Positions 1 to 64,000 of a DNA stretch of 64,000 nucleotides are shown in pieces (position 1 is the first letter of the stretch; the number at the start of each line of letters is the position of its first letter). The notes beneath the pieces are model-generated. The model worked only from the letters and a program-made list of their open reading frames with translations, was not told where the DNA came from and did not search any database. A program made the position numbers and the translations under genes. The DNA is from Oceanispirochaeta crateris (GTDB taxonomy: Bacteria; Spirochaetota; Spirochaetia; DSM-2461), in NCBI RefSeq assembly GCF_008329965.1, contig NZ_CP036150.1, positions 3,452,439-3,516,438 on the forward strand, given 5' to 3'.

Positions 1-669
1 TGGGGGCATGACCCCCTCCTGCCTCAGTTGACTGCCCCCCAATTGCAAAGGAAGATCCTTTATCAGGGTGTCCTCCGTCCCGTTTATCTCAGCGGTATGC
101 TGGACAGCCTCAGTGTTTCCGAAGACGGGAGTCTCTGGAAAACTCTTGAATTCTGCGATTCGGGAGAACCGGTGCACCGACACAGTTTGAAGGCTCTCCT
201 CAAATTTCTAGTCCTCTCCAGCCTTGATGACACCATGAAAGAATTACAGCTCATCAGAATCGGCAAGCGGGACTATCCACGGATGGTCTTCTGCGGCAGT
301 GGTGATCAGGAGGCTCATCGGGTCATTCTGGAAAACCCTGCTGCCAGGCTGGATGCTCTTGTGACTCTCTGTTTGAAAACTGATGGAGAGGTTCTGCCCC
401 TGTATCCCGTTTTAGGGGAGGCCTTGGCAAAAGCCCTGGTTCTCAAACCTCAGATGAGTGATGATGAACTTGCAGAGCTGTGGTTGAAGCAGTGGCAGAA
501 GGAAGCATCCAATAAAAGGGGCACACAAACGTTTCACCGTTGTGTATATAGGCATCATTTTCTCAAAACCCCGCCGGAAGTGGACCCTGTAGCATTGAGG
601 GAGCTCCTCGAGCTTTTTTACGTACCTCTGTCCAGAGCTGATGAAAAAGGAAAAAAAAGTGGCAGATAA
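1..669 (+). CDS. recC: RecBCD enzyme subunit RecC, C-terminal part (5' end outside window)
   Basis: The reading frame is open from base 1, so this is the last 222 residues of a longer gene. I identify it as RecC mainly from position: it lies directly upstream of recB and recD and overlaps recB by 29 bp. In the family this end of RecC is a catalytically dead nuclease-like fold that helps hold the DNA strands and recognise Chi. The visible part is rich in Leu, Glu and Lys, has a long helical stretch, and ends in a Lys-rich tail. No catalytic motif is expected or seen. The TTG at 28 is not a plausible start, because the same frame continues upstream. Confidence 0.8.
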   Translation, partial: WGHDPLLPQLTAPQLQRKILYQGVLRPVYLSGMLDSLSVSEDGSLWKTLEFCDSGEPVHRHSLKALLKFLVLSSLDDTMKELQLIRIGKRDYPRMVFCGSGDQEAHRVILENPAARLDALVTLCLKTDGEVLPLYPVLGEALAKALVLKPQMSDDELAELWLKQWQKEASNKRGTQTFHRCVYRHHFLKTPPEVDPVALRELLELFYVPLSRADEKGKKSGR

Positions 670-3600
670 AACCTTTGATCCCTCTAAGGCGGATCTTCTA
701 AAGTCCATTCGCCTGGAAGCTTCTGCCGGAACGGGAAAAACATATAACCTGGAGCGTGTGGTTTGTGAGTTGATCAGCCGGTACGGCATCCCCGTTGAGT
801 CCATCCTCGTTGTGACCTTCACCAATAAGGCGGCCAGAGAGCTGAGGGATAGAATCAGAACTCTTGTTACTCAGAGGGCTTCTGAAACGGATGAAGGAGA
901 CCCGGAAGGATTTCAACGGCTGAAGGATGCCAAGAAAGATTTTGACAGAGCCTCTATCTATACGATTCATGGTTTTTGTCAGCATGTACTAAAAACCTGG
1001 CCCTTTGAATCCTCTTCGTCTTTTTCGCAGGAATTTTTGACAGATCACTCACTTATGGAAGAAGGAGTTGAGGATGTGCTCTACAGGGAGTTCCGCAGAA
1101 TTCCCGATTCAAAGAAGGATATGATTCGGAGCTTCTTTTCCGGCGGGCTGGAAGACGGGGTCGAAGGACTTGTCCGGGATGTTGTTCATCTAATGGAAGA
1201 AGAGGATGTAATTTCCATCCCTTCTGAGTATCAGATGCGCCTTGTGAGAGAGGAGACAGCCGCCTTTGCTGAAAAAAGAGGGGGGATACGTCAGGCTCTG
1301 GAGGCTCTTATTCCATTCGCCCCAACAGAAGAGCGAATCAAGATTATTCTCAAGGAGATGAATACGGGACAAAGGCCTCCCACTCCCGCCAATATTGCCG
1401 GTGTCTGGGAGTCTTTACCGCCCGGAGACAGTCTCTTTGAATGGTTGGGGAATTTCTTCGATTCAAAGAAAAATCAGGCTAAATATCTATGGCTCCTCTG
1501 CGAAGACACTCTGGTTGAGAAAAGTAAAAACGGTAAATCCCTCGCGGCCCTTTCCAATCAGGATGATGTGGATCTGATCCGTTGTGTGAACGATCTTTTC
1601 GAGGCATTGGAACCCCTCATGGTACCAGGCAGGACGGATCAGACCATATATTTCAAGACTCTTTCCTACGGATATATCAATGAGGTGATATCCGCAGCCA
1701 GACCAATCATTGAAGAGAAGAAAGCCTTAAGAGGCGCTCGTGACTTTTCTGATTTAATCCGTGTTCTATCAGACCTCCTGGAAGAGGCTCCCGATGGACC
1801 CCTTGCAAGAGCCATAAGACGACAGTACAGAGTCGTTCTGGTGGATGAATTTCAGGATACGGACCGACGACAGTGGTCCATTTTTCAGACTCTCTTTGAC
1901 CGGCCTGATCATAATTTCTTCCTTATTGGAGACCCCAAGCAATCCATTTATGGATTCAGAGGGGCTGATTTGACTGTCTATTTTAATGCTTGTGACAGTG
2001 TGGATGAAGAGAGACGCTACTCCCTGAGTACCAACTACCGTTCCCGCCGGTCTTTGGTGGAAGCCTGCAATTTCCTGTTTTCCCGTCTTTTCGCTCTCAA
2101 GGTCCCCGGTTTCCGGGAGGTCCCTTTTGAAGAGGTTGATGCCGGAAATGATCAGGCCTGCATTCCTGTTCTTGCCGACGGCAGCACTGCGGCGGCAGTT
2201 CAGTTATGCGAAATTGAATTAGAAATTGAAAAACCCCTGGCTAGAAAAGACGACCTGAAAGATGCCTGGATGAACCGGGCTGTTTTAGAAATTGAGAATA
2301 TTCTTTCGGGCTCTATCACTCTGAACCAGGGAGAACAGTCTGCTCCCATATCCCCCGGAGATATCGCCATTCTTATGGAGAAGAATCAAGATTGTGAAAC
2401 AATGCAGGCACTCTTGGGGCGACAGGGAATTTCGGCGGTCATTTTTTCCGAGAGGAAAATCATGGAAACAGAAGAAGCGTCTGTTTTTGGTCTGATTCTC
2501 AGGGCTCTGGCTCATCCGGGGGGCAGCAGTGCTCCTGGAGCGTTGTTGTTGTCGCCGGTCTTTGCCAGGACAACGGCGGAGCTTCAGGAGATAAGGCAGA
2601 GTGAAGACTATGAGCAGTATCTTCTATTTTTGAGAGATGCCCAGATGCTGTGTGATCAGGGACAACTGATTAAGGTTTTTCGTCAGTTTTTTGAGGAGGA
2701 AATTCCCCTTCCCTTTATGAAGGGAGAAAAATCCTGGAGGAATCGACTCCTGGGTGAGAGCCGAGGGAAGAGAAGCTGTACAAATCTGACTCATCTGGCC
2801 GAACTGTTTCACTTTGAACAGAGGCAAAGAGGGCTGGATACACGGGAACTCTATGACTTTTTTCTTGCCCAGCTTCACGACCCTACGGGAGATGAAGAAA
2901 GACAGGTTCGTCTTGATCAGGACGGGCAGGCCGTGCAGATTCTGACTCACCATTCCAGCAAGGGGCTTGAGTTTCCCATTGTCTTTTTCTTTGGTGCCAT
3001 GTCCAACGGAACCATGCCCAATCCAAGCAGCCTGAGTTATTCTTGGGAGGATAAGAGGTATCGGGATTTCCTCGTGACAAGAGAGAGCATCCAAAAAGCG
3101 GCTCTTTCAGACTGGGAAGAGCGTAAGAGACTTTATTATGTGTCTCTTACCAGAGCCTCCGCTCTTTTGTACATGCCCTGGTTCCCTCAGAGTGACTTTT
3201 ATTACTTAACATCTATTTATGCAACCCTGGCAGGGGAAGCCTTGTTTGAGGAAGAAGATGAACTCCTCTCCTGTTCGACCCTCCAGGAAATGTGGCCTTT
3301 TCACAGCCATTGCGCCTTTTTGAAGTCTTCTAAAAATGCCGGTGACTTGAAAAAACAAATGAATGAGAGGATTGGAACGGGACTCCGTTCTCTAACAGAA
3401 TCCAGGCCCGATCTTTTTGCTTTTTCAAAGGAGCTTCCCTCTCTGTTGCCAGAGAAGCAGAGAGATAATCAGAAAACTGATCAAGGTCCGGTCGGACTGA
3501 AGGCGGCGGAATTGAGATCTTCGGTCCCCTTCAGCCGGCGGATTATCCCTGTGGTTAGTTTTTCATCCCTTACTTCCAGCGGACATGAAGACTTCACCCC

Positions 3601-4375
3601 CCGGGATGACCAGGACCGGGATAGTCAGGAAGAAAGTATCGACTCTGAAATCCTCGCCGGGGCATTGGGCCTTACCAGAGGAGCTGTATTTGGGAACCTC
3701 GTTCATTGTATCCTCGAGGAAATTGATTACTCTCTGGCATCTTCGAGCCTTGAGGAATGGCTTGAAACAGGATTGTTCGGGCCTTCAGAGGCGATGGCCT
3801 TCCTTGAAGAAAGGACTTTGCGCTTCTTTGATCAGACCTGGTGGAAGGAAAATGGCTCGGTTCTCTCCAGGATGATCCACGATGTTTTGAACTGTCCCTT
3901 AAGTGAGGTCGGTCCACTGAAGGAGCTTAGTTCCTCCCAGAGAAAGCATGAGTTGGAGTTTCTTCTTTCTACGGAAAAAGGAAGTTCTATCAACAAGGAT
4001 GACTGGTCAGTCATGTTGCAAAAAGGATATTTAAAAGGGTTTATAGACCTCATTTTTGAAAAGAACGGGAAACTCTATATTGCTGACTGGAAGACAACCG
4101 TTCCTCCCGGGAAGGGAACCCTTTCTGATTACAGCCCGGATAATCTTAAAAAAACCATGGACTTGCACCGATATGATCTACAGGCCTGGATCTACGCCTT
4201 TGCCCTGAGGCGCTATATGCTCTCAATTGATCCGGGGTTTTCCTACGAACGGGACTTTGGAGGGATATACTATTTTTTTGTCAGAGGTATGGGGGCTGAT
4301 GGGAATACGGGAGTTTCTTTTCAAAGGCCTCGGGAAGAGGATGTCTTGAATCTTTTGAAAGGGAGTGAAGGATGA
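641..4375 (+). CDS. recB: RecBCD enzyme subunit RecB (helicase/nuclease)
   Basis: A 1244-residue protein, close to the usual RecB size (about 1180-1250). It is the 3'-5' helicase and nuclease of exonuclease V, for double-strand break repair and degradation of linear DNA. Walker A (ASAGTGKT) lies at 27-34, Walker B with the UvrD-type DEFQDTD at 401-408, and the motif GDPKQSIYGFRGAD follows about 25 residues later. The C-terminal RecB-family nuclease site is intact: GFID with D1136, then ADWKT with D1149 and K1151, matching the Asp/Asp/Lys triad of E. coli RecB. The ATG at 641 lies inside recC, and the stop overlaps recD by four bases (ATGA), so the three subunits are translationally coupled. 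Confidence 0.95.
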   Translation: MKKEKKVADKTFDPSKADLLKSIRLEASAGTGKTYNLERVVCELISRYGIPVESILVVTFTNKAARELRDRIRTLVTQRASETDEGDPEGFQRLKDAKKDFDRASIYTIHGFCQHVLKTWPFESSSSFSQEFLTDHSLMEEGVEDVLYREFRRIPDSKKDMIRSFFSGGLEDGVEGLVRDVVHLMEEEDVISIPSEYQMRLVREETAAFAEKRGGIRQALEALIPFAPTEERIKIILKEMNTGQRPPTPANIAGVWESLPPGDSLFEWLGNFFDSKKNQAKYLWLLCEDTLVEKSKNGKSLAALSNQDDVDLIRCVNDLFEALEPLMVPGRTDQTIYFKTLSYGYINEVISAARPIIEEKKALRGARDFSDLIRVLSDLLEEAPDGPLARAIRRQYRVVLVDEFQDTDRRQWSIFQTLFDRPDHNFFLIGDPKQSIYGFRGADLTVYFNACDSVDEERRYSLSTNYRSRRSLVEACNFLFSRLFALKVPGFREVPFEEVDAGNDQACIPVLADGSTAAAVQLCEIELEIEKPLARKDDLKDAWMNRAVLEIENILSGSITLNQGEQSAPISPGDIAILMEKNQDCETMQALLGRQGISAVIFSERKIMETEEASVFGLILRALAHPGGSSAPGALLLSPVFARTTAELQEIRQSEDYEQYLLFLRDAQMLCDQGQLIKVFRQFFEEEIPLPFMKGEKSWRNRLLGESRGKRSCTNLTHLAELFHFEQRQRGLDTRELYDFFLAQLHDPTGDEERQVRLDQDGQAVQILTHHSSKGLEFPIVFFFGAMSNGTMPNPSSLSYSWEDKRYRDFLVTRESIQKAALSDWEERKRLYYVSLTRASALLYMPWFPQSDFYYLTSIYATLAGEALFEEEDELLSCSTLQEMWPFHSHCAFLKSSKNAGDLKKQMNERIGTGLRSLTESRPDLFAFSKELPSLLPEKQRDNQKTDQGPVGLKAAELRSSVPFSRRIIPVVSFSSLTSSGHEDFTPRDDQDRDSQEESIDSEILAGALGLTRGAVFGNLVHCILEEIDYSLASSSLEEWLETGLFGPSEAMAFLEERTLRFFDQTWWKENGSVLSRMIHDVLNCPLSEVGPLKELSSSQRKHELEFLLSTEKGSSINKDDWSVMLQKGYLKGFIDLIFEKNGKLYIADWKTTVPPGKGTLSDYSPDNLKKTMDLHRYDLQAWIYAFALRRYMLSIDPGFSYERDFGGIYYFFVRGMGADGNTGVSFQRPREEDVLNLLKGSEG

Positions 4376-6321
4376 ATCGAAGCCGATCCAAAGCGGTCCA
4401 ACGTTTTTTAGAGTTGAAGTCCATCCGTGAAAATCCTCCCTCCGGACTGATAAGGAGATTGAAGCCCCGCAAGGAGGGGGAACGGTTTCCCCTGGCGGCC
4501 ATTCTGACAGGCAGTGAACCCCTGTGGATTCAGAGTGCGGAACATATGGTCAGTCGATATGCTGATAGCCGCAAAGAAGAGTTGAGGTGGCTTCTGCTGT
4601 ATTTTCTGGAACTCAGCTCTCAGGGGCATATCTTGATCTCTTCTGAGGATATAAGGGATGATTTACCCCTTTGGGCAGGGAAGTGCTATGCCAGGGCGGA
4701 TCAGCTGTATGATAATTTGAGCCTCATAGTTGAAGAGAATCCCCGTCTCTTCTCAGCTCTTCAAGAGGGGGAAAGCCGGGGTATGTCGGAACCTGGGGAA
4801 AGAAGACCCCTCCTTTATGCGAGTGATTTCTCCTGTTTTTACCTATTGAAGAAAAGGCGGTTTGAGCAGCAGTTTCTGGAGCTTTTAGGGAATATAAGTG
4901 GAGAAGAGGGGAAGATTGATGTCTCTCCCGATTTGATCTCGGGGTTGCATAGGGCCTATGAGTCACTGTGTGATAGTGGAGATATTCCTATCTCTGAAGA
5001 CACTCTGAAGGCGGCCCTCATGGTGGGAGGCTCCCGTCTTTCTATTATCACAGGTGGTCCAGGAACAGGTAAAACCACGATACTTGCGGGGCTCCTGCGC
5101 TTGTTTTTAGAAGCCTCTCAAGATTCATCATCCAAACTTCCCGAGGTTCGGCTTTGTGCTCCCACGGGCCGGGCAGCCAAGAGGATGATGGAAAGCATGG
5201 AGAACCTATTGCAGAATCCTGTTTTACAGAGTGCCTTTTCCCATCCAGCGGAAACCATTCATAAGGTTTTGGGACTTAGGCCGGGATCACCGGCTCTCTA
5301 CGATGAAAAGAGAACCCTCAAGGCCGATCTCATTATTGTGGATGAAGCATCCATGGTCGATCTGAATCTCATGACCGGTCTGTTTCGGGCCATGAAAAGC
5401 AGTGCCAGGATTGTCCTGGTGGGAGATCGAGACCAACTTCCCTCAGTCGAGTCGGGAGCTCTCCTCTCGGATCTGCTTTTTGAAATGGAAAAACCGAATC
5501 ATAGGCTGTCCGGGAGAGTCCTTTCTCTTTCTAAGGTACATAGAAACAGCGGGGCAATCCTTGAATCTTCCCGCCTGGTTATTCAGGGAGATGGCCCTGA
5601 ATTTCTCAACTTTCTAAAACAGCATGAAGGGCTCCCTGTTTCAGCATCAGAGAACAGTGGCTGGCTACGCTATGGAGATCTTCCCTCTTTTAAAGATCTC
5701 CTGAGTGAATTGGCTTCCGAATTCAAAGCCTCTTCCTTGAAATTTGGAGGAGCAGGATTTCGCAGACCCTCCCGTGAATGGAAAGGCATCATTCATGAAA
5801 TTGATCCCTATTTTAAGCTCTACAGAGATCACATCATACTCAGCCCGACCAGAAAGGGGCTTTTCGGGACAGCATCCCTGAACAGAGGCCTCAACGATGT
5901 GCTGGGAGGAAATCCCGATGGTGATTACCACGGTCAACCAGTGATGGTGACCCGCAATGATTATGAGCGGTCTTTGTTTAATGGTGACCGGGGGGTTGTT
6001 TTGCGTTTTTCTGATGGTCTCTATGCCTTTTTTGAAGATCCTGAGGCGGGGTATCGGTGTTTTCCTCTTTTATTGTTGGAAGATCGGGAAACTTCCTATG
6101 CTCTCACCATTCATAAGAGTCAGGGTTCTGAATATAATAAGGTCCATATCCTCATGCCCGATGGCTCAGAGCGGCTCATCTCTCGTGAGATTCTGTATAC
6201 TGGTATTACCCGGGCAAGGCTGGGGGTAACCCTTTACGGCAGTGAGGAGGTTCTTCTTCTTTGTTTGTCCAGGGGGGTGAGGCGTTTGTCGGGGATAAGA
6301 ACATTTATGCAGAGCTCTTGA
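4372..6321 (+). CDS. recD: RecBCD enzyme subunit RecD (5'-3' helicase)
   Basis: A 649-residue SF1B helicase, the alpha subunit of exonuclease V. Walker A GGPGTGKT lies at 228-235, preceded by an N-terminal domain typical of RecD. DEASMVD (Walker B) and GDRDQLPSVESG (motif III) follow, and the C-terminal UvrD_C2 block reads TIHKSQGSEY and then YTGITRAR. The start overlaps the recB stop as ATGA, so stoichiometric production is likely. A hairpin about 50 bp after the stop may end the operon. The next gene, a YchJ-like protein, has its own ribosome binding site and looks unrelated. Confidence 0.95.
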   Translation: MNRSRSKAVQRFLELKSIRENPPSGLIRRLKPRKEGERFPLAAILTGSEPLWIQSAEHMVSRYADSRKEELRWLLLYFLELSSQGHILISSEDIRDDLPLWAGKCYARADQLYDNLSLIVEENPRLFSALQEGESRGMSEPGERRPLLYASDFSCFYLLKKRRFEQQFLELLGNISGEEGKIDVSPDLISGLHRAYESLCDSGDIPISEDTLKAALMVGGSRLSIITGGPGTGKTTILAGLLRLFLEASQDSSSKLPEVRLCAPTGRAAKRMMESMENLLQNPVLQSAFSHPAETIHKVLGLRPGSPALYDEKRTLKADLIIVDEASMVDLNLMTGLFRAMKSSARIVLVGDRDQLPSVESGALLSDLLFEMEKPNHRLSGRVLSLSKVHRNSGAILESSRLVIQGDGPEFLNFLKQHEGLPVSASENSGWLRYGDLPSFKDLLSELASEFKASSLKFGGAGFRRPSREWKGIIHEIDPYFKLYRDHIILSPTRKGLFGTASLNRGLNDVLGGNPDGDYHGQPVMVTRNDYERSLFNGDRGVVLRFSDGLYAFFEDPEAGYRCFPLLLLEDRETSYALTIHKSQGSEYNKVHILMPDGSERLISREILYTGITRARLGVTLYGSEEVLLLCLSRGVRRLSGIRTFMQSS

Positions 6322-6371
6322 ATTCAAGGCATGACAGAATCGAATTTATTGTGTTAATATGCGGCTTCGGG

Positions 6372-6387
6372 GCTGTCCTTAGACAGC
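6372..6387 (+). terminator. weak hairpin after recD
   Basis: A perfect 6-bp stem (GCTGTC/GACAGC) with a 4-base loop lies 50 bp after the recD stop. It is followed by TCTCCATGATTTT, which has only a short T run, so termination is uncertain. Confidence 0.3.
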
Positions 6388-6468
6388 TCTCCATGATTTT
6401 AAGCAAGTAATCACCGAGGTTTTATACAAGCTTGGTAGTACATAGTATGGATTAAATAGGAGTAATAA

Positions 6469-6954
6469 ATGGCAGAATGCCCATGCGGGAGCGGAGCGGA
6501 ATACGAAAAGTGCTGTTCTCTTTATATTAAGGATGGAATTCCTGTTCCCACAGCTGAAAAATTGATGAGGGCCCGTTATACGGCCTATGCCCTCGGGGAA
6601 GTCGACTACATCATGTCTACCCATGAAGTTGATCCCAAAGATGTGGAAAACTCCAGAAAAGCAACAGAAGACTGGTCAAAGCAGTCTGACTGGCAGGGAC
6701 TGGAGATCTTGAAAACTAGTAAAGGTGGAGAATCAGACGATACCGGAACGGTAGAGTTTAAGGCTCATTATATGATTGACAGAGCCCGTTATACCCATCA
6801 CGAGATCAGCACATTTAAACGAAAAAATGGAAAATGGTTATTTACAGAGGGCCAGGAAATAAAGAAACCTGTCCATCGGGAAGAGCCTAAAATCAGCCGT
6901 AATGCCCCCTGTCCTTGCGGCAGCGGTAAAAAATATAAAAAATGTTGCGGTTGA
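6469..6954 (+). CDS. YchJ-like (UPF0225) protein with two SEC-C motifs
   Basis: A 161-residue protein with a SEC-C-type zinc motif at each end: [13 protein letters not shown] near residues 3-15 and [13 protein letters not shown] at the extreme C-terminus. Between them lies an NTF2-like domain, the architecture of the E. coli YchJ family. SEC-C motifs bind zinc and, in SecA, mediate contacts with SecB and ribosomes. The function of YchJ proteins is not established, so I assign none. AGGAG lies 6-7 bases before the ATG. The gene appears monocistronic, between recD and a gene on the opposite strand. Confidence 0.85.
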
Positions 6955-6987
6955 AATAATTTCTTTTTTGAAGGATGAACCCGGCAC

Positions 6988-7254
6988 TCAGTCTTCTGGG
7001 TCGCCGGGCAGTCCCAGTTCTTCTTTCATTTGAGCCTTATAGGAATTAATAAACTCTCTATATTGGATATTTTCCTCCCGGAGTTTTTTGATTTCGAAAA
7101 TCATCCAGCGAATATCTTCTGTCGCATCGCTTATGTCGTAATCAAATTCTGCATTTGGATTGTACTTCATCCATATGAGCTGACTGCCGTTTCTCTTCTT
7201 GAGGGCCAGTTGGTTTTCCAGTTCCGACAGCCTGTCTTTTTTTTCTTTTTCCAC
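6988..7254 (-). CDS. small coiled-coil protein, unknown function
   Basis: An 88-residue, strongly charged protein (many Lys and Glu) starting with GTG. The N-terminal 25 residues and the stretch around residues 48-75 have heptad-like Leu/Ile spacing that suggests coiled coil, and the C-terminus is acidic and Pro-rich. An AGAGAG stretch lies upstream but is not an ideal ribosome binding site. The overlapping frame on the other strand gives a Phe-rich, low-complexity product, so the minus strand is the better reading. I do not recognise a family. It is a lone gene between YchJ and RluA. Confidence 0.5.
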   Translation of the reverse strand: MEKEKKDRLSELENQLALKKRNGSQLIWMKYNPNAEFDYDISDATEDIRWMIFEIKKLREENIQYREFINSYKAQMKEELGLPGDPED

Positions 7255-7365
7255 ATATTAAAAGTAACACTCTCTAGGGTAATTTCCAATGAGAACTATT
7301 CTTCACTATTCATTTCATTCCTTCCGGCAAAGACAATCTGATCGATTTTATGATAGTCTTTTTTC

Positions 7366-8085
7366 ATGTTGGACATCAAAGACAGGATTCTCTACGAAGA
7401 TAATCACCTGATCATCATCAATAAAGCCTCCTCAGAAATCGTTCAGGGTGATAAAACCGGGGATGAGACTCTGGGAGAAAAAGTACAGAAGTATATAAAG
7501 ATAAGAGATGAGAAGCCTGGTAATGTTTTTTTGGGGGTCACACACCGGCTGGACCGGCCTACAAGCGGTCTTGTGGTCTTTGCCAAAACATCAAAGGCCC
7601 TTTCCCGAATGAATGTCCTGTTCCGGGAACATCATTTGAAAAAGACCTACTGGGCCATCCTTGAAAAAGCCCCTAGGAAGGATGCGGCTCAACTGGTCGA
7701 TTATCTGAGAAGAGATAGAAATAAAAATCGCTCTTTTTGCTGCAATTCTGGGAGGGATGATGCAAAAAAAGCCGTTCTCTCCTATGAGGTGCTGAACCGG
7801 ATTGGGTCTGAAACACTTGTAGAAGTTGACCTCGAAACTGGCCGTCATCACCAGATTCGGGCGCAGTTTTCCGGTAGAGGCTGCCCCATTAAAGGGGATC
7901 TGAAATATGGGGCCAAAGCACCCAATTCCAATGGAAGTATTCACCTTCATGCCAGGAAGATCGTTTTTGTCCATCCTGTTTCAAAAGTAGAGATTACAGT
8001 GGTGGCTCCCGTACCGAGAAATGACATCCTCTGGCAGGAGTTTGAAGCTAACTCAGCCAGGGAAAAGACCGGTGCCGATGATTGA
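7366..8085 (+). CDS. RluA-family pseudouridine synthase
   Basis: A 239-residue RNA pseudouridine synthase of the RluA/RluC/RluD family. The catalytic motif HRLDRPTSG is present with the nucleophile D63, and ETGRHHQIR, the conserved C-terminal block that contacts the flipped base, is near residue 155. There is no N-terminal S4 domain, so it is a short RluA-type enzyme. Its target (rRNA or tRNA uridine) cannot be told from sequence. The stop lies 8 bp inside the next gene, mutY, so the two are probably co-translated. Confidence 0.9.
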   Translation: MLDIKDRILYEDNHLIIINKASSEIVQGDKTGDETLGEKVQKYIKIRDEKPGNVFLGVTHRLDRPTSGLVVFAKTSKALSRMNVLFREHHLKKTYWAILEKAPRKDAAQLVDYLRRDRNKNRSFCCNSGRDDAKKAVLSYEVLNRIGSETLVEVDLETGRHHQIRAQFSGRGCPIKGDLKYGAKAPNSNGSIHLHARKIVFVHPVSKVEITVVAPVPRNDILWQEFEANSAREKTGADD

Positions 8086-9154
8086 ATCCTCATCATCTGA
8101 AACTCTGGTCTCGGGGGATGAAGTAAAGGCTTTGATTCACTGGTTTCATCAGTATGCTATTGATTATCCCTGGGGTGACAATCCGACACCCTATAGAGTC
8201 TGGATTTCTGAAATTATGCTCCAGCAGACTGTTGTCTCCGCAGCCATAGAACATTTTATTCAATGGATGAAGCTTTTTCCGGATATCATGACTCTCGCCA
8301 GGGCAGATGAACAGGCCGTTTTAAAGGCTTGGGAAGGTTTGGGGTACTATTCCAGAGCCCGGAATATTCACAAAGGGGCCCGGTATATCACAGACAGCCA
8401 TTCTGGAATCATTCCCGGGAGTTATGATGAGTTGATCAAGATACCCGGCATAGGTGATTATACTGCCAGAGCCATCCTTTCTCTTGCCTTTTCTCAGGCA
8501 TTTCCTGTTCTGGATGCCAATGTGAGGAGGATCGGCCAACGTCTCCTGGCCCTCAGAGAGTGGCAGGTTCGTGATGATAAGCGGCTTCTCATACAGCTGG
8601 AGTCTTTGATTCCTCATGACTCTCCGGGTGTCTTTAACTGCGCTCTCATGCAGCTTGGACAAATTCTCTGCAGAGTCCGTTCACCTGAATGTTCGCTCTG
8701 TCCTCTTTCTAAAAGCTGCCAAACCAGGACGTTGGGCCTGCAAGGGGAAATCCCTGCAGCCAAAAAGCGAAAAATCAAGGAAAAGGAGAGCACCCTCCTT
8801 TTACTGGCATCCCGGGGGACTGTTCTTTTGACCCGCCGGAATAAAGGCCTCGGCAAGGGCTTGTGGTTTATCCCTTCCGTTCCCAGAGGGACAGAACAGC
8901 CGCTCTTGGAGGCTTTAACAGAAGGGACCGCCGAGGTTTTGACGCTTCAGGAGAGGGTGCATCTGTATACAACGTGGAAGGAACGGTTGTTCCCCTTTCT
9001 TGTCGTTCTCAAGGATGTTTCTCGGGATATTCCCTCCTGGGTTCTCTCTCATGAAGATGATGATGCCGCGTGGATACAAGTGTCCGAACTTGATTCCTAT
9101 CCGACTCCTTCTGTGTACAGGAAAATCCTGGAAGAAATACCCCCCTTATTTTAG
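8078..9154 (+). CDS. mutY: A/G-specific adenine glycosylase MutY
   Basis: A base-excision repair glycosylase that removes adenine mispaired with 8-oxoguanine. I chose the ATG at 8078 (358 aa) over the upstream frame opening at 8021 because it gives the usual N-terminus and only an 8-bp overlap with the RluA gene. Visible features are catalytic E45 in SEIMLQQT, the HhH motif IPGIGDYTA followed by D146 in LDANVRR, and the [4Fe-4S] ligands C198, C205, C208 and C214 (Cx6Cx2Cx5C). The last 120 residues form a NUDIX-like domain that recognises 8-oxoG (LLLASRGTVLLTRR). Confidence 0.95.
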   Translation: MIESSSSETLVSGDEVKALIHWFHQYAIDYPWGDNPTPYRVWISEIMLQQTVVSAAIEHFIQWMKLFPDIMTLARADEQAVLKAWEGLGYYSRARNIHKGARYITDSHSGIIPGSYDELIKIPGIGDYTARAILSLAFSQAFPVLDANVRRIGQRLLALREWQVRDDKRLLIQLESLIPHDSPGVFNCALMQLGQILCRVRSPECSLCPLSKSCQTRTLGLQGEIPAAKKRKIKEKESTLLLLASRGTVLLTRRNKGLGKGLWFIPSVPRGTEQPLLEALTEGTAEVLTLQERVHLYTTWKERLFPFLVVLKDVSRDIPSWVLSHEDDDAAWIQVSELDSYPTPSVYRKILEEIPPLF

Positions 9155-9220
9155 ATGGGACTGGCTCATCGGGCTGGGTTCTCCTTGCCATAAACATATT
9201 CATAATGTACTGTTATCACT

Positions 9221-10231
9221 ATGAAAAAGGGTATTCATTTTTCCATATATCTCATGCTCTTCTCCTCATTCTTCTTGGGATCCTGCCGCTCTGTAGAAAA
9301 AGTAGCCGTCTCAAGACTGTCTGATATGCTCTCTTCCGATGCAGGAGCCAGTGCTTTTACCAGGGATAATGATCCCCAGCTTGTTGCGGATGCTCTGCCT
9401 TTTGCCCTTAAAATGTACGAGCTTCTCATGGAGATGAATCCCGAAGATTCGGCTCTTCGTCTGGCAGCTGGCAAGGCTTTTATTATGTATGCCAATGGTT
9501 TTATTCAGACTCCGGCGTCTATGCTCAGCGATGACGATTATGAAGAACAGCAGGCCATGCTGGAACGGGCTGGTTTGATGTACATCCGGGGAAGAAATTA
9601 TGTGCTGGAATCTCTTTATATGGAAATTAAGGATGGAGAGACTCTGGTGGAACAGGATCTTGCCGAGTTTCTGGAGAAAAGCGGGAAAAAGCAGGTTCCC
9701 CATTTGTATTGGGCTGCCGCAGGAGATTTTGGAGCTTTTTCCTGTGATCCCTTTGATATGGAACAAGGACAGGAGCTGTACAAATCTTTCGCTTTTCTTT
9801 ACCGGGCTCTTGAGGTAGATGAAGCGTATGCTGACGGCAGTATTCATGATCTTTTGATGACTCTCTGGGCTTCTCTTCCAAGGTCTATCATTGATAATGC
9901 CTTTCTTGAAACAGCTGAATCGGCCGGATTATTTGCTTCCGGATATTATGAAAAGTTTCAAATTTCCCAAGACGCGGAGGCTCGGAGCAGATTCCATTTT
10001 GAAAAAGCCATTGATCTCTCAGAAGGGAAAAACCCTGGTACATACATTTCTATGGCTTTGTCCTATCCTGTTATGAAACAGAATTATGATGAGTTTGAAA
10101 GCCTTCTGTTGAAGGCGCTTGAACAAGATCCTTATGAAAATCCAGACACTCAGCTGATGGTTCTCATCTATCAGAAAAGAGCCGCCTGGCTTCTGGATCA
10201 TAGAGAGGATTATTTTTTAATGGATTTTTAA
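9221..10231 (+). CDS. tatT: TatT-type TPR lipoprotein associated with a TRAP transporter
   Basis: A 336-residue lipoprotein: Lys-rich start, hydrophobic core, and a lipobox LGSC with the acylated Cys at 22. The rest is all-helical, with TPR-like pairs at both ends (for example ALPFALKMYELLMEMNPED). It matches what is known of T. pallidum Tp0956 (TatT), a periplasmic trimeric TPR protein that docks with the TRAP binding protein. Here it directly precedes a DctP-type protein and a fused DctQM permease, the same order as in Treponema. No ribosome binding site is visible, and a possible promoter (TTGCCA, 17 bp, TACTGT) ends only 7 bases before the ATG, which would give a nearly leaderless message. 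Confidence 0.88.
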   Translation: MKKGIHFSIYLMLFSSFFLGSCRSVEKVAVSRLSDMLSSDAGASAFTRDNDPQLVADALPFALKMYELLMEMNPEDSALRLAAGKAFIMYANGFIQTPASMLSDDDYEEQQAMLERAGLMYIRGRNYVLESLYMEIKDGETLVEQDLAEFLEKSGKKQVPHLYWAAAGDFGAFSCDPFDMEQGQELYKSFAFLYRALEVDEAYADGSIHDLLMTLWASLPRSIIDNAFLETAESAGLFASGYYEKFQISQDAEARSRFHFEKAIDLSEGKNPGTYISMALSYPVMKQNYDEFESLLLKALEQDPYENPDTQLMVLIYQKRAAWLLDHREDYFLMDF

Positions 10232-10292
10232 AGAATGCCTCTGTGATCTAGACGGCATGATCGAATATTATAATCGAATACAAAGGAATCCT

Positions 10293-11303
10293 ATGAAAAT
10301 AAGAATGAAAAAAAACATATTGATACTGCTTCTGTTGATGCTTATCGGCACGACCACTCTTTCCGCCTTAACCATCAAGATGGGAAGTCTGTTTCCTGAA
10401 GGCTCTGCCTGGGATGTGACATTGAAAAAAATGGCAAGAGAGTGGAGTGACCTAACCAATGGAAAGGTTCGGATGAAAATTTATCCCGGAGGAATTGCTG
10501 GAGAAGAGAGCGATATGATTCGTAAGATGAGGATCGGTCAGCTGGATGCAGCGGTGCTCACCAATGTGGGCATGACCGATATTGTTACAGATTCACTCAT
10601 CTTCAGCCTTCCTTTCCTCGTTCAGGATGAGGAAGAACTGGACTTCGTTGTCAAAGAACTGCTGCCCCGTTTTGATGATCAGTTCAGAGAAAAAGGTTTT
10701 GAGGTTCTCATCTGGTCAAAATCCGGGTGGATTAACTTTTTTTCCAACAGCCAGATTATGACACCTGAAGATCTGCTGAAAACCCGCATGGCCGTATCTC
10801 CCAATAATCCGGAAATGATGGAGGCCTTTAAGGCTCTCGGTTTTAAGATTATTCCCTTAGGTATGAATGATACTCTAATGGGTTTGCAGAGCGGAATGAT
10901 CGACACATTTTATTCTATTCCCATGGCGGCTGCCGCCTTCCAATGGTTCGCTCTGGCACCGAATTTAAACCCCATTGATGTGACTCCTGTCATCGGCGGA
11001 ATTGTTATTTCCGAAAGGGCCTGGCAGCGGATTCCCGACGAGTATCACGCCGAGTTGAAAGCCTCAATGGCCTCGGTTCAAAGAGAATTTGTGAATGAAA
11101 CAGACCGCCTCAACCAGGAAGCTCTCAGAATTATGAAGGACAATGGCCTTCAGGTTATGAGCCCCGGGGAGAATATGGAAGAAGTCTGGAGATCCTTCTT
11201 CAAAGACTCCTACTCAGCCCTTGTGGGTGAGAATAAACTGATCAGTGAAGAAACCTACAATGAAATGAATCAACAGCTGGATTCTTTCAGAGCGAATAAG
11301 TGA
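10293..11303 (+). CDS. tatP: TRAP transporter substrate-binding protein (DctP/TatP type)
   Basis: A 336-residue periplasmic binding protein of the DctP family with an N-terminal signal peptide (Lys-rich, then a long Leu/Ile core ending near TLSALT). Family hallmarks include MGSLFPEGSAWD at the mature N-terminus, the conserved region RMAVSPNNPEMMEAFKALG, and GLQSGMIDTFYS. I prefer the ATG at 10293, preceded by AAGGA, over 10257, which has none. It corresponds to T. pallidum Tp0957 (TatP), which binds a hydrophobic ligand. The ligand here is not readable: the usual Arg for carboxylate binding cannot be placed without alignment. The stop overlaps the permease start. Confidence 0.9.
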   Translation: MKIRMKKNILILLLLMLIGTTTLSALTIKMGSLFPEGSAWDVTLKKMAREWSDLTNGKVRMKIYPGGIAGEESDMIRKMRIGQLDAAVLTNVGMTDIVTDSLIFSLPFLVQDEEELDFVVKELLPRFDDQFREKGFEVLIWSKSGWINFFSNSQIMTPEDLLKTRMAVSPNNPEMMEAFKALGFKIIPLGMNDTLMGLQSGMIDTFYSIPMAAAAFQWFALAPNLNPIDVTPVIGGIVISERAWQRIPDEYHAELKASMASVQREFVNETDRLNQEALRIMKDNGLQVMSPGENMEEVWRSFFKDSYSALVGENKLISEETYNEMNQQLDSFRANK

Positions 11304-13168
11304 GGTTGATCAGTAGGGTCCTAAACAAAATTGAATTTAGGGTGGCTTCTCTTGTTTTTCTCATCCTGGCCTTCGTTCCCGTTTTGGAGATTTTAACCAG
11401 GCTGTTTTTCAATAATGGTATAAAGGGTGCGGAATCCTATGTGAGTCATGCTGTCATCTGGGTGGCATTTCTGGCTGGAATGATTGCCTCTAAAGAAAAA
11501 GCACACCTTTCTTTGACCTCCGGCAGGGATCTTTTTAAGGGTTCTCTTGCTGTTTTTTCAACTTCTTTGAGTCGTATCCTCTCCGGAGGAATCTGTTTTG
11601 GGCTGACCTTCAGCGCCCTCTCTTTCATACTGATTGGGTTTGATCCAACTCAGATGGTAGGTCTCATTCCCATCAGGTTTGTCGCTCTGATAATACCCCT
11701 TGGATTTATGGTGATGGGACTGCGATTTTTTTACATTGATGAAAAAAAGATGGTAACAACTCCTATCATCCTAATCACCATCCTGCTGGGACTCTTTTTG
11801 GGAATCCCCTCGATGACGAATATGCTGTATTCTCTGCTCCCTGATCCGCCCCTTTTCATCGATTCTTTGAGCATGCTTTATTATGATTTTTTTCACTATG
11901 CAGCCTATCCGATGATTTTTTTATTGCTCCTTAGCACAATAAGCGGAACTCCTATTTTTATTCTTCTGGGAGGATTGGCCTTCTTTCTCTTTTCAAGGGA
12001 TTGGGGGTCTTTGGAGATAATTCCCAATGAGGCATACAACCTCCTCACAAGTTCTTCAGTTCCGGCTATACCCCTTTTTACCCTCACAGGATTTATCCTC
12101 TCAGAAAGTAAGGCTGGAGAAAGGCTTGTCAGACTGTTTAAGAGTCTTTTTGGCGGTCTTCCCGGAGGAATGGCTGTTATGGCCGTTGTTGTTTCTGCTT
12201 TTTTTACAACCTTCACCGGGGCTTCTGGTGTTACGATTCTTGCCATGGGTGGTCTACTGTCCTATATGCTTCATGAATCGGGTGACTACAAAGAGGGGTT
12301 TATTAAGGGATTACTCACCTCTTCGGGCAGTATAGGACTCCTCTTTCCCCCCAGTTTACCCATTATCATGTATGCCGTTATGGCTCAGATTTCTGTTAAG
12401 GATATGTTTTTAGGTGGCTTGATTCCGGGACTGATCCTCGTTCTTTCACTGGCTACAATGGGAATCGTGGCTTCATTCCATAAGAAGAGGAATTCCAGTT
12501 TCAACGGATCGGAAATTCTGCCGGCCTTGAAGGATGCCACGGGAGAAATCTTCCTCCCGGTTCTGATCCTCTCGGGATACTTCGGTGGTTTCTTTACCCT
12601 TGTAGAAACCGGTGCCGTGTCGGTGGTGTACTCTTTGCTTTTGGAAGGGTTGATTCATAGAGATATTAAAAGATCGGATCTGTCTAGGATCATGCAGAAG
12701 AGTCTACCCATTATAGGGGGTATCTTGATGATCCTGGCCGTTTCGAAGGGTTTGAGTTATTATCTCATCGATGCCGAGGTTCCTCAGGCTCTGACCAGCT
12801 TTGTTCGAAACAGCATCAGTTCAAAGCTTGTTTTCCTCATCATCCTGAACATCATCCTCCTTCTTACAGGCTGTCTGATGGATATTTATTCGGCTATTCT
12901 GGTTGTGGGGCCTCTGGTTATACCCATGGGTGAGCTTTTTGGAATTCATCCGGTACAGCTGGGAATCATATTTTTGGCGAATCTTCAACTGGGATATCTG
13001 ACTCCTCCGGTGGGAATGAACCTCTTTCTGGCCTCTTATCGGTTTGAAACACCATTAGTGGAGATCTATAAAAAGGTCTTTCCTTTTCTGATGGTATTAC
13101 TTGTCATGGTACTACTGATCACCTATGTTCCCTGGTTCTCTCTCGCATTTCTTGGAATTCAGGGTTGA
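11300..13168 (+). CDS. TRAP transporter fused DctQ-DctM membrane subunit
   Basis: A 622-residue integral membrane protein. The first ~165 residues form the small Q-type subunit (four TM helices). The rest is the large M-type transport subunit with repeated long hydrophobic segments and family motifs such as FTGASGVTILAMGG, SSGSIGLLFPPSLPIIMY and PPVGMNLFLASYRF. Q/M fusion is known in TRAP systems and occurs in treponemes. It starts with GTG in a GTGA overlap with the binding-protein stop. With the two preceding genes it forms a complete sodium- or proton-coupled uptake system associated with a TPR lipoprotein. Confidence 0.92.
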   Translation: MRLISRVLNKIEFRVASLVFLILAFVPVLEILTRLFFNNGIKGAESYVSHAVIWVAFLAGMIASKEKAHLSLTSGRDLFKGSLAVFSTSLSRILSGGICFGLTFSALSFILIGFDPTQMVGLIPIRFVALIIPLGFMVMGLRFFYIDEKKMVTTPIILITILLGLFLGIPSMTNMLYSLLPDPPLFIDSLSMLYYDFFHYAAYPMIFLLLLSTISGTPIFILLGGLAFFLFSRDWGSLEIIPNEAYNLLTSSSVPAIPLFTLTGFILSESKAGERLVRLFKSLFGGLPGGMAVMAVVVSAFFTTFTGASGVTILAMGGLLSYMLHESGDYKEGFIKGLLTSSGSIGLLFPPSLPIIMYAVMAQISVKDMFLGGLIPGLILVLSLATMGIVASFHKKRNSSFNGSEILPALKDATGEIFLPVLILSGYFGGFFTLVETGAVSVVYSLLLEGLIHRDIKRSDLSRIMQKSLPIIGGILMILAVSKGLSYYLIDAEVPQALTSFVRNSISSKLVFLIILNIILLLTGCLMDIYSAILVVGPLVIPMGELFGIHPVQLGIIFLANLQLGYLTPPVGMNLFLASYRFETPLVEIYKKVFPFLMVLLVMVLLITYVPWFSLAFLGIQG

Positions 13169-13231
13169 AATGAATATAATGATGAATAAACGGCTTGTAG
13201 CCGTAACAGCTTTAACAATTGAGGGTATTTA

Positions 13232-14497
13232 ATGTTTAATCTGACCAAGAGCGAAAGGAGCTGGGTTCTGTATGACTGGGCAAATTCAGCCTACTCCATA
13301 ACGATAACCACGGCCATTTTTCCACTGTTCTTTGGACAGATTGCCAGAGAAGGTGGATTGTCCGACACGACATCTACCGCTTTTCTAGGGTATGGAAACA
13401 GTTTTTATGCCCTTCTTATCGCCATAATGGCTCCTCTATTAGGAACCATGGCGGACTATAAGGGACGGCGGAAAAAATATTTCACTGTTTTTATGGTCGT
13501 AGGGACTGCCACGACAGCTCTCATGGTTTTCATTCAGCCCGGAGCTTGGATTCCGGCCATTGTTTTGTATATGCTGACGGCGATAGGGTTTTCCGGGGCG
13601 AATATCTTTTATGATTCCTGCCTTGTGGATGTCACTGAACCGGAGCGTATGGACAAGGTCTCCACTACTGGTTTCGGATGGGGATACATTGGCAGCACCA
13701 TTCCTTTTGTTGCCAGTCTTGTTATCATTTTTATGATGGCCGGGGGAGATATGTCTGTTCTAAATATGACAGCTGTCCGCATAGCCTTCATCATCACAGC
13801 CCTTTGGTGGTTCGGATTCAGTATTCCTTTTTTGAAAAATGTAAAGCAGCGTTATGGTATAGAGCCTTCTCCACAACCTGTGAAAGATGCCTTTGGACGC
13901 CTATATAAAACCTTTCAGAACATTCAGTCCTACAAGCATGTTTTTCTCTTTTTATTGGCTTATTTCTTCTACATTGACGGTGTCGGAACCATCATTAAGA
14001 TGGCTACGGACTATGGATCGAAAATGGGGATCAGCTCGACGATCCTCCTCCTGGATTTGATGGGGCTGCAGATTGTAGCTTTTCCTTTTGCCATACTCTT
14101 CGGCATCCTTGCCAAGAAAACATCCACCCGGTTTATGCTGTTTGTCGGCATTGGAATCTATACTCTCATCACGATTCTGGCGACATTTCTTCCTCTGATG
14201 GGGCCTGATATGCTGATCCCTATGTTTATTCTTATTTCTTTCCTTGTTGCCACTAGTCAAGGAGGAATCCAAGGGCTGTCTCGATCCTATTTTGGAGCGA
14301 TTATCCCACCTGATCAGGCGGGTGAGTTTTTTGGATTCTTTGATATATTCGGTAAATTTGCCGCTATTATGGGTCCTTTTATCCTTGGTTTTGCCACACA
14401 GCTTACCGGTTCTTACAGCATCGGCCTTGGCTGTATTGTTATCCTTTTTGCTTTGGGGGCCTTTTTTCTCGTACTCTGCGGAAGGGTTGAGAAATGA
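13232..14497 (+). CDS. UMF1/Atg22-type MFS transporter
   Basis: A 421-residue permease with about 12 hydrophobic segments and the UMF1 hallmark N-terminus (WVLYDWANSAYS). The MFS signature between TM2 and TM3 reads GTMADYKGRRKKYF. This family is named after yeast Atg22, a vacuolar amino-acid effluxer, but bacterial substrates are largely unknown. The stop overlaps the ATG of a TPR protein (ATGA). It lies 63 bp after the TRAP genes, with a small CGGCT/AGCCG hairpin between them, so it may or may not share their transcript. Confidence 0.88.
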   Translation: MFNLTKSERSWVLYDWANSAYSITITTAIFPLFFGQIAREGGLSDTTSTAFLGYGNSFYALLIAIMAPLLGTMADYKGRRKKYFTVFMVVGTATTALMVFIQPGAWIPAIVLYMLTAIGFSGANIFYDSCLVDVTEPERMDKVSTTGFGWGYIGSTIPFVASLVIIFMMAGGDMSVLNMTAVRIAFIITALWWFGFSIPFLKNVKQRYGIEPSPQPVKDAFGRLYKTFQNIQSYKHVFLFLLAYFFYIDGVGTIIKMATDYGSKMGISSTILLLDLMGLQIVAFPFAILFGILAKKTSTRFMLFVGIGIYTLITILATFLPLMGPDMLIPMFILISFLVATSQGGIQGLSRSYFGAIIPPDQAGEFFGFFDIFGKFAAIMGPFILGFATQLTGSYSIGLGCIVILFALGAFFLVLCGRVEK

Positions 14498-15036
14498 AAG
14501 GACCGGTTTCTGTTGAAGAACTAGTAGCTCTGGGTGTGAGCTATTCAGAACAGGGGAAGCGGATCAAGGCAAAAGACTGTTTTCGGAAAGCCCTTGAACT
14601 CCTGCCAGAAGACCCTGTTATCAGTTACAACCTCGCTTTGGAGCTGATGGAAGAGGAGAATTGGTTTGAATCTCTCACTCTTCTTAACCAGGCTGTTAAC
14701 GGAGAACCGGATAATCCCGATTTCTGGTGTGAACGGGGAATTGTTTTGTTCCGCCTGAACCGCTTTGAAGAGGCTGAAGAATCCTATGATCTGGCTCTTA
14801 CCTATGGAGAAGAAGATTCCCGACTTTGGAATAGTCTGGGAGTTCTCCGGTTTGCCACAGAAGAGTACAAGGATGCGGAAATCTTCTTCCGTAGAGCCAT
14901 AGAACTGGATCGAAAAAATAGTGACGCCTGGTTTAATTTGGCAGATACACTGGATGAGTTAAACAATAAAAAAGGTAGCAGAGAAGCCCGTAGGGTCTTT
15001 GAAGAACTCCTTTTGGAAGAGGCTGATGAGAGCTGA
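14494..15036 (+). CDS. small TPR protein
   Basis: A 180-residue protein made almost entirely of about four tetratricopeptide repeats (for example GKRIKAKDCFRKALELLPED and DAEIFFRRAIELDRKNSDAW). No signal peptide is seen, so it is probably cytoplasmic. TPRs mediate protein-protein contacts, but the partner is unknown. It overlaps the MFS permease upstream by 4 bp and a 77-aa protein downstream by 11 bp, so the three are probably made together. Confidence 0.85.
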   Translation: MKGPVSVEELVALGVSYSEQGKRIKAKDCFRKALELLPEDPVISYNLALELMEEENWFESLTLLNQAVNGEPDNPDFWCERGIVLFRLNRFEEAEESYDLALTYGEEDSRLWNSLGVLRFATEEYKDAEIFFRRAIELDRKNSDAWFNLADTLDELNNKKGSREARRVFEELLLEEADES

Positions 15037-15259
15037 AGAGCTTGTTGCCGAAATCTACAGACAGAAAACAGAACTTCAGGATCAAGGTAGAAAGCCTCAT
15101 CAGGTCATCATGAGTATGGAAGCCTGGCGTCATATCCGGGCATGGCACCTTGCCAGAGGCGTGATGGAACAGGCCGCACACATGGATTATATCGGTGAAG
15201 ACCGCATCTTTGAGATGGACGTTCTCATCGATGGAATTGACTCGCCCAAAGTCCTTTAG
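15026..15259 (+). CDS. 77-aa protein of unknown function
   Basis: The ATG at 15026 lies 8 bases after GGAAGAGG and overlaps the TPR gene by 11 bp. A TTG at 14999 in the same frame is less likely. The product is helical and charged: N-terminal MRAEELVAEIYRQKTELQDQ looks like an amphipathic helix, and the C-terminus is acidic (LIDGIDSPKVL). There is no signal peptide or TM segment. I do not recognise a family. Frame integrity, the ribosome binding site and operon position make it a credible gene. Confidence 0.65.
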   Translation: MRAEELVAEIYRQKTELQDQGRKPHQVIMSMEAWRHIRAWHLARGVMEQAAHMDYIGEDRIFEMDVLIDGIDSPKVL

Positions 15260-15445
15260 AATCTATTCTCTTCTTTGACAGATCAGACGAACAGTCTTAT
15301 GTGCCCCTCTCATCATCAGGTTCACTAAATATGTATGAACTAAGAATACCGTAGATTATGATTGATGGATTTGTAAAGACAGTAAAATCCTGGAGACGTC
15401 TGAACTGAGGATAGAAATTCTACCCCGACTTTAGGAGGATGCAGA

Positions 15446-16831
15446 ATGAGTCAAGAAGGACATATCCTTTCAAGGAAGATTATTAAATCCTGTGATATCA
15501 GAGGGATCATTGATGAAAATCTTAACAGCATGGATGCTTTTTATATCGGGAGATCTTTTGCATCTTTATTGAAAGAGAAGCACCAGCATAAATGTGTCGT
15601 GGGGCGGGATGGAAGGCTCAGCTCCAAAGATTTCTCAAAGCAGTTGATAAAAGGTCTCACTGATTCGGGTATCCACGTCATCGATATTGGCCTTGTTCCT
15701 GTCGGGATTGTTTATTTCTCCCTCTCTTTTCTGGACATCTCGGCTGCTGTGATGGTTACTGCCAGTCATAATCCGGCTGAATACAATGGATTCAAATTCA
15801 TCAGCAACAAACAACCCTTCCATGGTGATGACCTTATTCAGTTGGAATCTATCTGTAGAGAAGGTGCTTTCATAGACGGACAGGGTCGGCTGGAGACTCA
15901 AGATGTTCGTGCTGCCTATGTCAGCTCTCTTCATGCTCTCTTGGACAAAACCGAACATTCTGGTTTGAAAGTTGTGTGGGACCCCGGGAATGGCGCCGTT
16001 TTCTCGGTGATCACTCCTTTTACAGAAGGACTGCCTGGTCGCCATGTTTTGATCTGTGCTGAGGTTGACGGCCGTTTTCCTCACCATCATCCAGATCCCA
16101 GTGTGGAAAAGAATGTGAGGATGTTAAAGGATGCCGTACTTGATCAGGGGGCAGACCTGGGACTCTCTTTTGATGGAGATGGTGACCGCCTGGCCGTGGT
16201 TGATGGTCTGGGACGGTTATATTATGGAGACCAGCTCCTTGTTCTATTGGCGCAGAAACTTTTAGAAAAACACCCCATGGCTGTCATAATGAGTGAAGTT
16301 AAGGCCAGCCGTTTCTTTGTTGATGAAATTGAACGCCTTGGGGGGAGGGCTCTCCTTTGGAAAGTGGGGCATACAAACCAGAAGGAAAAAATGCAGGAAA
16401 TGGGAATCCTTCTGGCAGGAGAGACAAGCGGACATTTCTATTTTAAAGAGAATGGTAATTATGATGATGCTCTTTTTACGGCTGTGAAGGTACTGCAGAT
16501 TCTGTATTCAGATCCAGATGCACTCCTGAATTTAGACCAGCGTATCCCCATTTATTATGACAGCGCTGAGATCCGAGTCAAATTACAGGATAAAAAACCT
16601 GATATGATCCTCAATGGTATAAAACGTTATCTCGAACGCACAGAGTCTGAGTTTCTGGATGTGGATGGTATCCGAAAAGAGTCCAGTCATGGTTTCTGGA
16701 TTATAAGAAAATCAAACACGGAACCACATCTTACAGTCCGCTGTGAGGATCAATCTAAAGAGGGATATGAAGAGAGTCTTCGCCTGATTAAGAAGCTCCT
16801 CCTCGAAGCAGGCTTACAATTCAATCCATGA
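15446..16831 (+). CDS. manB: phosphomannomutase/phosphoglucomutase
   Basis: A 461-residue alpha-D-phosphohexomutase of the AlgC/ManB family that interconverts hexose 6-phosphate and 1-phosphate. All four active-site blocks are present: TASHNPAEYNG with the phosphoserine S107, the Mg loop DGDGDR at 243-248, the sugar-binding GETSGH near 330, and the phosphate-binding KSNTEPHLTVR near the C-terminus. A perfect AGGAGG lies before the ATG. Together with the mannose-1-phosphate guanylyltransferase at 60.5 kb it would supply GDP-mannose. A strong hairpin after the stop, shared with the convergent mrp gene, ends transcription. Confidence 0.92.
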   Translation: MSQEGHILSRKIIKSCDIRGIIDENLNSMDAFYIGRSFASLLKEKHQHKCVVGRDGRLSSKDFSKQLIKGLTDSGIHVIDIGLVPVGIVYFSLSFLDISAAVMVTASHNPAEYNGFKFISNKQPFHGDDLIQLESICREGAFIDGQGRLETQDVRAAYVSSLHALLDKTEHSGLKVVWDPGNGAVFSVITPFTEGLPGRHVLICAEVDGRFPHHHPDPSVEKNVRMLKDAVLDQGADLGLSFDGDGDRLAVVDGLGRLYYGDQLLVLLAQKLLEKHPMAVIMSEVKASRFFVDEIERLGGRALLWKVGHTNQKEKMQEMGILLAGETSGHFYFKENGNYDDALFTAVKVLQILYSDPDALLNLDQRIPIYYDSAEIRVKLQDKKPDMILNGIKRYLERTESEFLDVDGIRKESSHGFWIIRKSNTEPHLTVRCEDQSKEGYEESLRLIKKLLLEAGLQFNP

Positions 16832-16870
16832 AAATCCATTTCCATTGAATTGAGCTCTGGCACCTGGACC

Positions 16871-16903
16871 AAAAAAAAGACCCGGAAACCGGGTCTTTAT
16901 TGA
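16871..16903 (-). terminator. intrinsic terminator between manB and mrp
   Basis: A 10-bp perfect stem (16876-16885 with 16889-16898; AAAGACCCGG/CCGGGTCTTT) around a 3-base loop. Eight A bases on the left become a U run for the minus-strand mrp transcript. The right side has a shorter TTTAT, so it may also stop manB. Confidence 0.9.
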
Positions 16904-18202
16904 TTATTTGGATAGTTCTTCCAGCTGGTTGTATGGGAAAATTCCTGAACTATGTCCATCGCTCCAGCTGATAGCCATAGCATAATTTCCCAGGGGACTG
17001 GTGGATTCTACCTTAATATCCTTGGGAATGTCCTCGTCGTTCAGGATCTTCTCTCCGCTATATTCATCGACACATAGGGCGCATCGGCAGCTGCTTCTCA
17101 GATGAACCGCATTGATCTTCCACTCTTTATTATCCTGCCAGTGAAAGATGACCGTATCCCCTTCCTGCCTAACTTCTGGAGGGACAATCTTTTCAGCAGT
17201 GACCTTCCCCAAGGCTCTGGCTACGTTCTCAACCAAAGACTTATTCAGATCATTGCTTTTATAACCTTCCATGTTCCGGCCTCTGCCGGGTTCGAGTGGA
17301 ATCTGTGCCAGAGTATCCAGGCCAAAACGCTCACCCGGCGCCTTAGCTTCACCAAAGATGTAGTGCTCTTTGCTACAGTTGTCACAGATGAAATGAGACA
17401 TATTCTCTACGACGCCCAGCATGGGAACGCCTACTCTTTCAAACATCAGAATACCTCGGGCTACGTCCACAAGGGAAAGAGCCGCTCTCGTTGTGACAAT
17501 CACAGCCCCGTCGACCTGAATAGTCTGGCTTAGGGTCAACTGAATATCCCCTGTTCCTGGGGGCATATCGATGACCAGGTAATCCAGCTCTCCCCAGTCT
17601 ACCTTGAGAAGAATCTGCTGCATATATCCCGATACCATAGGGCCTCTCATGATAGCCGGTGAATCTCCCAGGAGGAATCCGAAAGACATCAGTTTCAGAC
17701 CGTCTTTTTCAATGGGAATCATCATGTCGTTTCTCTGGTAAACACCGGGTTTGGTGATGTTAAACAGAGTCGGCAGGGAGGGGCCAAAGAGGTCGGTATC
17801 CAACAATCCTGTTTTATAACCCTGGTCGTGAAGTTCGCAGGCCAAAGTCGCCGCTACTGTGGATTTTCCAACTCCGCCTTTGGCGGAAGCCACAGCTATG
17901 ATCTGTTTGACCCCTTTCAAGCCGTTTTCACTCTGATCATTGCGAGCATTCCTGGCGGTCATGGTCACATGGACTTTCTTTACACCATCCAGTTCACCTA
18001 CAAGCTTTTCCGCTGCCATCTTAAACTGATTTTTTACCGGACAGGCGGGGGTAGTCAGTTCAATGGCAAAGCTGACAGTACCGTCGCTGATAACCAGTTC
18101 CTTGATGAATCCCAGTGATACTATGTCCTTATGCAGGTCGGGATCTATGATTTCTGAGAGAGCCTTGAGTATTTCTTCTTTCTGAACCAAAATTTTCTCC
18201 AA
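16904..18202 (-). CDS. Mrp/ApbC Fe-S carrier ATPase, triple-domain fusion
   Basis: A 432-residue P-loop ATPase of the Mrp/NBP35 group that carries and transfers iron-sulfur clusters. Residues 1-80 are a MIP18 (DUF59) domain with TTPACPVK. Residues 97-340 are the ParA-like ATPase with deviant Walker A KGGVGKST at 108-115, and the bridging-cluster motif CDNC lies at 273-276. Residues 345-432 match the DUF971 (gamma-butyrobetaine hydroxylase N-terminal-like) fold and hold three further cysteines (C372, C374, C377). All three domains are linked to Fe-S assembly, so the fusion is coherent. It stands alone, convergent with manB. Confidence 0.9.
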   Translation of the reverse strand: MEKILVQKEEILKALSEIIDPDLHKDIVSLGFIKELVISDGTVSFAIELTTPACPVKNQFKMAAEKLVGELDGVKKVHVTMTARNARNDQSENGLKGVKQIIAVASAKGGVGKSTVAATLACELHDQGYKTGLLDTDLFGPSLPTLFNITKPGVYQRNDMMIPIEKDGLKLMSFGFLLGDSPAIMRGPMVSGYMQQILLKVDWGELDYLVIDMPPGTGDIQLTLSQTIQVDGAVIVTTRAALSLVDVARGILMFERVGVPMLGVVENMSHFICDNCSKEHYIFGEAKAPGERFGLDTLAQIPLEPGRGRNMEGYKSNDLNKSLVENVARALGKVTAEKIVPPEVRQEGDTVIFHWQDNKEWKINAVHLRSSCRCALCVDEYSGEKILNDEDIPKDIKVESTSPLGNYAMAISWSDGHSSGIFPYNQLEELSK

Positions 18203-18229
18203 TATATATTCTTATCTTACAATTCTTGT

Positions 18230-19414
18230 TTAAACCTCTGTCCAGGCGCTTTTATCCGCGGAGGATTTTAGTACGGCCTGAACAAAACGGAGGCCTGCCA
18301 GACCATCCTTTTCGTCAGGACAGGTCAGGGCTTCTGGACGTGGGGATGAACCGGCCCTTTTGGCGGCTACCGCTTCTGCGGCATCCCTGTAAATGTTCGC
18401 AAAACCGTCAGGGAATCCTTCGGGGTGGCCTGCAACAATATGGCTGGCATAGGCGCTCAGAGGAAGCGTACCCGGACCATTGGGAGTTCGGATTTCAGCC
18501 GGACGTCCCAGGGGTTTGAAGAATAGCCTCTGAGGAATTTCCTGTCCCCATTCAAGACTGCCCTTTGTTCCTGAAATCCTGAACTGGAGTGAATTTTCTA
18601 CACCGGCGGCAGCCTGGGTGACCCAGAAACTGCCTCTGGCTCCATTTTCCATTTTGAGGAGGGCACCCGTATAGTCGTGGATGACTCTGCCCGGGACTAT
18701 GGCTCCTGCTTCGGCGGCAACTTCTTTGACTTCCATTCCCGTTACATAACGGATAAGGTTATGAGCATGGGTTCCAATATCTCCCATGACGAGGGAAGGA
18801 CCGCCTTTATCTGTTCTGTAGCGCCAGGGAGCATTCGTACCTTGGGGGTCTGGCGTAGATTCGTCCGCTTTGCCTCCCTGCACATATTCGATTTGTATCA
18901 GTCTGATCTCTCCAATTTCTCCGGCTTCAACCATGGCTCTGGCCTGGCGGGTCATCGGATAACCTGTATAATTATGGGTCAGGCGAAAGATTCTATTTGT
19001 CTCTTTTACAATCCCGACAAGCTTTTCTGCTTCTTCTATTGTGTTTGTCATCGGTTTGTCACAAATCACATCCATACCGGCTTTCAGAGCCGCCGTCGCA
19101 TAGAGGAAATGGCTGTCATTGGGAGTCATTATGGCAATGATTTCAGCTCCATCGGTTCTTGATGCTTCAGTTTTGATCAGTTCAAGGCCATCATTGAAAA
19201 TTCTGTCTTCTGGGAGACCTAAGGCTTTGCCACCTTCAAAAGCCCGTTCAGACCGAGTGGAAACAGCGGCTGCCACAAGGTCATAACAATCTGTCAGCCG
19301 GGCTGCCTGGCGATGCATTCCTCCAATAAAAGAACCGGGGCCTCCTCCTATGACTGCCAGCCTGAGGCGTCTATTCAGGTGATGAAGGGCCGGGTTGTAT
19401 CCGTCTTTACTCAT
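18230..19414 (-). CDS. Gfo/Idh/MocA-family oxidoreductase
   Basis: A 394-residue NAD(P)-dependent dehydrogenase of the Gfo/Idh/MocA family. The N-terminal Rossmann motif reads VIGGGPGSFIGGMH, and the conserved catalytic-loop Lys is in CDKPM (family EKP). The C-terminal half is the usual alpha/beta sheet domain (GDIGTHAHNLIRYV with the conserved D and H). Related enzymes act on inositols, glucose-fructose and other sugars; the substrate here cannot be assigned. GGAG lies 7 bases before the ATG. It is 27 bp from mrp on the same strand, so co-transcription is possible. Confidence 0.85.
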   Translation of the reverse strand: MSKDGYNPALHHLNRRLRLAVIGGGPGSFIGGMHRQAARLTDCYDLVAAAVSTRSERAFEGGKALGLPEDRIFNDGLELIKTEASRTDGAEIIAIMTPNDSHFLYATAALKAGMDVICDKPMTNTIEEAEKLVGIVKETNRIFRLTHNYTGYPMTRQARAMVEAGEIGEIRLIQIEYVQGGKADESTPDPQGTNAPWRYRTDKGGPSLVMGDIGTHAHNLIRYVTGMEVKEVAAEAGAIVPGRVIHDYTGALLKMENGARGSFWVTQAAAGVENSLQFRISGTKGSLEWGQEIPQRLFFKPLGRPAEIRTPNGPGTLPLSAYASHIVAGHPEGFPDGFANIYRDAAEAVAAKRAGSSPRPEALTCPDEKDGLAGLRFVQAVLKSSADKSAWTEV

Positions 19415-19737
19415 CTAATCACTCCATTTTATTGTTTGTGACAAAATCAGTATAACTCTCCCCCTTAGTAAGGTTCAACTAAGTTGGAGAGCCTGAATGA
19501 TCATTTTTTTGAGGTATTGTCTCATTTTTTAAGGATTCTAATATTAGACAGATTCTAAAAGGGGACTTCTCCTGGAGGCTTAACCGACGGTGGCCCAGGT
19601 GAAATGGTTTGAATGTTCGAAAAGGAAGATTTTGTTAAGGTGGGGGAGGGATTTCTGACCCAATGTCAGAACCGTATCCTGTCTCTTCCAGGAAAAACCC
19701 AGAGAGACAGGATCGCTTTCAGCGTATTTAAAGTCCT
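19415..19737. other. 323-bp gene-poor gap between oxidoreductase and aminotransferase
   Basis: The right side holds an 11-bp perfect inverted repeat (19676-19686/19703-19713; ATCCTGTCTCT and its complement, 16-base loop) downstream of the aminotransferase stop. It is a possible terminator but lacks a U run. A 50-codon plus-strand frame (19613-19765) with AGGTGA 9 bases upstream crosses this hairpin and the 3' end of the aminotransferase. I do not recognise its product and do not call it a gene. The left part is AT-rich and probably holds the oxidoreductase promoter. Confidence 0.5.
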
Positions 19738-21024
19738 TTATTTGAGGTCTTTGCAGGCACTGTAGATATTGTTGAAAAGTTCTTCAATAAATTTTTCGGG
19801 AAGAGATGAGTAGGCTACGCGGATGAGAGAACCCAATGCAATAATACCGGTATCATAATCACTGAGGAGTTTTTGTCTGACCTCTTCGGCGTTACCTTTT
19901 TTCAAATCGATGCACATGAAATATCCTGAATTGTAAGGGACTGCATCAAAAAATTCTGAATACTCCGGATGATTGTTCAATGTCACTCTTACCCGATCAT
20001 AGCGAGACTTCATCAGCTGATATTTTGATTCTTTGTCTGCTGAATAACCTGGATCATCATAGGCAGCGAGCAGTAGGTTTTGTGAGAGGATGGAGTCGTT
20101 TGAGATATTTCCCCTTACCGCACCGGCTATTTTGTCGACCATGGCCTGTCCTGACTCTTCGGTCATACCCTTCCAGCTGAAAGTGACAAAGCCGACTCTG
20201 AAGCCCCATACGTAGTCTTCCTTTGTTGCTCCATCAACCTTAACGGCAAGTACATTTTCATGGAGTGTGGCCAGATGGGAAAATATGGATTCCGTTCCTA
20301 CGCCTTTTTCAAAAACTAAACCGAAGTAGGCATCGTCAATGAGAACCGCAATCTTTTTCCCTGCTTCTGCCGCTTCAAGCAGAGCATCTTTGATCCCAAG
20401 CATTTCTGATTCGGTAGGAGTGTATCCTGTGGGGTTGTTGGGAAAATTCAAAAGGAGAACTTTTTTCTCTCCAGGTGAAAGCAGTTTGTTTTTCATACCC
20501 TCTAGGTTGAAACCATTGTTTTTATACATGGGAAATGTATCAAATTCAGCCAGGTAGGCATTTTTGAAAACCAGATTATAGTTCCCCCAATAGTATTCGG
20601 GGAGAATGACAGTATCGCCTTCATCCAGAAAGAGGTAGCCTGCCATGGATAGACCGTGTGTCAGTGCATTTGTGACAACAGGCAGTGTCAATCTTGTTGA
20701 CTCCAGGGAGGGGTTTTTCTTCTTAATAATGGATTGCCAGCTTTTTCTGAGGGGAAGAAGGCCGTAGCTTGAGGCATAGGGGAATACTTTTTCTGGGGGA
20801 AGTTTTACCAATGACTCAATGGCAGACAGCCTGAGTGGAGAACCATCGTCTTCAGTTGCTATTCCTATGGAAGCATTGATTTTCTTTCCGCTTGCATCCT
20901 GTCCCTGCATGAGAAGGCCTTTTTTGGGGAAGAATATTGCTTTTCCTCTTTTCGATAATAGGGAAAAAATGGCGGGATTCTGTGCTTCCAGAATACTATT
21001 GAGTGCAGAAGCCTGTGGATTCAT
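19738..21024 (-). CDS. class I/II PLP-dependent aminotransferase
   Basis: A 428-residue fold-type I aminotransferase. GAGGAG lies 7 bases before the ATG at 21024, which is better than the ATG at 21039. Features are the cofactor-binding YASSYGLLPLR block, NFPNNPTGYTPTESE (Asn contacting the PLP O3), IDDAYFGL (Asp to the PLP nitrogen), and VDGATKEDYVWGFRVGF, where the Lys in ATKED is the probable Schiff-base residue and the Arg of FRVGF lies in the phosphate/carboxylate region. The substrate cannot be assigned. It could serve aromatic or aliphatic amino acids. It is monocistronic. Confidence 0.88.
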   Translation of the reverse strand: MNPQASALNSILEAQNPAIFSLLSKRGKAIFFPKKGLLMQGQDASGKKINASIGIATEDDGSPLRLSAIESLVKLPPEKVFPYASSYGLLPLRKSWQSIIKKKNPSLESTRLTLPVVTNALTHGLSMAGYLFLDEGDTVILPEYYWGNYNLVFKNAYLAEFDTFPMYKNNGFNLEGMKNKLLSPGEKKVLLLNFPNNPTGYTPTESEMLGIKDALLEAAEAGKKIAVLIDDAYFGLVFEKGVGTESIFSHLATLHENVLAVKVDGATKEDYVWGFRVGFVTFSWKGMTEESGQAMVDKIAGAVRGNISNDSILSQNLLLAAYDDPGYSADKESKYQLMKSRYDRVRVTLNNHPEYSEFFDAVPYNSGYFMCIDLKKGNAEEVRQKLLSDYDTGIIALGSLIRVAYSSLPEKFIEELFNNIYSACKDLK

Positions 21025-21161
21025 GATAATTCTCCTCACTGTTCATTTAAGGGTTTTTGATTTCTTGATTTTGTCATATAGGATATAGGATTTAATCATA
21101 TCGAAAGTTCTCAATCGTGGGAATCCTCTTGTCCTATCCTGGTGTGTGAATTATCATTAAA

Positions 21162-22559
21162 ATGATGGAATATCAGGTAAAAATTCATGGAACGAGTCAA
21201 ATAGAAGTCAAAGTCAGTTATCCATTGATCAATAAAGAAAAATACAGTCATTTCAGGATGACCGCTGTCTTTTTTATTCCAGAACAGCTTGGTGTCCATG
21301 AAAGGGCCTTTCCCAGAGAGCGGCTTTTATCAGATTTGAGCGTTTATACCCGTTTTACAACTCCCAGAATTTCATTATCAGAACTCCTGTCAAAGGACTG
21401 TGAATCCAGTCCTCTCACCAGGCTGAATCATTTGTGGTCCAAGCCTCAAAAGAGCAAATCCTGGAGAACCAGGGTCATATACGAACTAAAAACCCTTGTG
21501 AATATTGTTCTTTCAGAAACGGGTAGTTTAATTGAAGCCTCAGAATATGTAGAACCTGAAGTTACCGATGCAATCATCGATGCCGTTTCAAAACTGATCA
21601 GCGCGATGCATAAAAACAAAAAACCATTCCCCGGGAAAATCAAGCAACCCCTCATCTGGACCCTGGAAGACTTAGGAAAAGACGGGCCGCCTTCCAAAAA
21701 GCTGAATAAACGATTTGAATCTTCCTTGAACCGAATCCTGCACACGAGGAAAAAATATGGCTGGGATATTCCTGTAGACCCTCATGATTTTATGGCAGAA
21801 AGAATGGTTTACCGGAGTCATAAACTGAAAAAATGGGCTCAGGAGTCTCTGTTCCTTTCTGTTTATAATTCCAGAGCCGCCGCCAGTGTGGCTCAATTTC
21901 TTTTGGGACTCGCCGCGGCAGTTGCCATGGCCTTTGCCGTCACTGCTACAATCCTTTCCATGAAATGGTTTCCCCAAGGCAGCATGTATTGGGCTCTCAT
22001 CGCTGTCATTGCCTATTCTTTAAAAGATCGGATCAAGGAGAATCTGCGCAGTATTTTCCTGGGAATCTCTCCTTTTCTGGTCGCTGACCGCTTGCACCGG
22101 CTCGTCGATCCCAGGACGGATCGCAGATGCGGTAAGATCAGGGAATCTGTTTCTTTTTCCGAGATGAAAAAGCTGAATGAGGATATAAAGCATTTCAGGA
22201 GAGCCGGGAAGGATAAGCTGAGCCTGGGGCTGCTCCATGAGAAAATCCTTAAATATAAGAAGGATTATATTATCCACACAGTTCCTCTTTTTGAGAATCA
22301 TACCCGCTTGTCTGGAATCACCGATATTGTCCGTTTAGACATGTCCAACTGGGTGCAGAAGATGGATGACAGCATTGAGTATCTCTCCTGCCGGATTGGC
22401 GACGAATATGGGGAGATGAAAACCAACAGAGTGTATCATGTCAATATGGTTCTAAAACTCGAAAGGCCTGAATCCAAGTATCCCGATATCATGCAACGGT
22501 ACCGAATCATCATGGCTCGGAAGGGTATTTTGCGAATTGAAGAAGTCAATATCCGTTAG
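21162..22559 (+). CDS. unknown protein with a central pair of TM helices
   Basis: A 465-residue protein I do not recognise. The N-terminal ~230 residues are soluble and mixed alpha/beta. Around residues 245-290 lies an Ala-rich hydrophobic hairpin (FLLGLAAAVAMAFAVTATIL, then YWALIAVIAYSL), likely two TM helices, followed by a basic segment (KDRIKENLRSIF) and a second soluble domain of about 170 residues rich in charged helices. With a short hairpin loop both soluble parts would face the cytoplasm. No ribosome binding site is obvious before the ATG. It ends 22 bp from the convergent AraC gene. No function is proposed. Confidence 0.75.
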   Translation: MMEYQVKIHGTSQIEVKVSYPLINKEKYSHFRMTAVFFIPEQLGVHERAFPRERLLSDLSVYTRFTTPRISLSELLSKDCESSPLTRLNHLWSKPQKSKSWRTRVIYELKTLVNIVLSETGSLIEASEYVEPEVTDAIIDAVSKLISAMHKNKKPFPGKIKQPLIWTLEDLGKDGPPSKKLNKRFESSLNRILHTRKKYGWDIPVDPHDFMAERMVYRSHKLKKWAQESLFLSVYNSRAAASVAQFLLGLAAAVAMAFAVTATILSMKWFPQGSMYWALIAVIAYSLKDRIKENLRSIFLGISPFLVADRLHRLVDPRTDRRCGKIRESVSFSEMKKLNEDIKHFRRAGKDKLSLGLLHEKILKYKKDYIIHTVPLFENHTRLSGITDIVRLDMSNWVQKMDDSIEYLSCRIGDEYGEMKTNRVYHVNMVLKLERPESKYPDIMQRYRIIMARKGILRIEEVNIR

Positions 22560-22581
22560 TTTTTTCATGACATGATCATCT

Positions 22582-23403
22582 TCATTGATCAGGCTCCTTG
22601 TCGACAAACTGAAGGTACTGTTTTCTATAGATGGACGGGGCAGTCCCTGTGTACTGTTTGAAGACCCTGCTAAAGTGGAATTCGCTATAAAAGTTTAGAT
22701 CCTGGGCAATGGTCAGCAGTGTTCTGTCCGTACTAGTGAGCATGGCGCCAGCCGCTTCAATCTTTAACTTCATAAAATACTTCATGGGAGTGGTTTTCAT
22801 TTTCTGTTGAAACAGACGGATAAAATAGGAATTGCTGAGTCCAAGCCTCTGGGCTATATCCTCCAGTTCCAGGTTGTTGGTGATGTTGTTTTGCATGATT
22901 CTGAGTGCTTTTTCAATATGGCTGTTCCGGCTGTCCGAAAAATGAAAATCCTCTTCACCCGATAGGACATAAAGAAATGAGATCAATTGATGAACCGCAG
23001 ACTGTCTTAGGGCTCTATTGGCGGAGAGTCCTTTCTCCTTGATTTCTTCAAAGAAAAATCGGTAGTTCGTTCCGAGATGATACAATCTGTTTGATTTGAG
23101 ATCTATGGAGAGGAGGCGGTGAATTTCTCTGTCGGAATCTTCAGTCCCTATCAACACGGCATAGTAGGAGAGAGGGTTGTCATCATCCTGTACAATGATG
23201 GAATGGTGAATCTCGGGGGATGTGAGGAAGAGGGTCCCCGGCTCGATTCGGAAGCGTGTCCTGTCATTGAGAAAACTGGCATTTCCCTGAATAAAATAAT
23301 GAAGCTCAAACTCGTTTTTACCATGAGAATGATAACGGCTGTGCCACCTTATTTCGGTTTCTTCCTTCATCTGGTAGACAAATACAACATCCAGAATCTT
23401 CAT
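22582..23403 (-). CDS. AraC-family regulator, probable xylose regulator
   Basis: A 273-residue protein with an N-terminal cupin sensor domain (HSRYHSHGKNEFELHYFIQG; His/Glu-rich as in AraC cupins) and a C-terminal double helix-turn-helix (residues ~170-265: LEDIAQRLGLSNSYFIRLFQQKM and IAQDLNFYSEFHFSRVFKQYTG). It is transcribed divergently from xylulokinase and xylose isomerase, so control of these genes by xylose is the simplest inference. Two direct GTCAATT repeats 20 bp apart in the shared intergenic region are good candidates for its operator. Confidence 0.88.
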   Translation of the reverse strand: MKILDVVFVYQMKEETEIRWHSRYHSHGKNEFELHYFIQGNASFLNDRTRFRIEPGTLFLTSPEIHHSIIVQDDDNPLSYYAVLIGTEDSDREIHRLLSIDLKSNRLYHLGTNYRFFFEEIKEKGLSANRALRQSAVHQLISFLYVLSGEEDFHFSDSRNSHIEKALRIMQNNITNNLELEDIAQRLGLSNSYFIRLFQQKMKTTPMKYFMKLKIEAAGAMLTSTDRTLLTIAQDLNFYSEFHFSRVFKQYTGTAPSIYRKQYLQFVDKEPDQ

Positions 23404-23420
23404 TTTAAGCCCCTGTACAG

Positions 23421-23447
23421 GTCAATTATATGTATGAACAGTCAATT
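23421..23447. promoter_or_regulatory. candidate AraC-type operator (direct repeats)
   Basis: GTCAATT occurs at 23421-23427 and again at 23441-23447, exactly two helical turns apart, each preceded by ACA(G). A possible -10 (TATAAA, 23485-23490) for xylB follows about 40 bp later with a poor -35, as expected for an activator-dependent promoter. The assignment to the adjacent AraC protein is inferred. Confidence 0.45.
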
Positions 23448-23574
23448 CTGTCCATTCCTTTCACTTCTTGCCCGACGAATACTATATAAAGATTGTATTT
23501 CCCGAGTATTCAGCTTTGCTATCCAGAGCTGTAGACGGGGACCGTATTCAATACAGTTGATAGTGGAGGATTCT

Positions 23575-25068
23575 TTGAAAACCATAATTGGAATAGATAA
23601 CGGCACACAGAGCACTAAGGTCGTCTTTTATGACTTTGAAAATAAAACTATTGCAGCCTCAGCGTCAGCAGGGCATGAAATGATTTCCAGAGATGACGGC
23701 AGCCGGGAGCAGAAGGCTTCCTGGTGGATAGAGGCCCTGGCATCCTGTTTCGATCAGATTGATCCGGAAATCCGGAAAACGGCCCAGGCTGTGGGTGTCT
23801 CCGGGCAGCAGCACGGCTTTGTTCCCATTGATTCCCAGGGAATGGTGCTCAACGATGTCAAACTCTGGTGTGATACGTCTACAGCGGCGGAATGCAGGGA
23901 ATTGACCGAAGCCTATGGTGATGATACAAGGCTGTTGGAAGAAGGGGGAAATCTGATACTACCAGGTTATACTGCTTCTAAAATTCTTTGGTTTAGAAAG
24001 GCTCATCCAGACGCCTATGCCAGAATGGCAACGGTTTTACTGCCCCATGATTATCTGAATTATTACCTCACAGGAAAGGCTGTCATGGAGTATGGAGATG
24101 CTTCGGGAACTGCGCTTCTGGATGTTCGAAACAGATGCTGGAACAGGGATCTTGTGAAGGCTCTTGATCCGGACAGAGATCTTATGAGTTGTTTACCCGA
24201 TTTGATCGAACCTTGGGAGGCCGCCGGCCGTGTTTTACCCCATGTGGCTTCCCGTTTTGGAATTCCTGCAGGAATTCCTGTTTCTTCCGGTGGAGGAGAC
24301 AATATGATGGGGGCGGTGGGAACCGGGACGACAAAGGATGGTGTTCTGACAATGAGCCTGGGAACCAGCGGAACCCTCTATGGATATTCAGATAAACCCA
24401 TAATAGACCCGGATGGGAATTTGGCGGCTTTCTGCTCCAGTTCCGGAGGATGGTTGCCCCTTTTGTGTACCATGAACTGTACGGTGGCTACGGAGTTAAT
24501 GCGACAGCTTTTTGATATTGGTGTCAAAGAGTTTGATGAGCTGGGAGCCCGCTCTACAGTCGGAGCCGAAGGAATCCTCACTCTCCCTTTCTTTAATGGA
24601 GAACGGACACCCAACCTTCCTCATGGACGGGGATGTATTGTGGGTATGACAGCCGGGAACGTCAAAAAAGAGAATATGTTTCGCTCTGCCCTGGAGGCGG
24701 CCATTTTGGGATTGAAGCTTGGGCTCGACTCCTTTGAAAAATTGGGATTCAAACCCCGGGAAGTCCGTCTCATCGGAGGAGGAGCCAATTCGAAAATATG
24801 GAGGCAGATCACGGCGGATGTCATGAACCTTCCTGTGGTGGTGCCAGTCAATGCCGAGGCAGCGGCCCTGGGGGCGGCAATTCAGGCTCTATGGTGTCTG
24901 AAAAAGCTGGATGGACTCGATGCGGATCTCAACAGTCTCATCGATGAACATGTAGAACTGGATTCGGGTAAGGGCTGTCTTCCTGATCCGGAAAGAGTCA
25001 AAAAGTACAAAGAGGTTTACGCAGAGTATAGCAAATATGTGAATGCTCTCACTCCTCTTTTTTCATAG
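23575..25068 (+). CDS. xylB: xylulokinase
   Basis: A 497-residue FGGY-family kinase that phosphorylates D-xylulose to xylulose 5-phosphate. I chose the TTG at 23575 because GGAGG lies 6 bases upstream and the protein then begins KTIIGIDNGTQSTKVVFYD, the standard family N-terminus. The longer upstream frame crosses the promoter and the AraC gene. Other hallmarks are SGQQHGFVP, GDASGTALLDV, TMSLGTSGTLYGYS and the second ATP-binding block LIGGGANSKIWRQI. It is followed 44 bp later by xylose isomerase, and together they complete xylose entry into the pentose phosphate pathway. Confidence 0.92.
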   Translation: MKTIIGIDNGTQSTKVVFYDFENKTIAASASAGHEMISRDDGSREQKASWWIEALASCFDQIDPEIRKTAQAVGVSGQQHGFVPIDSQGMVLNDVKLWCDTSTAAECRELTEAYGDDTRLLEEGGNLILPGYTASKILWFRKAHPDAYARMATVLLPHDYLNYYLTGKAVMEYGDASGTALLDVRNRCWNRDLVKALDPDRDLMSCLPDLIEPWEAAGRVLPHVASRFGIPAGIPVSSGGGDNMMGAVGTGTTKDGVLTMSLGTSGTLYGYSDKPIIDPDGNLAAFCSSSGGWLPLLCTMNCTVATELMRQLFDIGVKEFDELGARSTVGAEGILTLPFFNGERTPNLPHGRGCIVGMTAGNVKKENMFRSALEAAILGLKLGLDSFEKLGFKPREVRLIGGGANSKIWRQITADVMNLPVVVPVNAEAAALGAAIQALWCLKKLDGLDADLNSLIDEHVELDSGKGCLPDPERVKKYKEVYAEYSKYVNALTPLFS

Positions 25069-25112
25069 AAGTTGTTTTTGGTTTAAAGATTATTGTTACA
25101 TAGGAGTATTTT

Positions 25113-26447
25113 ATGAGTCAGGTATTTATTGGGGATAAAGAGTATTTTAAGGGGATAGGCAAGATTCCTTTCGAAGGGAAAGGTTCTGATAATCCTTTGG
25201 CCTTTAAGTTTTATGACGAGAACAAGAAGGTCCTGGGCAAGACGATGAAAGATCACCTCCGCTTTGGTATTGCCTACTGGCATAGCTTCTGTGCCGATGG
25301 GGGGGATCCCTTTGGTAACGCCACACTGATTCATCCCTGGGCACAGGCTGAAGGGTTGGAAAAGGCAAGAAATAAAGCCGATGCCGCCTTTGAGTTCATC
25401 TCGAAACTGGGAGCACCCTACTACTGCTTTCATGATGTTGATGCCTCCCCCGAAGGTTCGAACCTTTCAGAATATGAAAGCAATCTGCAAACAGTGACTA
25501 AAATGCTGAAAGAAAGACAGGATGCCACAGGGATTAAGCTGCTTTGGAATACAGCCAACCTGTTTTCTAATCCCCGGTATATGAACGGGGCTTCCACCAA
25601 CCCAGATTTCAGAGTCTTGGCCTATGGTGCGGCCCAGATCAAGGCTTGTCTCGAAGCCAATGTGGCCTTAGGTGGAGAAGGGTATACATTTTGGGGTGGA
25701 CGTGAGGGATATATGTCTCTTTACAACACGAATATGAAGAGAGAGAAGGATCATTTGGCCCAGTTCCTCATAGCCGCAAGAGACTATGGAAGAAAAATTG
25801 GATTCAAGGGGAAATTTTATATTGAGCCTAAGCCCATGGAACCCTCAAAACATCAATATGATTACGATGCGGAGACAGTGATTAATTTCATCAAGTCCAA
25901 TGGCCTCGAAGAAGATTTCGCCTGCAATATTGAAGCAAATCATGCCACTTTAGCGGGGCATTCCTTTGAACACGATATACAGTTGTCCGCAGAATATGGT
26001 CTTTTGGGAAGTGTGGATGCCAACAGGGGTGACATGCAAAATGGATGGGATACAGACCAGTTTCCCCATTCAGTCTATGAAACAACAGAGGTCATGCGGA
26101 TCATCCTGGCCATGGGAGGATTTAAAACCGGAGGTCTTAATTTCGACGCCAAAATCAGGAGGAATTCAACCGATATGGAAGACCTTTTTCTCGCTCATAT
26201 CGGCGGGATGGATACTTTTGCTCTGGGATTGGAAATGGCAGCCAAAATACAGGAAGACGGCCGGATGGATAAGATGAAATCCTCACGTTACTCCTCCTTT
26301 GATTCCGGATATGGTAAAGACTTTGAAGACGGAAAACTAACATTAGAAGATCTAACGAAACTGGCCCATGAAAATGGAGAACCTGCCATTATTAGCGGGA
26401 AACAGGAGCTCTTTGAAAATCTAGTGAATGAGGCCTTATTTGGATGA
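25113..26447 (+). CDS. xylA: xylose isomerase
   Basis: A 444-residue class II xylose isomerase that converts D-xylose to D-xylulose with two divalent metals. Conserved blocks seen are [13 protein letters not shown], the base pair H107/D110 in [24 protein letters not shown], the metal-site [30 protein letters not shown] and [14 protein letters not shown] precedes the ATG. A strong rho-independent terminator lies 70 bp after the stop. No xylose transporter is adjacent, so uptake must be encoded elsewhere. Confidence 0.96.
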
Positions 26448-26515
26448 TTGCAGATTCCTGGTCTTTTTGAAGACCATGTCATTGAATGTGCCTTTAGAAT
26501 TGAATTAATCTATGC

Positions 26516-26551
26516 AGAAACCGGGTTTCTACAGTCCGGTTTCTTTTTTTT
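26516..26551 (+). terminator. intrinsic terminator after xylA
   Basis: A 9-bp perfect stem AGAAACCGG/CCGGTTTCT (26516-26524/26536-26544) with an 11-base loop, followed by a run of seven T. It ends the xylB-xylA transcript. Confidence 0.92.
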
Positions 26552-26675
26552 AGGATTATCTTTTCCATTATATTTAAATCGAAGCAATTTCTAAGCACGA
26601 TTACAATTGAAACCATTGGTTCGTCCCACTATACTGAACGTATATACTCTAAAAAACAGTTTGCAGGAAGGGATC

Positions 26676-27482
26676 ATGAATATCGGATTTATAGGCACCG
26701 GAAATATGGCTACCGCATTTATCGGTGGATTTTTAAAAGCAGGAATCATTGAAAAGGATCAAATATTTGTATCAGATGCATCTTCTGAAGCCTTAAATCG
26801 GATTTCTTCCCGATATGAAGGTCTTAATACGAGTACGGATAATCTGAAATTCCTGAGCAAACTGGATTTTCTATTCCTCTCCGTCAAACCCCATATCTAC
26901 GAACCAGTGATTAAGCAAATTCGAAATAGTGTCTCTGAAAATACAGTCATCATTACCATTGCTGCCGGAAAAACCAGGGCTCAGGTCCTGGAACTTTTCG
27001 GTAGAGATCTTAAGCTTGTGAGAACAATGCCCAATACGCCTGCTCTGGTTGGAGAGGGAATGACCGCAGTGTGCCCCGGTGACAATCTGAGTAACGATGA
27101 GATCGATCAGGTTCTGACTCTGTTGAATGCGGTTGGTAAAACCGAGATTCTTGAAGAACGTCTCATCGATGGTTACACCGCTCTTTGCGGCTCCAGTCCC
27201 GCATATGTTTATTTGTTTATCGAAGCCATGGCCGATGCCGCTGTGAGGGAAGGGCTCCCCCGGGATAAGGCTTATTCAATGGCTGCCCAGGCCGTGCTTG
27301 GTTCGGCCAAAATGGTCCTAGAAACAGGTCAACATCCCGGACAGCTCAAAGATCAGGTTTGTTCACCCGGAGGGTCAACAATTGAGGCCGTCACTGTCCT
27401 TGAAAAAACAGGATTCCGGTATTCTGTCATGGAAGCATTGAGGGTTTGTGCCGGAAAGTCCAAGAAACTGTCAGAAAGCTGA
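26676..27482 (+). CDS. proC: pyrroline-5-carboxylate reductase
   Basis: A 268-residue NADPH-dependent enzyme, the last step of proline synthesis. I chose the ATG at 26676, preceded by AGGAAGGG, because it puts the Rossmann motif IGFIGTGNMATAFIGG directly at the N-terminus. The upstream frame from 26607 adds a nonconserved leader. The C-terminal dimerisation domain carries DGYTALCGSSPAYVY and DQVCSPGGSTIEAV, the ProC signature. The next gene starts 35 bp downstream, so it may be co-transcribed with the signalling genes. Confidence 0.94.
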   Translation: MNIGFIGTGNMATAFIGGFLKAGIIEKDQIFVSDASSEALNRISSRYEGLNTSTDNLKFLSKLDFLFLSVKPHIYEPVIKQIRNSVSENTVIITIAAGKTRAQVLELFGRDLKLVRTMPNTPALVGEGMTAVCPGDNLSNDEIDQVLTLLNAVGKTEILEERLIDGYTALCGSSPAYVYLFIEAMADAAVREGLPRDKAYSMAAQAVLGSAKMVLETGQHPGQLKDQVCSPGGSTIEAVTVLEKTGFRYSVMEALRVCAGKSKKLSES

Positions 27483-27516
27483 TACAAGGGAAATTGGAAA
27501 AGAGGTCGGAAGCATC

Positions 27517-30500
27517 TTGAGTCGTAAACATTTTATAAGTTTAATCCTCTTTTTTTTAGTCCAACTGATCCCCTTGGGGGCCAACTCAATTATATTTGAT
27601 CACATCACTCAGAAGGATGGTCTGGCCAATAATGGTGTTTCTGGAATTGTGCAGGATAAGAGGGGTTATCTGTGGTTTGGAACCCAGAATGGTCTTAGTC
27701 GTTACGATGGAAAAGTCTTTCTAAATTACGAACACAATCCATTTGAGAAGAACTCCCTTCCCCATAACCTGGTTCAAACTCTCTACCTGGATCCTATTGA
27801 TCCTTATCTGTGGATCGGAACCTATGAAGGGCTGTCCAGGTTCAATTTGGAGACCGAAGAATTCTTTAATTTCAGTTCCTATGAAAACAAGGCCGGAGAT
27901 GTCCTTTCAAATGAAGTTGTGACCTCTATCGTGCGGGATGAGCAGGGCGTCCTCTGGGCGGGGACCTTAAATGGCTTGAATCGAATAGATCCTGTCAGTC
28001 TGGATATACGGTCGTATTTTCACAATGAACTGGATGAAGGGTCTCTCCTTCACAATACCATCCGCAGCCTATATGTGGATACTCGGGGGCGTCTTTGGGT
28101 TGGCAGTTATGGAGGCTTGGACCTGTATCAACCGGAGACCGATTCTTTTGGGCACTTCAGGGCAGAAGAGGGAAATCCCCAATCTTTACCGTCTCCCTTT
28201 GTTATGTCCATCTGTCAAACCGATGACTTCAATCTCTGGGTGGGAACCTGGGACGGAGGAGTTTCTCTATTAGATCCTCTTTCCGGGGCTATTCTGGAGC
28301 ATATTCGCTTTGAGGGAAATACCTACCTTCTTTCTGCCGATCCATCGGGAGATCTCTGGATCGGTACCTGGGGGGACGGGCTGTATCGTTGGTCGGCTTC
28401 GTCAAAAGAACTGATTCATCATGAAGTAGATTCAGACGATCCATACAAGCTGAATCATGGTATCATTTATTCCTTTTTGAGAGATAGGGGTGGAGTCTAT
28501 TGGATCGGAACCAATGGGCGAGGGGTCAATAAACTTAATCCACAGAAGAAGGATTTCCGGTATATTTCTCATACCCTAAATGATCCCCTATCCTTACCAG
28601 AAGACAAGATCCGGGATATTCTGATCGATAGTCAGGGAAGGTTCTGGATCGCTACATACTCAGAGGGGCTCTGGCGCTTTGAAGGAGATAAGAGAGACTG
28701 GAAGGTGCAGCACTGGATGCCGGATACTGAGAATCCCTGGTCTCTGTCTCATTTTAATGTGGCAACAGTGATTGAAGATTCTCAGGGACGTTTCTGGGTT
28801 GGTTCTCTTGGAGGACTTGATCGGTATAATCCGAAGACGAATGATTTTGACAGAGTGTCCCTCTTGGGATATGGAACGATTGCCGGGGATGAGCCGATTG
28901 TAGATGCCATAACAGAAGACGTTGACGGTACATTTTGGATCGGCACAAACGGTTCGGGAATCATCCACTGGTCGAAGTCCGATGGTGTACTCGATGTATT
29001 CAGCTACAGCACCGAAAATCCGAGGCTGAGTAATAATCTTGTCTTCAGCCAATTACTGGATAGCCGCGGTACTTTCTGGGTGGGTACGAATATGGGATTG
29101 AATCGCTATGATCGTGAAAAAGGTCAATTTGATTTTTTTTATCATAATCTGGATGATATGACCAGTCTCAGTAATAATGTAATAACAGATATCCTCGAGG
29201 ACTCACTAGGACGAATCTGGGTAGGAACCGGCGGGGGAGGGATTAATCTTCTGAATCCCGGCACAGATACATTTTCCCACTTTACCCGCCTCGAGGGGCT
29301 GAGTTCAAATCATGTCCAGGCTATGGAAGAAGACGGTCAGGGGCGGATCTGGATCTCCACAATCAGTGGGGTCAGCGTTCTGAATCCTACAAATGGATCT
29401 ATTCTGAATATTGATGAAAGTGACGGTATCATTGTTGATCAGATGGATAACAGCTCTACGGTAGATCAGGATGGTTATATTTATTTTGGCAGTTCCGAAG
29501 GGGTTCTGCGGTTTGATTCGGCCATCCTTTATGATAATCCTCATCCTCCGGCTTTGTGGATGAATGAAGTAAAAGTTATGGGCGAACCCTATCCCTTCTT
29601 AGAGGCTCTCATCACAGGAGAACCGCTTGTGTTGAACTGGGAGCAAAGCTTTATCAGTTTTGAATTTGCCGCATTGGATTTTACTTCTCCCGCCCAAAAC
29701 CAGTACCGCTATAAGCTGGAGGGGTTGGATCGACAGTGGGTTTTCAGCGGTCATAGAAATTTTGCAGCCTATCAGAACCTACCTCCTGGTCATTATGTGT
29801 TCCATGTCCAGGGCTCCAACAATGATGGAGTCTGGAATGAAACCAGCTTACGCCTTCCCCTGTATGTAAAAGCACCTCCTTGGAAGCAGCGCTGGTTCTT
29901 TTTGTTGTATATCGCAGGGGCTGTTATGGCGGTCTTTCTCATTTCCAATCTTCAGGCCAATGTCATGCTGAAGAGAAAACTGAATTCGGTGAAAAGCAGT
30001 CACGATCATCTGCAGGTCATCAACACAAATCTTGAGAAACTGGCCTGGATCGATGGCCTGACAGGACTTTCAAACAGACGGTATTTCGATTTGTCCATGA
30101 ATAACCTCTGGCATCTCGCCATCCGGGAGAATAAGATTATCACCTTGTTGATGATTGATGTGGATCACTTTAAGGCATACAATGATTTCTATGGCCATCA
30201 GATGGGAGATGAAGCACTCAGGACAACAGGACGTTTGATCAGGAGTGTTATGAAGCGTGATACGGATGCGGTTTGCCGTTACGGTGGGGAAGAGTTTACA
30301 GTTTTACTCTTTGATACAAATATTCAGGAGGGAGAAGCCCTGTGTGATTCCCTTCTAGAGAAATTCCGTGAAGAGAAGATCCCCCATGAAGGCTCCTCTG
30401 TTGCCCCGTATCTTACGATCTCCATCGGTATTTCAGGTTTTACTCCCGGTATTTCGCATGAGCCTTCCCAGTTGGTTGATGAATCGGATAAGGCCTTGTA

Positions 30501-30573
30501 TGAGGCTAAAAACCGGGGTAGGAATCAATATGTCGTATTTTCAGGAAGATCAAAGGACAGCATAGAATCATGA
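27517..30573 (+). CDS. periplasmic double-propeller sensor with GGDEF diguanylate cyclase output
   Basis: A 1018-residue single-pass sensor. I chose TTG at 27517 because GGAAG lies 4 bases upstream and the protein then starts with a signal sequence (SRKHFISLILFFLVQLIPLG). Residues ~25-670 contain at least 13 'two-component regulator propeller' strands of the form LWxGTxxGLxRxx, enough for two seven-bladed propellers. A Y_Y_Y domain follows (~690-785), then a TM helix, a short coiled coil and a C-terminal GGDEF domain. The active-site motif is GGEEF at 923-927, and the inhibitory I-site RDTD lies at 914-917, five residues before it, so it should make c-di-GMP and be product-inhibited. The stop overlaps ptsP as ATGA. 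Confidence 0.92.
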   Translation: MSRKHFISLILFFLVQLIPLGANSIIFDHITQKDGLANNGVSGIVQDKRGYLWFGTQNGLSRYDGKVFLNYEHNPFEKNSLPHNLVQTLYLDPIDPYLWIGTYEGLSRFNLETEEFFNFSSYENKAGDVLSNEVVTSIVRDEQGVLWAGTLNGLNRIDPVSLDIRSYFHNELDEGSLLHNTIRSLYVDTRGRLWVGSYGGLDLYQPETDSFGHFRAEEGNPQSLPSPFVMSICQTDDFNLWVGTWDGGVSLLDPLSGAILEHIRFEGNTYLLSADPSGDLWIGTWGDGLYRWSASSKELIHHEVDSDDPYKLNHGIIYSFLRDRGGVYWIGTNGRGVNKLNPQKKDFRYISHTLNDPLSLPEDKIRDILIDSQGRFWIATYSEGLWRFEGDKRDWKVQHWMPDTENPWSLSHFNVATVIEDSQGRFWVGSLGGLDRYNPKTNDFDRVSLLGYGTIAGDEPIVDAITEDVDGTFWIGTNGSGIIHWSKSDGVLDVFSYSTENPRLSNNLVFSQLLDSRGTFWVGTNMGLNRYDREKGQFDFFYHNLDDMTSLSNNVITDILEDSLGRIWVGTGGGGINLLNPGTDTFSHFTRLEGLSSNHVQAMEEDGQGRIWISTISGVSVLNPTNGSILNIDESDGIIVDQMDNSSTVDQDGYIYFGSSEGVLRFDSAILYDNPHPPALWMNEVKVMGEPYPFLEALITGEPLVLNWEQSFISFEFAALDFTSPAQNQYRYKLEGLDRQWVFSGHRNFAAYQNLPPGHYVFHVQGSNNDGVWNETSLRLPLYVKAPPWKQRWFFLLYIAGAVMAVFLISNLQANVMLKRKLNSVKSSHDHLQVINTNLEKLAWIDGLTGLSNRRYFDLSMNNLWHLAIRENKIITLLMIDVDHFKAYNDFYGHQMGDEALRTTGRLIRSVMKRDTDAVCRYGGEEFTVLLFDTNIQEGEALCDSLLEKFREEKIPHEGSSVAPYLTISIGISGFTPGISHEPSQLVDESDKALYEAKNRGRNQYVVFSGRSKDSIES

Positions 30574-32831
30574 TGAAAGATAATGTAGAACTCATATGTA
30601 ATATTGGAGAACTTTCCGATCTCTTCCGTGAAAAAAGCGACGTCAGAGGGTTCCTTATGAAGGTCGTCAAGACCGTCTCTGGTCATATGAAGGCCGATGT
30701 TTGTTCTATTTACCTCTATGATGAGGCTCAGGACCGCCTCATTCTGGAGGCAACAGAGGGGTTGAATCCCGATCTCATCGGGAAGCTCAAGATGTCCACT
30801 GAAGAAGGCCTTGTGGGAGTGGCTCTCAAGGAACTCAGGCCTATCCTTGAAATAAACGGGCGGGATAATCCTCACTTTAAGGAAGTCCCCGGAAGTGGTG
30901 AAGACAAGTATCAGGCTTTTATGGCCGTTCCCATACTGCAGGGACTCACCCGTATCGGAGTCCTCGTTCTTCAGCATCACATGGCAGGATATTTTAATAA
31001 GAATGATATGATGGCTCTCCGCGCCATTACTTCTCAGCTAGCGGCTACATTGGAAAATGCCAAACTCCTGATGGGAGTGACTCAAACGGCCAAGCCGGAG
31101 CCATCGGTTGAGCTGTCCCTGATCAAGGGGCAGGCTGTCGTGGAAGGAATCGGCATAGGCCAGGCTTATGTGATGGAATCTGGCAGTCGGGATGGGTTTC
31201 GTTCCGGATTGCCTCAGAGCTGCAGGGATGCCGGCAAGGAGGACTTTTCAAGAGCCCTCATACAAACAGAAGAACAACTGACAGATTTGCAGACGGAAAT
31301 GGAAGAGAAACTCTCTGATGTGGGGTCTCTCATATTCAGCACTCATCTGTTGATGCTCAGAGATTCCGGGTTTATCGGGAAGATGGAAGAGGATATCCAG
31401 GAAGGAGTTCTTCCCTGTGATGCCATTATTTCCAGGGTGGAGCACTTTCTGAAGATCTTCGGAGAGAGTGGCAATCCAAGGCTTCAGGAGAAAGTTCAGG
31501 ATATCCGCGACCTTGGGCACAGACTCCTGAGAAACCTGGCGGGCGAAAAACTTGAAAGTGGAGATTATTCCGACCAGATCCTTGTGGCCAGAGAGCTCCT
31601 TCCTTCGGAACTTGTGAAGATAACGGCACAGCATGTGGAAGGACTCGTCCTGTACAGCCAGGGGGCTTCGGCGCATATTACAATCCTTGCCAAGTCTCTT
31701 GGGGTTCCTCTCATATACACCGATGATCGCAAGCTGCTCACTATCAAACCGGGGAGTCGTCTTATACTGGATGGTCAGCAGGGAAACCTTTTGGTCAATC
31801 CCGGAGATGAAACAGTTGCTCAGTTCCTGGCTCTCAAGAAAGACCACAGCTTGCTGGATGATCATGCCGAGCAGGTTAGGGAAGAAACTTTCAGCCTCGA
31901 TGGGGAGAGAATTTACCTGAGGGCCACAATCAACCTTATAAGCGATATTAAAACAGCGGTGAAGATGAAAGCCGAGGGAATCGGTTTGTACCGCAGTGAA
32001 TTTCCCTTCCTCATCAGGAACAGTTTTCCCAGCGAAGAAGACCAATATCTGGTTTATAAGAAGATTTTTGATGGTATGGAATCTCCGGTGATCACCTTGA
32101 GAACACTGGATATCGGCGGGGATAAAATCCTGTCTTATATGCCCGATTCAGAAGAAGAAAATCCTTTTCTGGGATTACGGGCTATCCGATTTCTCCTTCA
32201 AAATAAAAAGATCTTTGTGGGCCAGCTCAAGGCCATGTTGCGAGCGGGACAGGGACGAAAATTCCGTATAATGTTTCCTCTTGTCTCTTCTTTAGATGAT
32301 TTCAAACAAGCCAGAAGAATGGTTGAGAAGAGCATTGAATTCCTTAAACGGGACGGCTTTGAATGTGCCACAATTCCCGAATTAGGAGTCATGATAGAGC
32401 TTCCTTCGGCGGTTGTTATGATAGATGATCTCGCAAGAGAAGCAGATTTTATTTCGGTAGGCTCCAATGATCTGGTTCAGTATCTTCTGGGAGTGGACAG
32501 AACGAATGAAAAGGTCTCTGGTTTGTATGAGGCTCGCCATCCTGCTGTTTTGAGAACGGTGGCGCGGATTGCAGAGGCTTCTCAAAAACATAATTGTCCT
32601 TTGAGTATTTGTGGAAATATGGCCTTTAACAGAGGCTTGTCCTACTTCCTGGTGGGGGCGGGGGTCCGTAACCTGTCCATGCCTCCGGGACAAATTCCTC
32701 AGATGCAGACTTTTCTGGAGAATGTGGATGTGAAAAAGGCGGAAAATGACTGCCGTCATCTCCTGCAATTAGACTCGTTGGAGAGTATTAATGAGTTTCT
32801 TGACGAAGCTGTTGCTGCAGTAAAATCCTAA
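30570..32831 (+). CDS. ptsP: GAF-domain phosphoenolpyruvate-protein phosphotransferase (EI-Ntr)
   Basis: A 753-residue PtsP-type enzyme I. It has an N-terminal GAF domain (~15-165), then the PEP-utilising N domain, the mobile His domain with the phospho-His H369 in GASAHITILAKS, and the C-terminal PEP-binding barrel (LRTLDIGGDK, NPFLGLRAIRF, GSNDLVQYLLGVDR) with the catalytic C681 in CGNMA. It passes phosphate from PEP to an HPr/NPr-like carrier and mainly serves regulation. No HPr or EIIA gene is nearby. The ATG overlaps the stop of the diguanylate cyclase sensor, an unusual coupling. Confidence 0.93.
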   Translation: MMKDNVELICNIGELSDLFREKSDVRGFLMKVVKTVSGHMKADVCSIYLYDEAQDRLILEATEGLNPDLIGKLKMSTEEGLVGVALKELRPILEINGRDNPHFKEVPGSGEDKYQAFMAVPILQGLTRIGVLVLQHHMAGYFNKNDMMALRAITSQLAATLENAKLLMGVTQTAKPEPSVELSLIKGQAVVEGIGIGQAYVMESGSRDGFRSGLPQSCRDAGKEDFSRALIQTEEQLTDLQTEMEEKLSDVGSLIFSTHLLMLRDSGFIGKMEEDIQEGVLPCDAIISRVEHFLKIFGESGNPRLQEKVQDIRDLGHRLLRNLAGEKLESGDYSDQILVARELLPSELVKITAQHVEGLVLYSQGASAHITILAKSLGVPLIYTDDRKLLTIKPGSRLILDGQQGNLLVNPGDETVAQFLALKKDHSLLDDHAEQVREETFSLDGERIYLRATINLISDIKTAVKMKAEGIGLYRSEFPFLIRNSFPSEEDQYLVYKKIFDGMESPVITLRTLDIGGDKILSYMPDSEEENPFLGLRAIRFLLQNKKIFVGQLKAMLRAGQGRKFRIMFPLVSSLDDFKQARRMVEKSIEFLKRDGFECATIPELGVMIELPSAVVMIDDLAREADFISVGSNDLVQYLLGVDRTNEKVSGLYEARHPAVLRTVARIAEASQKHNCPLSICGNMAFNRGLSYFLVGAGVRNLSMPPGQIPQMQTFLENVDVKKAENDCRHLLQLDSLESINEFLDEAVAAVKS

Positions 32832-32846
32832 AAAAGTATTTTCTGG

Positions 32847-33263
32847 CTACTCAACATCCATGTATTTATCAAGAATCGTTTGAATGGTCTGGTTTCTAAG
32901 CTGATCTCTGATCATTTCTTCTGTATCGCTCCAGAAGGCGGAAATGGCACAGTCGGCAGAACGGCCGCAGGTGCCTTCGGGAGTGGTGCAGGGTGCTAGT
33001 TCTACCCCTTCTTCCACAGCTTCCAAGACATCCAGTACTGTTATTTCATTTAATTCCCGTGCAATTCTAAAACCCCCAGAAGCACCTCTTACTGATTCGG
33101 CAATCCCGGCTTTCTTCAATTTGGTAAAAATCTGTTCCAGAAATATGGGAGATAATTCTTCACTGTTGGAAATGGATTTGATGGATATCGGTTTATTTCC
33201 TGCATTGAGTGCCATGTTTATTATTGCCCTGATGGCATAACGGCCTTTTGTTGTAATTCGCAT
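32847..33263 (-). CDS. Rrf2-family transcriptional regulator with Cys cluster
   Basis: A 138-residue winged-helix repressor of the Rrf2/IscR family: MRITTKGRYAIRAIINMA at the start, recognition-helix region LSPIFLEQIFTKLKKAGI, and wing RGASGGFRIAR. Three cysteines sit in CTTPEGTCGRSADC (Cx6Cx5C), the place and near-spacing of the [2Fe-2S] ligands of IscR, so redox or Fe-S sensing is probable. No isc or suf genes are adjacent. It is divergent from the URO-D/thioredoxin gene, which makes that operon a possible target. The start has no clear ribosome binding site. Confidence 0.9.
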   Translation of the reverse strand: MRITTKGRYAIRAIINMALNAGNKPISIKSISNSEELSPIFLEQIFTKLKKAGIAESVRGASGGFRIARELNEITVLDVLEAVEEGVELAPCTTPEGTCGRSADCAISAFWSDTEEMIRDQLRNQTIQTILDKYMDVE

Positions 33264-33309
33264 GCAATCATAATATCTCGATTACTATAGACGGGCAAGT
33301 GATCTCTAA

Positions 33310-33353
33310 GGTACTTAAGGCGACTTTGGGTAAAAAGTACCCGAAAAAGTACC
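33310..33353. promoter_or_regulatory. GTACC repeat cluster upstream of the URO-D/thioredoxin gene
   Basis: GGTACTT (33310-33316) is inverted relative to two direct copies of AAAAAGTACC (33332-33341 and 33344-33353), which are 12 bp apart. The cluster lies in the 177-bp divergent gap between the Rrf2 regulator and the URO-D gene and looks like a transcription factor site. The factor is unknown; the Rrf2 protein next door is the obvious candidate. Confidence 0.45.
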
Positions 33354-33440
33354 AAAATTAGCGGGAGTTTTATATAAGACAGTCTTTCTCAGGTATTAAC
33401 ATAACTTAACAGCATAAAATATCCGGAGGATTAATTTTAA

Positions 33441-34790
33441 ATGAATGGAAAAGACTTAATAATAAATACCTTTAAGGGGGAGCCTGTCGAAAGGGCTCCC
33501 TGGGTTCCCTATACAGGGGTCCAGATAGCCAGACTCAAGGGATACGATGCCCAGGAGATCCTCATGGATGGGGATAAGCTTCTTGAATGTCTGCTTGAAT
33601 CCAATAAGCAGTACTCCCCCGACGGTCAACCCGTGGTATTTGATCTGCAGATTGAAGCAGAAATACTCGGCTGCGAACTTCTCTGGGCGAAAGATTCTCC
33701 CCCTACGGTCAAGAGTCATCCTCTGGCTGATACTAAGGAAATTCCCCTTAAAATTCCTAGTAGAACGGAAGGCAGACTTCCCATGGTCTTGGATGTTATG
33801 AAAAGAATGAAAGCAGAAGTGGGGAATACCACTGCTCTGTACGGTCTTGTTTGTGGCCCCTTCACATTGGCATCCCACTTGAGAAGCACCAATATTTTTA
33901 TGGATATGTATGATGATGAAGAATATGTAAAGAAGTTGATATCCTATGCAACGGATGTGGCAATCGCAGTTACCGATCTCTACATAGAATCCGGAATGGA
34001 TATTATCGGTTCAGTAGATCCCCTTGTATCACAAATCTCGCCAGAAATGTTTACCCAGTTTATGGCTTCCGATTACAAGAGATTTTTTGATCATGTTCGG
34101 TCCAAGGGTGCCTTCAGTTCCTTTTTTGTTTGTGGTGATGCAACTAAAAATCTTGAAGCTATGGCTCTTACAGGTCCGGACTGCCTCTCTATTGATGAGA
34201 ATATTGACATAGTAGAGGCCAAAAAAATCACCGATGCCCATCATATTCTCATCTCAGGTAATTTACAGCTCACAGTTGTCATGCTCCTTGGAAATCAGAA
34301 AGACTGTCAGAAAGCAGCCCTCGATCTTATGGACAAGATGGGCACCAAGGGGTTTATTCTGGCTCCCGGCTGTGATATGCCCTATGGGGTTCCTGTTGAA
34401 AACATAGTGGGGGTCGGCCAGGCCGTACAAAATCCGGAAGCCACCAGATCCTTTCTTTCCAGCTATGTGAAGGAAGTCGTGGACATTGATGTGGACATGC
34501 CCGATTATGAAAATCTGGATTATGTTCTTATTGAGGTTTTAACCATAGATTCTGCCACCTGCGCCGCTTGCGGATATATGAAGGCGGCAGCTGACGATAT
34601 GATCGGGATCTTTGGAGATGCAAAAGTTAAGGTCATAGAGCGAAAAATCCTGGAACCTGAGAATATAGCCAGGCTGGGACTACTGGGGGTTGCCAACCTT
34701 CCTTCCATCGCCGTGAATGGAAAGGTCACCCATGTGTCTCTCATTCCCAGCCGTGCTGAACTTGAAGAAGAGATCCGTAGTTTGCTCTGA
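33441..34790 (+). CDS. URO-D/MtaA-like corrinoid methyltransferase domain fused to a thioredoxin-like domain
   Basis: A 449-residue protein. Residues 1-345 belong to the uroporphyrinogen decarboxylase superfamily (PVERAPWVPYTGVQIARLKG, then YGLVCGPFTLASHLRSTN). C231 (FFVCGD) and C311 (APGCDMP) sit where corrinoid methyltransferases such as MtaA hold two zinc-binding Cys, but the usual His two residues before the first Cys is Phe here. HemE arginines are not evident, so a heme decarboxylase is unlikely. Residues ~365-449 look like a small thioredoxin-type fold with C374-A-A-C377 and the cis-Pro region LPSIAVNGKV. AGGAGG precedes the ATG. A CobW-like GTPase follows 99 bp later. The substrate is unknown. 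Confidence 0.82.
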   Translation: MNGKDLIINTFKGEPVERAPWVPYTGVQIARLKGYDAQEILMDGDKLLECLLESNKQYSPDGQPVVFDLQIEAEILGCELLWAKDSPPTVKSHPLADTKEIPLKIPSRTEGRLPMVLDVMKRMKAEVGNTTALYGLVCGPFTLASHLRSTNIFMDMYDDEEYVKKLISYATDVAIAVTDLYIESGMDIIGSVDPLVSQISPEMFTQFMASDYKRFFDHVRSKGAFSSFFVCGDATKNLEAMALTGPDCLSIDENIDIVEAKKITDAHHILISGNLQLTVVMLLGNQKDCQKAALDLMDKMGTKGFILAPGCDMPYGVPVENIVGVGQAVQNPEATRSFLSSYVKEVVDIDVDMPDYENLDYVLIEVLTIDSATCAACGYMKAAADDMIGIFGDAKVKVIERKILEPENIARLGLLGVANLPSIAVNGKVTHVSLIPSRAELEEEIRSLL

Positions 34791-34889
34791 CTGGGGTCAT
34801 ACTGAAGAGGGCATTCAAGGCTGGTATTGGATGTCCCGTCGTGAATCACCGGGGGGCCTTTGGAACCCCGGTTGTCAAAGGAGGCTTAT

Positions 34890-35849
34890 ATGGGCAAAAA
34901 AATTGATATTATCCTGTTGGCTGGTTTCCTGGGTTCCGGGAAAACAACGGTTCTCAATGAACTCATCCGGTATTTCCATGGTAGGAAATTAGGGATCTTG
35001 GTAAACGACTTTGGGGAAGTACCAGTGGATGGGGCTTTGCTTTTGAATGAGAATCCAGAACTTTTGGAGGAGGGACACAAGATCTATGAAATTGGTAATG
35101 GATCTATTTTCTGTTCCTGCCTCAAGGCCCCCTTTGTTTATGGGCTGAAGTATTTTGAAGAGGAAAAACCCGATTTGCTTTTTATTGAAGCCTCCGGATT
35201 ATCTGATCCTTCCAGTATGAATAAAATTCTTTCTGACCATCAGCTGGCATCACAGTTCTCTGTCAAGCATGTGGTCACATTGATTGATCCTATCCGCTAC
35301 AAGGCTCTTGTTACAGTCCTGGATGTCATTGGGAGACAAATTTCAACGGCCGATCAAATTTTAATCAATAAGACAGATCTTATTCCAGATAAGGAGCTGA
35401 ATGAGCTGATCAAGGATTTGAAAACACGTTCCTCGGCTCCACTTCAGACAGGAGTATTTGGAGCGTTTGACTACTCTTTCATTGATTTGGAGGTCCCCCG
35501 AACTCTGCATGGTGAATTGGAAAGCTGTAATACCCCCGAATCCAGACCTGCTAGTCTTTTCCTGGAAGGAAAAATTGAAAGTGAACAGGTTCTAAAGGAT
35601 TTTATGAGCCGTATAGAGGGTAGTATTTATAGGGTGAAAGGTTTTATAGATATTGAGGGTAGGAGCTATTATGTTTCTGATAATACCGTCGGCTACAGTC
35701 TGACAGAGGTTGTAAAACCAGGAATGAAACCGGGACTTACGGTTCTCTGTCCCGTGAAGCATAAGGAAAATATCCTTCAGCTCTGGAATGAAATCCGGAG
35801 AATAGAGATCAGACCGAAAGGCTTTTCTCTTTCTTCTCCGGGATTGTGA
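34890..35849 (+). CDS. CobW/G3E-family GTPase (putative metallochaperone)
   Basis: A 319-residue G3E P-loop GTPase. I chose ATG 34890 (GGAGG six bases upstream). Walker A is GFLGSGKT at 12-19, Walker B-like LLFIEASGLSDP, and the guanine-specificity motif is NKTD near 160. The CobW metal motif is normally CxCC; here it is C75-S-C77-L, lacking the third Cys. A C-terminal CobW-C-like domain follows (~220-319). G3E proteins insert or supply Zn, Co or Ni to enzymes. The neighbouring Cys-containing methyltransferase-like protein is its likely client, but this is inferred. Confidence 0.88.
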   Translation: MGKKIDIILLAGFLGSGKTTVLNELIRYFHGRKLGILVNDFGEVPVDGALLLNENPELLEEGHKIYEIGNGSIFCSCLKAPFVYGLKYFEEEKPDLLFIEASGLSDPSSMNKILSDHQLASQFSVKHVVTLIDPIRYKALVTVLDVIGRQISTADQILINKTDLIPDKELNELIKDLKTRSSAPLQTGVFGAFDYSFIDLEVPRTLHGELESCNTPESRPASLFLEGKIESEQVLKDFMSRIEGSIYRVKGFIDIEGRSYYVSDNTVGYSLTEVVKPGMKPGLTVLCPVKHKENILQLWNEIRRIEIRPKGFSLSSPGL

Positions 35850-35857
35850 GAATAGAA

Positions 35858-36349
35858 TCAGAAGACATATCTGACTCCCAGAGCGGATGACCAGACGAAA
35901 TCAATTCCATCCATGAAAGATAATCCCGGTCCTCCCTCTATGTAGAGGTTCAATGGTACTTCTTTGAAATCGTACTCCCATCTTACAATACCCAGTGCGG
36001 ACATATTAAAGTCGTCACCTAAGTTGACATACAGTTGTGGTCCTGCTGACAGAGGGAAGGGCTGATCCTTGATCATCACATCCACCAGAGTAAACATCAT
36101 GTTTCCACCTAGGGTGAAGCCATCATAGAAGGACCCAACCAGGGCGTTTATCTCGAGATAATTGGCCAGTCTGTATCCGAATACAAGACCCGATGGATAT
36201 CCCAGGGCTACTCCGGCCTTGGCTCTTCCCTCGAGGCTTTCGGTGTTGAGATTAATCTCTTTTATTTCTTTATCTTCCATCTTCTTATTCTGACCGAAAA
36301 CTGGCAGAACCAAGCATATCATTAAAATTATCAACACTCTTCTTTTCAT
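35858..36349 (-). CDS. small outer-membrane beta-barrel-like protein
   Basis: A 163-residue secreted protein: signal peptide MKRRVLIILMICLVLPVFG with cleavage near GQ, a short charged linker, then alternating hydrophobic strands (AGVALGYPSGLVFGYRL, TLGGNMMFTLVDVM, PLNLYIEGGPGLSF) ending in an aromatic C-terminus (GVRYVF), the pattern of an 8-stranded outer-membrane barrel. AAGGAG precedes the ATG. No specific function is recognised. It is divergent from the ArsR gene and shares a gap with two palindromes. Confidence 0.75.
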   Translation of the reverse strand: MKRRVLIILMICLVLPVFGQNKKMEDKEIKEINLNTESLEGRAKAGVALGYPSGLVFGYRLANYLEINALVGSFYDGFTLGGNMMFTLVDVMIKDQPFPLSAGPQLYVNLGDDFNMSALGIVRWEYDFKEVPLNLYIEGGPGLSFMDGIDFVWSSALGVRYVF

Positions 36350-36401
36350 TTATATCTCCTTGAGCACAATTGACATAACCAATCCATACAATGATTGTTT
36401 A

Positions 36402-36419
36402 TTAGATAAGTATATCTAA
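36402..36419. promoter_or_regulatory. inverted repeat in the OMP/arsR gap
   Basis: TTAGATA and TATCTAA form a perfect 7-bp inverted repeat around a 4-base spacer. It lies between two divergent starts and may be an operator. No protein is assigned. Confidence 0.35.
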
Positions 36420-36435
36420 AATAGATAAAATTACA

Positions 36436-36449
36436 TCTGTTTAAACAGA
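36436..36449. promoter_or_regulatory. 14-bp perfect palindrome upstream of arsR
   Basis: TCTGTTTAAACAGA reads the same on both strands and lies 52 bp before the ArsR-type gene. It is a possible dimeric repressor site. Assignment to the downstream regulator is a guess from position. Confidence 0.35.
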
Positions 36450-36500
36450 AAAAAATCCTCATCTGGGCAGAATTACTGCTGTCATGTTACAATAGAGCAA

Positions 36501-36863
36501 ATGAATAACAGTGACGATATTGAAGATCCCCAGGTGAGCCATGATGCCGCCCGGATTGAGCGGGTGAAAGAGTTGCTCGTGACTCAGGATGAGCTTGATC
36601 ATCTGGTTCAGACCTTTAAAATATTTGGTGATCCCTCCCGACTCAAAATTATAAATGCCCTGATAGAAGATGAACTCTGTGTTCATGAAATTGCCGAACT
36701 GATGGGAATGAGCCAGCCCGCAGTGTCTCATCAACTCAGGCAGCTCAAGCAGGCTCATGTGGTCAATTCCAGAAGGGCCGGGAAGCACATATTCTATTCT
36801 CTCCTGGATGAACATGTCATCCAAATTTTTAGAATCTGTCAGAAACATCTGAGTGAGGGTTGA
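36501..36863 (+). CDS. ArsR/SmtB-family metal-responsive repressor (zinc-type)
   Basis: A 120-residue winged-helix regulator (FGDPSRLKIINAL, recognition helix MSQPAVSHQLRQLKQAHVV, wing RAGKHIFYSL). The last helix carries D103, H105, H116 and E119. This offset pattern (0, 2, 13, 16) equals the alpha-5 zinc site of SmtB and CzrA, so zinc or a similar metal probably relieves repression. A Cys in ELCVHEI sits near the alpha-3 position. The gene for a Zn/Cd-type P-ATPase begins 1.1 kb downstream, beyond an aldo/keto reductase on the other strand, and is the probable target. Confidence 0.9.
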   Translation: MNNSDDIEDPQVSHDAARIERVKELLVTQDELDHLVQTFKIFGDPSRLKIINALIEDELCVHEIAELMGMSQPAVSHQLRQLKQAHVVNSRRAGKHIFYSLLDEHVIQIFRICQKHLSEG

Positions 36864-36924
36864 GTCTCTTTCCTTCCTGTTCGGCTCTCCTCATCTCTTG
36901 TCCTAATCTTATGGAAAGGTGAAT

Positions 36925-37839
36925 TTAAGGGAAGATCAGCGTGCCGGCCAGGTCTGAAGCTTCGGCATTGGCTCTGACCTGATTTGGATTTCTGCATCCG
37001 GGAATGACAGTTGTAACGACGGGATCTCTCAAACACCAGGCTAGGGCCCAGGCGGCCATGGAAATGCCTTCGGGCATTTCCTCTTTCTGAATCCTTTGTA
37101 CCTCCCTTAATTCTGAATCTATTTTTTCCTGAGACCTGTGACTCCGGACATCATCCTTGGAAAAGACAGTTCCCGGTTTATACTTTCCACTTAAAAATCC
37201 ACTGGCAAGGGGAACTCTGGCCAGGACTCCCAGTTCTTGTTTTCTGCACTCTTTAAACGCTTTTTCTTCGGGTCGTCTATCCAGTCTGTTGTAATACAGC
37301 TGGAGGATTTCTGCACCGACCTCTGTCGCTTTTTCTGATTGATACTCCAGGACTCCCTCGTGTGAATTGGAGATGGATATTCCCAGGTGGCCTATGATGC
37401 CGGCTTTCTTCTGCTTGTCCAGATAGGTCCAAAGTTCCTGATTGTCAAAGACTGTATTCTCTCCAGAATGGAACTGGTAGATGTCAATGTGATCGGTTTT
37501 CAGACTCTTCAATGACTCTTCCAACTGAATTTTAACGTCATCGACGCTCCATAACTGATCCCTATCCAGGTAGTCGTTGTAATGGTGTCCGAATTTTGTG
37601 GCGACAATCCATTTATCCCGGTCCATTTCAATGGCCCTGCCGACAAAGGATTCGGAAAGGTGGTCTCCGTAACACTCCGCCGTGTCAATTAAATTGATCC
37701 CTTCCTCTCGGGCGGTATCCATGACAGCATCAACCTGAGGCTGGGTATAAAATTCTCCCCATTCTCCCCCATATTGCCAAGTTCCGATTCCTACTACCGA
37801 CACTTTAAGGCCAGTTTTTCCCAGTGTTCTGTATTGCAT
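36925..37839 (-). CDS. aldo/keto reductase
   Basis: A 304-residue NADPH-dependent (beta/alpha)8 oxidoreductase. The catalytic tetrad is visible: Asp in NLIDTAECYG, Tyr in ECYGDH, Lys in VATKFGHHY and His in IYQFHSG. The C-terminal cofactor block reads VVTTVIPGCRNPNQVRAN. The substrate is unknown. AGGGAG lies five bases before the ATG. It separates the ArsR regulator from the metal ATPase and is on the opposite strand, so it is not part of that system. Confidence 0.9.
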   Translation of the reverse strand: MQYRTLGKTGLKVSVVGIGTWQYGGEWGEFYTQPQVDAVMDTAREEGINLIDTAECYGDHLSESFVGRAIEMDRDKWIVATKFGHHYNDYLDRDQLWSVDDVKIQLEESLKSLKTDHIDIYQFHSGENTVFDNQELWTYLDKQKKAGIIGHLGISISNSHEGVLEYQSEKATEVGAEILQLYYNRLDRRPEEKAFKECRKQELGVLARVPLASGFLSGKYKPGTVFSKDDVRSHRSQEKIDSELREVQRIQKEEMPEGISMAAWALAWCLRDPVVTTVIPGCRNPNQVRANAEASDLAGTLIFP

Positions 37840-37949
37840 TTCGGCTCCCTGTCTTACAGTTTTGAATTTCTGTTTAAAATCATAATATCAGAGCAAAAGA
37901 ATTACCAATTTAAAGGGAAGAAGATTGACAGGTAAAAATGTTTATTCTA

Positions 37950-37961
37950 ATATGAACATAT
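37950..37961. promoter_or_regulatory. candidate ArsR/SmtB operator upstream of the metal ATPase
   Basis: ATATGAACATAT is a 5-2-5 inverted repeat and contains the TGAAC core seen in SmtB/CzrA-type operators. A further ATATGT (37974-37979) forms a larger 6-12-6 repeat with ACATAT. It lies 40-50 bp before the ATPase start. Binding by the ArsR protein at 36.5 kb is inferred. Confidence 0.45.
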
Positions 37962-38001
37962 AAGCATACGCAGATATGTATTGTTTTTTTGTGAGGTAAA
38001 T

Positions 38002-40158
38002 ATGTCTGTAAAGATTGAATATACTTTGTCCGGTCTCTGCTGTTCACAATGTGCTGCGGTTATTGAGAGAAAAGTAAAAGAACTGGACTGGGTGAAGAAT
38101 GCCCGGGTGAATATGGCATCTCAGATTTTATACCTGGATAGCTCAGCTTCCATAGGTGAACGACAGCTTGAATTACAGTCTTTGGTGGACTCTATTGAGG
38201 ATGGGATTATACTTGAAGAACGCGGAGGTTCTGATTCAAAATCGACCGATTTGAAGCCGGGTTCCGCTCTAAAGAAGAAGATCCCCGAGCTATTGGGAGC
38301 GGCCTTATTTTTTGTTTTGACCTTTCTCAGAGGGAATGAGACCTTGCCCCTTGTCTACAGAATCGTCCTGTATAGTACTTCTTATCTTTTGATTGGTCAT
38401 AGTGTTTTACTAAGCGGTCTGAAAAATATGAAGAGAGGCCGATTTCTGGACGAAAATTTTCTCATGATTTTGGCTACATCCGGGGCCTTTGCCCTTGGCG
38501 AGTTTCCGGAGGCTGTGGCTGTTATGCTTTTTTACCAGATTGGTGAATTCTTTCAAGATATGGCTGTGGACAAATCCCGAAGGTCCATTCGGAATCTGAT
38601 GGATTCCAAACCGGGTATGGTTTCGGTCCTTCGTGGAACAGAGTTGGTTGAGACTCCGCCGGATCAGGTGGAGCCGGGGACACTTTACCGCCTGAGGGCT
38701 GGAGACCGAATCCCTTTAGATGGTGTTGTTATGAAGGGGACGGGGTCTGTCGATACCTCTGCTCTTACAGGGGAATCCTATCCCCGGCGAGTCCATGAAG
38801 GAAGAACAGTTCTCAGCGGTTATGTGAATAAAGACAGCCTTTTGGAGATTCGTTCCACTAAGAGTCTCTCTGAGTCTTCCTATGCCAGAATTATTGCCAT
38901 GGTCGAAGAGTCCAGCAGCCGCAAGGCACAGTCGGAGCAGTTCATCACACGGTTTGCCCGATTCTATACTCCTATTGTTGTTGGAATGGCCGTTCTTCTA
39001 GCGTTCATTCCTCCTCTTGTTCTAGAGGGCGCCTCTTTTGGGGATTGGCTCTACAGAGCTCTTGTATTCCTGGTTGTTTCCTGTCCCTGTGCCTTGGTTA
39101 TCTCCATACCGCTGGGATTCTTTGCCGGAATCGGACGGGCTTCCAAGGAAGGTATCCTTGTGAAAGGGGGGAATTATCTGGAGGCATTGAACAGAATCGA
39201 TACGGTCTTCTTAGACAAGACGGGTACGCTGACAAAAGGTGTCTTTTCCTTGACGTCCATCCTACCTGCTCCGGGTATCAAAGAAGCCGAACTTTTTAGA
39301 CTGGCGTCATTGGCTGAGTCTGCTTCTCATCATCCCATCGCTATTTCCATTCAAAATGCCTGGACGGAACAGGGCGGGGCGAACTTGGCTCCCGATTCAG
39401 TAGAAGAAATTGCGGGTCATGGGCTCAAGGCCCGCTACCAGGGGCAGACTATCCTTGTGGGGAAGAGAGACTGGCTGTTGAGCCAGGGCATTGAGGTTGA
39501 GGGTCTTTCTTCCTCGGAAGGAACTACTGTTTATGTTGCAATGAATGGGGTTTATCAGGGAGCTCTCAATCTTTCTGATTCTATACGCCCGGATGCTGAG
39601 AAGATGGTGAAGGAGCTTCGGAAAATTGGGATCAAATCTATCATAATGCTCACAGGAGACGCAAATCCTACAGCTGAATTCGTGTCCAACACTTTGGGTC
39701 TGGATGGTTATGAGTCTGGTTTATTGCCCCATCAAAAGGTTGAGGCCGTAGAAAGAGCCATTGCCGCTGGACAGCAAACCGCTTTTTTGGGTGACGGAAT
39801 AAATGACGCTCCCGTATTGGCGAGAGCCGGTGTCGGGATTGCTATGGGGGCTCTTGGATCAGATGCGGCCATTGAAGCCGCAGATGTTGTTCTCATGGCT
39901 GATGAGCCCTTTCGTCTGGTGAACGCCCTCAGAATTGCCCGAAAAACGAGGCAGATCGTTTTACAGAACATCATCATGGCCCTGGGGATAAAGGCAGTAA
40001 TCCTCATACTGGCGGCCATGGGATATGCCGGTATGGGCTTAGCTATTTTTGGAGATGTGGGAGTGGCTCTCTTGGCAATCCTCAATGTTCTGAGGATTAT
40101 GTCAGGTCGTGAACCCACTTCCCGGAAAGAACCCGATACAAGCCTATCATATACTTGA
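38002..40158 (+). CDS. P1B-type heavy-metal ATPase (Zn/Cd/Pb exporter type)
   Basis: A 718-residue efflux ATPase. I chose ATG 38002 (GAGGT six bases upstream) over the TTG at 37981. An N-terminal HMA domain carries CCSQC (C13, C14, C17). The A-domain has TGES, the transmembrane metal site is C361-P-C363 in SCPCAL, the phosphorylated D405 is in DKTGTLTKG, the HP locus is SASHHPIA, and the hinge is MLTGDANP and GDGINDAPVL. The MALGIK stretch in the last TM region fits the Zn/Cd subgroup. The 3' end overlaps the convergent MATE gene by 62 bp. Confidence 0.92.
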   Translation: MSVKIEYTLSGLCCSQCAAVIERKVKELDWVKNARVNMASQILYLDSSASIGERQLELQSLVDSIEDGIILEERGGSDSKSTDLKPGSALKKKIPELLGAALFFVLTFLRGNETLPLVYRIVLYSTSYLLIGHSVLLSGLKNMKRGRFLDENFLMILATSGAFALGEFPEAVAVMLFYQIGEFFQDMAVDKSRRSIRNLMDSKPGMVSVLRGTELVETPPDQVEPGTLYRLRAGDRIPLDGVVMKGTGSVDTSALTGESYPRRVHEGRTVLSGYVNKDSLLEIRSTKSLSESSYARIIAMVEESSSRKAQSEQFITRFARFYTPIVVGMAVLLAFIPPLVLEGASFGDWLYRALVFLVVSCPCALVISIPLGFFAGIGRASKEGILVKGGNYLEALNRIDTVFLDKTGTLTKGVFSLTSILPAPGIKEAELFRLASLAESASHHPIAISIQNAWTEQGGANLAPDSVEEIAGHGLKARYQGQTILVGKRDWLLSQGIEVEGLSSSEGTTVYVAMNGVYQGALNLSDSIRPDAEKMVKELRKIGIKSIIMLTGDANPTAEFVSNTLGLDGYESGLLPHQKVEAVERAIAAGQQTAFLGDGINDAPVLARAGVGIAMGALGSDAAIEAADVVLMADEPFRLVNALRIARKTRQIVLQNIIMALGIKAVILILAAMGYAGMGLAIFGDVGVALLAILNVLRIMSGREPTSRKEPDTSLSYT

Positions 40159-41488
40159 TCACTTCTTCACTCAGGCATAGAAGGTATACCAGGGGAGGGG
40201 GCAGGTTTAGCACCAGCCCTGCAAACGCGGCAAGGGGTATGCTTACCAGCCAGAGTGGTATGAGTTCCAGTGCGGCGCAGAAGTGAGTATCTCCACCGCT
40301 CCTGAGAATACCCACTATGATATGCATGTTGGATACTTTTACAAATATGACGACCGTGAAGATCCGGAGCATCTGTACAATCAGGGTGCTGACGTAGGGA
40401 GATATGTTGAAGAATCCAGGAACAAAGGGCGCCAGGACAAAAATTATGATCCCCACGAAGGCTGCTAAAAGTGGTGCTACCATGAGGATGGTCTTTGCAC
40501 TACGGCGCGCCTCGTCTTCGCGGCCTTCTCCAATTATGTTCCCCAAAACGATGGCCGTTGCATTTCCGGTTCCCACAAAAAGGACAATGGTCAGTCTGGA
40601 GAAGGTGTCCATGATGTTATATGCCGCCAGAACATCGGTTCCCATCCTGGCATAGACCAGAGTGAACATGGTCATCCCAAAGGACCATCCTACTTCATTC
40701 AGGATAACCGGGCTCACCCTGTGTATAAAACGCTTGAAGAACAAACGGTTTTGACAGGCCAGCTGCCTGATCGACCCGGCGATAGGATATTTCTGAATGT
40801 AGATGATGAGAAGTAGAGAGATGACTTCGAGGATTCTGGCTCCCGATGTTGCCATGGCTGCTCCGGCAATCCCCAGGCGGGGCAGTCCGAATCTACCAAA
40901 AATCAAGGCATAATTAAAGAAGGCGTTGAGGCTCAGGGCTGTTACTGACAGAAACAGAGGCAGTTTGACGACTCCGGTACTCCGCAGAACCCCCTGAAAG
41001 ATGATGGTGCCCGCCGTAAAGAGATAACTGGCAGAGGCAATCCTCAAGTAGGGTATCCCCGCTTCGATGACCCGTTGGTCCTTGGTGTATATCCTCAGGA
41101 TCTGAGCCGGAAAAATCTGAGCGGCCAATGTGAATATAGCCGCACCGCTCAGGCCCAATACCAAGGCCATTCCCAGAGACCTATGAATTCCCGGAAGATC
41201 CTTTTTTCCCCAGAATTGGGCAGTAAAGACAGAAGACCCGCTGGAAACTCCAAAAAGGAAGAGAAGCAACAGGAAAAATATCTGATTGCAGAGAGCCACT
41301 GCAGCGATGGAGGTTTCCCCCAGCTGACCTATCATCAGGGTATCCACAAGGTTCAGGAGGGTTTGAATCAGGGTTTGAGCTGCAATGGGAAGTGCCAGGA
41401 TTAGTAATTTCCTGAAGCTTTCTCCATCTTGTTTTAATCGTGAGAGGATGCCTGAAGTATAGGGTTCTGTTAGTATCTGTTCGTTCAT
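40097..41488 (-). CDS. MATE-family multidrug exporter
   Basis: A 463-residue, 12-TM cation antiporter of the MatE family. The two halves are visible (LALPIAAQTLIQTLLNLVDTLMIGQLG and later ILNEVGWSFGMTMFTLVYAR). The start is ambiguous. ATG 41488 gives a normal N-terminus but a weak ribosome site. ATG 41560 overlaps the stop of the upstream AraC gene as TAATG but adds 24 nonconserved residues. Either way, translation coupling with the AraC gene is likely. The substrate is unknown. Confidence 0.88.
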   Translation of the reverse strand: MNEQILTEPYTSGILSRLKQDGESFRKLLILALPIAAQTLIQTLLNLVDTLMIGQLGETSIAAVALCNQIFFLLLLFLFGVSSGSSVFTAQFWGKKDLPGIHRSLGMALVLGLSGAAIFTLAAQIFPAQILRIYTKDQRVIEAGIPYLRIASASYLFTAGTIIFQGVLRSTGVVKLPLFLSVTALSLNAFFNYALIFGRFGLPRLGIAGAAMATSGARILEVISLLLIIYIQKYPIAGSIRQLACQNRLFFKRFIHRVSPVILNEVGWSFGMTMFTLVYARMGTDVLAAYNIMDTFSRLTIVLFVGTGNATAIVLGNIIGEGREDEARRSAKTILMVAPLLAAFVGIIIFVLAPFVPGFFNISPYVSTLIVQMLRIFTVVIFVKVSNMHIIVGILRSGGDTHFCAALELIPLWLVSIPLAAFAGLVLNLPPPLVYLLCLSEEVIKYMIGLYRVLSGKWVHDLT

Positions 41489-41559
41489 GTTGAGCCATAA
41501 TACTCTTGCCCTGTTGAATAGTCCACAAACCGAGAGCCTCTTTTTGTAGACTCCAGACA

Positions 41560-42417
41560 TTAGTCTGATTTTCGGAATCTAGAAGGGGCCATTTCCATGA
41601 CCTTTTTAAACTGTCGGGTAAAGTAATTGCTGTCGTCAAATCCGCTTCTGTAAGCCACTTCAGTAATATTCAAGTCGGTTTGTTTTAGGAGGGTGCAGGC
41701 CCGTCTAATCCTTTGCCTGAGGTGATATTCCAGGGGAGGAAGGCCTGTCACCCGCTTGAAATGTCTGTTCAGAGAACTAATGGACATGCCCGTTTCTGCC
41801 TTCAGGGTTTCCAGGGAGATCTTCTCTGTGAGATGGTGCTCCAGATAACTCAAGCCTCTGGCAATCCTGAGAAGTTCCAGGTTCTGAACACTCTCGGAGC
41901 TGTCGTAACAGCGGCTCAGGAATCCTATGAGTTCCATGAACAGCAGGGCTCCCATATATCTGTAACCCTTCTGTCTGCCCTTGTATTCCAGTTCAATTCT
42001 GTCAATGAGGCTGCTTACCCTGATCAGGTCGTCACTCTTCAATTTGAGTCGGCTGGCAAAGTTATGCACCTGCCTGTATCGGGGCTCCAGATGAAACAGC
42101 GCCTGGTATCCGGGTATATAGCTGATGTCCATAAAGGGCAGCGGCAGCTGGTCCATGCGGAACAGAAGGTTCACCAGGCAGAGGTCTTGTATCTCTTTAT
42201 ACCCGTGACTGGTGGCTCCCTGAATGACAAATACATCTCCAGCATTGACTCGGTATTCATGGTCTTTTGTGAAATGCACGCCTGTCCCGCTGAGGACAAT
42301 GACCAGTTCGGAAAAATCGTGGTTATGAAGAGGGTAGGGAATCTGGGGACTCCGGCGAATGAGTTTGATAGGTTCTTCATCGGAATCAAAGAAATCAGGG
42401 CGGTTCAATTGAAACAT
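41560..42417 (-). CDS. AraC-family regulator, probable rhamnose regulator
   Basis: A 285-residue regulator. The N-terminal cupin has the RhaS/RhaR-like block PYPLHNHDFSELVIVLSGTG, and the C-terminal AraC HTH pair lies at ~185-282 (LETLKAETGMSISSLNRHFKRVTG; ITEVAYRSGFDDSNYFTRQFKKV). It is divergent from L-rhamnose isomerase with a 101-bp gap, so it most likely activates the rhamnose genes. The MATE exporter gene begins at or just after its stop, in a TAATG overlap. Confidence 0.88.
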   Translation of the reverse strand: MFQLNRPDFFDSDEEPIKLIRRSPQIPYPLHNHDFSELVIVLSGTGVHFTKDHEYRVNAGDVFVIQGATSHGYKEIQDLCLVNLLFRMDQLPLPFMDISYIPGYQALFHLEPRYRQVHNFASRLKLKSDDLIRVSSLIDRIELEYKGRQKGYRYMGALLFMELIGFLSRCYDSSESVQNLELLRIARGLSYLEHHLTEKISLETLKAETGMSISSLNRHFKRVTGLPPLEYHLRQRIRRACTLLKQTDLNITEVAYRSGFDDSNYFTRQFKKVMEMAPSRFRKSD

Positions 42418-42518
42418 TCTTGCCTCCAGAAGCCTGACAATATTGTGCTAATAATTGATCGGATCGTCAAGGTTTTTCTCCCGGGAGCCCCTTATTATGA
42501 CTAAAATGGAGGGTTTAT

Positions 42519-43787
42519 ATGAAAGAAAACACACAGAAAATGTATGATCTGGCCAAGGCAATGTATGCCGAGCTTGGCATTGATACAGATAAAGCCATGG
42601 AATCTCTGAAAAAGGTCTCATTGTCTTTGCACTGCTGGCAGACTGATGATGTGGGTGGTTTTGAGACTCCCGATGCAGAACTCTCGGGCGGAGGAATTCA
42701 GGTCACAGGAAACTATCCTGGAAAATCGGGCAGTATTGATGAGATGAGAACCGATCTGGACAAGGCCTTTTCTCTTATTCCCGGAAAACACAGGCTCAAT
42801 CTACATTCTATTTATGGTGAGTTTGGAGGCCGTAAAGTCGAGCGGGACGAAATTGGTCCCGAGCATTTTCAAGGATGGACGGCCTGGGCTAAAGAACGTC
42901 AAATCGGTCTTGACTACAATGGTTCTTTCTTTTCGCACCCCATGGCCGAAAGCGGATACACTCTCTCCAGCAAGGATAAGAAGGTCAGGGATTTCTGGAT
43001 TAGACATGGAAAGAAAAGCCGGGAAGTCGCCGCTTATTTCGGAAGAGAACTGGGAACCCCCTCTATCCTCAACACATGGATTCCTGATGGATCTAAAGAT
43101 CTTCCAGTCGATCGAGCCGGTTACCGTGAGATCCTTAAAAACTCTCTGGATGAAGTCTTTTCCAAAGACATCCCCGCTTCAGAGATGAAAGATGCCGTAG
43201 AAACTAAACTTTTTGGAATCGGCAGCGAAGCTTATGTGGTCGGCTCTCATGAATTTTATATGGGTTATGCCATGAGCCGGAAGAAGATGATCTGTCTGGA
43301 CTTGGGACACTTTCATCCAACAGAGCTCATTGCCGATAAGCTTTCCTCTATTTATCAGTTTTTTGATGAAATGCTCCTTCACGTGAGCCGTCCTGTGAGG
43401 TGGGACAGTGATCATGTGGTCATTCTCAATGATGACATTCGATACCTTACCGAAGAGCTTGTCCGCTGCGGCCGCATCGCCGACACACACATTGGCCTAG
43501 ATTTTTTTGATGGGACAATGAACCGCATCGGAGCCTATGCAATAGGTTCCAGGTCCACTCTGAAAGGCCTTCTTCTGGGATATTTGGAGCCCACGGCAAC
43601 CCTTAAAAAATACGATCTAGAGGGCAATGCCTTCGCTCGCCTGGCATTGATGGAACAGTTGAAAACCATGCCTGCCGGAGCGGTGTGGGATTACTACTGT
43701 GAACAGATGAATGTCCCCACTGAATCCGAACTCATTGCCAATGTGATGGATTATGAGAAAAGCGTCCTTACAGGGAGATCCAGATGA
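42519..43787 (+). CDS. rhaA: L-rhamnose isomerase
   Basis: A 422-residue isomerase converting L-rhamnose to L-rhamnulose. Family blocks include LSLHCWQTDDVGGFE near residue 35, LNLHSIYGE, LDYNGSFFSHPMAESGYTLSS, INTWIPDGSKD-like LNTWIPDGSKDLPVDR, GSHEFYMGYAM and the metal site ICLDLGHFHPTE. The length matches E. coli RhaA (419). GGAGG precedes the ATG. The stop overlaps the next gene, a class II aldolase, as ATGA, forming a two-gene operon. Confidence 0.95.
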   Translation: MKENTQKMYDLAKAMYAELGIDTDKAMESLKKVSLSLHCWQTDDVGGFETPDAELSGGGIQVTGNYPGKSGSIDEMRTDLDKAFSLIPGKHRLNLHSIYGEFGGRKVERDEIGPEHFQGWTAWAKERQIGLDYNGSFFSHPMAESGYTLSSKDKKVRDFWIRHGKKSREVAAYFGRELGTPSILNTWIPDGSKDLPVDRAGYREILKNSLDEVFSKDIPASEMKDAVETKLFGIGSEAYVVGSHEFYMGYAMSRKKMICLDLGHFHPTELIADKLSSIYQFFDEMLLHVSRPVRWDSDHVVILNDDIRYLTEELVRCGRIADTHIGLDFFDGTMNRIGAYAIGSRSTLKGLLLGYLEPTATLKKYDLEGNAFARLALMEQLKTMPAGAVWDYYCEQMNVPTESELIANVMDYEKSVLTGRSR

Positions 43788-44905
43788 GTGTAGCAGAACT
43801 GATTGAAGTGACCCGCAGGTACGGTGGTAATCCGGATTATGTCCTGGCGGGAGGAGGGAATACCTCTTTGAAGAAAGATGGTGTCATGTATGTGAAAGCC
43901 TCTGGCACAACCATGGGTGAGATTGACGAATCGGGGTTTGTGAAGATGGATCAAAAAGCCCTTGATGCTCTGTGGACTGTTGAGTATCCAGAAGACAAGG
44001 ATGAACGGGAAGAACGGGCTCTGGAAGATCTTATGAAAGCCCGTCTGGAGGGAGAAACATCCCGCCCATCGGTGGAAACGCTGCTGCATTGTTTTATCCC
44101 TTTTAAGTTTGTTGTCCACACCCATCCTGCCCTCGTGAACGGTATGACCTGCTCTAAGGGAGGACAAGGATGGGCGGAAAAAGAGCTGGGCGACAGAGTC
44201 CTCTGGATTCCCGTTGTCAATCCCGGGTATATCCTGGCTAAATATGTGAAAGACCGGGTTGATGAGCGTCTGGCCTCAGGTCAGGGATTTCCAGACTTTA
44301 TTATGCTTCAGAATCATGGAGTATTCACCGGGGGAAATTCAATTGAAGAGGTTGACCTGAAATATCAGTACCTCATGGGTAAGTTGGAAGAGTCCATTCG
44401 TATTACTCCCAATATGGCCGAAGAACCGGTAGATCTGGCTGTCGCCGCTGTTTTGAAAAAAGCAGTTCAGAAGGCCTATGGACCAGAGGCAGGTTTTGAA
44501 TTTAAAAATATCAGACAGTGCAAGGAGTGGCTCCAGTCAAAAGAAGCTGCTTCTCCTGTTTTTTCGGCCTTGACTCCGGATCATATTGTGTACATGGGAC
44601 ACAAACCTCTTTGGATACCCGAAGGGGGAGAGGCAGAACTTGAACAATCATTGGTGGAAGGTGTCAGTGCTTATGAAGGGGAGTTTGGGAAGAAACCAAA
44701 AACCATTCTGGTTCAGAACCGGGGCATACTTTCCTGCGGGGTGAATGCTAAGGAAGCGTTTTTGTCGGGAATCCTGTTCCGGGATGCCGTCAAGGTGGCA
44801 GTTCTCAGCGAGAATTTTGGTGGTGTTCAGTTTATGCCCCAGGATAAGATTGATTTTATAAATACCTGGGAAGTAGAAAAGTACCGGGCGAAGAAGAGCA
44901 TCTGA
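43784..44905 (+). CDS. class II aldolase, probable rhamnulose-1-phosphate aldolase
   Basis: A 373-residue zinc aldolase. AGGGNTSLK and the zinc ligands HTHPALVNGM and QNHGVFTGG define the class II aldolase/adducin fold. It is longer than E. coli RhaD (274) and resembles the aldolase half of the bifunctional RhaD/RhaE-type proteins, but it lacks the short-chain dehydrogenase half (about 300 residues). Its coupling to rhaA suggests cleavage of rhamnulose 1-phosphate to lactaldehyde and dihydroxyacetone phosphate. No rhamnulokinase gene is adjacent. A hairpin follows. Confidence 0.85.
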   Translation: MSVAELIEVTRRYGGNPDYVLAGGGNTSLKKDGVMYVKASGTTMGEIDESGFVKMDQKALDALWTVEYPEDKDEREERALEDLMKARLEGETSRPSVETLLHCFIPFKFVVHTHPALVNGMTCSKGGQGWAEKELGDRVLWIPVVNPGYILAKYVKDRVDERLASGQGFPDFIMLQNHGVFTGGNSIEEVDLKYQYLMGKLEESIRITPNMAEEPVDLAVAAVLKKAVQKAYGPEAGFEFKNIRQCKEWLQSKEAASPVFSALTPDHIVYMGHKPLWIPEGGEAELEQSLVEGVSAYEGEFGKKPKTILVQNRGILSCGVNAKEAFLSGILFRDAVKVAVLSENFGGVQFMPQDKIDFINTWEVEKYRAKKSI

Positions 44906-44907
44906 CC

Positions 44908-44935
44908 CATTGGTCCGGGCTGGCCCGGGCCAATG
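44908..44935. terminator. bidirectional hairpin terminator after the rhamnose operon
   Basis: A 12-bp stem (44908-44919/44924-44935) with a single G-T wobble and a 4-base loop lies between two convergent genes. It is GC-rich with CTTCTT on the right, and could stop both transcripts. Confidence 0.75.
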
Positions 44936-44939
44936 CTTC

Positions 44940-45287
44940 TTAGAGGGTAATCACCTCATAACCCTTGCTGATCCAGGGTTCCATGGGGGGATGCCCTGCC
45001 ATATCGGATAAGAGAGGCAGGCCCTGGGCTTCTGCTTCTTCCAGTGTTCCCATCTGATGACAGCAGGCCCGGCAGACTCCGGCCAGTAGACCTTTGCTTA
45101 TGATCTTTGAATACAGCTTGTGTTGGGGATGAGAAGGTTCATTTAAAGCTCCTATGAGTGAACAGGCACTCCCTTCAATAATCAGACCGGTTTCATATCC
45201 TTTTTCATCCATATTGAGGACATTCAACATGGCATGGGCAAAGCAGACCGGTTCTCCCTGGAAAGCAAAAATGATGACTTTTTTCAT
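44940..45287 (-). CDS. DsrE-family protein with Cys-rich motif
   Basis: A 115-residue alpha/beta protein of the DsrE-like fold (KKVIIFAFQGEPVCFAHAML). It carries C15, C42 and a CRACC motif (C72, C75, C76). In DsrE proteins a Cys in this loop can carry persulfide sulfur, but many members are uncharacterised. CHQMGTLEEAEAQGLPLL matches the conserved second half. The gene is monocistronic. A sulfur-transfer role is possible but not shown. Confidence 0.72.
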   Translation of the reverse strand: MKKVIIFAFQGEPVCFAHAMLNVLNMDEKGYETGLIIEGSACSLIGALNEPSHPQHKLYSKIISKGLLAGVCRACCHQMGTLEEAEAQGLPLLSDMAGHPPMEPWISKGYEVITL

Positions 45288-45373
45288 AAAGACTCCTGAT
45301 GTTGGATACGCTTAGGAGTATTCTCCACTGGGATTAGATGAAATTCAAGAGTTCTTTTGCACCATGAGAACTT

Positions 45374-46378
45374 TTAGGATTTTCTAATCACACCACTCAC
45401 CATATTTTCACAACTTCCAGTTTTTTCAATTTCATTCAAGTTGGTGTAGGTTGTGTCTCGTATATTATCAATAGCTTCTTTGGTGAAGAAAGCCTGATGG
45501 CTTGTGATCAGAACATTGGGGAAGGTTTGAAGCCGTACAAAGGTATCATCCTGGATTACCTGGTCTGATAAATCTTCGAAAAAGAGATCTCCCTCCTCTT
45601 CGTACACATCCAGACCGACGTATCCGACTATGCCTGATTTAAGACCGTTGATCACCGCATTAGAATTGATCAGGGGACCTCGGCTTGTATTGATGAGCAT
45701 AACGCCTTTTTTCATGGCTTTAATGGCATAGTCATTGATGAGATGGTAGGTCTCATGGGTGAGGGGGCAGTGGAGGGTTATAATATCACTTTCCCGGTAG
45801 AGGGTTTCTAGATCGACATATTCCGCTCCCTTGGCTTTGGCCGAATCACTGGGAAACTTATCATAGGCAAGTATGCGGACTCCAAAACCCGAAATGACAT
45901 CCATAAACACCTGACCAATCTTTCCGGTGCCTATAATACCCACCGTTTTACCATGGAGATCAAAGCCTAGTAGACCGTCCAGAGAGAAATTTCCTTCCCG
46001 CACACGAGAATGAGCCCTGTGGAATTTTCTATTCAGTGTCAGAATCAAACCCATCGCATATTCGGCAACGGCATAAGGAGAGTAGGCTGGAACTCTGCAA
46101 ACCTTAATTCCTTTCTCCTGAGCTCTATTCAGGTCTATATTGTTGAAACCCGCACAGCGGAGAGCTATCGTTTTGACTCCTCCTTCGGCCAGAACGTCAA
46201 TGACTCTGGCATTGACCGTATCATTGACAAATACACAGACACTGTCAAAACCGGCAGCAAGAGGAGCTGTTTCCTCGTCCAGTCGGGCTTCAAAGAAAGT
46301 TAGGTTAATAGGGTCAGGTTTTTTCTCAGAGAATGCATCTCTAACCCATTTTTTGGTACTGAATACAGCCAGCTTCAT
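45374..46378 (-). CDS. ldhA: D-lactate dehydrogenase-like 2-hydroxyacid dehydrogenase
   Basis: A 334-residue NAD-dependent D-2-hydroxyacid dehydrogenase of the LdhA type. Visible are CAGFNNIDLNRA, the Rossmann motif GIIGTGKIGQ near 147, HCPLTHETYHLI, NTSRGPLINS (catalytic Arg), LDVYEEEGDLFF (catalytic Glu region) and TSHQAFFTKEA (catalytic His). The E. coli LdhA-like spacing and length make fermentative D-lactate formation likely. A perfect AGGAGG lies 7 bases before the ATG. It is divergent from a ferritin-like gene. Confidence 0.9.
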   Translation of the reverse strand: MKLAVFSTKKWVRDAFSEKKPDPINLTFFEARLDEETAPLAAGFDSVCVFVNDTVNARVIDVLAEGGVKTIALRCAGFNNIDLNRAQEKGIKVCRVPAYSPYAVAEYAMGLILTLNRKFHRAHSRVREGNFSLDGLLGFDLHGKTVGIIGTGKIGQVFMDVISGFGVRILAYDKFPSDSAKAKGAEYVDLETLYRESDIITLHCPLTHETYHLINDYAIKAMKKGVMLINTSRGPLINSNAVINGLKSGIVGYVGLDVYEEEGDLFFEDLSDQVIQDDTFVRLQTFPNVLITSHQAFFTKEAIDNIRDTTYTNLNEIEKTGSCENMVSGVIRKS

Positions 46379-46502
46379 AAGAAGGCCTCCTGGATTTTAA
46401 TCACTAGTTGATAAGTAATAATTTATTTAATTCTAGGGGAGAAGTCAATCTTTTGCGTAGACTTCCCTAATAACATGGTATTTCAAAGTTTAGCATATTT
46501 CC

Positions 46503-46532
46503 TTGCAGAATTGTAAAACCAAAACTTATACT
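46503..46532 (+). promoter_or_regulatory. sigma70-type promoter for the ferritin-like gene
   Basis: TTGCAG (46503-46508) and TATACT (46527-46532) are separated by 18 bp, giving a 40-50 base leader before the ATG at 46582. It is a fair match to the consensus. Confidence 0.5.
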
Positions 46533-46581
46533 TGAATCATAAGAACAGCCTGTTTTTCAATATATTTTTAAAGGAGTTACT

Positions 46582-47070
46582 ATGGACATATTTGAGTTTT
46601 CTATTCAGATGGAACATGACGCAGAAGAATTGTATAGAACCCTGGCATCCAAGACGCAACAGCCCGGGATCAAAAAAATCTTTACAATGCTGGCCGATGA
46701 TGAAGTGAAGCATGCGAAGGCCGTTGAAGTCCTTCAGAAAAAGCAGGATCCCTCTGCAGAGAAAGGGTCAATGGAAGAGGTTCAAACTATCTTTGCATCC
46801 ATAAAGAATGAGGTTGTAGATGATATTTTATCCAAAGATCTTCTCTCTGAGCTCAGGCGGGCACGGGATATAGAAAAGAAAGGAAAAGAGTTTTATCAAG
46901 AACAGTTTTCAAAATTGGATACAGAAGCGGGACGTAAACTTTTTAAAAGTCTTTCACGTCAGGAAGAGTATCACTATATGACTGTAGATAACCTGATTGA
47001 TTTAGTCGAAAGGCCACAGTGGTGGGTCGAAAACGCTGAATTTACTCCTATGGGTGATGACTACTATTGA
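46582..47070 (+). CDS. ferritin-like diiron protein (rubrerythrin type without rubredoxin domain)
   Basis: A 162-residue four-helix protein. Two EX(n)ExxH-type diiron half-sites are visible: E12/E16 region with DDEVKHAKAV in the first half, and ARDIEKKGKEFYQEQF with SRQEEYHYMTVDNL in the second. The rubredoxin domain of classical rubrerythrin is missing; instead the tail is aromatic (RPQWWVENAEF). Such proteins act in peroxide reduction or iron handling in anaerobes. Good ribosome site (AAGGAG) and its own promoter and terminator. Confidence 0.85.
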   Translation: MDIFEFSIQMEHDAEELYRTLASKTQQPGIKKIFTMLADDEVKHAKAVEVLQKKQDPSAEKGSMEEVQTIFASIKNEVVDDILSKDLLSELRRARDIEKKGKEFYQEQFSKLDTEAGRKLFKSLSRQEEYHYMTVDNLIDLVERPQWWVENAEFTPMGDDYY

Positions 47071-47092
47071 TATCTTTAGAACACAGAGATTC

Positions 47093-47118
47093 GGGCTGTC
47101 TTATACCAGAGACAGCCC
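47093..47118 (+). terminator. intrinsic terminator after the ferritin-like gene
   Basis: An 8-bp perfect stem GGGCTGTC/GACAGCCC (47093-47100/47111-47118) with a 10-base loop is followed by ATTTTATTT. A second 7-bp hairpin (ACGGCTT/AAGCCGT) follows at 47147-47163. Confidence 0.85.
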
Positions 47119-47314
47119 ATTTTATTTGAAGCGAGAGAGATGAAAAACGGCTTTTGAAGCCGTCTTAAGGAGCTTGGCCAAAGTGTTTTAGCCCTTTGAG
47201 TTCCCATTATATAAACTTATCATCGTTCATTTGATGGCTCATGTTTCGTTTCAGGAGTTTTCAATTCGGGATATAGATGCTAGTATGATTTTTAATATTG
47301 TTCTGGAGGAAATC

Positions 47315-47644
47315 ATGCGAAAACTTGTCATAATTTACTTTATATTGATCAACCTGACAGGTTTTACCCTGGTATTACTGAAAGGATCCGATTTTTTGGC
47401 GGAAAGGGAAAACCCTGTCAGTATTGCCTCAGATATCAAGATGGTGGCTGTTTCCGCCTTTGGCGGGGGGCTTGGAAGTTACGGAGGTTATCTGGTTTCA
47501 GATCCTTCGGGTACTTTGAAGGACCCTGAGTATAAGATCGTTTTGCAACTCCTTATCCTTCAAAATCTTTTTGTCCTGCTGATTGCGCTGAAGGCCTTCA
47601 GAAAAAAACAAAAATCCTCTGGATATAATCGATCCTCTTTTTAA
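47315..47644 (+). CDS. small membrane protein, DUF1294-like
   Basis: A 109-residue protein. I chose ATG 47315 because GGAGGAA lies 4-5 bases upstream, although the frame opens at 47231. It has three or four TM segments: RKLVIIYFILINLTGFTLVLL, a Gly-rich stretch (MVAVSAFGGGLGSYGGYLV) and VLQLLILQNLFVLLIAL, with a basic C-terminus. The Gly-rich second helix preceded by Lys resembles DUF1294 proteins, but the match is distant. Function is unknown. Confidence 0.65.
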   Translation: MRKLVIIYFILINLTGFTLVLLKGSDFLAERENPVSIASDIKMVAVSAFGGGLGSYGGYLVSDPSGTLKDPEYKIVLQLLILQNLFVLLIALKAFRKKQKSSGYNRSSF

Positions 47645-47647
47645 AAT

Positions 47648-49063
47648 CTACTGCGAATTGTCTCCCATTCCTTCGTATTTCAAAGGTGTAAGAAAATGAT
47701 TTTGAAATTCAATGGCATCTACGGGTGGGCTTGTAATATATCCCTGAATATATTGACAGCCCTCTGAAACAAGGCAGTCAAACTGATCTTGCTTTTCAAT
47801 CCCTTCGGCCAGAGTTCTGAAATCAAAGGTTTTTGCAATACCAAGTATGGCACGCACAACTTCAAGTGAATTGCTGTTTCCCGGAAGATTATCAACAAAC
47901 TCCTTGGGTATTTTTAGAGTGTGTATTGGAAGTTTATTCAAGGCGCTGAGGCTGGAATATCCTGTGCCAAAGTCATCCAGCATGACCTCCACTCCCATTT
48001 TTGATAGTTCCCTCAGCTTGAGAATCACATCTTCGGGGTTATCCATCACGGCGCTTTCGGTTACTTCCAGATGCAGAGCTTCCGGGGGAACTTTAATGAC
48101 CTTGAGAGCTGTTTTGATCGTGTCCAAAAAATCATCCTGGTCTAATTGAACGGTCGATACATTGACTGAGACTTCGATATTCTTTTTAAATTCCTTTCTC
48201 CAAAATTTTATCTGTTTCAGAGCCGTATATAATACCCACTTTCCAAGATAATTGATGAGACCGCTCTCTTCTGCCAGAGGAATGAACCGGAGTGGAGGCA
48301 CAGCCCCTCTGCCCGGGACATCCCAACGGAGGAGGGCTTCACAGGCTATGATTTCTTTGTTGTTGTTAACAATGGGCTGATAAGCTAGGTGAAATCCGTT
48401 AAAATCATTGAGGATCGATTGTCTGAGTGTCAATTCCAGTGTGTGGTTCTCATGATGTTTCAGGCCTCTTTCGGGGGAATATAGAAACCCGTTCCAACTT
48501 TTCTCTTCATGTATGCCAAGGGCAATCTCCGCATTATATTCCAATTCATCCAGAGTGCTGGCATGATCTGGAAAGAGGGCCACTCCGACATTGCAACCAA
48601 AACTGACATCAGAAGCCGGGGGGTTATGGGACTCTGAAACTTTCATGATCATCTCAGTGATTTTTTCTTCTACGTCTCTTTTATCTTTATAGTTGGGAAT
48701 TAGAAACAGAAACTCATCGGATCGGTCTGATTGATAAAGGTTTTCTTCTCCCACAAGGGTTTTCAGGCGTTCTGAGGTAACAAAAAGTAAGACCTTCATC
48801 CTGTCCCGAGTGCGGCGTATCCTCTGATAATTTTTGTCCAGCCTGATGATTCCAAAGGCAAAATGAGGGGGAACTTTTCCATTTATAAGCGTATTCATTC
48901 TGCGAACCAGCATATGTCTCAGTAGGAGTCCTGTATCCGGGTCATGATTGAGTATAGCGTTTAGCTGTTTTGTTTGAATCCTTTCTTGTTGTAGCTCCCT
49001 TTGGAGCTTTTCAATTTGTTTTTTACAAGTTGATTGGTTATCAGCCATAATTTTTACCATCAT
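47648..49063 (-). CDS. c-di-GMP phosphodiesterase: degenerate GGDEF plus EAL
   Basis: A 471-residue cytoplasmic protein without TM segments. After a short coiled coil (~10-40) comes a GGDEF fold whose active motif is degenerate (SDRSDEF; both Gly lost), so it is probably not a cyclase. The EAL domain (~210-460) keeps the key residues: EALLRW, NVST, EVTESA, LDDFGTGYSSL, LKIPKEFV (the LKID Asp is Pro), LAEGIE and QGY. It is therefore probably an active phosphodiesterase that counteracts the diguanylate cyclase at 27.5 kb. The start has no good ribosome site; ATG 49063 or an ATG five codons later are both possible. Confidence 0.9.
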   Translation of the reverse strand: MMVKIMADNQSTCKKQIEKLQRELQQERIQTKQLNAILNHDPDTGLLLRHMLVRRMNTLINGKVPPHFAFGIIRLDKNYQRIRRTRDRMKVLLFVTSERLKTLVGEENLYQSDRSDEFLFLIPNYKDKRDVEEKITEMIMKVSESHNPPASDVSFGCNVGVALFPDHASTLDELEYNAEIALGIHEEKSWNGFLYSPERGLKHHENHTLELTLRQSILNDFNGFHLAYQPIVNNNKEIIACEALLRWDVPGRGAVPPLRFIPLAEESGLINYLGKWVLYTALKQIKFWRKEFKKNIEVSVNVSTVQLDQDDFLDTIKTALKVIKVPPEALHLEVTESAVMDNPEDVILKLRELSKMGVEVMLDDFGTGYSSLSALNKLPIHTLKIPKEFVDNLPGNSNSLEVVRAILGIAKTFDFRTLAEGIEKQDQFDCLVSEGCQYIQGYITSPPVDAIEFQNHFLTPLKYEGMGDNSQ

Positions 49064-49298
49064 TTGAGAATATCTTATGCTGAAAATGTCTTCAATTGCA
49101 GGACCTAGTCAAAATGGAAAAATGATGTGCATAAAGATATATAGGGATGCTTATTTTTCAATACCAATGATGTTCGCTTTATGGTATAAATAAAGCCAAA
49201 TAAGTTCTTAGTATTCACAATTGGGGAAGTTCTGCCTGCGGAATTCCCTTATCCGGCTTTATGTCCTGAGAGTATATAGCCTTCATTAAAAAAATCAC

Positions 49299-49328
49299 CA
49301 AGGCTTGAAAGTCTTGTAATTCAAGGAG
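49299..49328 (+). promoter_or_regulatory. alternative leader hairpins before iorA
   Basis: Two mutually exclusive hairpins can form: CAAGGCT/AGTCTTG (49299-49305/49310-49316, one wobble) and CTTGAA/TTCAAG (49304-49309/49320-49325). The second ties up part of the AAGGAG ribosome binding site. They may regulate translation; this is a structural reading only. Confidence 0.3.
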
Positions 49329-49333
49329 TATTT

Positions 49334-50929
49334 ATGTCTGAAACTGTTGTTCTGGGTGATGAAGCCGTCGCCCTGGGAGCCCTTCATGGGGGCGTCTCTT
49401 CATGCTACGGATACCCGGGCACACCATCAACCGAAATCATGGAATATCTAATAGAGAACAGCCAAAACGGCCCCTTGGCCAGTTGGTCCAGCAATGAAAA
49501 AACAGCTATGGAGGAGGCTCTTGGAACCTCTTTTGCCGGAAAACGAGCCATTGTTACCATGAAACACGTGGGGCTTAATGTTGCAGCAGATGCCTTTATG
49601 AACGGCGCCCTTTTGGACATCCGAGGAGGTCTTGTCATCGTTGTGGCAGATGATCCGGGGATGCACTCATCACAGAATGAACAGGACACACGCTATTATG
49701 CCGACTTTGCCCGGGTTCCTCTTTTGGAACCTGTAAATCAGCAGCAAGCCTATGAAATGACCAGAGAGGGGTTTGATCTTTCAGAAAGAATGGGCGTTCC
49801 CGTCCTTCTGCGGCTGGTTACAAGGCTTTCTCATTCCAGAGCAGCCATACAGACTCAGCCTCCCAGAGCGGAAAATGCCCTGAACAAGGCCGATAATAAA
49901 CAGGACTGGATGCTTCTGCCTGCTAATGCCCGCCGCCGGTGGAGCAGTCTACTGGGGCGGCAGAAAGATATGATTGCCTACAGTGAAAAATCTCCTGTCA
50001 ATTCTCTTGAACTCAATGAATCCAACCGGGAGAGGGCTGTTATCACTACCGGTCTTGGCTATAACTATTTTATGGAAAATAAGGGAGAGTTAACGGATCA
50101 ACCATCCCACCTGCACATCGGTGTTTACCCTGTACCCGAGGAGAAAATCAGAACATTGGCGGCTCATGTCAAAAAGCTGGTAATTCTTGAAGAGGGATAT
50201 CCCTATGTGGAACGTCTCATCGCGGGGCTTCTGCCCAGAGAGCTTAAAATCATTGGGAAGCTGGATAATATTGTCCCTCTTCAGGGCGAGTTGACTCCCG
50301 ATAATGTCCGTCCCGCCCTGGGATTACCCGAAAGAAACGCTGCCGTGGCAAGCTCAATGACCCTCCCTGGAAGACCCCCTCAGCTCTGTGCTGGCTGCCC
50401 CCATGATGATACCTACAAGGTCATCAAGGAAGTTCAGGAAGAGCTTGAAGAAAGCACTGTCACATCCGATATCGGCTGTTATGCCCTGGGGGCTCTGCCT
50501 CCTCTGGGTGTTCCCGAAACCATCATCTGTATGGGAGCCTCTATTACGGCTGCTAAGGGATGTGCCGAAGCGGGACTTAAAAATGTCATGGCTGTCATCG
50601 GAGACAGTACCTTTCTCCATTCGGGGATGACCGGGTTGGTGGACTGCGTGTCTTCCGGCTCAGATGTGACGATCATCATTGTGGACAACGAAACCACTGC
50701 CATGACGGGAGGCCAAACAACTATTTTGCCTTCCAGCCGTCTGGAACAGGTGGTCAAAGGCATTATGGGGGATGGGGAACATATCCTGACGATCCCGGCT
50801 CATAGAAAATCACATGAAGAAAACAAGGAAAAGCTCCGGAAGGAACTGGCCTATAGCGGTGTTTCTGTGATCATTGCCGTTAGAGAATGCATTGAAACCG
50901 CTCGTAAAGCAAATAAGAAGAGGAGCTAA
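49334..50929 (+). CDS. iorA: indolepyruvate ferredoxin oxidoreductase alpha subunit, lacking ferredoxin domain
   Basis: A 531-residue TPP enzyme subunit that oxidatively decarboxylates aryl pyruvates to aryl-acetyl-CoA. The N-terminal pyrimidine-binding half reads GGVSSCYGYPGTPSTEIME. The C-terminal half holds LCAGCPHDDTYK, SDIGCYALGALPP and the TPP/Mg block GDSTFLHSGMTG...DNETTAMTGGQ. Usual IorA proteins end in a domain with two [4Fe-4S] CxxCxxCxxxCP motifs; here the protein stops at RECIETARKANKKRS, without them. The electron exit must differ. It begins an operon with iorB, two PaaK-type ligases, an ACT protein, a thioesterase and a small Cys protein. Confidence 0.92.
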   Translation: MSETVVLGDEAVALGALHGGVSSCYGYPGTPSTEIMEYLIENSQNGPLASWSSNEKTAMEEALGTSFAGKRAIVTMKHVGLNVAADAFMNGALLDIRGGLVIVVADDPGMHSSQNEQDTRYYADFARVPLLEPVNQQQAYEMTREGFDLSERMGVPVLLRLVTRLSHSRAAIQTQPPRAENALNKADNKQDWMLLPANARRRWSSLLGRQKDMIAYSEKSPVNSLELNESNRERAVITTGLGYNYFMENKGELTDQPSHLHIGVYPVPEEKIRTLAAHVKKLVILEEGYPYVERLIAGLLPRELKIIGKLDNIVPLQGELTPDNVRPALGLPERNAAVASSMTLPGRPPQLCAGCPHDDTYKVIKEVQEELEESTVTSDIGCYALGALPPLGVPETIICMGASITAAKGCAEAGLKNVMAVIGDSTFLHSGMTGLVDCVSSGSDVTIIIVDNETTAMTGGQTTILPSSRLEQVVKGIMGDGEHILTIPAHRKSHEENKEKLRKELAYSGVSVIIAVRECIETARKANKKRS

Positions 50930-50934
50930 ACATC

Positions 50935-51504
50935 ATGAAATACGACATCATTCTTGCCGGAGTAGGAGGGCAGGGCGTTCTGTCTCTAGCCTCAGTTATT
51001 GCTACTGCAGCCGCAGAAGCCGGTTTTAAGGTTCGCCAGTCCGAAGTCCATGGTATGGCCCAGCGGGGCGGAGCCGTTATGGCGCATATGCGTCTATCCG
51101 ATGGAGAGATTTATTCTGACCTTATCGGTTTGGGAACCGCCGACATGGTCATCAGTATGGAACCTCTGGAGAGTCTTCGCTATCTGCCCTGGTTGTCTCC
51201 CGAAGGTATTCTGGTGACATCCACCACTCCTGTTAAAAATATTGACAATTATCCCGAGGAGACCCAGGTCCTGGAAGCCCTGAAAAAGCTTCCCTCTGTG
51301 TGTTTAGTCGATGATAAGGCTCTGGCCAGGGATGCCGGTTCTGCCAGAGCGGGTAATATGGTCATCGTTGGAGCGGCCTCTAAGAGTCTGCCCATTGATA
51401 TGACCTATTTGAAGAAAGCGGTAGATAAACTCTTCGCCCGCAAGGGAGATGAGGTGGTGCAGACCAATTATAAGGCTCTGGACCTAGGGAGTCAGGTGTC
51501 ATGA
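50935..51504 (+). CDS. iorB: indolepyruvate ferredoxin oxidoreductase beta subunit
   Basis: A 189-residue gamma-type 2-oxoacid:acceptor oxidoreductase subunit. The Rossmann-like N-terminus reads IILAGVGGQGVLSLASVIA, and SEVHGMAQRGGAVMAHMR is the family signature. The length matches IorB. It follows iorA by 5 bp and overlaps the first PaaK gene by 4 bp (ATGA). It contains no Fe-S cluster motif, so it cannot replace the missing ferredoxin domain of IorA. Confidence 0.93.
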   Translation: MKYDIILAGVGGQGVLSLASVIATAAAEAGFKVRQSEVHGMAQRGGAVMAHMRLSDGEIYSDLIGLGTADMVISMEPLESLRYLPWLSPEGILVTSTTPVKNIDNYPEETQVLEALKKLPSVCLVDDKALARDAGSARAGNMVIVGAASKSLPIDMTYLKKAVDKLFARKGDEVVQTNYKALDLGSQVS

Positions 51505-52814
51505 TTCAAAATCTCTATGAGGACGAAGAGGTTGAACGCCTGGATAGAGATGCCTTGAAAGCTCTTCAGCTTTTGAGGCTTAAAAAGACGATTACGACGG
51601 CCTTGATCACCCCCTTTTATAAAGAACGCCTTATGGCTGTGGGCATTCAGTCTGCAGAGGATATTCGAACCCTTGAAGATATCAGAAAGATACCCTATAC
51701 AACCAAAGACGATTTGAGGGAAGCCTATCCCTACGGTCTTCTGGCGGTTGACCGGGATGAGATTGTCAGGATGCATGCGTCCAGTGGGACAACTGGAACT
51801 CCCACGGTGATCTACCATACTCAGAAAGATCTGGATAACTGGACCAATATGACCGTCCGCTCTCTAAAAGCAACGGGTTGCCATAAGGGTGATGTCTTCC
51901 AGAATATGATGACTTACGGTTTGTTTACCGGCGGTATAGGACTTCACTATGGAGCGGAGAAACTGGGGATGCTCGTCATTCCTGCCTCCAGTGGAAACAC
52001 AAGACGCCAGTTTCAGCTGATGAAAGATTTTCAAACTTCCACGATTCATGCTACTCCCAGTTACATGCTTCACCTGTATTCCAGAATGGAGGAAATGGGA
52101 TACTCCCTCTCGGATTTCAATCTGAAGAGGGCTCTCATCGGGGCGGAGCCTCATTCTGAGGAGATCAGGCAGAAGATTGAAGAACTCTTCCATATTGATG
52201 CCTACAACTCCTATGGGTTATCCGAAATGAACGGCCCCAGTGTTGCCTTTGAATGTACAGAAAAAAAGGGCATGCATATTTGGGAGGATGCCTATCTTGT
52301 AGAAACCATAGACCGGAACAGCCTTGAGCCTGTGGAAGACGGTGTTGAAGGGGAACTTGTCCTGACCATCCTGATCAGGACAGGAACCCCCATCCTGAGG
52401 TATCGAACTAAGGACCTGACCACAGTCATTCCCGAAGCCTGTTCCTGCGGCAGAACTAGTCGGAGGATTACACGTATCAAGGGGCGAACCGATGATATGC
52501 TGATCATAAACGGCGTGAATGTCTTCCCCTCACAGATCGAGGAAGTTATCATGAAAATGCCTGAGATCGGAACCAACTATTTGATTAAGGTCAGTAAAAA
52601 AGGAACCCTGGATCAGCTGACCATTCAGACTGAGGTCGGTGGGGATATGTTTACAGATAATGCTCAGGATCTGCATGATTTGAGACGGCGCATTGTTGAA
52701 GAACTTCAGGCAACCATTACCATCAAGGCTCTTGTGGAGCTGCATGAACCCGGTTTTCTTCCGGTCCAGCAGGGTAAGGCAATCCGCGTTATTGATGAGA
52801 GAAACGTATATTAG
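51501..52814 (+). CDS. paaK: phenylacetate-CoA ligase family, copy 1
   Basis: A 437-residue AMP-forming aryl-CoA ligase. Hallmarks are the AMP/phosphate loop [55 protein letters not shown] and the C-terminal Lys region QQGKAIRV. The ATGA overlap with iorB links it to arylpyruvate oxidation. It could ligate aryl acids to CoA for import or, run in reverse, harvest energy from aryl-CoA. A second, related gene follows at 52853, so the two may differ in substrate. Confidence 0.9.
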   Translation: MIQNLYEDEEVERLDRDALKALQLLRLKKTITTALITPFYKERLMAVGIQSAEDIRTLEDIRKIPYTTKDDLREAYPYGLLAVDRDEIVRMHASSGTTGTPTVIYHTQKDLDNWTNMTVRSLKATGCHKGDVFQNMMTYGLFTGGIGLHYGAEKLGMLVIPASSGNTRRQFQLMKDFQTSTIHATPSYMLHLYSRMEEMGYSLSDFNLKRALIGAEPHSEEIRQKIEELFHIDAYNSYGLSEMNGPSVAFECTEKKGMHIWEDAYLVETIDRNSLEPVEDGVEGELVLTILIRTGTPILRYRTKDLTTVIPEACSCGRTSRRITRIKGRTDDMLIINGVNVFPSQIEEVIMKMPEIGTNYLIKVSKKGTLDQLTIQTEVGGDMFTDNAQDLHDLRRRIVEELQATITIKALVELHEPGFLPVQQGKAIRVIDERNVY

Positions 52815-52852
52815 ATCATGGCTCACAGGCCGTTTATTAGAGGAGTAAAATT

Positions 52853-54154
52853 GTGATTTGGAATGAAAAAGCTGAATGTGACAACATTGATGACAGGAAG
52901 GTGCAACAGCTCTACAATCTTAAAAAACTGGTACGCCATGTGTATGAGTCTGTCCCCTTCTATACCAAAAAATTTGATGAACTTGGTGTCAAACCAGATG
53001 ATATTCAGTCCTTAGCCGACATCGCGAAGCTTCCATTTACTACAAAAGACGATATGCGTGAGACCTACCCTTATGGACTTTTGGCTGTGAATGAAAAAGA
53101 TATCGTCGAAATCCATACTTCTTCTGGTACTACGGGGACGCCCGTCCTGGGAGCCTATACGAAAGATGACCTGGCCATGTGGTCGGAAGTCATGGCCCGC
53201 TGTCTCTGTATGGCCGGCGGGACCCCCGATGATGTCGTTCAAAATGCCTACGGATATGGGATGTTCACCGGTGGTTTGGGAGTCCATTATGGATCTCATA
53301 CTCTGGGGTGCAACACAATCCCTGCCGCTTCGGGTAATACGAAGAGGCAGCTCATGCTGATGAGAGATTTTAAATCTACCATACTGACCTGTACACCCTC
53401 TTACTCCCTGTATATGGCCGAAGCGGCCAAAGAGATGGGGATCGATTTCCGGGATCTTTCTCTCAAGTCCGGAATTTTCGGGGCCGAGCCCTGGAGTGAT
53501 AATATGAGGAAAGAAATTGAGGAAAAGCTGAACCTTCAGGCATATGATATTTATGGATTAACCGAAATTGTCGGTCCTGGAGTATCCAATGAGTGCGAGG
53601 CACATGATGGTCTGCATATCAATGAAGATCATTTTTATCCTGAAATCATCAATCCTGAAACAGGGGAGGTCCTTCCCGAGGGAGAGAAGGGAGAGCTTGT
53701 TTTTACCACTATTACCCGTGAGGGAACCCCCATCATCAGGTATAGAACCAGAGATATTACCTGGCTCTGGCATGATCAATGCTCCTGTGGAAGAACGACT
53801 GTCAAAATGCACCGCCTTTTGGGCCGTACAGATGATATGCTTATCCTGCGGGGTGTCAATGTATTTCCCAGTCAGATCGAGAATGTCCTCATGCGGATTG
53901 AAGGGACTGAACCTCATTACCAGATTGTGGTGGATCGCGGAGAATCCCACTTGGATGAGGTTGAACTTCATGTAGAAGTGGAACCCGGTTTCTTCAGTGA
54001 TGAAACGAAGTCTCTGGAAAAAATAAGAGCAAAAATTGCACAGGAAATAAAACAGGAACTGGGTATTGCCGTTATAATCAAGCTCGTGGAACCCAAATCT
54101 ATCGCCCGGTCAGAAGGAAAGGCCAAAAGAGTCATCGATAAGAGAACCCTGTAG
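52853..54154 (+). CDS. paaK: phenylacetate-CoA ligase family, copy 2
   Basis: A 433-residue paralog of the preceding ligase with the same order of motifs: [53 protein letters not shown]. It starts at GTG with GAGGAG seven bases upstream. It keeps the [15 protein letters not shown] block of copy 1, so a duplication is clear, but it is diverged over the substrate-binding region ([20 protein letters not shown]). Specific aryl or fatty-acid substrates cannot be told. Confidence 0.9.
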
Positions 54155-54278
54155 GATACAATCCTCCGTTTTTCACCCTCCTGGGAAAAGGGCTTTCTCG
54201 GTAGGGAAGGAGAATTTTTGGGGTTCATTAAGTAAATATCAGAGTTGTATTATTCACTCTGAAAATAGGAGTAAACAT

Positions 54279-54695
54279 ATGAAAGTTAAGCAAATTTCCG
54301 TATTCCTTGAAAACAAAAATGGTCGATTGGCCGAAGTAACTAGAATCCTTGCTGAAAAAAATATCAGCCTCAGGGCCATGACCATAGCAGATACTGCCGA
54401 TTTCGGAATCCTTAGAATCATAGTCGAACAACCAGACAAGTGTTTAGAGCTGCTTAAAGAAAATAACTTTACAGCCCGTGTGACCGAGGTTATCGGTGTG
54501 CGCTTGGATGACAAGCCCGGGGCCCTCCATGATGTGATGCAGGTTTTTGAGGATAATGCAGTCAATATCGAGTACCTCTACTCTACCCTGATGCTCATGG
54601 ATGACAAGGTCGTCATCATGTTCAAAGTGGATGACATTGATCATGGTCTGGATATCATTAAGAAAAATGGTATGGAGGCCATCACCGCGTTTTGA
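54279..54695 (+). CDS. tandem ACT-domain protein
   Basis: A 138-residue protein formed by two ACT domains (~1-65 and ~70-138; ISVFLENKNGRLAEVTRILAEKNIS and GVRLDDKPGALHDVMQVFEDNAVNI). ACT folds bind amino acids and regulate enzymes. Stand-alone tandem ACT proteins often lie near IorAB and PaaK in anaerobes, so an aromatic amino acid sensor for this operon is plausible. GGAG lies before the ATG. Its stop overlaps the thioesterase start. Confidence 0.9.
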   Translation: MKVKQISVFLENKNGRLAEVTRILAEKNISLRAMTIADTADFGILRIIVEQPDKCLELLKENNFTARVTEVIGVRLDDKPGALHDVMQVFEDNAVNIEYLYSTLMLMDDKVVIMFKVDDIDHGLDIIKKNGMEAITAF

Positions 54696-55144
54696 ATACA
54701 TATAATATGGTTAGATCGGAGCATCTCAATCACCACAATCACCTTTTTGGTGGACAGATGCTATTCTGGGTCGATGAGTCTGCCTGGTTGACAGCGGCCA
54801 GAGATTTTCCCGGGTATTGCCTGGTGACCAGAGGAATGGATCGGATCAGCTTTGAAAAAGCCGTAATCAATGGGTCCATCCTTCGTTTCCATGTTCTCCC
54901 TGCTCATCAGGGAACAAGCTCTGTGACCTACCAGGTGGATGTTCACGCCGATGCTCCCGGATCGGATGGAGAGGTCCTTGTCTTTTCCAATAAGGTGACC
55001 TTTGTCAGTATTGACTGCCATGGGAAAAAGGTTCCGCTTCCCAAGCGGGATAAATTGCGGTCTGTAGCAGAAGACTTCTCTCCATCTATCCCAGAGGCTT
55101 TAGGAACGCAACCGGCCAGTTGCCATGATGAGGATGAGAGTTGA
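54692..55144 (+). CDS. hotdog-fold acyl-CoA thioesterase
   Basis: A 150-residue single-hotdog protein of the YciA/BFIT type. The core block is HLNHHNHLFGGQMLFWVDE, with the catalytic Asp of the family in WVDE. The start is TTG overlapping the ACT stop (TTGA); an ATG five codons later is an alternative. In this operon it could hydrolyse aryl-acetyl-CoA made by IorAB, releasing free acid, or recycle CoA. The C-terminus is Pro- and acid-rich and probably disordered. Confidence 0.85.
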   Translation: MNTYNMVRSEHLNHHNHLFGGQMLFWVDESAWLTAARDFPGYCLVTRGMDRISFEKAVINGSILRFHVLPAHQGTSSVTYQVDVHADAPGSDGEVLVFSNKVTFVSIDCHGKKVPLPKRDKLRSVAEDFSPSIPEALGTQPASCHDEDES

Positions 55145-55173
55145 AAGGGTAAAATCAAAAGGAGTCGGTTGGT

Positions 55174-55491
55174 ATGATAAAAACTGAAATTTGTGCCGGT
55201 GTCTGCGGATTGAACACGACCCTCCGCGCCGAGAGCGGGGATGGACAGAATGTTATACTGGATATCCAGTCAGAATGCCCTGATATCAGAGCCATGGCAG
55301 ATTCGTTCAAGAGCGTCGATGCCTTTACCGCCTGCTTCGGACCCATGATTGAGTCTCCTGTGTATATCTCGGCTTCCAGACATTGCTCTCATGCAGCCTG
55401 TCCCGTCCCATCGGGGATTATCAAGACTCTTGAAGCGGCTTGTCAGTTGGCACTTCCGGCTGATGTTGCTATTAAAATTGAAAAAGAGTAA
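55174..55491 (+). CDS. small conserved Cys protein (DUF6951-like)
   Basis: A 105-residue protein with C8 and C11 near the N-terminus (ICAGVCGLN), further Cys in SECPDI and a distinctive block CSHAACPVPSGIIKTLE. The pattern resembles DUF6951, a clostridial/anaerobe family of unknown function; I am not certain of the name. It is the last gene of the iorA operon, 29 bp after the thioesterase. The conserved Cys and its position suggest a redox or cluster role. Confidence 0.7.
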   Translation: MIKTEICAGVCGLNTTLRAESGDGQNVILDIQSECPDIRAMADSFKSVDAFTACFGPMIESPVYISASRHCSHAACPVPSGIIKTLEAACQLALPADVAIKIEKE

Positions 55492-55503
55492 AAAGCATCA
55501 TCC

Positions 55504-56196
55504 TTATCCCGGTATGTATAGAATTGACACATCCTTACCGGTCAGGTCCTGGTTCTTTTGGAAATTCAGCGGATCGGGAACAGGTTCTCCATCAATAAGG
55601 AAATAGTAGGCGTAACGACCGGGTTTGATAGAAAGAACAGCGCTGTATAAGCCGGGTTCCTTTTCCCTGAGAGCCGTCATGTAGGGGTCCCAGCGGTTGA
55701 AGTCTCCGGCAAGATAGACCCTTTTTCCCGGACTTGTCTGAATATAAAACTCAACAGTTCCTTTCTCATCTCTTAATACCGGGCTGAGTTGCCTGACCCG
55801 TTGTTCTGGAGGAAATGTCAGTCGGGAGAGATGCAGGCCATTTCTGTCTCTGATGCTGTTGGGGTTTTCGGGGTCTTCAATCCAGATGCCATCAATGATA
55901 ATCCGGTAATCAACGACCTCCTCGCTGGGAAGAGGGAGTATGAGAAAGTACACTCCATGTTCGTTTTTCTGGTAGCTATAGATTTGCTGATAGCTGTCTA
56001 TGGAAAAGGCTGCCCCTACGAAACGCGCCTGTCTATTGGGTTTGCTGGTCAAAATGAGATGATCTCTCCAGACCTCTGGGGGGCCGGCTTCGGTCAGTCC
56101 AGTTATCTTGAGATGTAGGTTTATATCGTTGATCTCGAATGCTTGAAGAAGAGTGGAGGAGATCAAAAAGAATAAAAGTATAAGTTTGTTTTTCAT
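55504..56196 (-). CDS. secreted protein with a glycogen-binding-like (CBM48/AMPK type) module
   Basis: A 230-residue exported protein: signal sequence KNKLILLFFLISSTLLQAFE, no lipobox. A first beta-rich domain (~30-130) is followed by an AMPK-beta/CBM48-like E-set (~145-230) with the signature VYLAGDFNRWDPYMTALREK and YAYYFLIDGEPVPDPL, including the aromatic residues that usually contact glucan. I prefer ATG 56196, since AAAGG lies just upstream. It is divergent from the FlcA-like gene by about 110 bp. The glycan target is unknown. Confidence 0.82.
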   Translation of the reverse strand: MKNKLILLFFLISSTLLQAFEINDINLHLKITGLTEAGPPEVWRDHLILTSKPNRQARFVGAAFSIDSYQQIYSYQKNEHGVYFLILPLPSEEVVDYRIIIDGIWIEDPENPNSIRDRNGLHLSRLTFPPEQRVRQLSPVLRDEKGTVEFYIQTSPGKRVYLAGDFNRWDPYMTALREKEPGLYSAVLSIKPGRYAYYFLIDGEPVPDPLNFQKNQDLTGKDVSILYIPG

Positions 56197-56308
56197 CATG
56201 CCTTTCATATGCTATGATTTTCGGAGAAACTGATCATGGAGTTTAGAGGGGGCGAAAAAACTTTTGTCCTCAGACGATTCTGCCGAAATATGTTAATAAG
56301 AAGTACCT

Positions 56309-59266
56309 ATGCCTACACGGGAAGATATAGACAGTTTTAAACAGCAAGTAAATCTCTGGGGAAACGAAGCGGAAGTGCTTGAATCTATGGGTGAAACCAT
56401 AGAGGATGTGCAGCCCCCTGAACCCTCACTCGAGGAATCATTGAATCTGGGTGAGCTGGATCAGGATGATATCTCCATGGATGACTTTCTCAGTCAAGTT
56501 GGCCTTGATGAGTCACTAGAGGATGAAGGCAGTTCCGGTCTGGATGAATTAATGGATGATCCAGTTCCGACGGGTCAAGCCCCAGAGACAGATGATTTCT
56601 CACTTCCCGGAGATTTGAATGATTTCGGTGATTTGGGTTTTGATGAAGCTCCCTTGGAAGAGGATTCAGCTGAAGATTTCAGTTTGGATTCTCTAAATGA
56701 AATGATTGACGGCGATGAGCTTTCCGGTCTGGATGATCTTTCTCCGGGTGAGGAGCTTAGCGGTCTGGATGACCTTTCTTCAGGCGATGAACTACCCGGT
56801 CTGAATGACCTTTCCCTAGGCGATGAACTACCCGGTCTGGATGACCTTTCCCTAGGCGATGAGCTTCCCGGTCTGGAGGATCTTTCCCCGGCTGATGAGC
56901 TTCCGGGATTGGATGATCTAAGTGGTGGTGATGATGACCTGGAAGAACTGGATGAATTAGACGAAGACGATGACTTGGAAGAGCTGGATGACCTGGGCTC
57001 TGAAGATGAAGGCTTTGATTTGGATGCACCGGGTGAAGAATTTGATTTGACTTCTCCCGATGAAGATCTCCCAGAACTGAGCAGCTTTGATGACATGTCT
57101 CTGGACATGGATGATGAAAACGGTGAGGCTCAATTCTCACTTGGTGATTTTGGTGAAGAATTTAACTTTCAGGAAGGCATCAGTTTTGATGATGATCTGG
57201 ATGCCTCCCTAGATAGTTTGGATACTTTAGACGACACATTCCTCATGGACGATTCGGATGATCTTGAAATAGAGGAGGAAAACCTCTTTGAAATATCCGA
57301 AGAAGATCTTGATTCCGTACAGGAGAGTCTGAGCCGACTTCCTCTTAACCTAAAAGTTTCCATACAGGATGCCCTTGCAGATGCTGATGATCTGACTGGT
57401 GTACGGTACAGGAAACTGGTTTCCATGCTCATTAAGGGCAGCGCACCACGTCTGATCAATACCGAATTCTATAATATTACAGGGAAAAAGATCGAGCTTC
57501 CCAAGGGGTATCAGAAGCTAACGGGCCGTGAATTTGAGGTCAGAAAATCGGGCTTTTTCTATCAGTTTGCCGAAAAGGGCTGGCCTTTCGTCCGGATGGT
57601 AGCCGTTATCCTTGTTATGTTGGGGTTAACGGTCTATCTCAGTTTTAATTTCCTTTATAGACCATTGCAGGCTCTTATTTATTACAATCAGGGAATTGAC
57701 CTCATAGAACAAGACGAATATGACCAGGGAGTTTCTCTGTTTAACAAGGCATATTTTGGATGGAGTCTGGGGAAACTCACCATAGAAGGGTGGCCTTCTA
57801 AGTCCCGTTTTCTGGAATATGCCGATGCCTTCCTGGACAGAAGAGCCTATCCTGATGCGGCTCATATGTACGAAGGTCTTTTGGGAGAATACCCGGATTA
57901 TATCAAGGGATATCATGAGTACGGACTGTTCCTCACGAATATTACAGGCAAGTATGCCAAAGCGGCAGAAATCCTCTCCTCTGGACTGGGGCGTGACTTG
58001 TACAACTATGATCTGATGCTGGCCCTGGGCGATAATTACATGCTCTGGTCTGAGGAAGATCCGGATAAACTGGAAGATGCACGGTTTCAGTATGCCACCG
58101 CCCTGTCCCGTTATGATGGAAATGATGAGATCATGCTCCGAATGCTCCGGTATTTTCTGAGAGTTCAAGACGATGGTAATATTTCTATTCTGAGTAATAT
58201 CTATTCCAAAAAAGCTGGCATACGGGGTGATACGGCCTTTATTTCTCTGACTCTTTCAGATCTAGCCGGCTACTATATTGATAGAAATCAGGTGAGTGAA
58301 GCCAAAGATCTACTCTTCAAAGCAGAAGATATAGACACAACCGTTCCCGATGTCCACTATCAACTGGCCCGATATTTCAGGCGTACTTACAATATGGATC
58401 AGGAAAAGAAAGCCCTGCAGAAAGCCTTGTTCTACATGGATCAAACACAGCCCTTAAACCGTTCCAGAATATTTAAAAAAATAGGGATCTACCGCAGACG
58501 GGGTGAGATTGGCTATGAAGAAGGTTTGTATGATGAAGCCGAAGAAGAATTTGTTGCTGGTATCCGGCTGCTTGAAGATAGCCAGGTTCGGGGACTGATA
58601 GGCACGAATCCGGAGATCGGAGAATTATATGCTGATATGGGAAACCTTCACTATGAAATATATGATGATCTGAGCGGAGCGTTAAACTATTTTAACCTAG
58701 CCGAGAAGAATCAGTATCATACTGGCGATATTGCTTACCGGAAAGGATTCATCTATTACGATCAGCAGCAGTATAATCAGGCAGTTCTGGAATTCGAATC
58801 GGCTCTCAAAAATCTAAGTGATACAAGAAATGCACGCTTTGCTCTTGCCAATACACTTGTGTACAGACAGAATCTATTTGGTGCCAGAAATCAGTATATG
58901 GAAATATTGAGAGACCTCAAACAGGAAGAGAGTTCTCTTCCCTATCTGGCTCCAGAAGATATTCTGGAACATCGTTCTCTGGTGAATCATTTTATTCAGG
59001 TTTACAACAACCTGGCTTATGTAGACTATGCACTGTCAGAACGGGGATCTGATCCAGCGAAACAGAGCCAGGCTCTCTTGTCCTTGACCAGGGCCGCCGA
59101 TTATGCGGACAGAATCGACCGGGATCCAGACACACAGGTCAGGACCCGTCCGGAAGACAGTCTTGTCTTCCAGAATACCATGGCCATGATCAAACCTCTT
59201 CCGGGTACGGATGTCTTCATGTTCGATGAGATACCGCGGACCCCGGATGAGCTTCTAAGTAAATAA
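56309..59266 (+). CDS. flcA: acidic/TM/TPR protein, probable periplasmic flagellar collar protein FlcA
   Basis: A 985-residue protein. Residues 1-425 form a highly acidic, Asp/Glu/Leu/Gly-rich cytoplasmic region holding six 12-residue repeats of the form DELPGLDDLS. A single TM helix (~430-452, MVAVILVMLGLTVYLSFNFL) follows, then about 530 periplasmic residues with many TPR-like helix pairs (AYPDAAHMYEGLLGEYPDY). The start PTREDIDSFKQQVNLWGNEAE and this layout resemble spirochaete BB0326-type FlcA proteins, which build the collar at the periplasmic flagellar motor and recruit stators. The assignment rests on layout and recollection, not on alignment. Confidence 0.7.
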   Translation: MPTREDIDSFKQQVNLWGNEAEVLESMGETIEDVQPPEPSLEESLNLGELDQDDISMDDFLSQVGLDESLEDEGSSGLDELMDDPVPTGQAPETDDFSLPGDLNDFGDLGFDEAPLEEDSAEDFSLDSLNEMIDGDELSGLDDLSPGEELSGLDDLSSGDELPGLNDLSLGDELPGLDDLSLGDELPGLEDLSPADELPGLDDLSGGDDDLEELDELDEDDDLEELDDLGSEDEGFDLDAPGEEFDLTSPDEDLPELSSFDDMSLDMDDENGEAQFSLGDFGEEFNFQEGISFDDDLDASLDSLDTLDDTFLMDDSDDLEIEEENLFEISEEDLDSVQESLSRLPLNLKVSIQDALADADDLTGVRYRKLVSMLIKGSAPRLINTEFYNITGKKIELPKGYQKLTGREFEVRKSGFFYQFAEKGWPFVRMVAVILVMLGLTVYLSFNFLYRPLQALIYYNQGIDLIEQDEYDQGVSLFNKAYFGWSLGKLTIEGWPSKSRFLEYADAFLDRRAYPDAAHMYEGLLGEYPDYIKGYHEYGLFLTNITGKYAKAAEILSSGLGRDLYNYDLMLALGDNYMLWSEEDPDKLEDARFQYATALSRYDGNDEIMLRMLRYFLRVQDDGNISILSNIYSKKAGIRGDTAFISLTLSDLAGYYIDRNQVSEAKDLLFKAEDIDTTVPDVHYQLARYFRRTYNMDQEKKALQKALFYMDQTQPLNRSRIFKKIGIYRRRGEIGYEEGLYDEAEEEFVAGIRLLEDSQVRGLIGTNPEIGELYADMGNLHYEIYDDLSGALNYFNLAEKNQYHTGDIAYRKGFIYYDQQQYNQAVLEFESALKNLSDTRNARFALANTLVYRQNLFGARNQYMEILRDLKQEESSLPYLAPEDILEHRSLVNHFIQVYNNLAYVDYALSERGSDPAKQSQALLSLTRAADYADRIDRDPDTQVRTRPEDSLVFQNTMAMIKPLPGTDVFMFDEIPRTPDELLSK
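56714..56929 (+). repeat. six 36-bp tandem coding repeats in the FlcA-like gene
   Basis: Six in-frame units of 12 codons encode variants of DELxGLDDLSxG. Units differ mostly at the last two codons. Their DNA is similar enough that slippage or recombination could change copy number between strains. Confidence 0.85.
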
Positions 59267-59281
59267 ACTAAAGGTGTGAAT

Positions 59282-60367
59282 CTAGGATATGACCGGCACC
59301 ATCCAGCCAAATCGATCTTCCAGAACTCCGTACTGAATCCCTTTGAGCTCATTGAGCAGAGACTGTGACAGTTCTCCCGGAGTTCCCTTTCCAAAGCTTA
59401 TTTCTTTGCCTTTGTGAGTGAGAGATGTGATGGGAGTGAGCCCTGCTGCGGTTCCTGTAACAAAGCATTCAGCTCCGTCATCAAGGACTTCTTCCAGAGA
59501 CAGTTTTCGTTCTTCTACTTTGACTCCCTGATCTGAGGCCAGCTCAATCAGGCTCTTTCTGGTGATCCCAGGAAGGATGGTGTCTCCCAGTTCGGGAGTG
59601 ACCAGGGTTCCATCTTTTTTAAGACAGAAAAAGTTACACGATGATCCCTCTTCAATGTATTTCTGTTCCACAGCATCCAGGAAGATTGCTTCCATAAAAC
59701 CGCCTTCAATGGCCTGGTTTTTGGCTAGGCAGGATATAACGTAGTTGGCGTCACATTTGATCCACCCTGTACCCTTATGGTTAGATCGGATCATATCGGT
59801 GGTAACGGCATTATAGTTCTCTCCCGCAAAATAAGCGGAAACTTCTGTATTGATAACAACCAGCCAGGGGTTTTTTGACAGATTGATTCCGATACCCGGT
59901 TCTGACCAGCTGAAAGGTCTGATATAGATGGATCCAGCACTCTGGAATGAGTCTTTTTCCCATTGAGGGTTATATTTTACTGTGAATCCTAGTTCGGCGT
60001 TGCGGCCGGCTGTTCCCAAAATCGCCTTTGTGCAAAGCTCTTCATCGACTCCGGGCATGCCAAGGCCTGCCATGGAACGTGACATTCTGGCAGAATTTTC
60101 TTCGGGACGGAAAACTTTGAGGCTTCCATCTTTCTGTGGAAAGGCTTTTACACCTTCAAAACAACCCAGACCGTACTGGCTCGTAAAATTCACAAGCGGG
60201 AGCTGGGGAAATGAATTCCTTCGTTCATGAAGAGCATTCCTATCCGCTTCGCTTAAGGCTGCTTCTTCTTCAGGACTCAAGTGTTCCTGTTCAATAAAAT
60301 CTCCCGACCAACTTTCATTAAATTTTCCAACAAATACCCATGGATGTATAGACAGTGTAAAGGCCAT
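59282..60367 (-). CDS. ilvE: branched-chain amino acid aminotransferase
   Basis: A 361-residue fold-type IV PLP enzyme of the BCAT group. Seen are YGLGCFEGVKAF, SIYIRPFSWS (sugar/phosphate side), NHKGTGWIKCDANYV with the PLP Lys region, VEQKYIEEGSSCNFFCLKKDG and DTILPGITRKSLIELASD. It transfers the amino group of Val, Leu or Ile to 2-oxoglutarate. GAGGAG lies before the ATG. No other branched-chain synthesis gene is nearby, and its 3' end faces the FlcA-like gene with a 15-bp gap. Confidence 0.92.
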   Translation of the reverse strand: MAFTLSIHPWVFVGKFNESWSGDFIEQEHLSPEEEAALSEADRNALHERRNSFPQLPLVNFTSQYGLGCFEGVKAFPQKDGSLKVFRPEENSARMSRSMAGLGMPGVDEELCTKAILGTAGRNAELGFTVKYNPQWEKDSFQSAGSIYIRPFSWSEPGIGINLSKNPWLVVINTEVSAYFAGENYNAVTTDMIRSNHKGTGWIKCDANYVISCLAKNQAIEGGFMEAIFLDAVEQKYIEEGSSCNFFCLKKDGTLVTPELGDTILPGITRKSLIELASDQGVKVEERKLSLEEVLDDGAECFVTGTAAGLTPITSLTHKGKEISFGKGTPGELSQSLLNELKGIQYGVLEDRFGWMVPVIS

Positions 60368-60504
60368 GTTCCCGCTCCTCTGTACAATTTCAGTAATTTT
60401 ATCATATTATAATGGAATATAATAATAGTCGAGCAGGGTCAAAATGTTTTTTTATGCTGTTCATTTTTTGTAGTTCATTTATCGTCCCTTAAGGAGATTT
60501 TCTT

Positions 60505-61566
60505 ATGGTAGATCATGTGATTATTATGGCCGGCGGGGCAGGCAAGAGACTTTGGCCTGCTTCCAATAACAGCAAACCGAAACAGTTTATGACGGTCCAG
60601 GGAAAGGACTCTCTTTTTCTTTCTACAATCAAGAGAGCCGCATCTTTAGGTATTCCAGGGAAAATCCTAGTTGTGACCCATCAGGATCACATTAAGGCAG
60701 CCCTCGAAGACAGCCAGAAACTGCCTCTGGAAATAAGACAGAAAATTGTCTTGTTGGCAGAACCTCAGGCCAGAAACACAGGGCCGGCGCTGGCCTATGC
60801 CGGAGCCTGGCTCAAGGAATCCACGGGAAACAAGGACGCCTCTGTTCTGGTTCTGGCCGCAGACCACCTCATTCAGGATCTCCGTCAATTTGCTAAAGAT
60901 GTGGAAAATGCCTCCCTACTTGCCGGTTTGGACAAACTTGTGGTTTACGGTATCAGACCAGATTTCCCTTCCACTGGCTATGGGTATATTGAGGCAGGAG
61001 AAGAAACTGCTCCAGGGTTCAAGGTCCTTTCTTTCAAGGAAAAACCAGATCAATCCACAGCCGAAGAATTCCTCAAGGCTGGTAACTATTTATGGAATTC
61101 CGGGATGTTCACCTACAAGCTGTCCTTCTTTGAAAAAGAACTTTTAGCAGGTAGTCCCAAAATGATGGAACCCTTTCTCCCTGTTCTGAATTGTCCCGCC
61201 ACAAAGATTGAAAATGATATAACTGTCGTCATGCCCGATGAGGCCCTCAGCCGGCTTTATGCTGCCCTTCCCCGGGAGTCCGTCGATTATGCCCTCATGG
61301 AGAAAAGCAGTCATATTGCCATGATCCGTTCTGGATTTGACTGGAATGATGTGGGAAGCTGGGATGTTATTGCCGATTTAAATCCTCCCACAGAGGTTCC
61401 AGTTTTTACATCTGGTGATGACAGTAACTTTGTTTATTCTGACATTCCCGTGGCCCTGTGCGGTGTCCAGGACCTCATTGTTGTAATTAAAAATGGTAAG
61501 GCCCTGGTCTGCAGGAAGGGTGAATCCCAACTGGTCAAGGACGCGGCTGAATCCCTTCCATTTTAA
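60505..61566 (+). CDS. manC: mannose-1-phosphate guanylyltransferase
   Basis: A 353-residue nucleotidyltransferase making GDP-mannose. The N-terminal signature is GGAGKRLWPASNNSKPKQF, followed by LAEPQARNTGPALAYA, the Mg-binding LAADHLIQ, STGYGYIEAG, FKEKPD and YLWNSGMFTYK. The active-site pattern DWNDVGSWDVI near the C-terminus is typical. There is no C-terminal isomerase domain, so it is the short, monofunctional type. The substrate could come from the ManB homolog at 15.4 kb. Confidence 0.93.
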   Translation: MVDHVIIMAGGAGKRLWPASNNSKPKQFMTVQGKDSLFLSTIKRAASLGIPGKILVVTHQDHIKAALEDSQKLPLEIRQKIVLLAEPQARNTGPALAYAGAWLKESTGNKDASVLVLAADHLIQDLRQFAKDVENASLLAGLDKLVVYGIRPDFPSTGYGYIEAGEETAPGFKVLSFKEKPDQSTAEEFLKAGNYLWNSGMFTYKLSFFEKELLAGSPKMMEPFLPVLNCPATKIENDITVVMPDEALSRLYAALPRESVDYALMEKSSHIAMIRSGFDWNDVGSWDVIADLNPPTEVPVFTSGDDSNFVYSDIPVALCGVQDLIVVIKNGKALVCRKGESQLVKDAAESLPF

Positions 61567-61768
61567 AGCCTTTTGAAGATTAAGCGGGTCTGTTGAAGGT
61601 CCGCTTGTATTGATGGTCTGCTCACAATTTTTCTTGCATAGATAAATATCTGTATACATATCACTGGTAAATCATCATTTTTTTTTATATGATTGAGAAA
61701 ATAGCAGAATATGACAAAAAATCCTGATCAGCATATCTATTCTGTTCTCCCGGTATTACAATAATGCC

Positions 61769-62254
61769 ATGGGTATATTAAAAAAGGTTCAGGATTCGGG
61801 ACAGAATAGAATGAACATTAAAGATCCCTGTGACAGGGCGATAGATCTACACAAGCAAGGTTTCAACAGCGCTCAGTCTGTACTGGGAGCCTTTCATGAA
61901 AAACTGGGAATCGATGAAAAGACGGCCATAGCCCTGGCTGCTGGGTTCGGAGCCGGTATTGGCACAATGCAAAAAACATGCGGAGCTCTTACAGGAGCAC
62001 TTATGGTGTTGGGTTGTCGATATTATGACAGTGATTCTGTTTTTGAAAGCAAACAACTGCTTTTTGAAGAAACACAAAAGATCCTCTTGGCCTTTAATGA
62101 AAAATTTGGTAGCACTGAGTGTTTTTCCCTTCTTAAAATTGATTTTCATAAACCGGGAGGATTGCAGAAAGTCCGGGAAAAGAGGTTGTTTGAAACCCAC
62201 TGTCAGGCGTATATACGGGAAAGTTGCCGGCTTCTGAAGGAAGCCGGTCTTTGA
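61769..62254 (+). CDS. C_GCAxxG_C_C family protein with altered first Cys
   Basis: A 161-residue protein of the C_GCAxxG_C_C family, small redox-active proteins often next to metal or thioredoxin-like genes. The signature region reads GFNSAQSVLGAF, where the family normally has GFNCAQ, so the first Cys is Ser. KTCGALTGALMVLGC keeps the CGA block, and later TECFSLL, THCQAY and RESCRLL keep three more Cys. The start is either ATG 61769 or ATG 61811; neither has a strong ribosome site. Confidence 0.78.
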   Translation: MGILKKVQDSGQNRMNIKDPCDRAIDLHKQGFNSAQSVLGAFHEKLGIDEKTAIALAAGFGAGIGTMQKTCGALTGALMVLGCRYYDSDSVFESKQLLFEETQKILLAFNEKFGSTECFSLLKIDFHKPGGLQKVREKRLFETHCQAYIRESCRLLKEAGL

Positions 62255-62274
62255 TCGGGGTACATACCTCTTTA

Positions 62275-62406
62275 TCAGGTTTGTAAAAGATCAATGATTT
62301 CCGGGGAAGTGAGAATCTTCCCTATACTAATGACCTTTCCATCCAAACCAAGAGCTGGCAATGACATGACCTGGTAGGCCATGATTTTGTTTCGTAAGCC
62401 CTCAAT
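62275..62406 (-). pseudogene. remnant of a thioredoxin-like (small redox-active disulfide) gene
   Basis: After the permease stop, the same minus-strand frame continues for 44 codons including the stop. It reads KIMAYQVMSLPALGLDGKV and then ISIGKILTSPEIIDLLQT, the characteristic C-terminal half of TM0996/MTH895-type redox proteins (VMSxPALxxDGKV holds the cis-Pro). The N-terminal half with the CxxC active site is gone, and no start or ribosome site is seen. Permease genes of this type are often followed by such a redox protein, so this looks like deletion decay. Confidence 0.72.
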
Positions 62407-63378
62407 TTAATAAAAGGCATTGAACAGCCATCCTGCACTGGTGAAAAAGACAAGAAGCATGATGAAGAAAATCAATAGAAGACGAGGTTTCATAACCTGT
62501 TTTAGCATCATAAATTCAGGGAAGCTGGCTGCTACAGTACTCATCATAAACGCTAGGGTCGTGCCCACGGGCAAACCCTTGGCTAATAGTGTTTCCGCTA
62601 CAGGGACTACCGCCGATGCAGAAGTATACAGGGGGATTCCCAGTAGTACAGCCCCGGGAACGGTCCACCAGTTTCCCTTGCCCAAATTGTCAGTAATAAA
62701 GTGTTCAGGAACATAACCATGAAGAGCCGATCCAAGGCCGACACCTATGAATATCCATTTCCACACCCGGTTAACAATGGATTTTACTTCATCTTTAGCA
62801 AAAACATGTCTGTCTTTCAAACTCAGTTTTTGGGGCGCCATTCCGGGCTCATCCCTTGTTTTAAAATTCTTAGCCTGTTGTCCCAGGGGAGTCAAATATT
62901 TTTCGGCCTTGATGGCATCAATAAAAAAACCACCCAAAATACCCGCAGTCAAACCGGTTACAACATAGAAAATCATAAATTTGACTCCCAGTATGGAGCC
63001 TAGAAGAATCAGCGCCACTTCGTTGATCATGGGGGAGGTAATGAGAAAAGCCATGGTGATACCCAATGGAATCCGTGCGGAAGTAAAGCCAAGAAAAAGA
63101 GGGATGCTCGAGCAGGAGCAAAATGGTGTCACACTGCCGAAAAGAGCGGCCAGAATGTAGGCTATTCCTCTATTTTTCCCTTTCAAATAGTCTCTGATTC
63201 GGTCTGTATCTACAGCGGCTCTTAGCAAAGCAATAATATAAATCATGATAAACAGAAGGAAGAAGATTTTTGTTGTGTCCTCAATAAAAAAATGGACCGC
63301 TGAGGCTAAGGATGTGGTTGAATCCATCTTCATGACAGAATATGTTAAAAAATCTGCCAGGAGGGTAAAGATATGCAT
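62407..63378 (-). CDS. DUF318/YraQ-type permease (possible ArsP-like exporter)
   Basis: A 323-residue permease with eight or more TM segments. The signature TPFCSCSSIPLFLGF (Cys-x-Cys in a TM loop), ITSPMINEVALILLG, and the second half PLYTSASAVVPVAETLLAKG define the family. Members include ArsP, which exports organoarsenicals, but many are uncharacterised. AAGGA lies before the ATG. It is divergent from an ArsR regulator with a CVC metal motif, which supports a metalloid role. A decayed thioredoxin-like gene follows. Confidence 0.88.
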   Translation of the reverse strand: MHIFTLLADFLTYSVMKMDSTTSLASAVHFFIEDTTKIFFLLFIMIYIIALLRAAVDTDRIRDYLKGKNRGIAYILAALFGSVTPFCSCSSIPLFLGFTSARIPLGITMAFLITSPMINEVALILLGSILGVKFMIFYVVTGLTAGILGGFFIDAIKAEKYLTPLGQQAKNFKTRDEPGMAPQKLSLKDRHVFAKDEVKSIVNRVWKWIFIGVGLGSALHGYVPEHFITDNLGKGNWWTVPGAVLLGIPLYTSASAVVPVAETLLAKGLPVGTTLAFMMSTVAASFPEFMMLKQVMKPRLLLIFFIMLLVFFTSAGWLFNAFY

Positions 63379-63464
63379 GGTTATTCCTTTTGTTCAATTA
63401 GATGTTTAGCTAAATGTAGCAATAAGCCGTTGCTTAGGCAAGAGTTCTCTGATATTTTTTTAGA

Positions 63465-63809
63465 ATGAAGAATGTGGTGAATCAATTAAAAGCCTTGGGT
63501 GAAACCAACCGCTTTAGAATTTGCATGATGCTGCTTGAAAAACCTCTTTGTGTCTGCGAGCTACTCTCTGTCCTTGATATTGCCGGGGGAACCTTGTCAA
63601 ACCATTTGAAAATTCTTAGACATGCCCATTTGGTTGATCAAAGGAAGGAAGGAAAATGGGTTGTTTGCCATATTGCGGATGAAGGTGCGGAAAAATTAAT
63701 CCGTTTTGCGGCTTCCTGTATGACTGATACAGAAATCACAGATGATGATCACGACAGGATTTGCTGCTCCAGTAGAGAACTTTGCTCTGTTACAAAATCT
63801 CCGGAGTAG
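63465..63809 (+). CDS. ArsR-family repressor, arsenic-type Cys motif
   Basis: A 114-residue winged-helix regulator (LKALGETNRFRICMMLLEKP, recognition helix GGTLSNHLKILRHAHLV). LCVCELL in alpha-3 places the two Cys that sense As(III)/Sb(III) in classical ArsR. The tail adds more Cys (DRICCSSRELC). It is divergent from the DUF318 permease, the likely target. No ribosome binding site is visible. The last 20 bp overlap the end of a convergent gene. Confidence 0.9.
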   Translation: MKNVVNQLKALGETNRFRICMMLLEKPLCVCELLSVLDIAGGTLSNHLKILRHAHLVDQRKEGKWVVCHIADEGAEKLIRFAASCMTDTEITDDDHDRICCSSRELCSVTKSPE

Positions 63810-64000
63810 ACTTAGGCAGCAGGTCCGTACGGATATGACTCAGTGATCTGTACATGTTGTATTTAAGGCTATCCTTGCCTCCGCTCATCAACTCAAGCAC
63901 CGAGGCGGCTTCCTTTCGCCGTGTTTCTCCTTCATAGGGACAGTGTTTTGCCGGTATATTCCAATTCATCTCGTTAACAAAGCTCTGTATATGGTGTTCC
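63790..64000 (-). CDS. TtcA-like PP-loop protein, C-terminal end (rest outside window)
   Basis: An open minus-strand frame enters from the right edge and stops at 63790, giving at least 69 residues. The end reads IPAKHCPYEGETRRKEAAS, then LKYNMYRSLSHIRTDLLP, which I associate with the C-termini of TtcA-type tRNA thiolation ATPases. The PP-loop itself would lie outside the window. It overlaps the ArsR gene end by 20 bp. The identification is tentative. Confidence 0.6.
   Translation of the reverse strand, partial: EHHIQSFVNEMNWNIPAKHCPYEGETRRKEAASVLELMSGGKDSLKYNMYRSLSHIRTDLLPKSTPEIL

Follow-up and report, generated by a model that had tools for sequence, protein, structure and literature searches.

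In Oceanispirochaeta crateris, a probable methyltransferase gene whose product ends in a thioredoxin-like domain lies next to a gene for a CobW-type GTPase. The pair raises the question of which reaction such an enzyme would carry out, and with which metal. It lies in the window studied here, a stretch of 64,000 nucleotides. The first-pass annotation described a URO-D/corrinoid-type methyltransferase fused to a CAAC thioredoxin fold, with its own CobW partner. The open reading frame, the URO-D match and the fold of the tail all bear this out. The fusion protein is called URO-Trx here, and the features of the locus are collected in Table 1.

Table 1. Features of the URO-Trx locus (positions within the window)
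Feature	Position	Strand	Basis
Rrf2/IscR-like regulator gene, divergent	32847..33263	-	Pfam Rrf2 1.4e-36; same place in L016-L018
URO-Trx gene: URO-D/MtaA-type methyltransferase with C-terminal thioredoxin domain	33441..34790	+	449-aa open reading frame
F229-V230-C231 codons, HxC metal motif changed to FxC	34125..34133	+	Alignment to 4ay7; invariant in 77/77
C311 codon, second conserved metal-site Cys	34371..34373	+	Alignment to 4ay7; invariant in 77/77
Thioredoxin-fold domain, residues 361-449	34521..34787	+	AF2 secondary structure, PDB profile matches, Pfam Thioredoxin_3
CAAC motif, residues 374-377	34560-34571	+	Sequence
COG0523/CobW-type G3E GTPase gene, probable start ATG 34890	34890..35849	+	319 aa; Pfam cobW 7.9e-38
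Variant metal motif FCSC (from GSIFCSC), replacing CxCC	35109..35120	+	F and both Cys invariant in 37 aligned type A partners

URO-Trx is a member of the UroD/MtaA fold superfamily PF01208. The URO-D domain spans residues 4-329 (Pfam, 8.3e-61; 206 bits against a gathering score of 23.9). The AlphaFold (AF2) model has a mean pLDDT of 92, and its top match among solved structures in Foldseek is Methanosarcina mazei MtaA, 4ay7 (TM 0.90 by target, rmsd 1.9, 24% identity in the structural alignment). The protein falls below the curated cut-off of the MtaA/CmuA family TIGR01463 (164.9 bits against 235.4). In a small UroD tree the thioredoxin-fused proteins form one clade with support of 1.0; the deep nodes of this tree lack resolution.

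A genome scan found at least 248 relatives of URO-Trx in one genome collection. The best 80 of these were kept and 77 full-length sequences were analysed; as these are the closest of the 248, distant members may differ. The 77 include the O. crateris copy and three copies fetched separately, and one genome is represented twice. Hosts include Spirochaetes, Clostridia, Anaerolineae, Calditrichia and others. Gene calls in the surrounding loci followed a simple ORF rule, and the names given to clusters of neighbours come from scans of a few representatives. An even sample of 296 genomes of the Spirochaetes phylum, four of which carry the fusion, served as background.

The metal site of the barrel is altered in the same way in every orthologue. 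C231 and C311 align with the cysteines of the HxC...C motif of 4ay7, and F229 sits at the position of the MtaA histidine, two residues ahead of the first cysteine. All 77 full-length sequences agree at F229, V230, C231, C311, C374, C377, Pro421, Glu253, Cys78 and His146. The His-x-Cys...Cys zinc triad of MtaA and CmuA is thus incomplete throughout the set: both cysteines are present and Phe replaces His. The other URO-D proteins examined, found near orthologue loci or elsewhere in the O. crateris genome, mostly keep the histidine. The altered site noticed in the single O. crateris sequence is a constant property of these orthologues. Since the His ligand is gone in all of them, the zinc site of MtaA cannot be transferred directly to URO-Trx.

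The tail has the features of a thioredoxin: a CxxC at the start of a helix, a conserved proline (Pro421) at the usual cis-Pro position, and thioredoxin topology in the AF2 model, where pLDDT across the tail is about 80-94. A profile built from 18 tails matches the solved archaeal thioredoxins 1nho (9e-11) and 1fo5 (5e-9), and Pfam Thioredoxin_3 is found in all 18 tails scanned; the O. crateris tail taken alone scores 22.7 bits, just below the cut-off of 24.8. The small archaeal proteins (MJ0307 type) share the fold and the CxxC position with the tail. However, they are free-standing, whereas the tail is fused to a methyltransferase. It is present in all 77 sequences. A tail of another fold would have counted against the original reading, and the model and profile matches speak for a thioredoxin-like one.

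The GTPase gene follows URO-Trx after a gap of 99 bases. Its ATG start, preceded by AAAGGAGG, is preferred to TTG 34860. Folding of the segment between the two genes is no better than expected (z -1.75), and a hairpin there was rejected. The protein has the P-loop GFLGSGKTT and a G3E GTPase domain. Its top Foldseek matches are YjiA structures 1nij and 4ixm (E 1e-15), with poor full-length superposition (rmsd ~18). Haas (2009) states the CxCC metal motif for all COG0523 members (PMC2770081); the O. crateris partner has GSIFCSC in its place, and the CxC variant seen in the first-pass annotation is real. Other spirochaete COG0523 proteins displayed have GC[IV]CC.

The partnership itself is widespread. 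A same-strand COG0523 gene lies within 7 kb of URO-Trx in 63 of the 77 loci, a count which leaves out two false cluster members, and it is often directly downstream or overlapping. Orthologues that were never beside CobW would have spoken against a dedicated partner; most are beside one. Given this frequency and the invariance of F229, C231, C311, C374 and C377, the fusion and its pairing with CobW are not due to chance. There are two kinds of CobW near URO-Trx. Type A is about 305 aa long and carries G-x-[ILV]-F-C-x-C, as in O. crateris; type B is about 360 aa long and has the canonical CxCC. Type A only is found at 43 loci, type B only at 12, and both at eight. Because 12 loci pair with the canonical kind, the link between FCxC and Phe229 is not a strict one. 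In the spirochaete sample, type A occurs in all four genomes with the fusion and in one of the 292 without it. The four best type A matches in this sample are those of the four fusion genomes, although in one (G144) the gene is on a different contig. The lone strong match outside them comes from an 80%-complete MAG in which the contig ends at the start of the CobW gene.

The window contains no corrinoid protein, RACo, MttB or MtaB. The statement to this effect made from the sequence holds for the window only, and its hint of a function without a corrinoid system is not sustained by the orthologues or by the rest of the genome. Near URO-Trx in relatives, a corrinoid protein is found at 25 loci and a RACo/RamA-type reactivator at 26, together with regulators; the representative regulator checked has a PocR sensor and an AraC-type DNA-binding domain. 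The order RACo, PocR, corrinoid protein, URO-Trx, CobW occurs at four loci (L041, L045, L057, L085). A check of the O. crateris genome for corrinoid proteins, as had been suggested, found a corrinoid protein gene that shares a locus with RACo and PocR/AraC (C1:2120927-2125154), about 1.36 Mb from the URO-Trx/CobW pair. The corrinoid protein, encoded at C1:2124519-2125154, has 72-74% identity with its counterparts immediately 5' of URO-Trx in L064, L086 and L087. The corrinoid protein and Ram/RACo partner expected of an MtaA/CmuA-type enzyme are thus supplied by operons in relatives and by the trio at 2.12 Mb in O. crateris. Of the 48 fusion genomes, 42 have RACo, whereas the spirochaete background has it in 68 of 296 (Fisher p ~7e-18, kinship ignored); inside that sample all four fusion genomes have it (p 0.003, kinship ignored).

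Partner methyltransferases vary from locus to locus. MtaB accompanies URO-Trx in L036 (1.3e-154), a second URO-D protein in L033, L034, L052 and L053, and MttB-type proteins lie near it in L040, L049 and L055; the MttB-type cluster (cluster 28) was named from its own sequence and from MTTB matches in the same genomes, not by a per-protein scan. As MttB occurs in just 12 of the 48 fusion genomes and is absent from O. crateris, it is ruled out as a universal methyl donor. MtaB is also absent from the O. crateris genome, and so is a folate-type acceptor methyltransferase in stand-alone form; the two places that Pterin_bind matches there are MetH and a frame of 300 aa taken as FolP.

Several other genes are found in these surroundings. 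Ten loci (L040, L049, L051, L058, L077, L081 and others), several of them in gut Clostridia, have a gene for a BioB-like radical SAM protein close to the fusion. A protein of 431-438 aa and unassigned family (cluster 27) is encoded upstream of the corrinoid protein in L070 (8020-9315) and just downstream of it in L037 (8926-10227). Searches of Pfam and the PDB gave no match for it, and a profile comparison with URO-Trx gave none that was convincing. A new methyltransferase on the substrate side is one possibility for this protein. O. crateris has another MtaA-like URO-D protein at C1:2276147-2277205 (L099 6147-7205, minus strand), which keeps the histidine, groups with MtaA in the small tree and comes after a sugar-type ABC transporter. 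It is a possible partner methyltransferase. A further URO-D family gene at C1:2286769-2287584 (L003) is interrupted by two TAG stops and one TAA, and there are two partial URO-D matches at C1:2024825-2025305. The broken gene and the partial matches suggest decay of some URO-D paralogues.

On the other side of URO-Trx, the Rrf2/IscR-like protein is a possible regulator of the pair; its position is conserved in close relatives only. Downstream of CobW are an ArsR/SmtB-type regulator gene (window 36501-36863) and a Zn/Cd-type P-type ATPase gene (37981-40158), with an opposite-strand aldo/keto reductase gene between them. Parts of this arrangement are shared by the closest relatives, and it is therefore probably ordinary synteny. 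A link to arsenic or heavy metals through these genes was rejected, as they are common to close relatives only.

Some of these elements have been described in other systems. Association of CobW with MtaA has been known since 2009: a COG0523 subfamily adjoins mtaA, mtaB, mtaC and ram genes, with Clostridium botulinum among the hosts, and MtaA in methanogens has a COG0523 neighbour, as URO-Trx does (Haas 2009, PMC2770081). The URO-Trx partner resembles COG0523 subfamily 13 of that study in being a G3E GTPase encoded beside corrinoid methyltransferase genes, and differs from the CxCC given there for COG0523 members in its type A motif. With MtaA 4ay7, URO-Trx shares the UroD barrel, the two metal-site cysteines and the context of corrinoid protein and RACo/Ram. 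It differs in having Phe for the His ligand, a thioredoxin tail and bacterial hosts. Bacterial clusters of MtaA-like proteins (type I mlp clusters) with His-Cys-Cys sites and a link to selenium were described by Kountz and Balskus (2023, PMC10418091); the main text of that paper has no CobW, and thioredoxin appears in a cited title only. Our literature search, which covered few subscription journals, turned up no paper on the fusion to thioredoxin, on the replacement of His in all orthologues or on FCxC in the partner GTPase. The original label of uncharacterised metalloenzyme is accurate for substrate and metal only; beyond that it does not stand.

Given the corrinoid context and the similarity to MtaA, URO-Trx is very likely a corrinoid-dependent methyltransferase, a reading that draws on sequence comparison. 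The explanation we favour overall, and consider reasonably probable, is an MtaA-type enzyme which depends on a corrinoid protein and works as follows. RACo would reduce the corrinoid protein to Co(I), and the methyl group of a substrate would pass to the corrinoid. The GTPase, which is probably the metal loader of URO-Trx, would insert a metal bound by Cys231 and Cys311, with Glu253 as a candidate third ligand. URO-Trx would then shuttle the methyl group between the corrinoid and a metal-bound thiol or sulfide. The CAAC tail would keep this thiol (or the site cysteines) reduced, or provide the thiol. Methyl transfer between methyl-corrinoid and a thiol kept reduced by the tail is thus the preferred reading, in which direction, substrate and metal are inferred. 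That a thiol is the methyl-exchanging partner is plausible, at a little under an even chance; a role of the tail as reductant or thiol supplier, read from the CAAC motif alone, is a slightly more tentative suggestion. Handover of a thiol or methyl group by this domain, as the first-pass annotation proposed, is likewise plausible. A thiol acceptor is attractive because O. crateris has no stand-alone folate-type acceptor enzyme. Cys ligands have been linked to S or Se substrates (Kountz and Balskus, PMC10418091), and by the same argument the retention of both site cysteines fits a soft S or Se substrate. Against this, the URO-Trx operons have no recurrent gene of thiol metabolism; a single homocysteine methyltransferase is found, in L026.

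The step at which the enzyme acts is the main point on which alternatives divide. A constant URO-Trx accompanied by varying methyltransferases (MtaB, MttB-type, URO-D) suggests a shared second-step enzyme. However, many loci have no second methyltransferase nearby and MttB is infrequent, and the first step could therefore fall to URO-Trx itself. It would then demethylate a small methylated substrate, found via the PocR sensor, onto the corrinoid protein, and may run both half-reactions like MtsA. Several spirochaete operons consist of RACo, PocR, corrinoid protein, URO-Trx and CobW without any other methyltransferase, the PocR regulator suggests inducible catabolic use, and a title cited as reference 58 in PMC10762971 gives MtsA as a precedent for both half-reactions, with dimethylsulfide and CoM. 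In L080, an MIP gene (11586-12395, by Pfam) separates URO-Trx from CobW, and L088 has a near-identical gene in the corresponding place (11577-12392). MIP proteins (aquaporins/glycerol facilitators) are channels that pass small neutral solutes and would suit such a substrate. Nevertheless, this reading leaves the accompanying methyltransferases at other loci without explanation, and it names no methyl acceptor for a genome without a stand-alone folate-type methyltransferase. We consider it unlikely, but worth keeping in mind.

The remaining alternatives fare much worse. A part in selenium or sulfur salvage would resemble type I mlp clusters, which share with the URO-Trx loci bacterial MtaA homologues, a corrinoid protein and RACE (PMC10418091). 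These clusters have at least Mlp2 and Mlp3, with two or three Mlps in each, retain His-Cys-Cys and are strongly linked to selenium, whereas URO-Trx is usually the only such enzyme at its locus and has lost the His. Moreover, 87% of type I hosts make selenocysteine (PMC10418091), whereas in the fusion set just 14 of the 49 genomes have a SelA match above the cut-off, and O. crateris has none; this rarity rules against selenium salvage, and salvage as a whole is very improbable. Hardly more credible, and if anything slightly less so, is the idea that URO-Trx methylates homocysteine as one module of a split methionine synthase. Some operons do encode small proteins resembling the activation domain of MetH (Met_synt_B12 match in L098), and L026 has its homocysteine S-methyltransferase, but O. 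crateris is already equipped with a complete set of methionine synthase parts, along with a bifunctional homocysteine methyltransferase/MTHFR. These lie at C1:3835479-3840928 (L106), where the homocysteine part of methionine synthase (307 aa) is separate from the remaining 816 aa, and the bifunctional gene adjoins them. Finally, the URO-D fold is shared with uroporphyrinogen decarboxylase, and URO-Trx might be an ordinary HemE or a decayed paralogue. The hemE model gives it 76.6 against a cut-off of 302.95, the metal-site cysteines are invariant across phyla and the operons are corrinoid operons. Score and operon context refute HemE identity, and this alternative has almost nothing left to recommend it.

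A more far-reaching form of the preferred reading, methyl exchange between corrinoid and thiol, is speculative and rather improbable as a whole. URO-Trx would represent a distinct branch of corrinoid methyltransferases with a rebuilt metal site, served by a matching FCxC metallochaperone, and with a metal or coordination other than that of MtaA. The CAAC tail would provide the thiol that exchanges methyl or sulfur, and in bacteria without coenzyme M the enzyme would offer methanol, methylamine or O-methyl substrates a shared second step that runs through a thiol. The bacterial hosts of URO-Trx are not known to contain coenzyme M.

The fusion family occurs in anaerobes from sediments to animal guts and, with so many relatives in a single genome collection, appears to be a common yet unnamed branch of one-carbon metabolism. 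The paired changes in the metal site of the enzyme and in the partner GTPase offer a clean test of which features of a client enzyme COG0523 proteins recognise. Should the methyl group be accepted by a thiol or sulfide, the family could help to explain how methyl groups pass to sulfur in anaerobes, for example in the formation of methanethiol.
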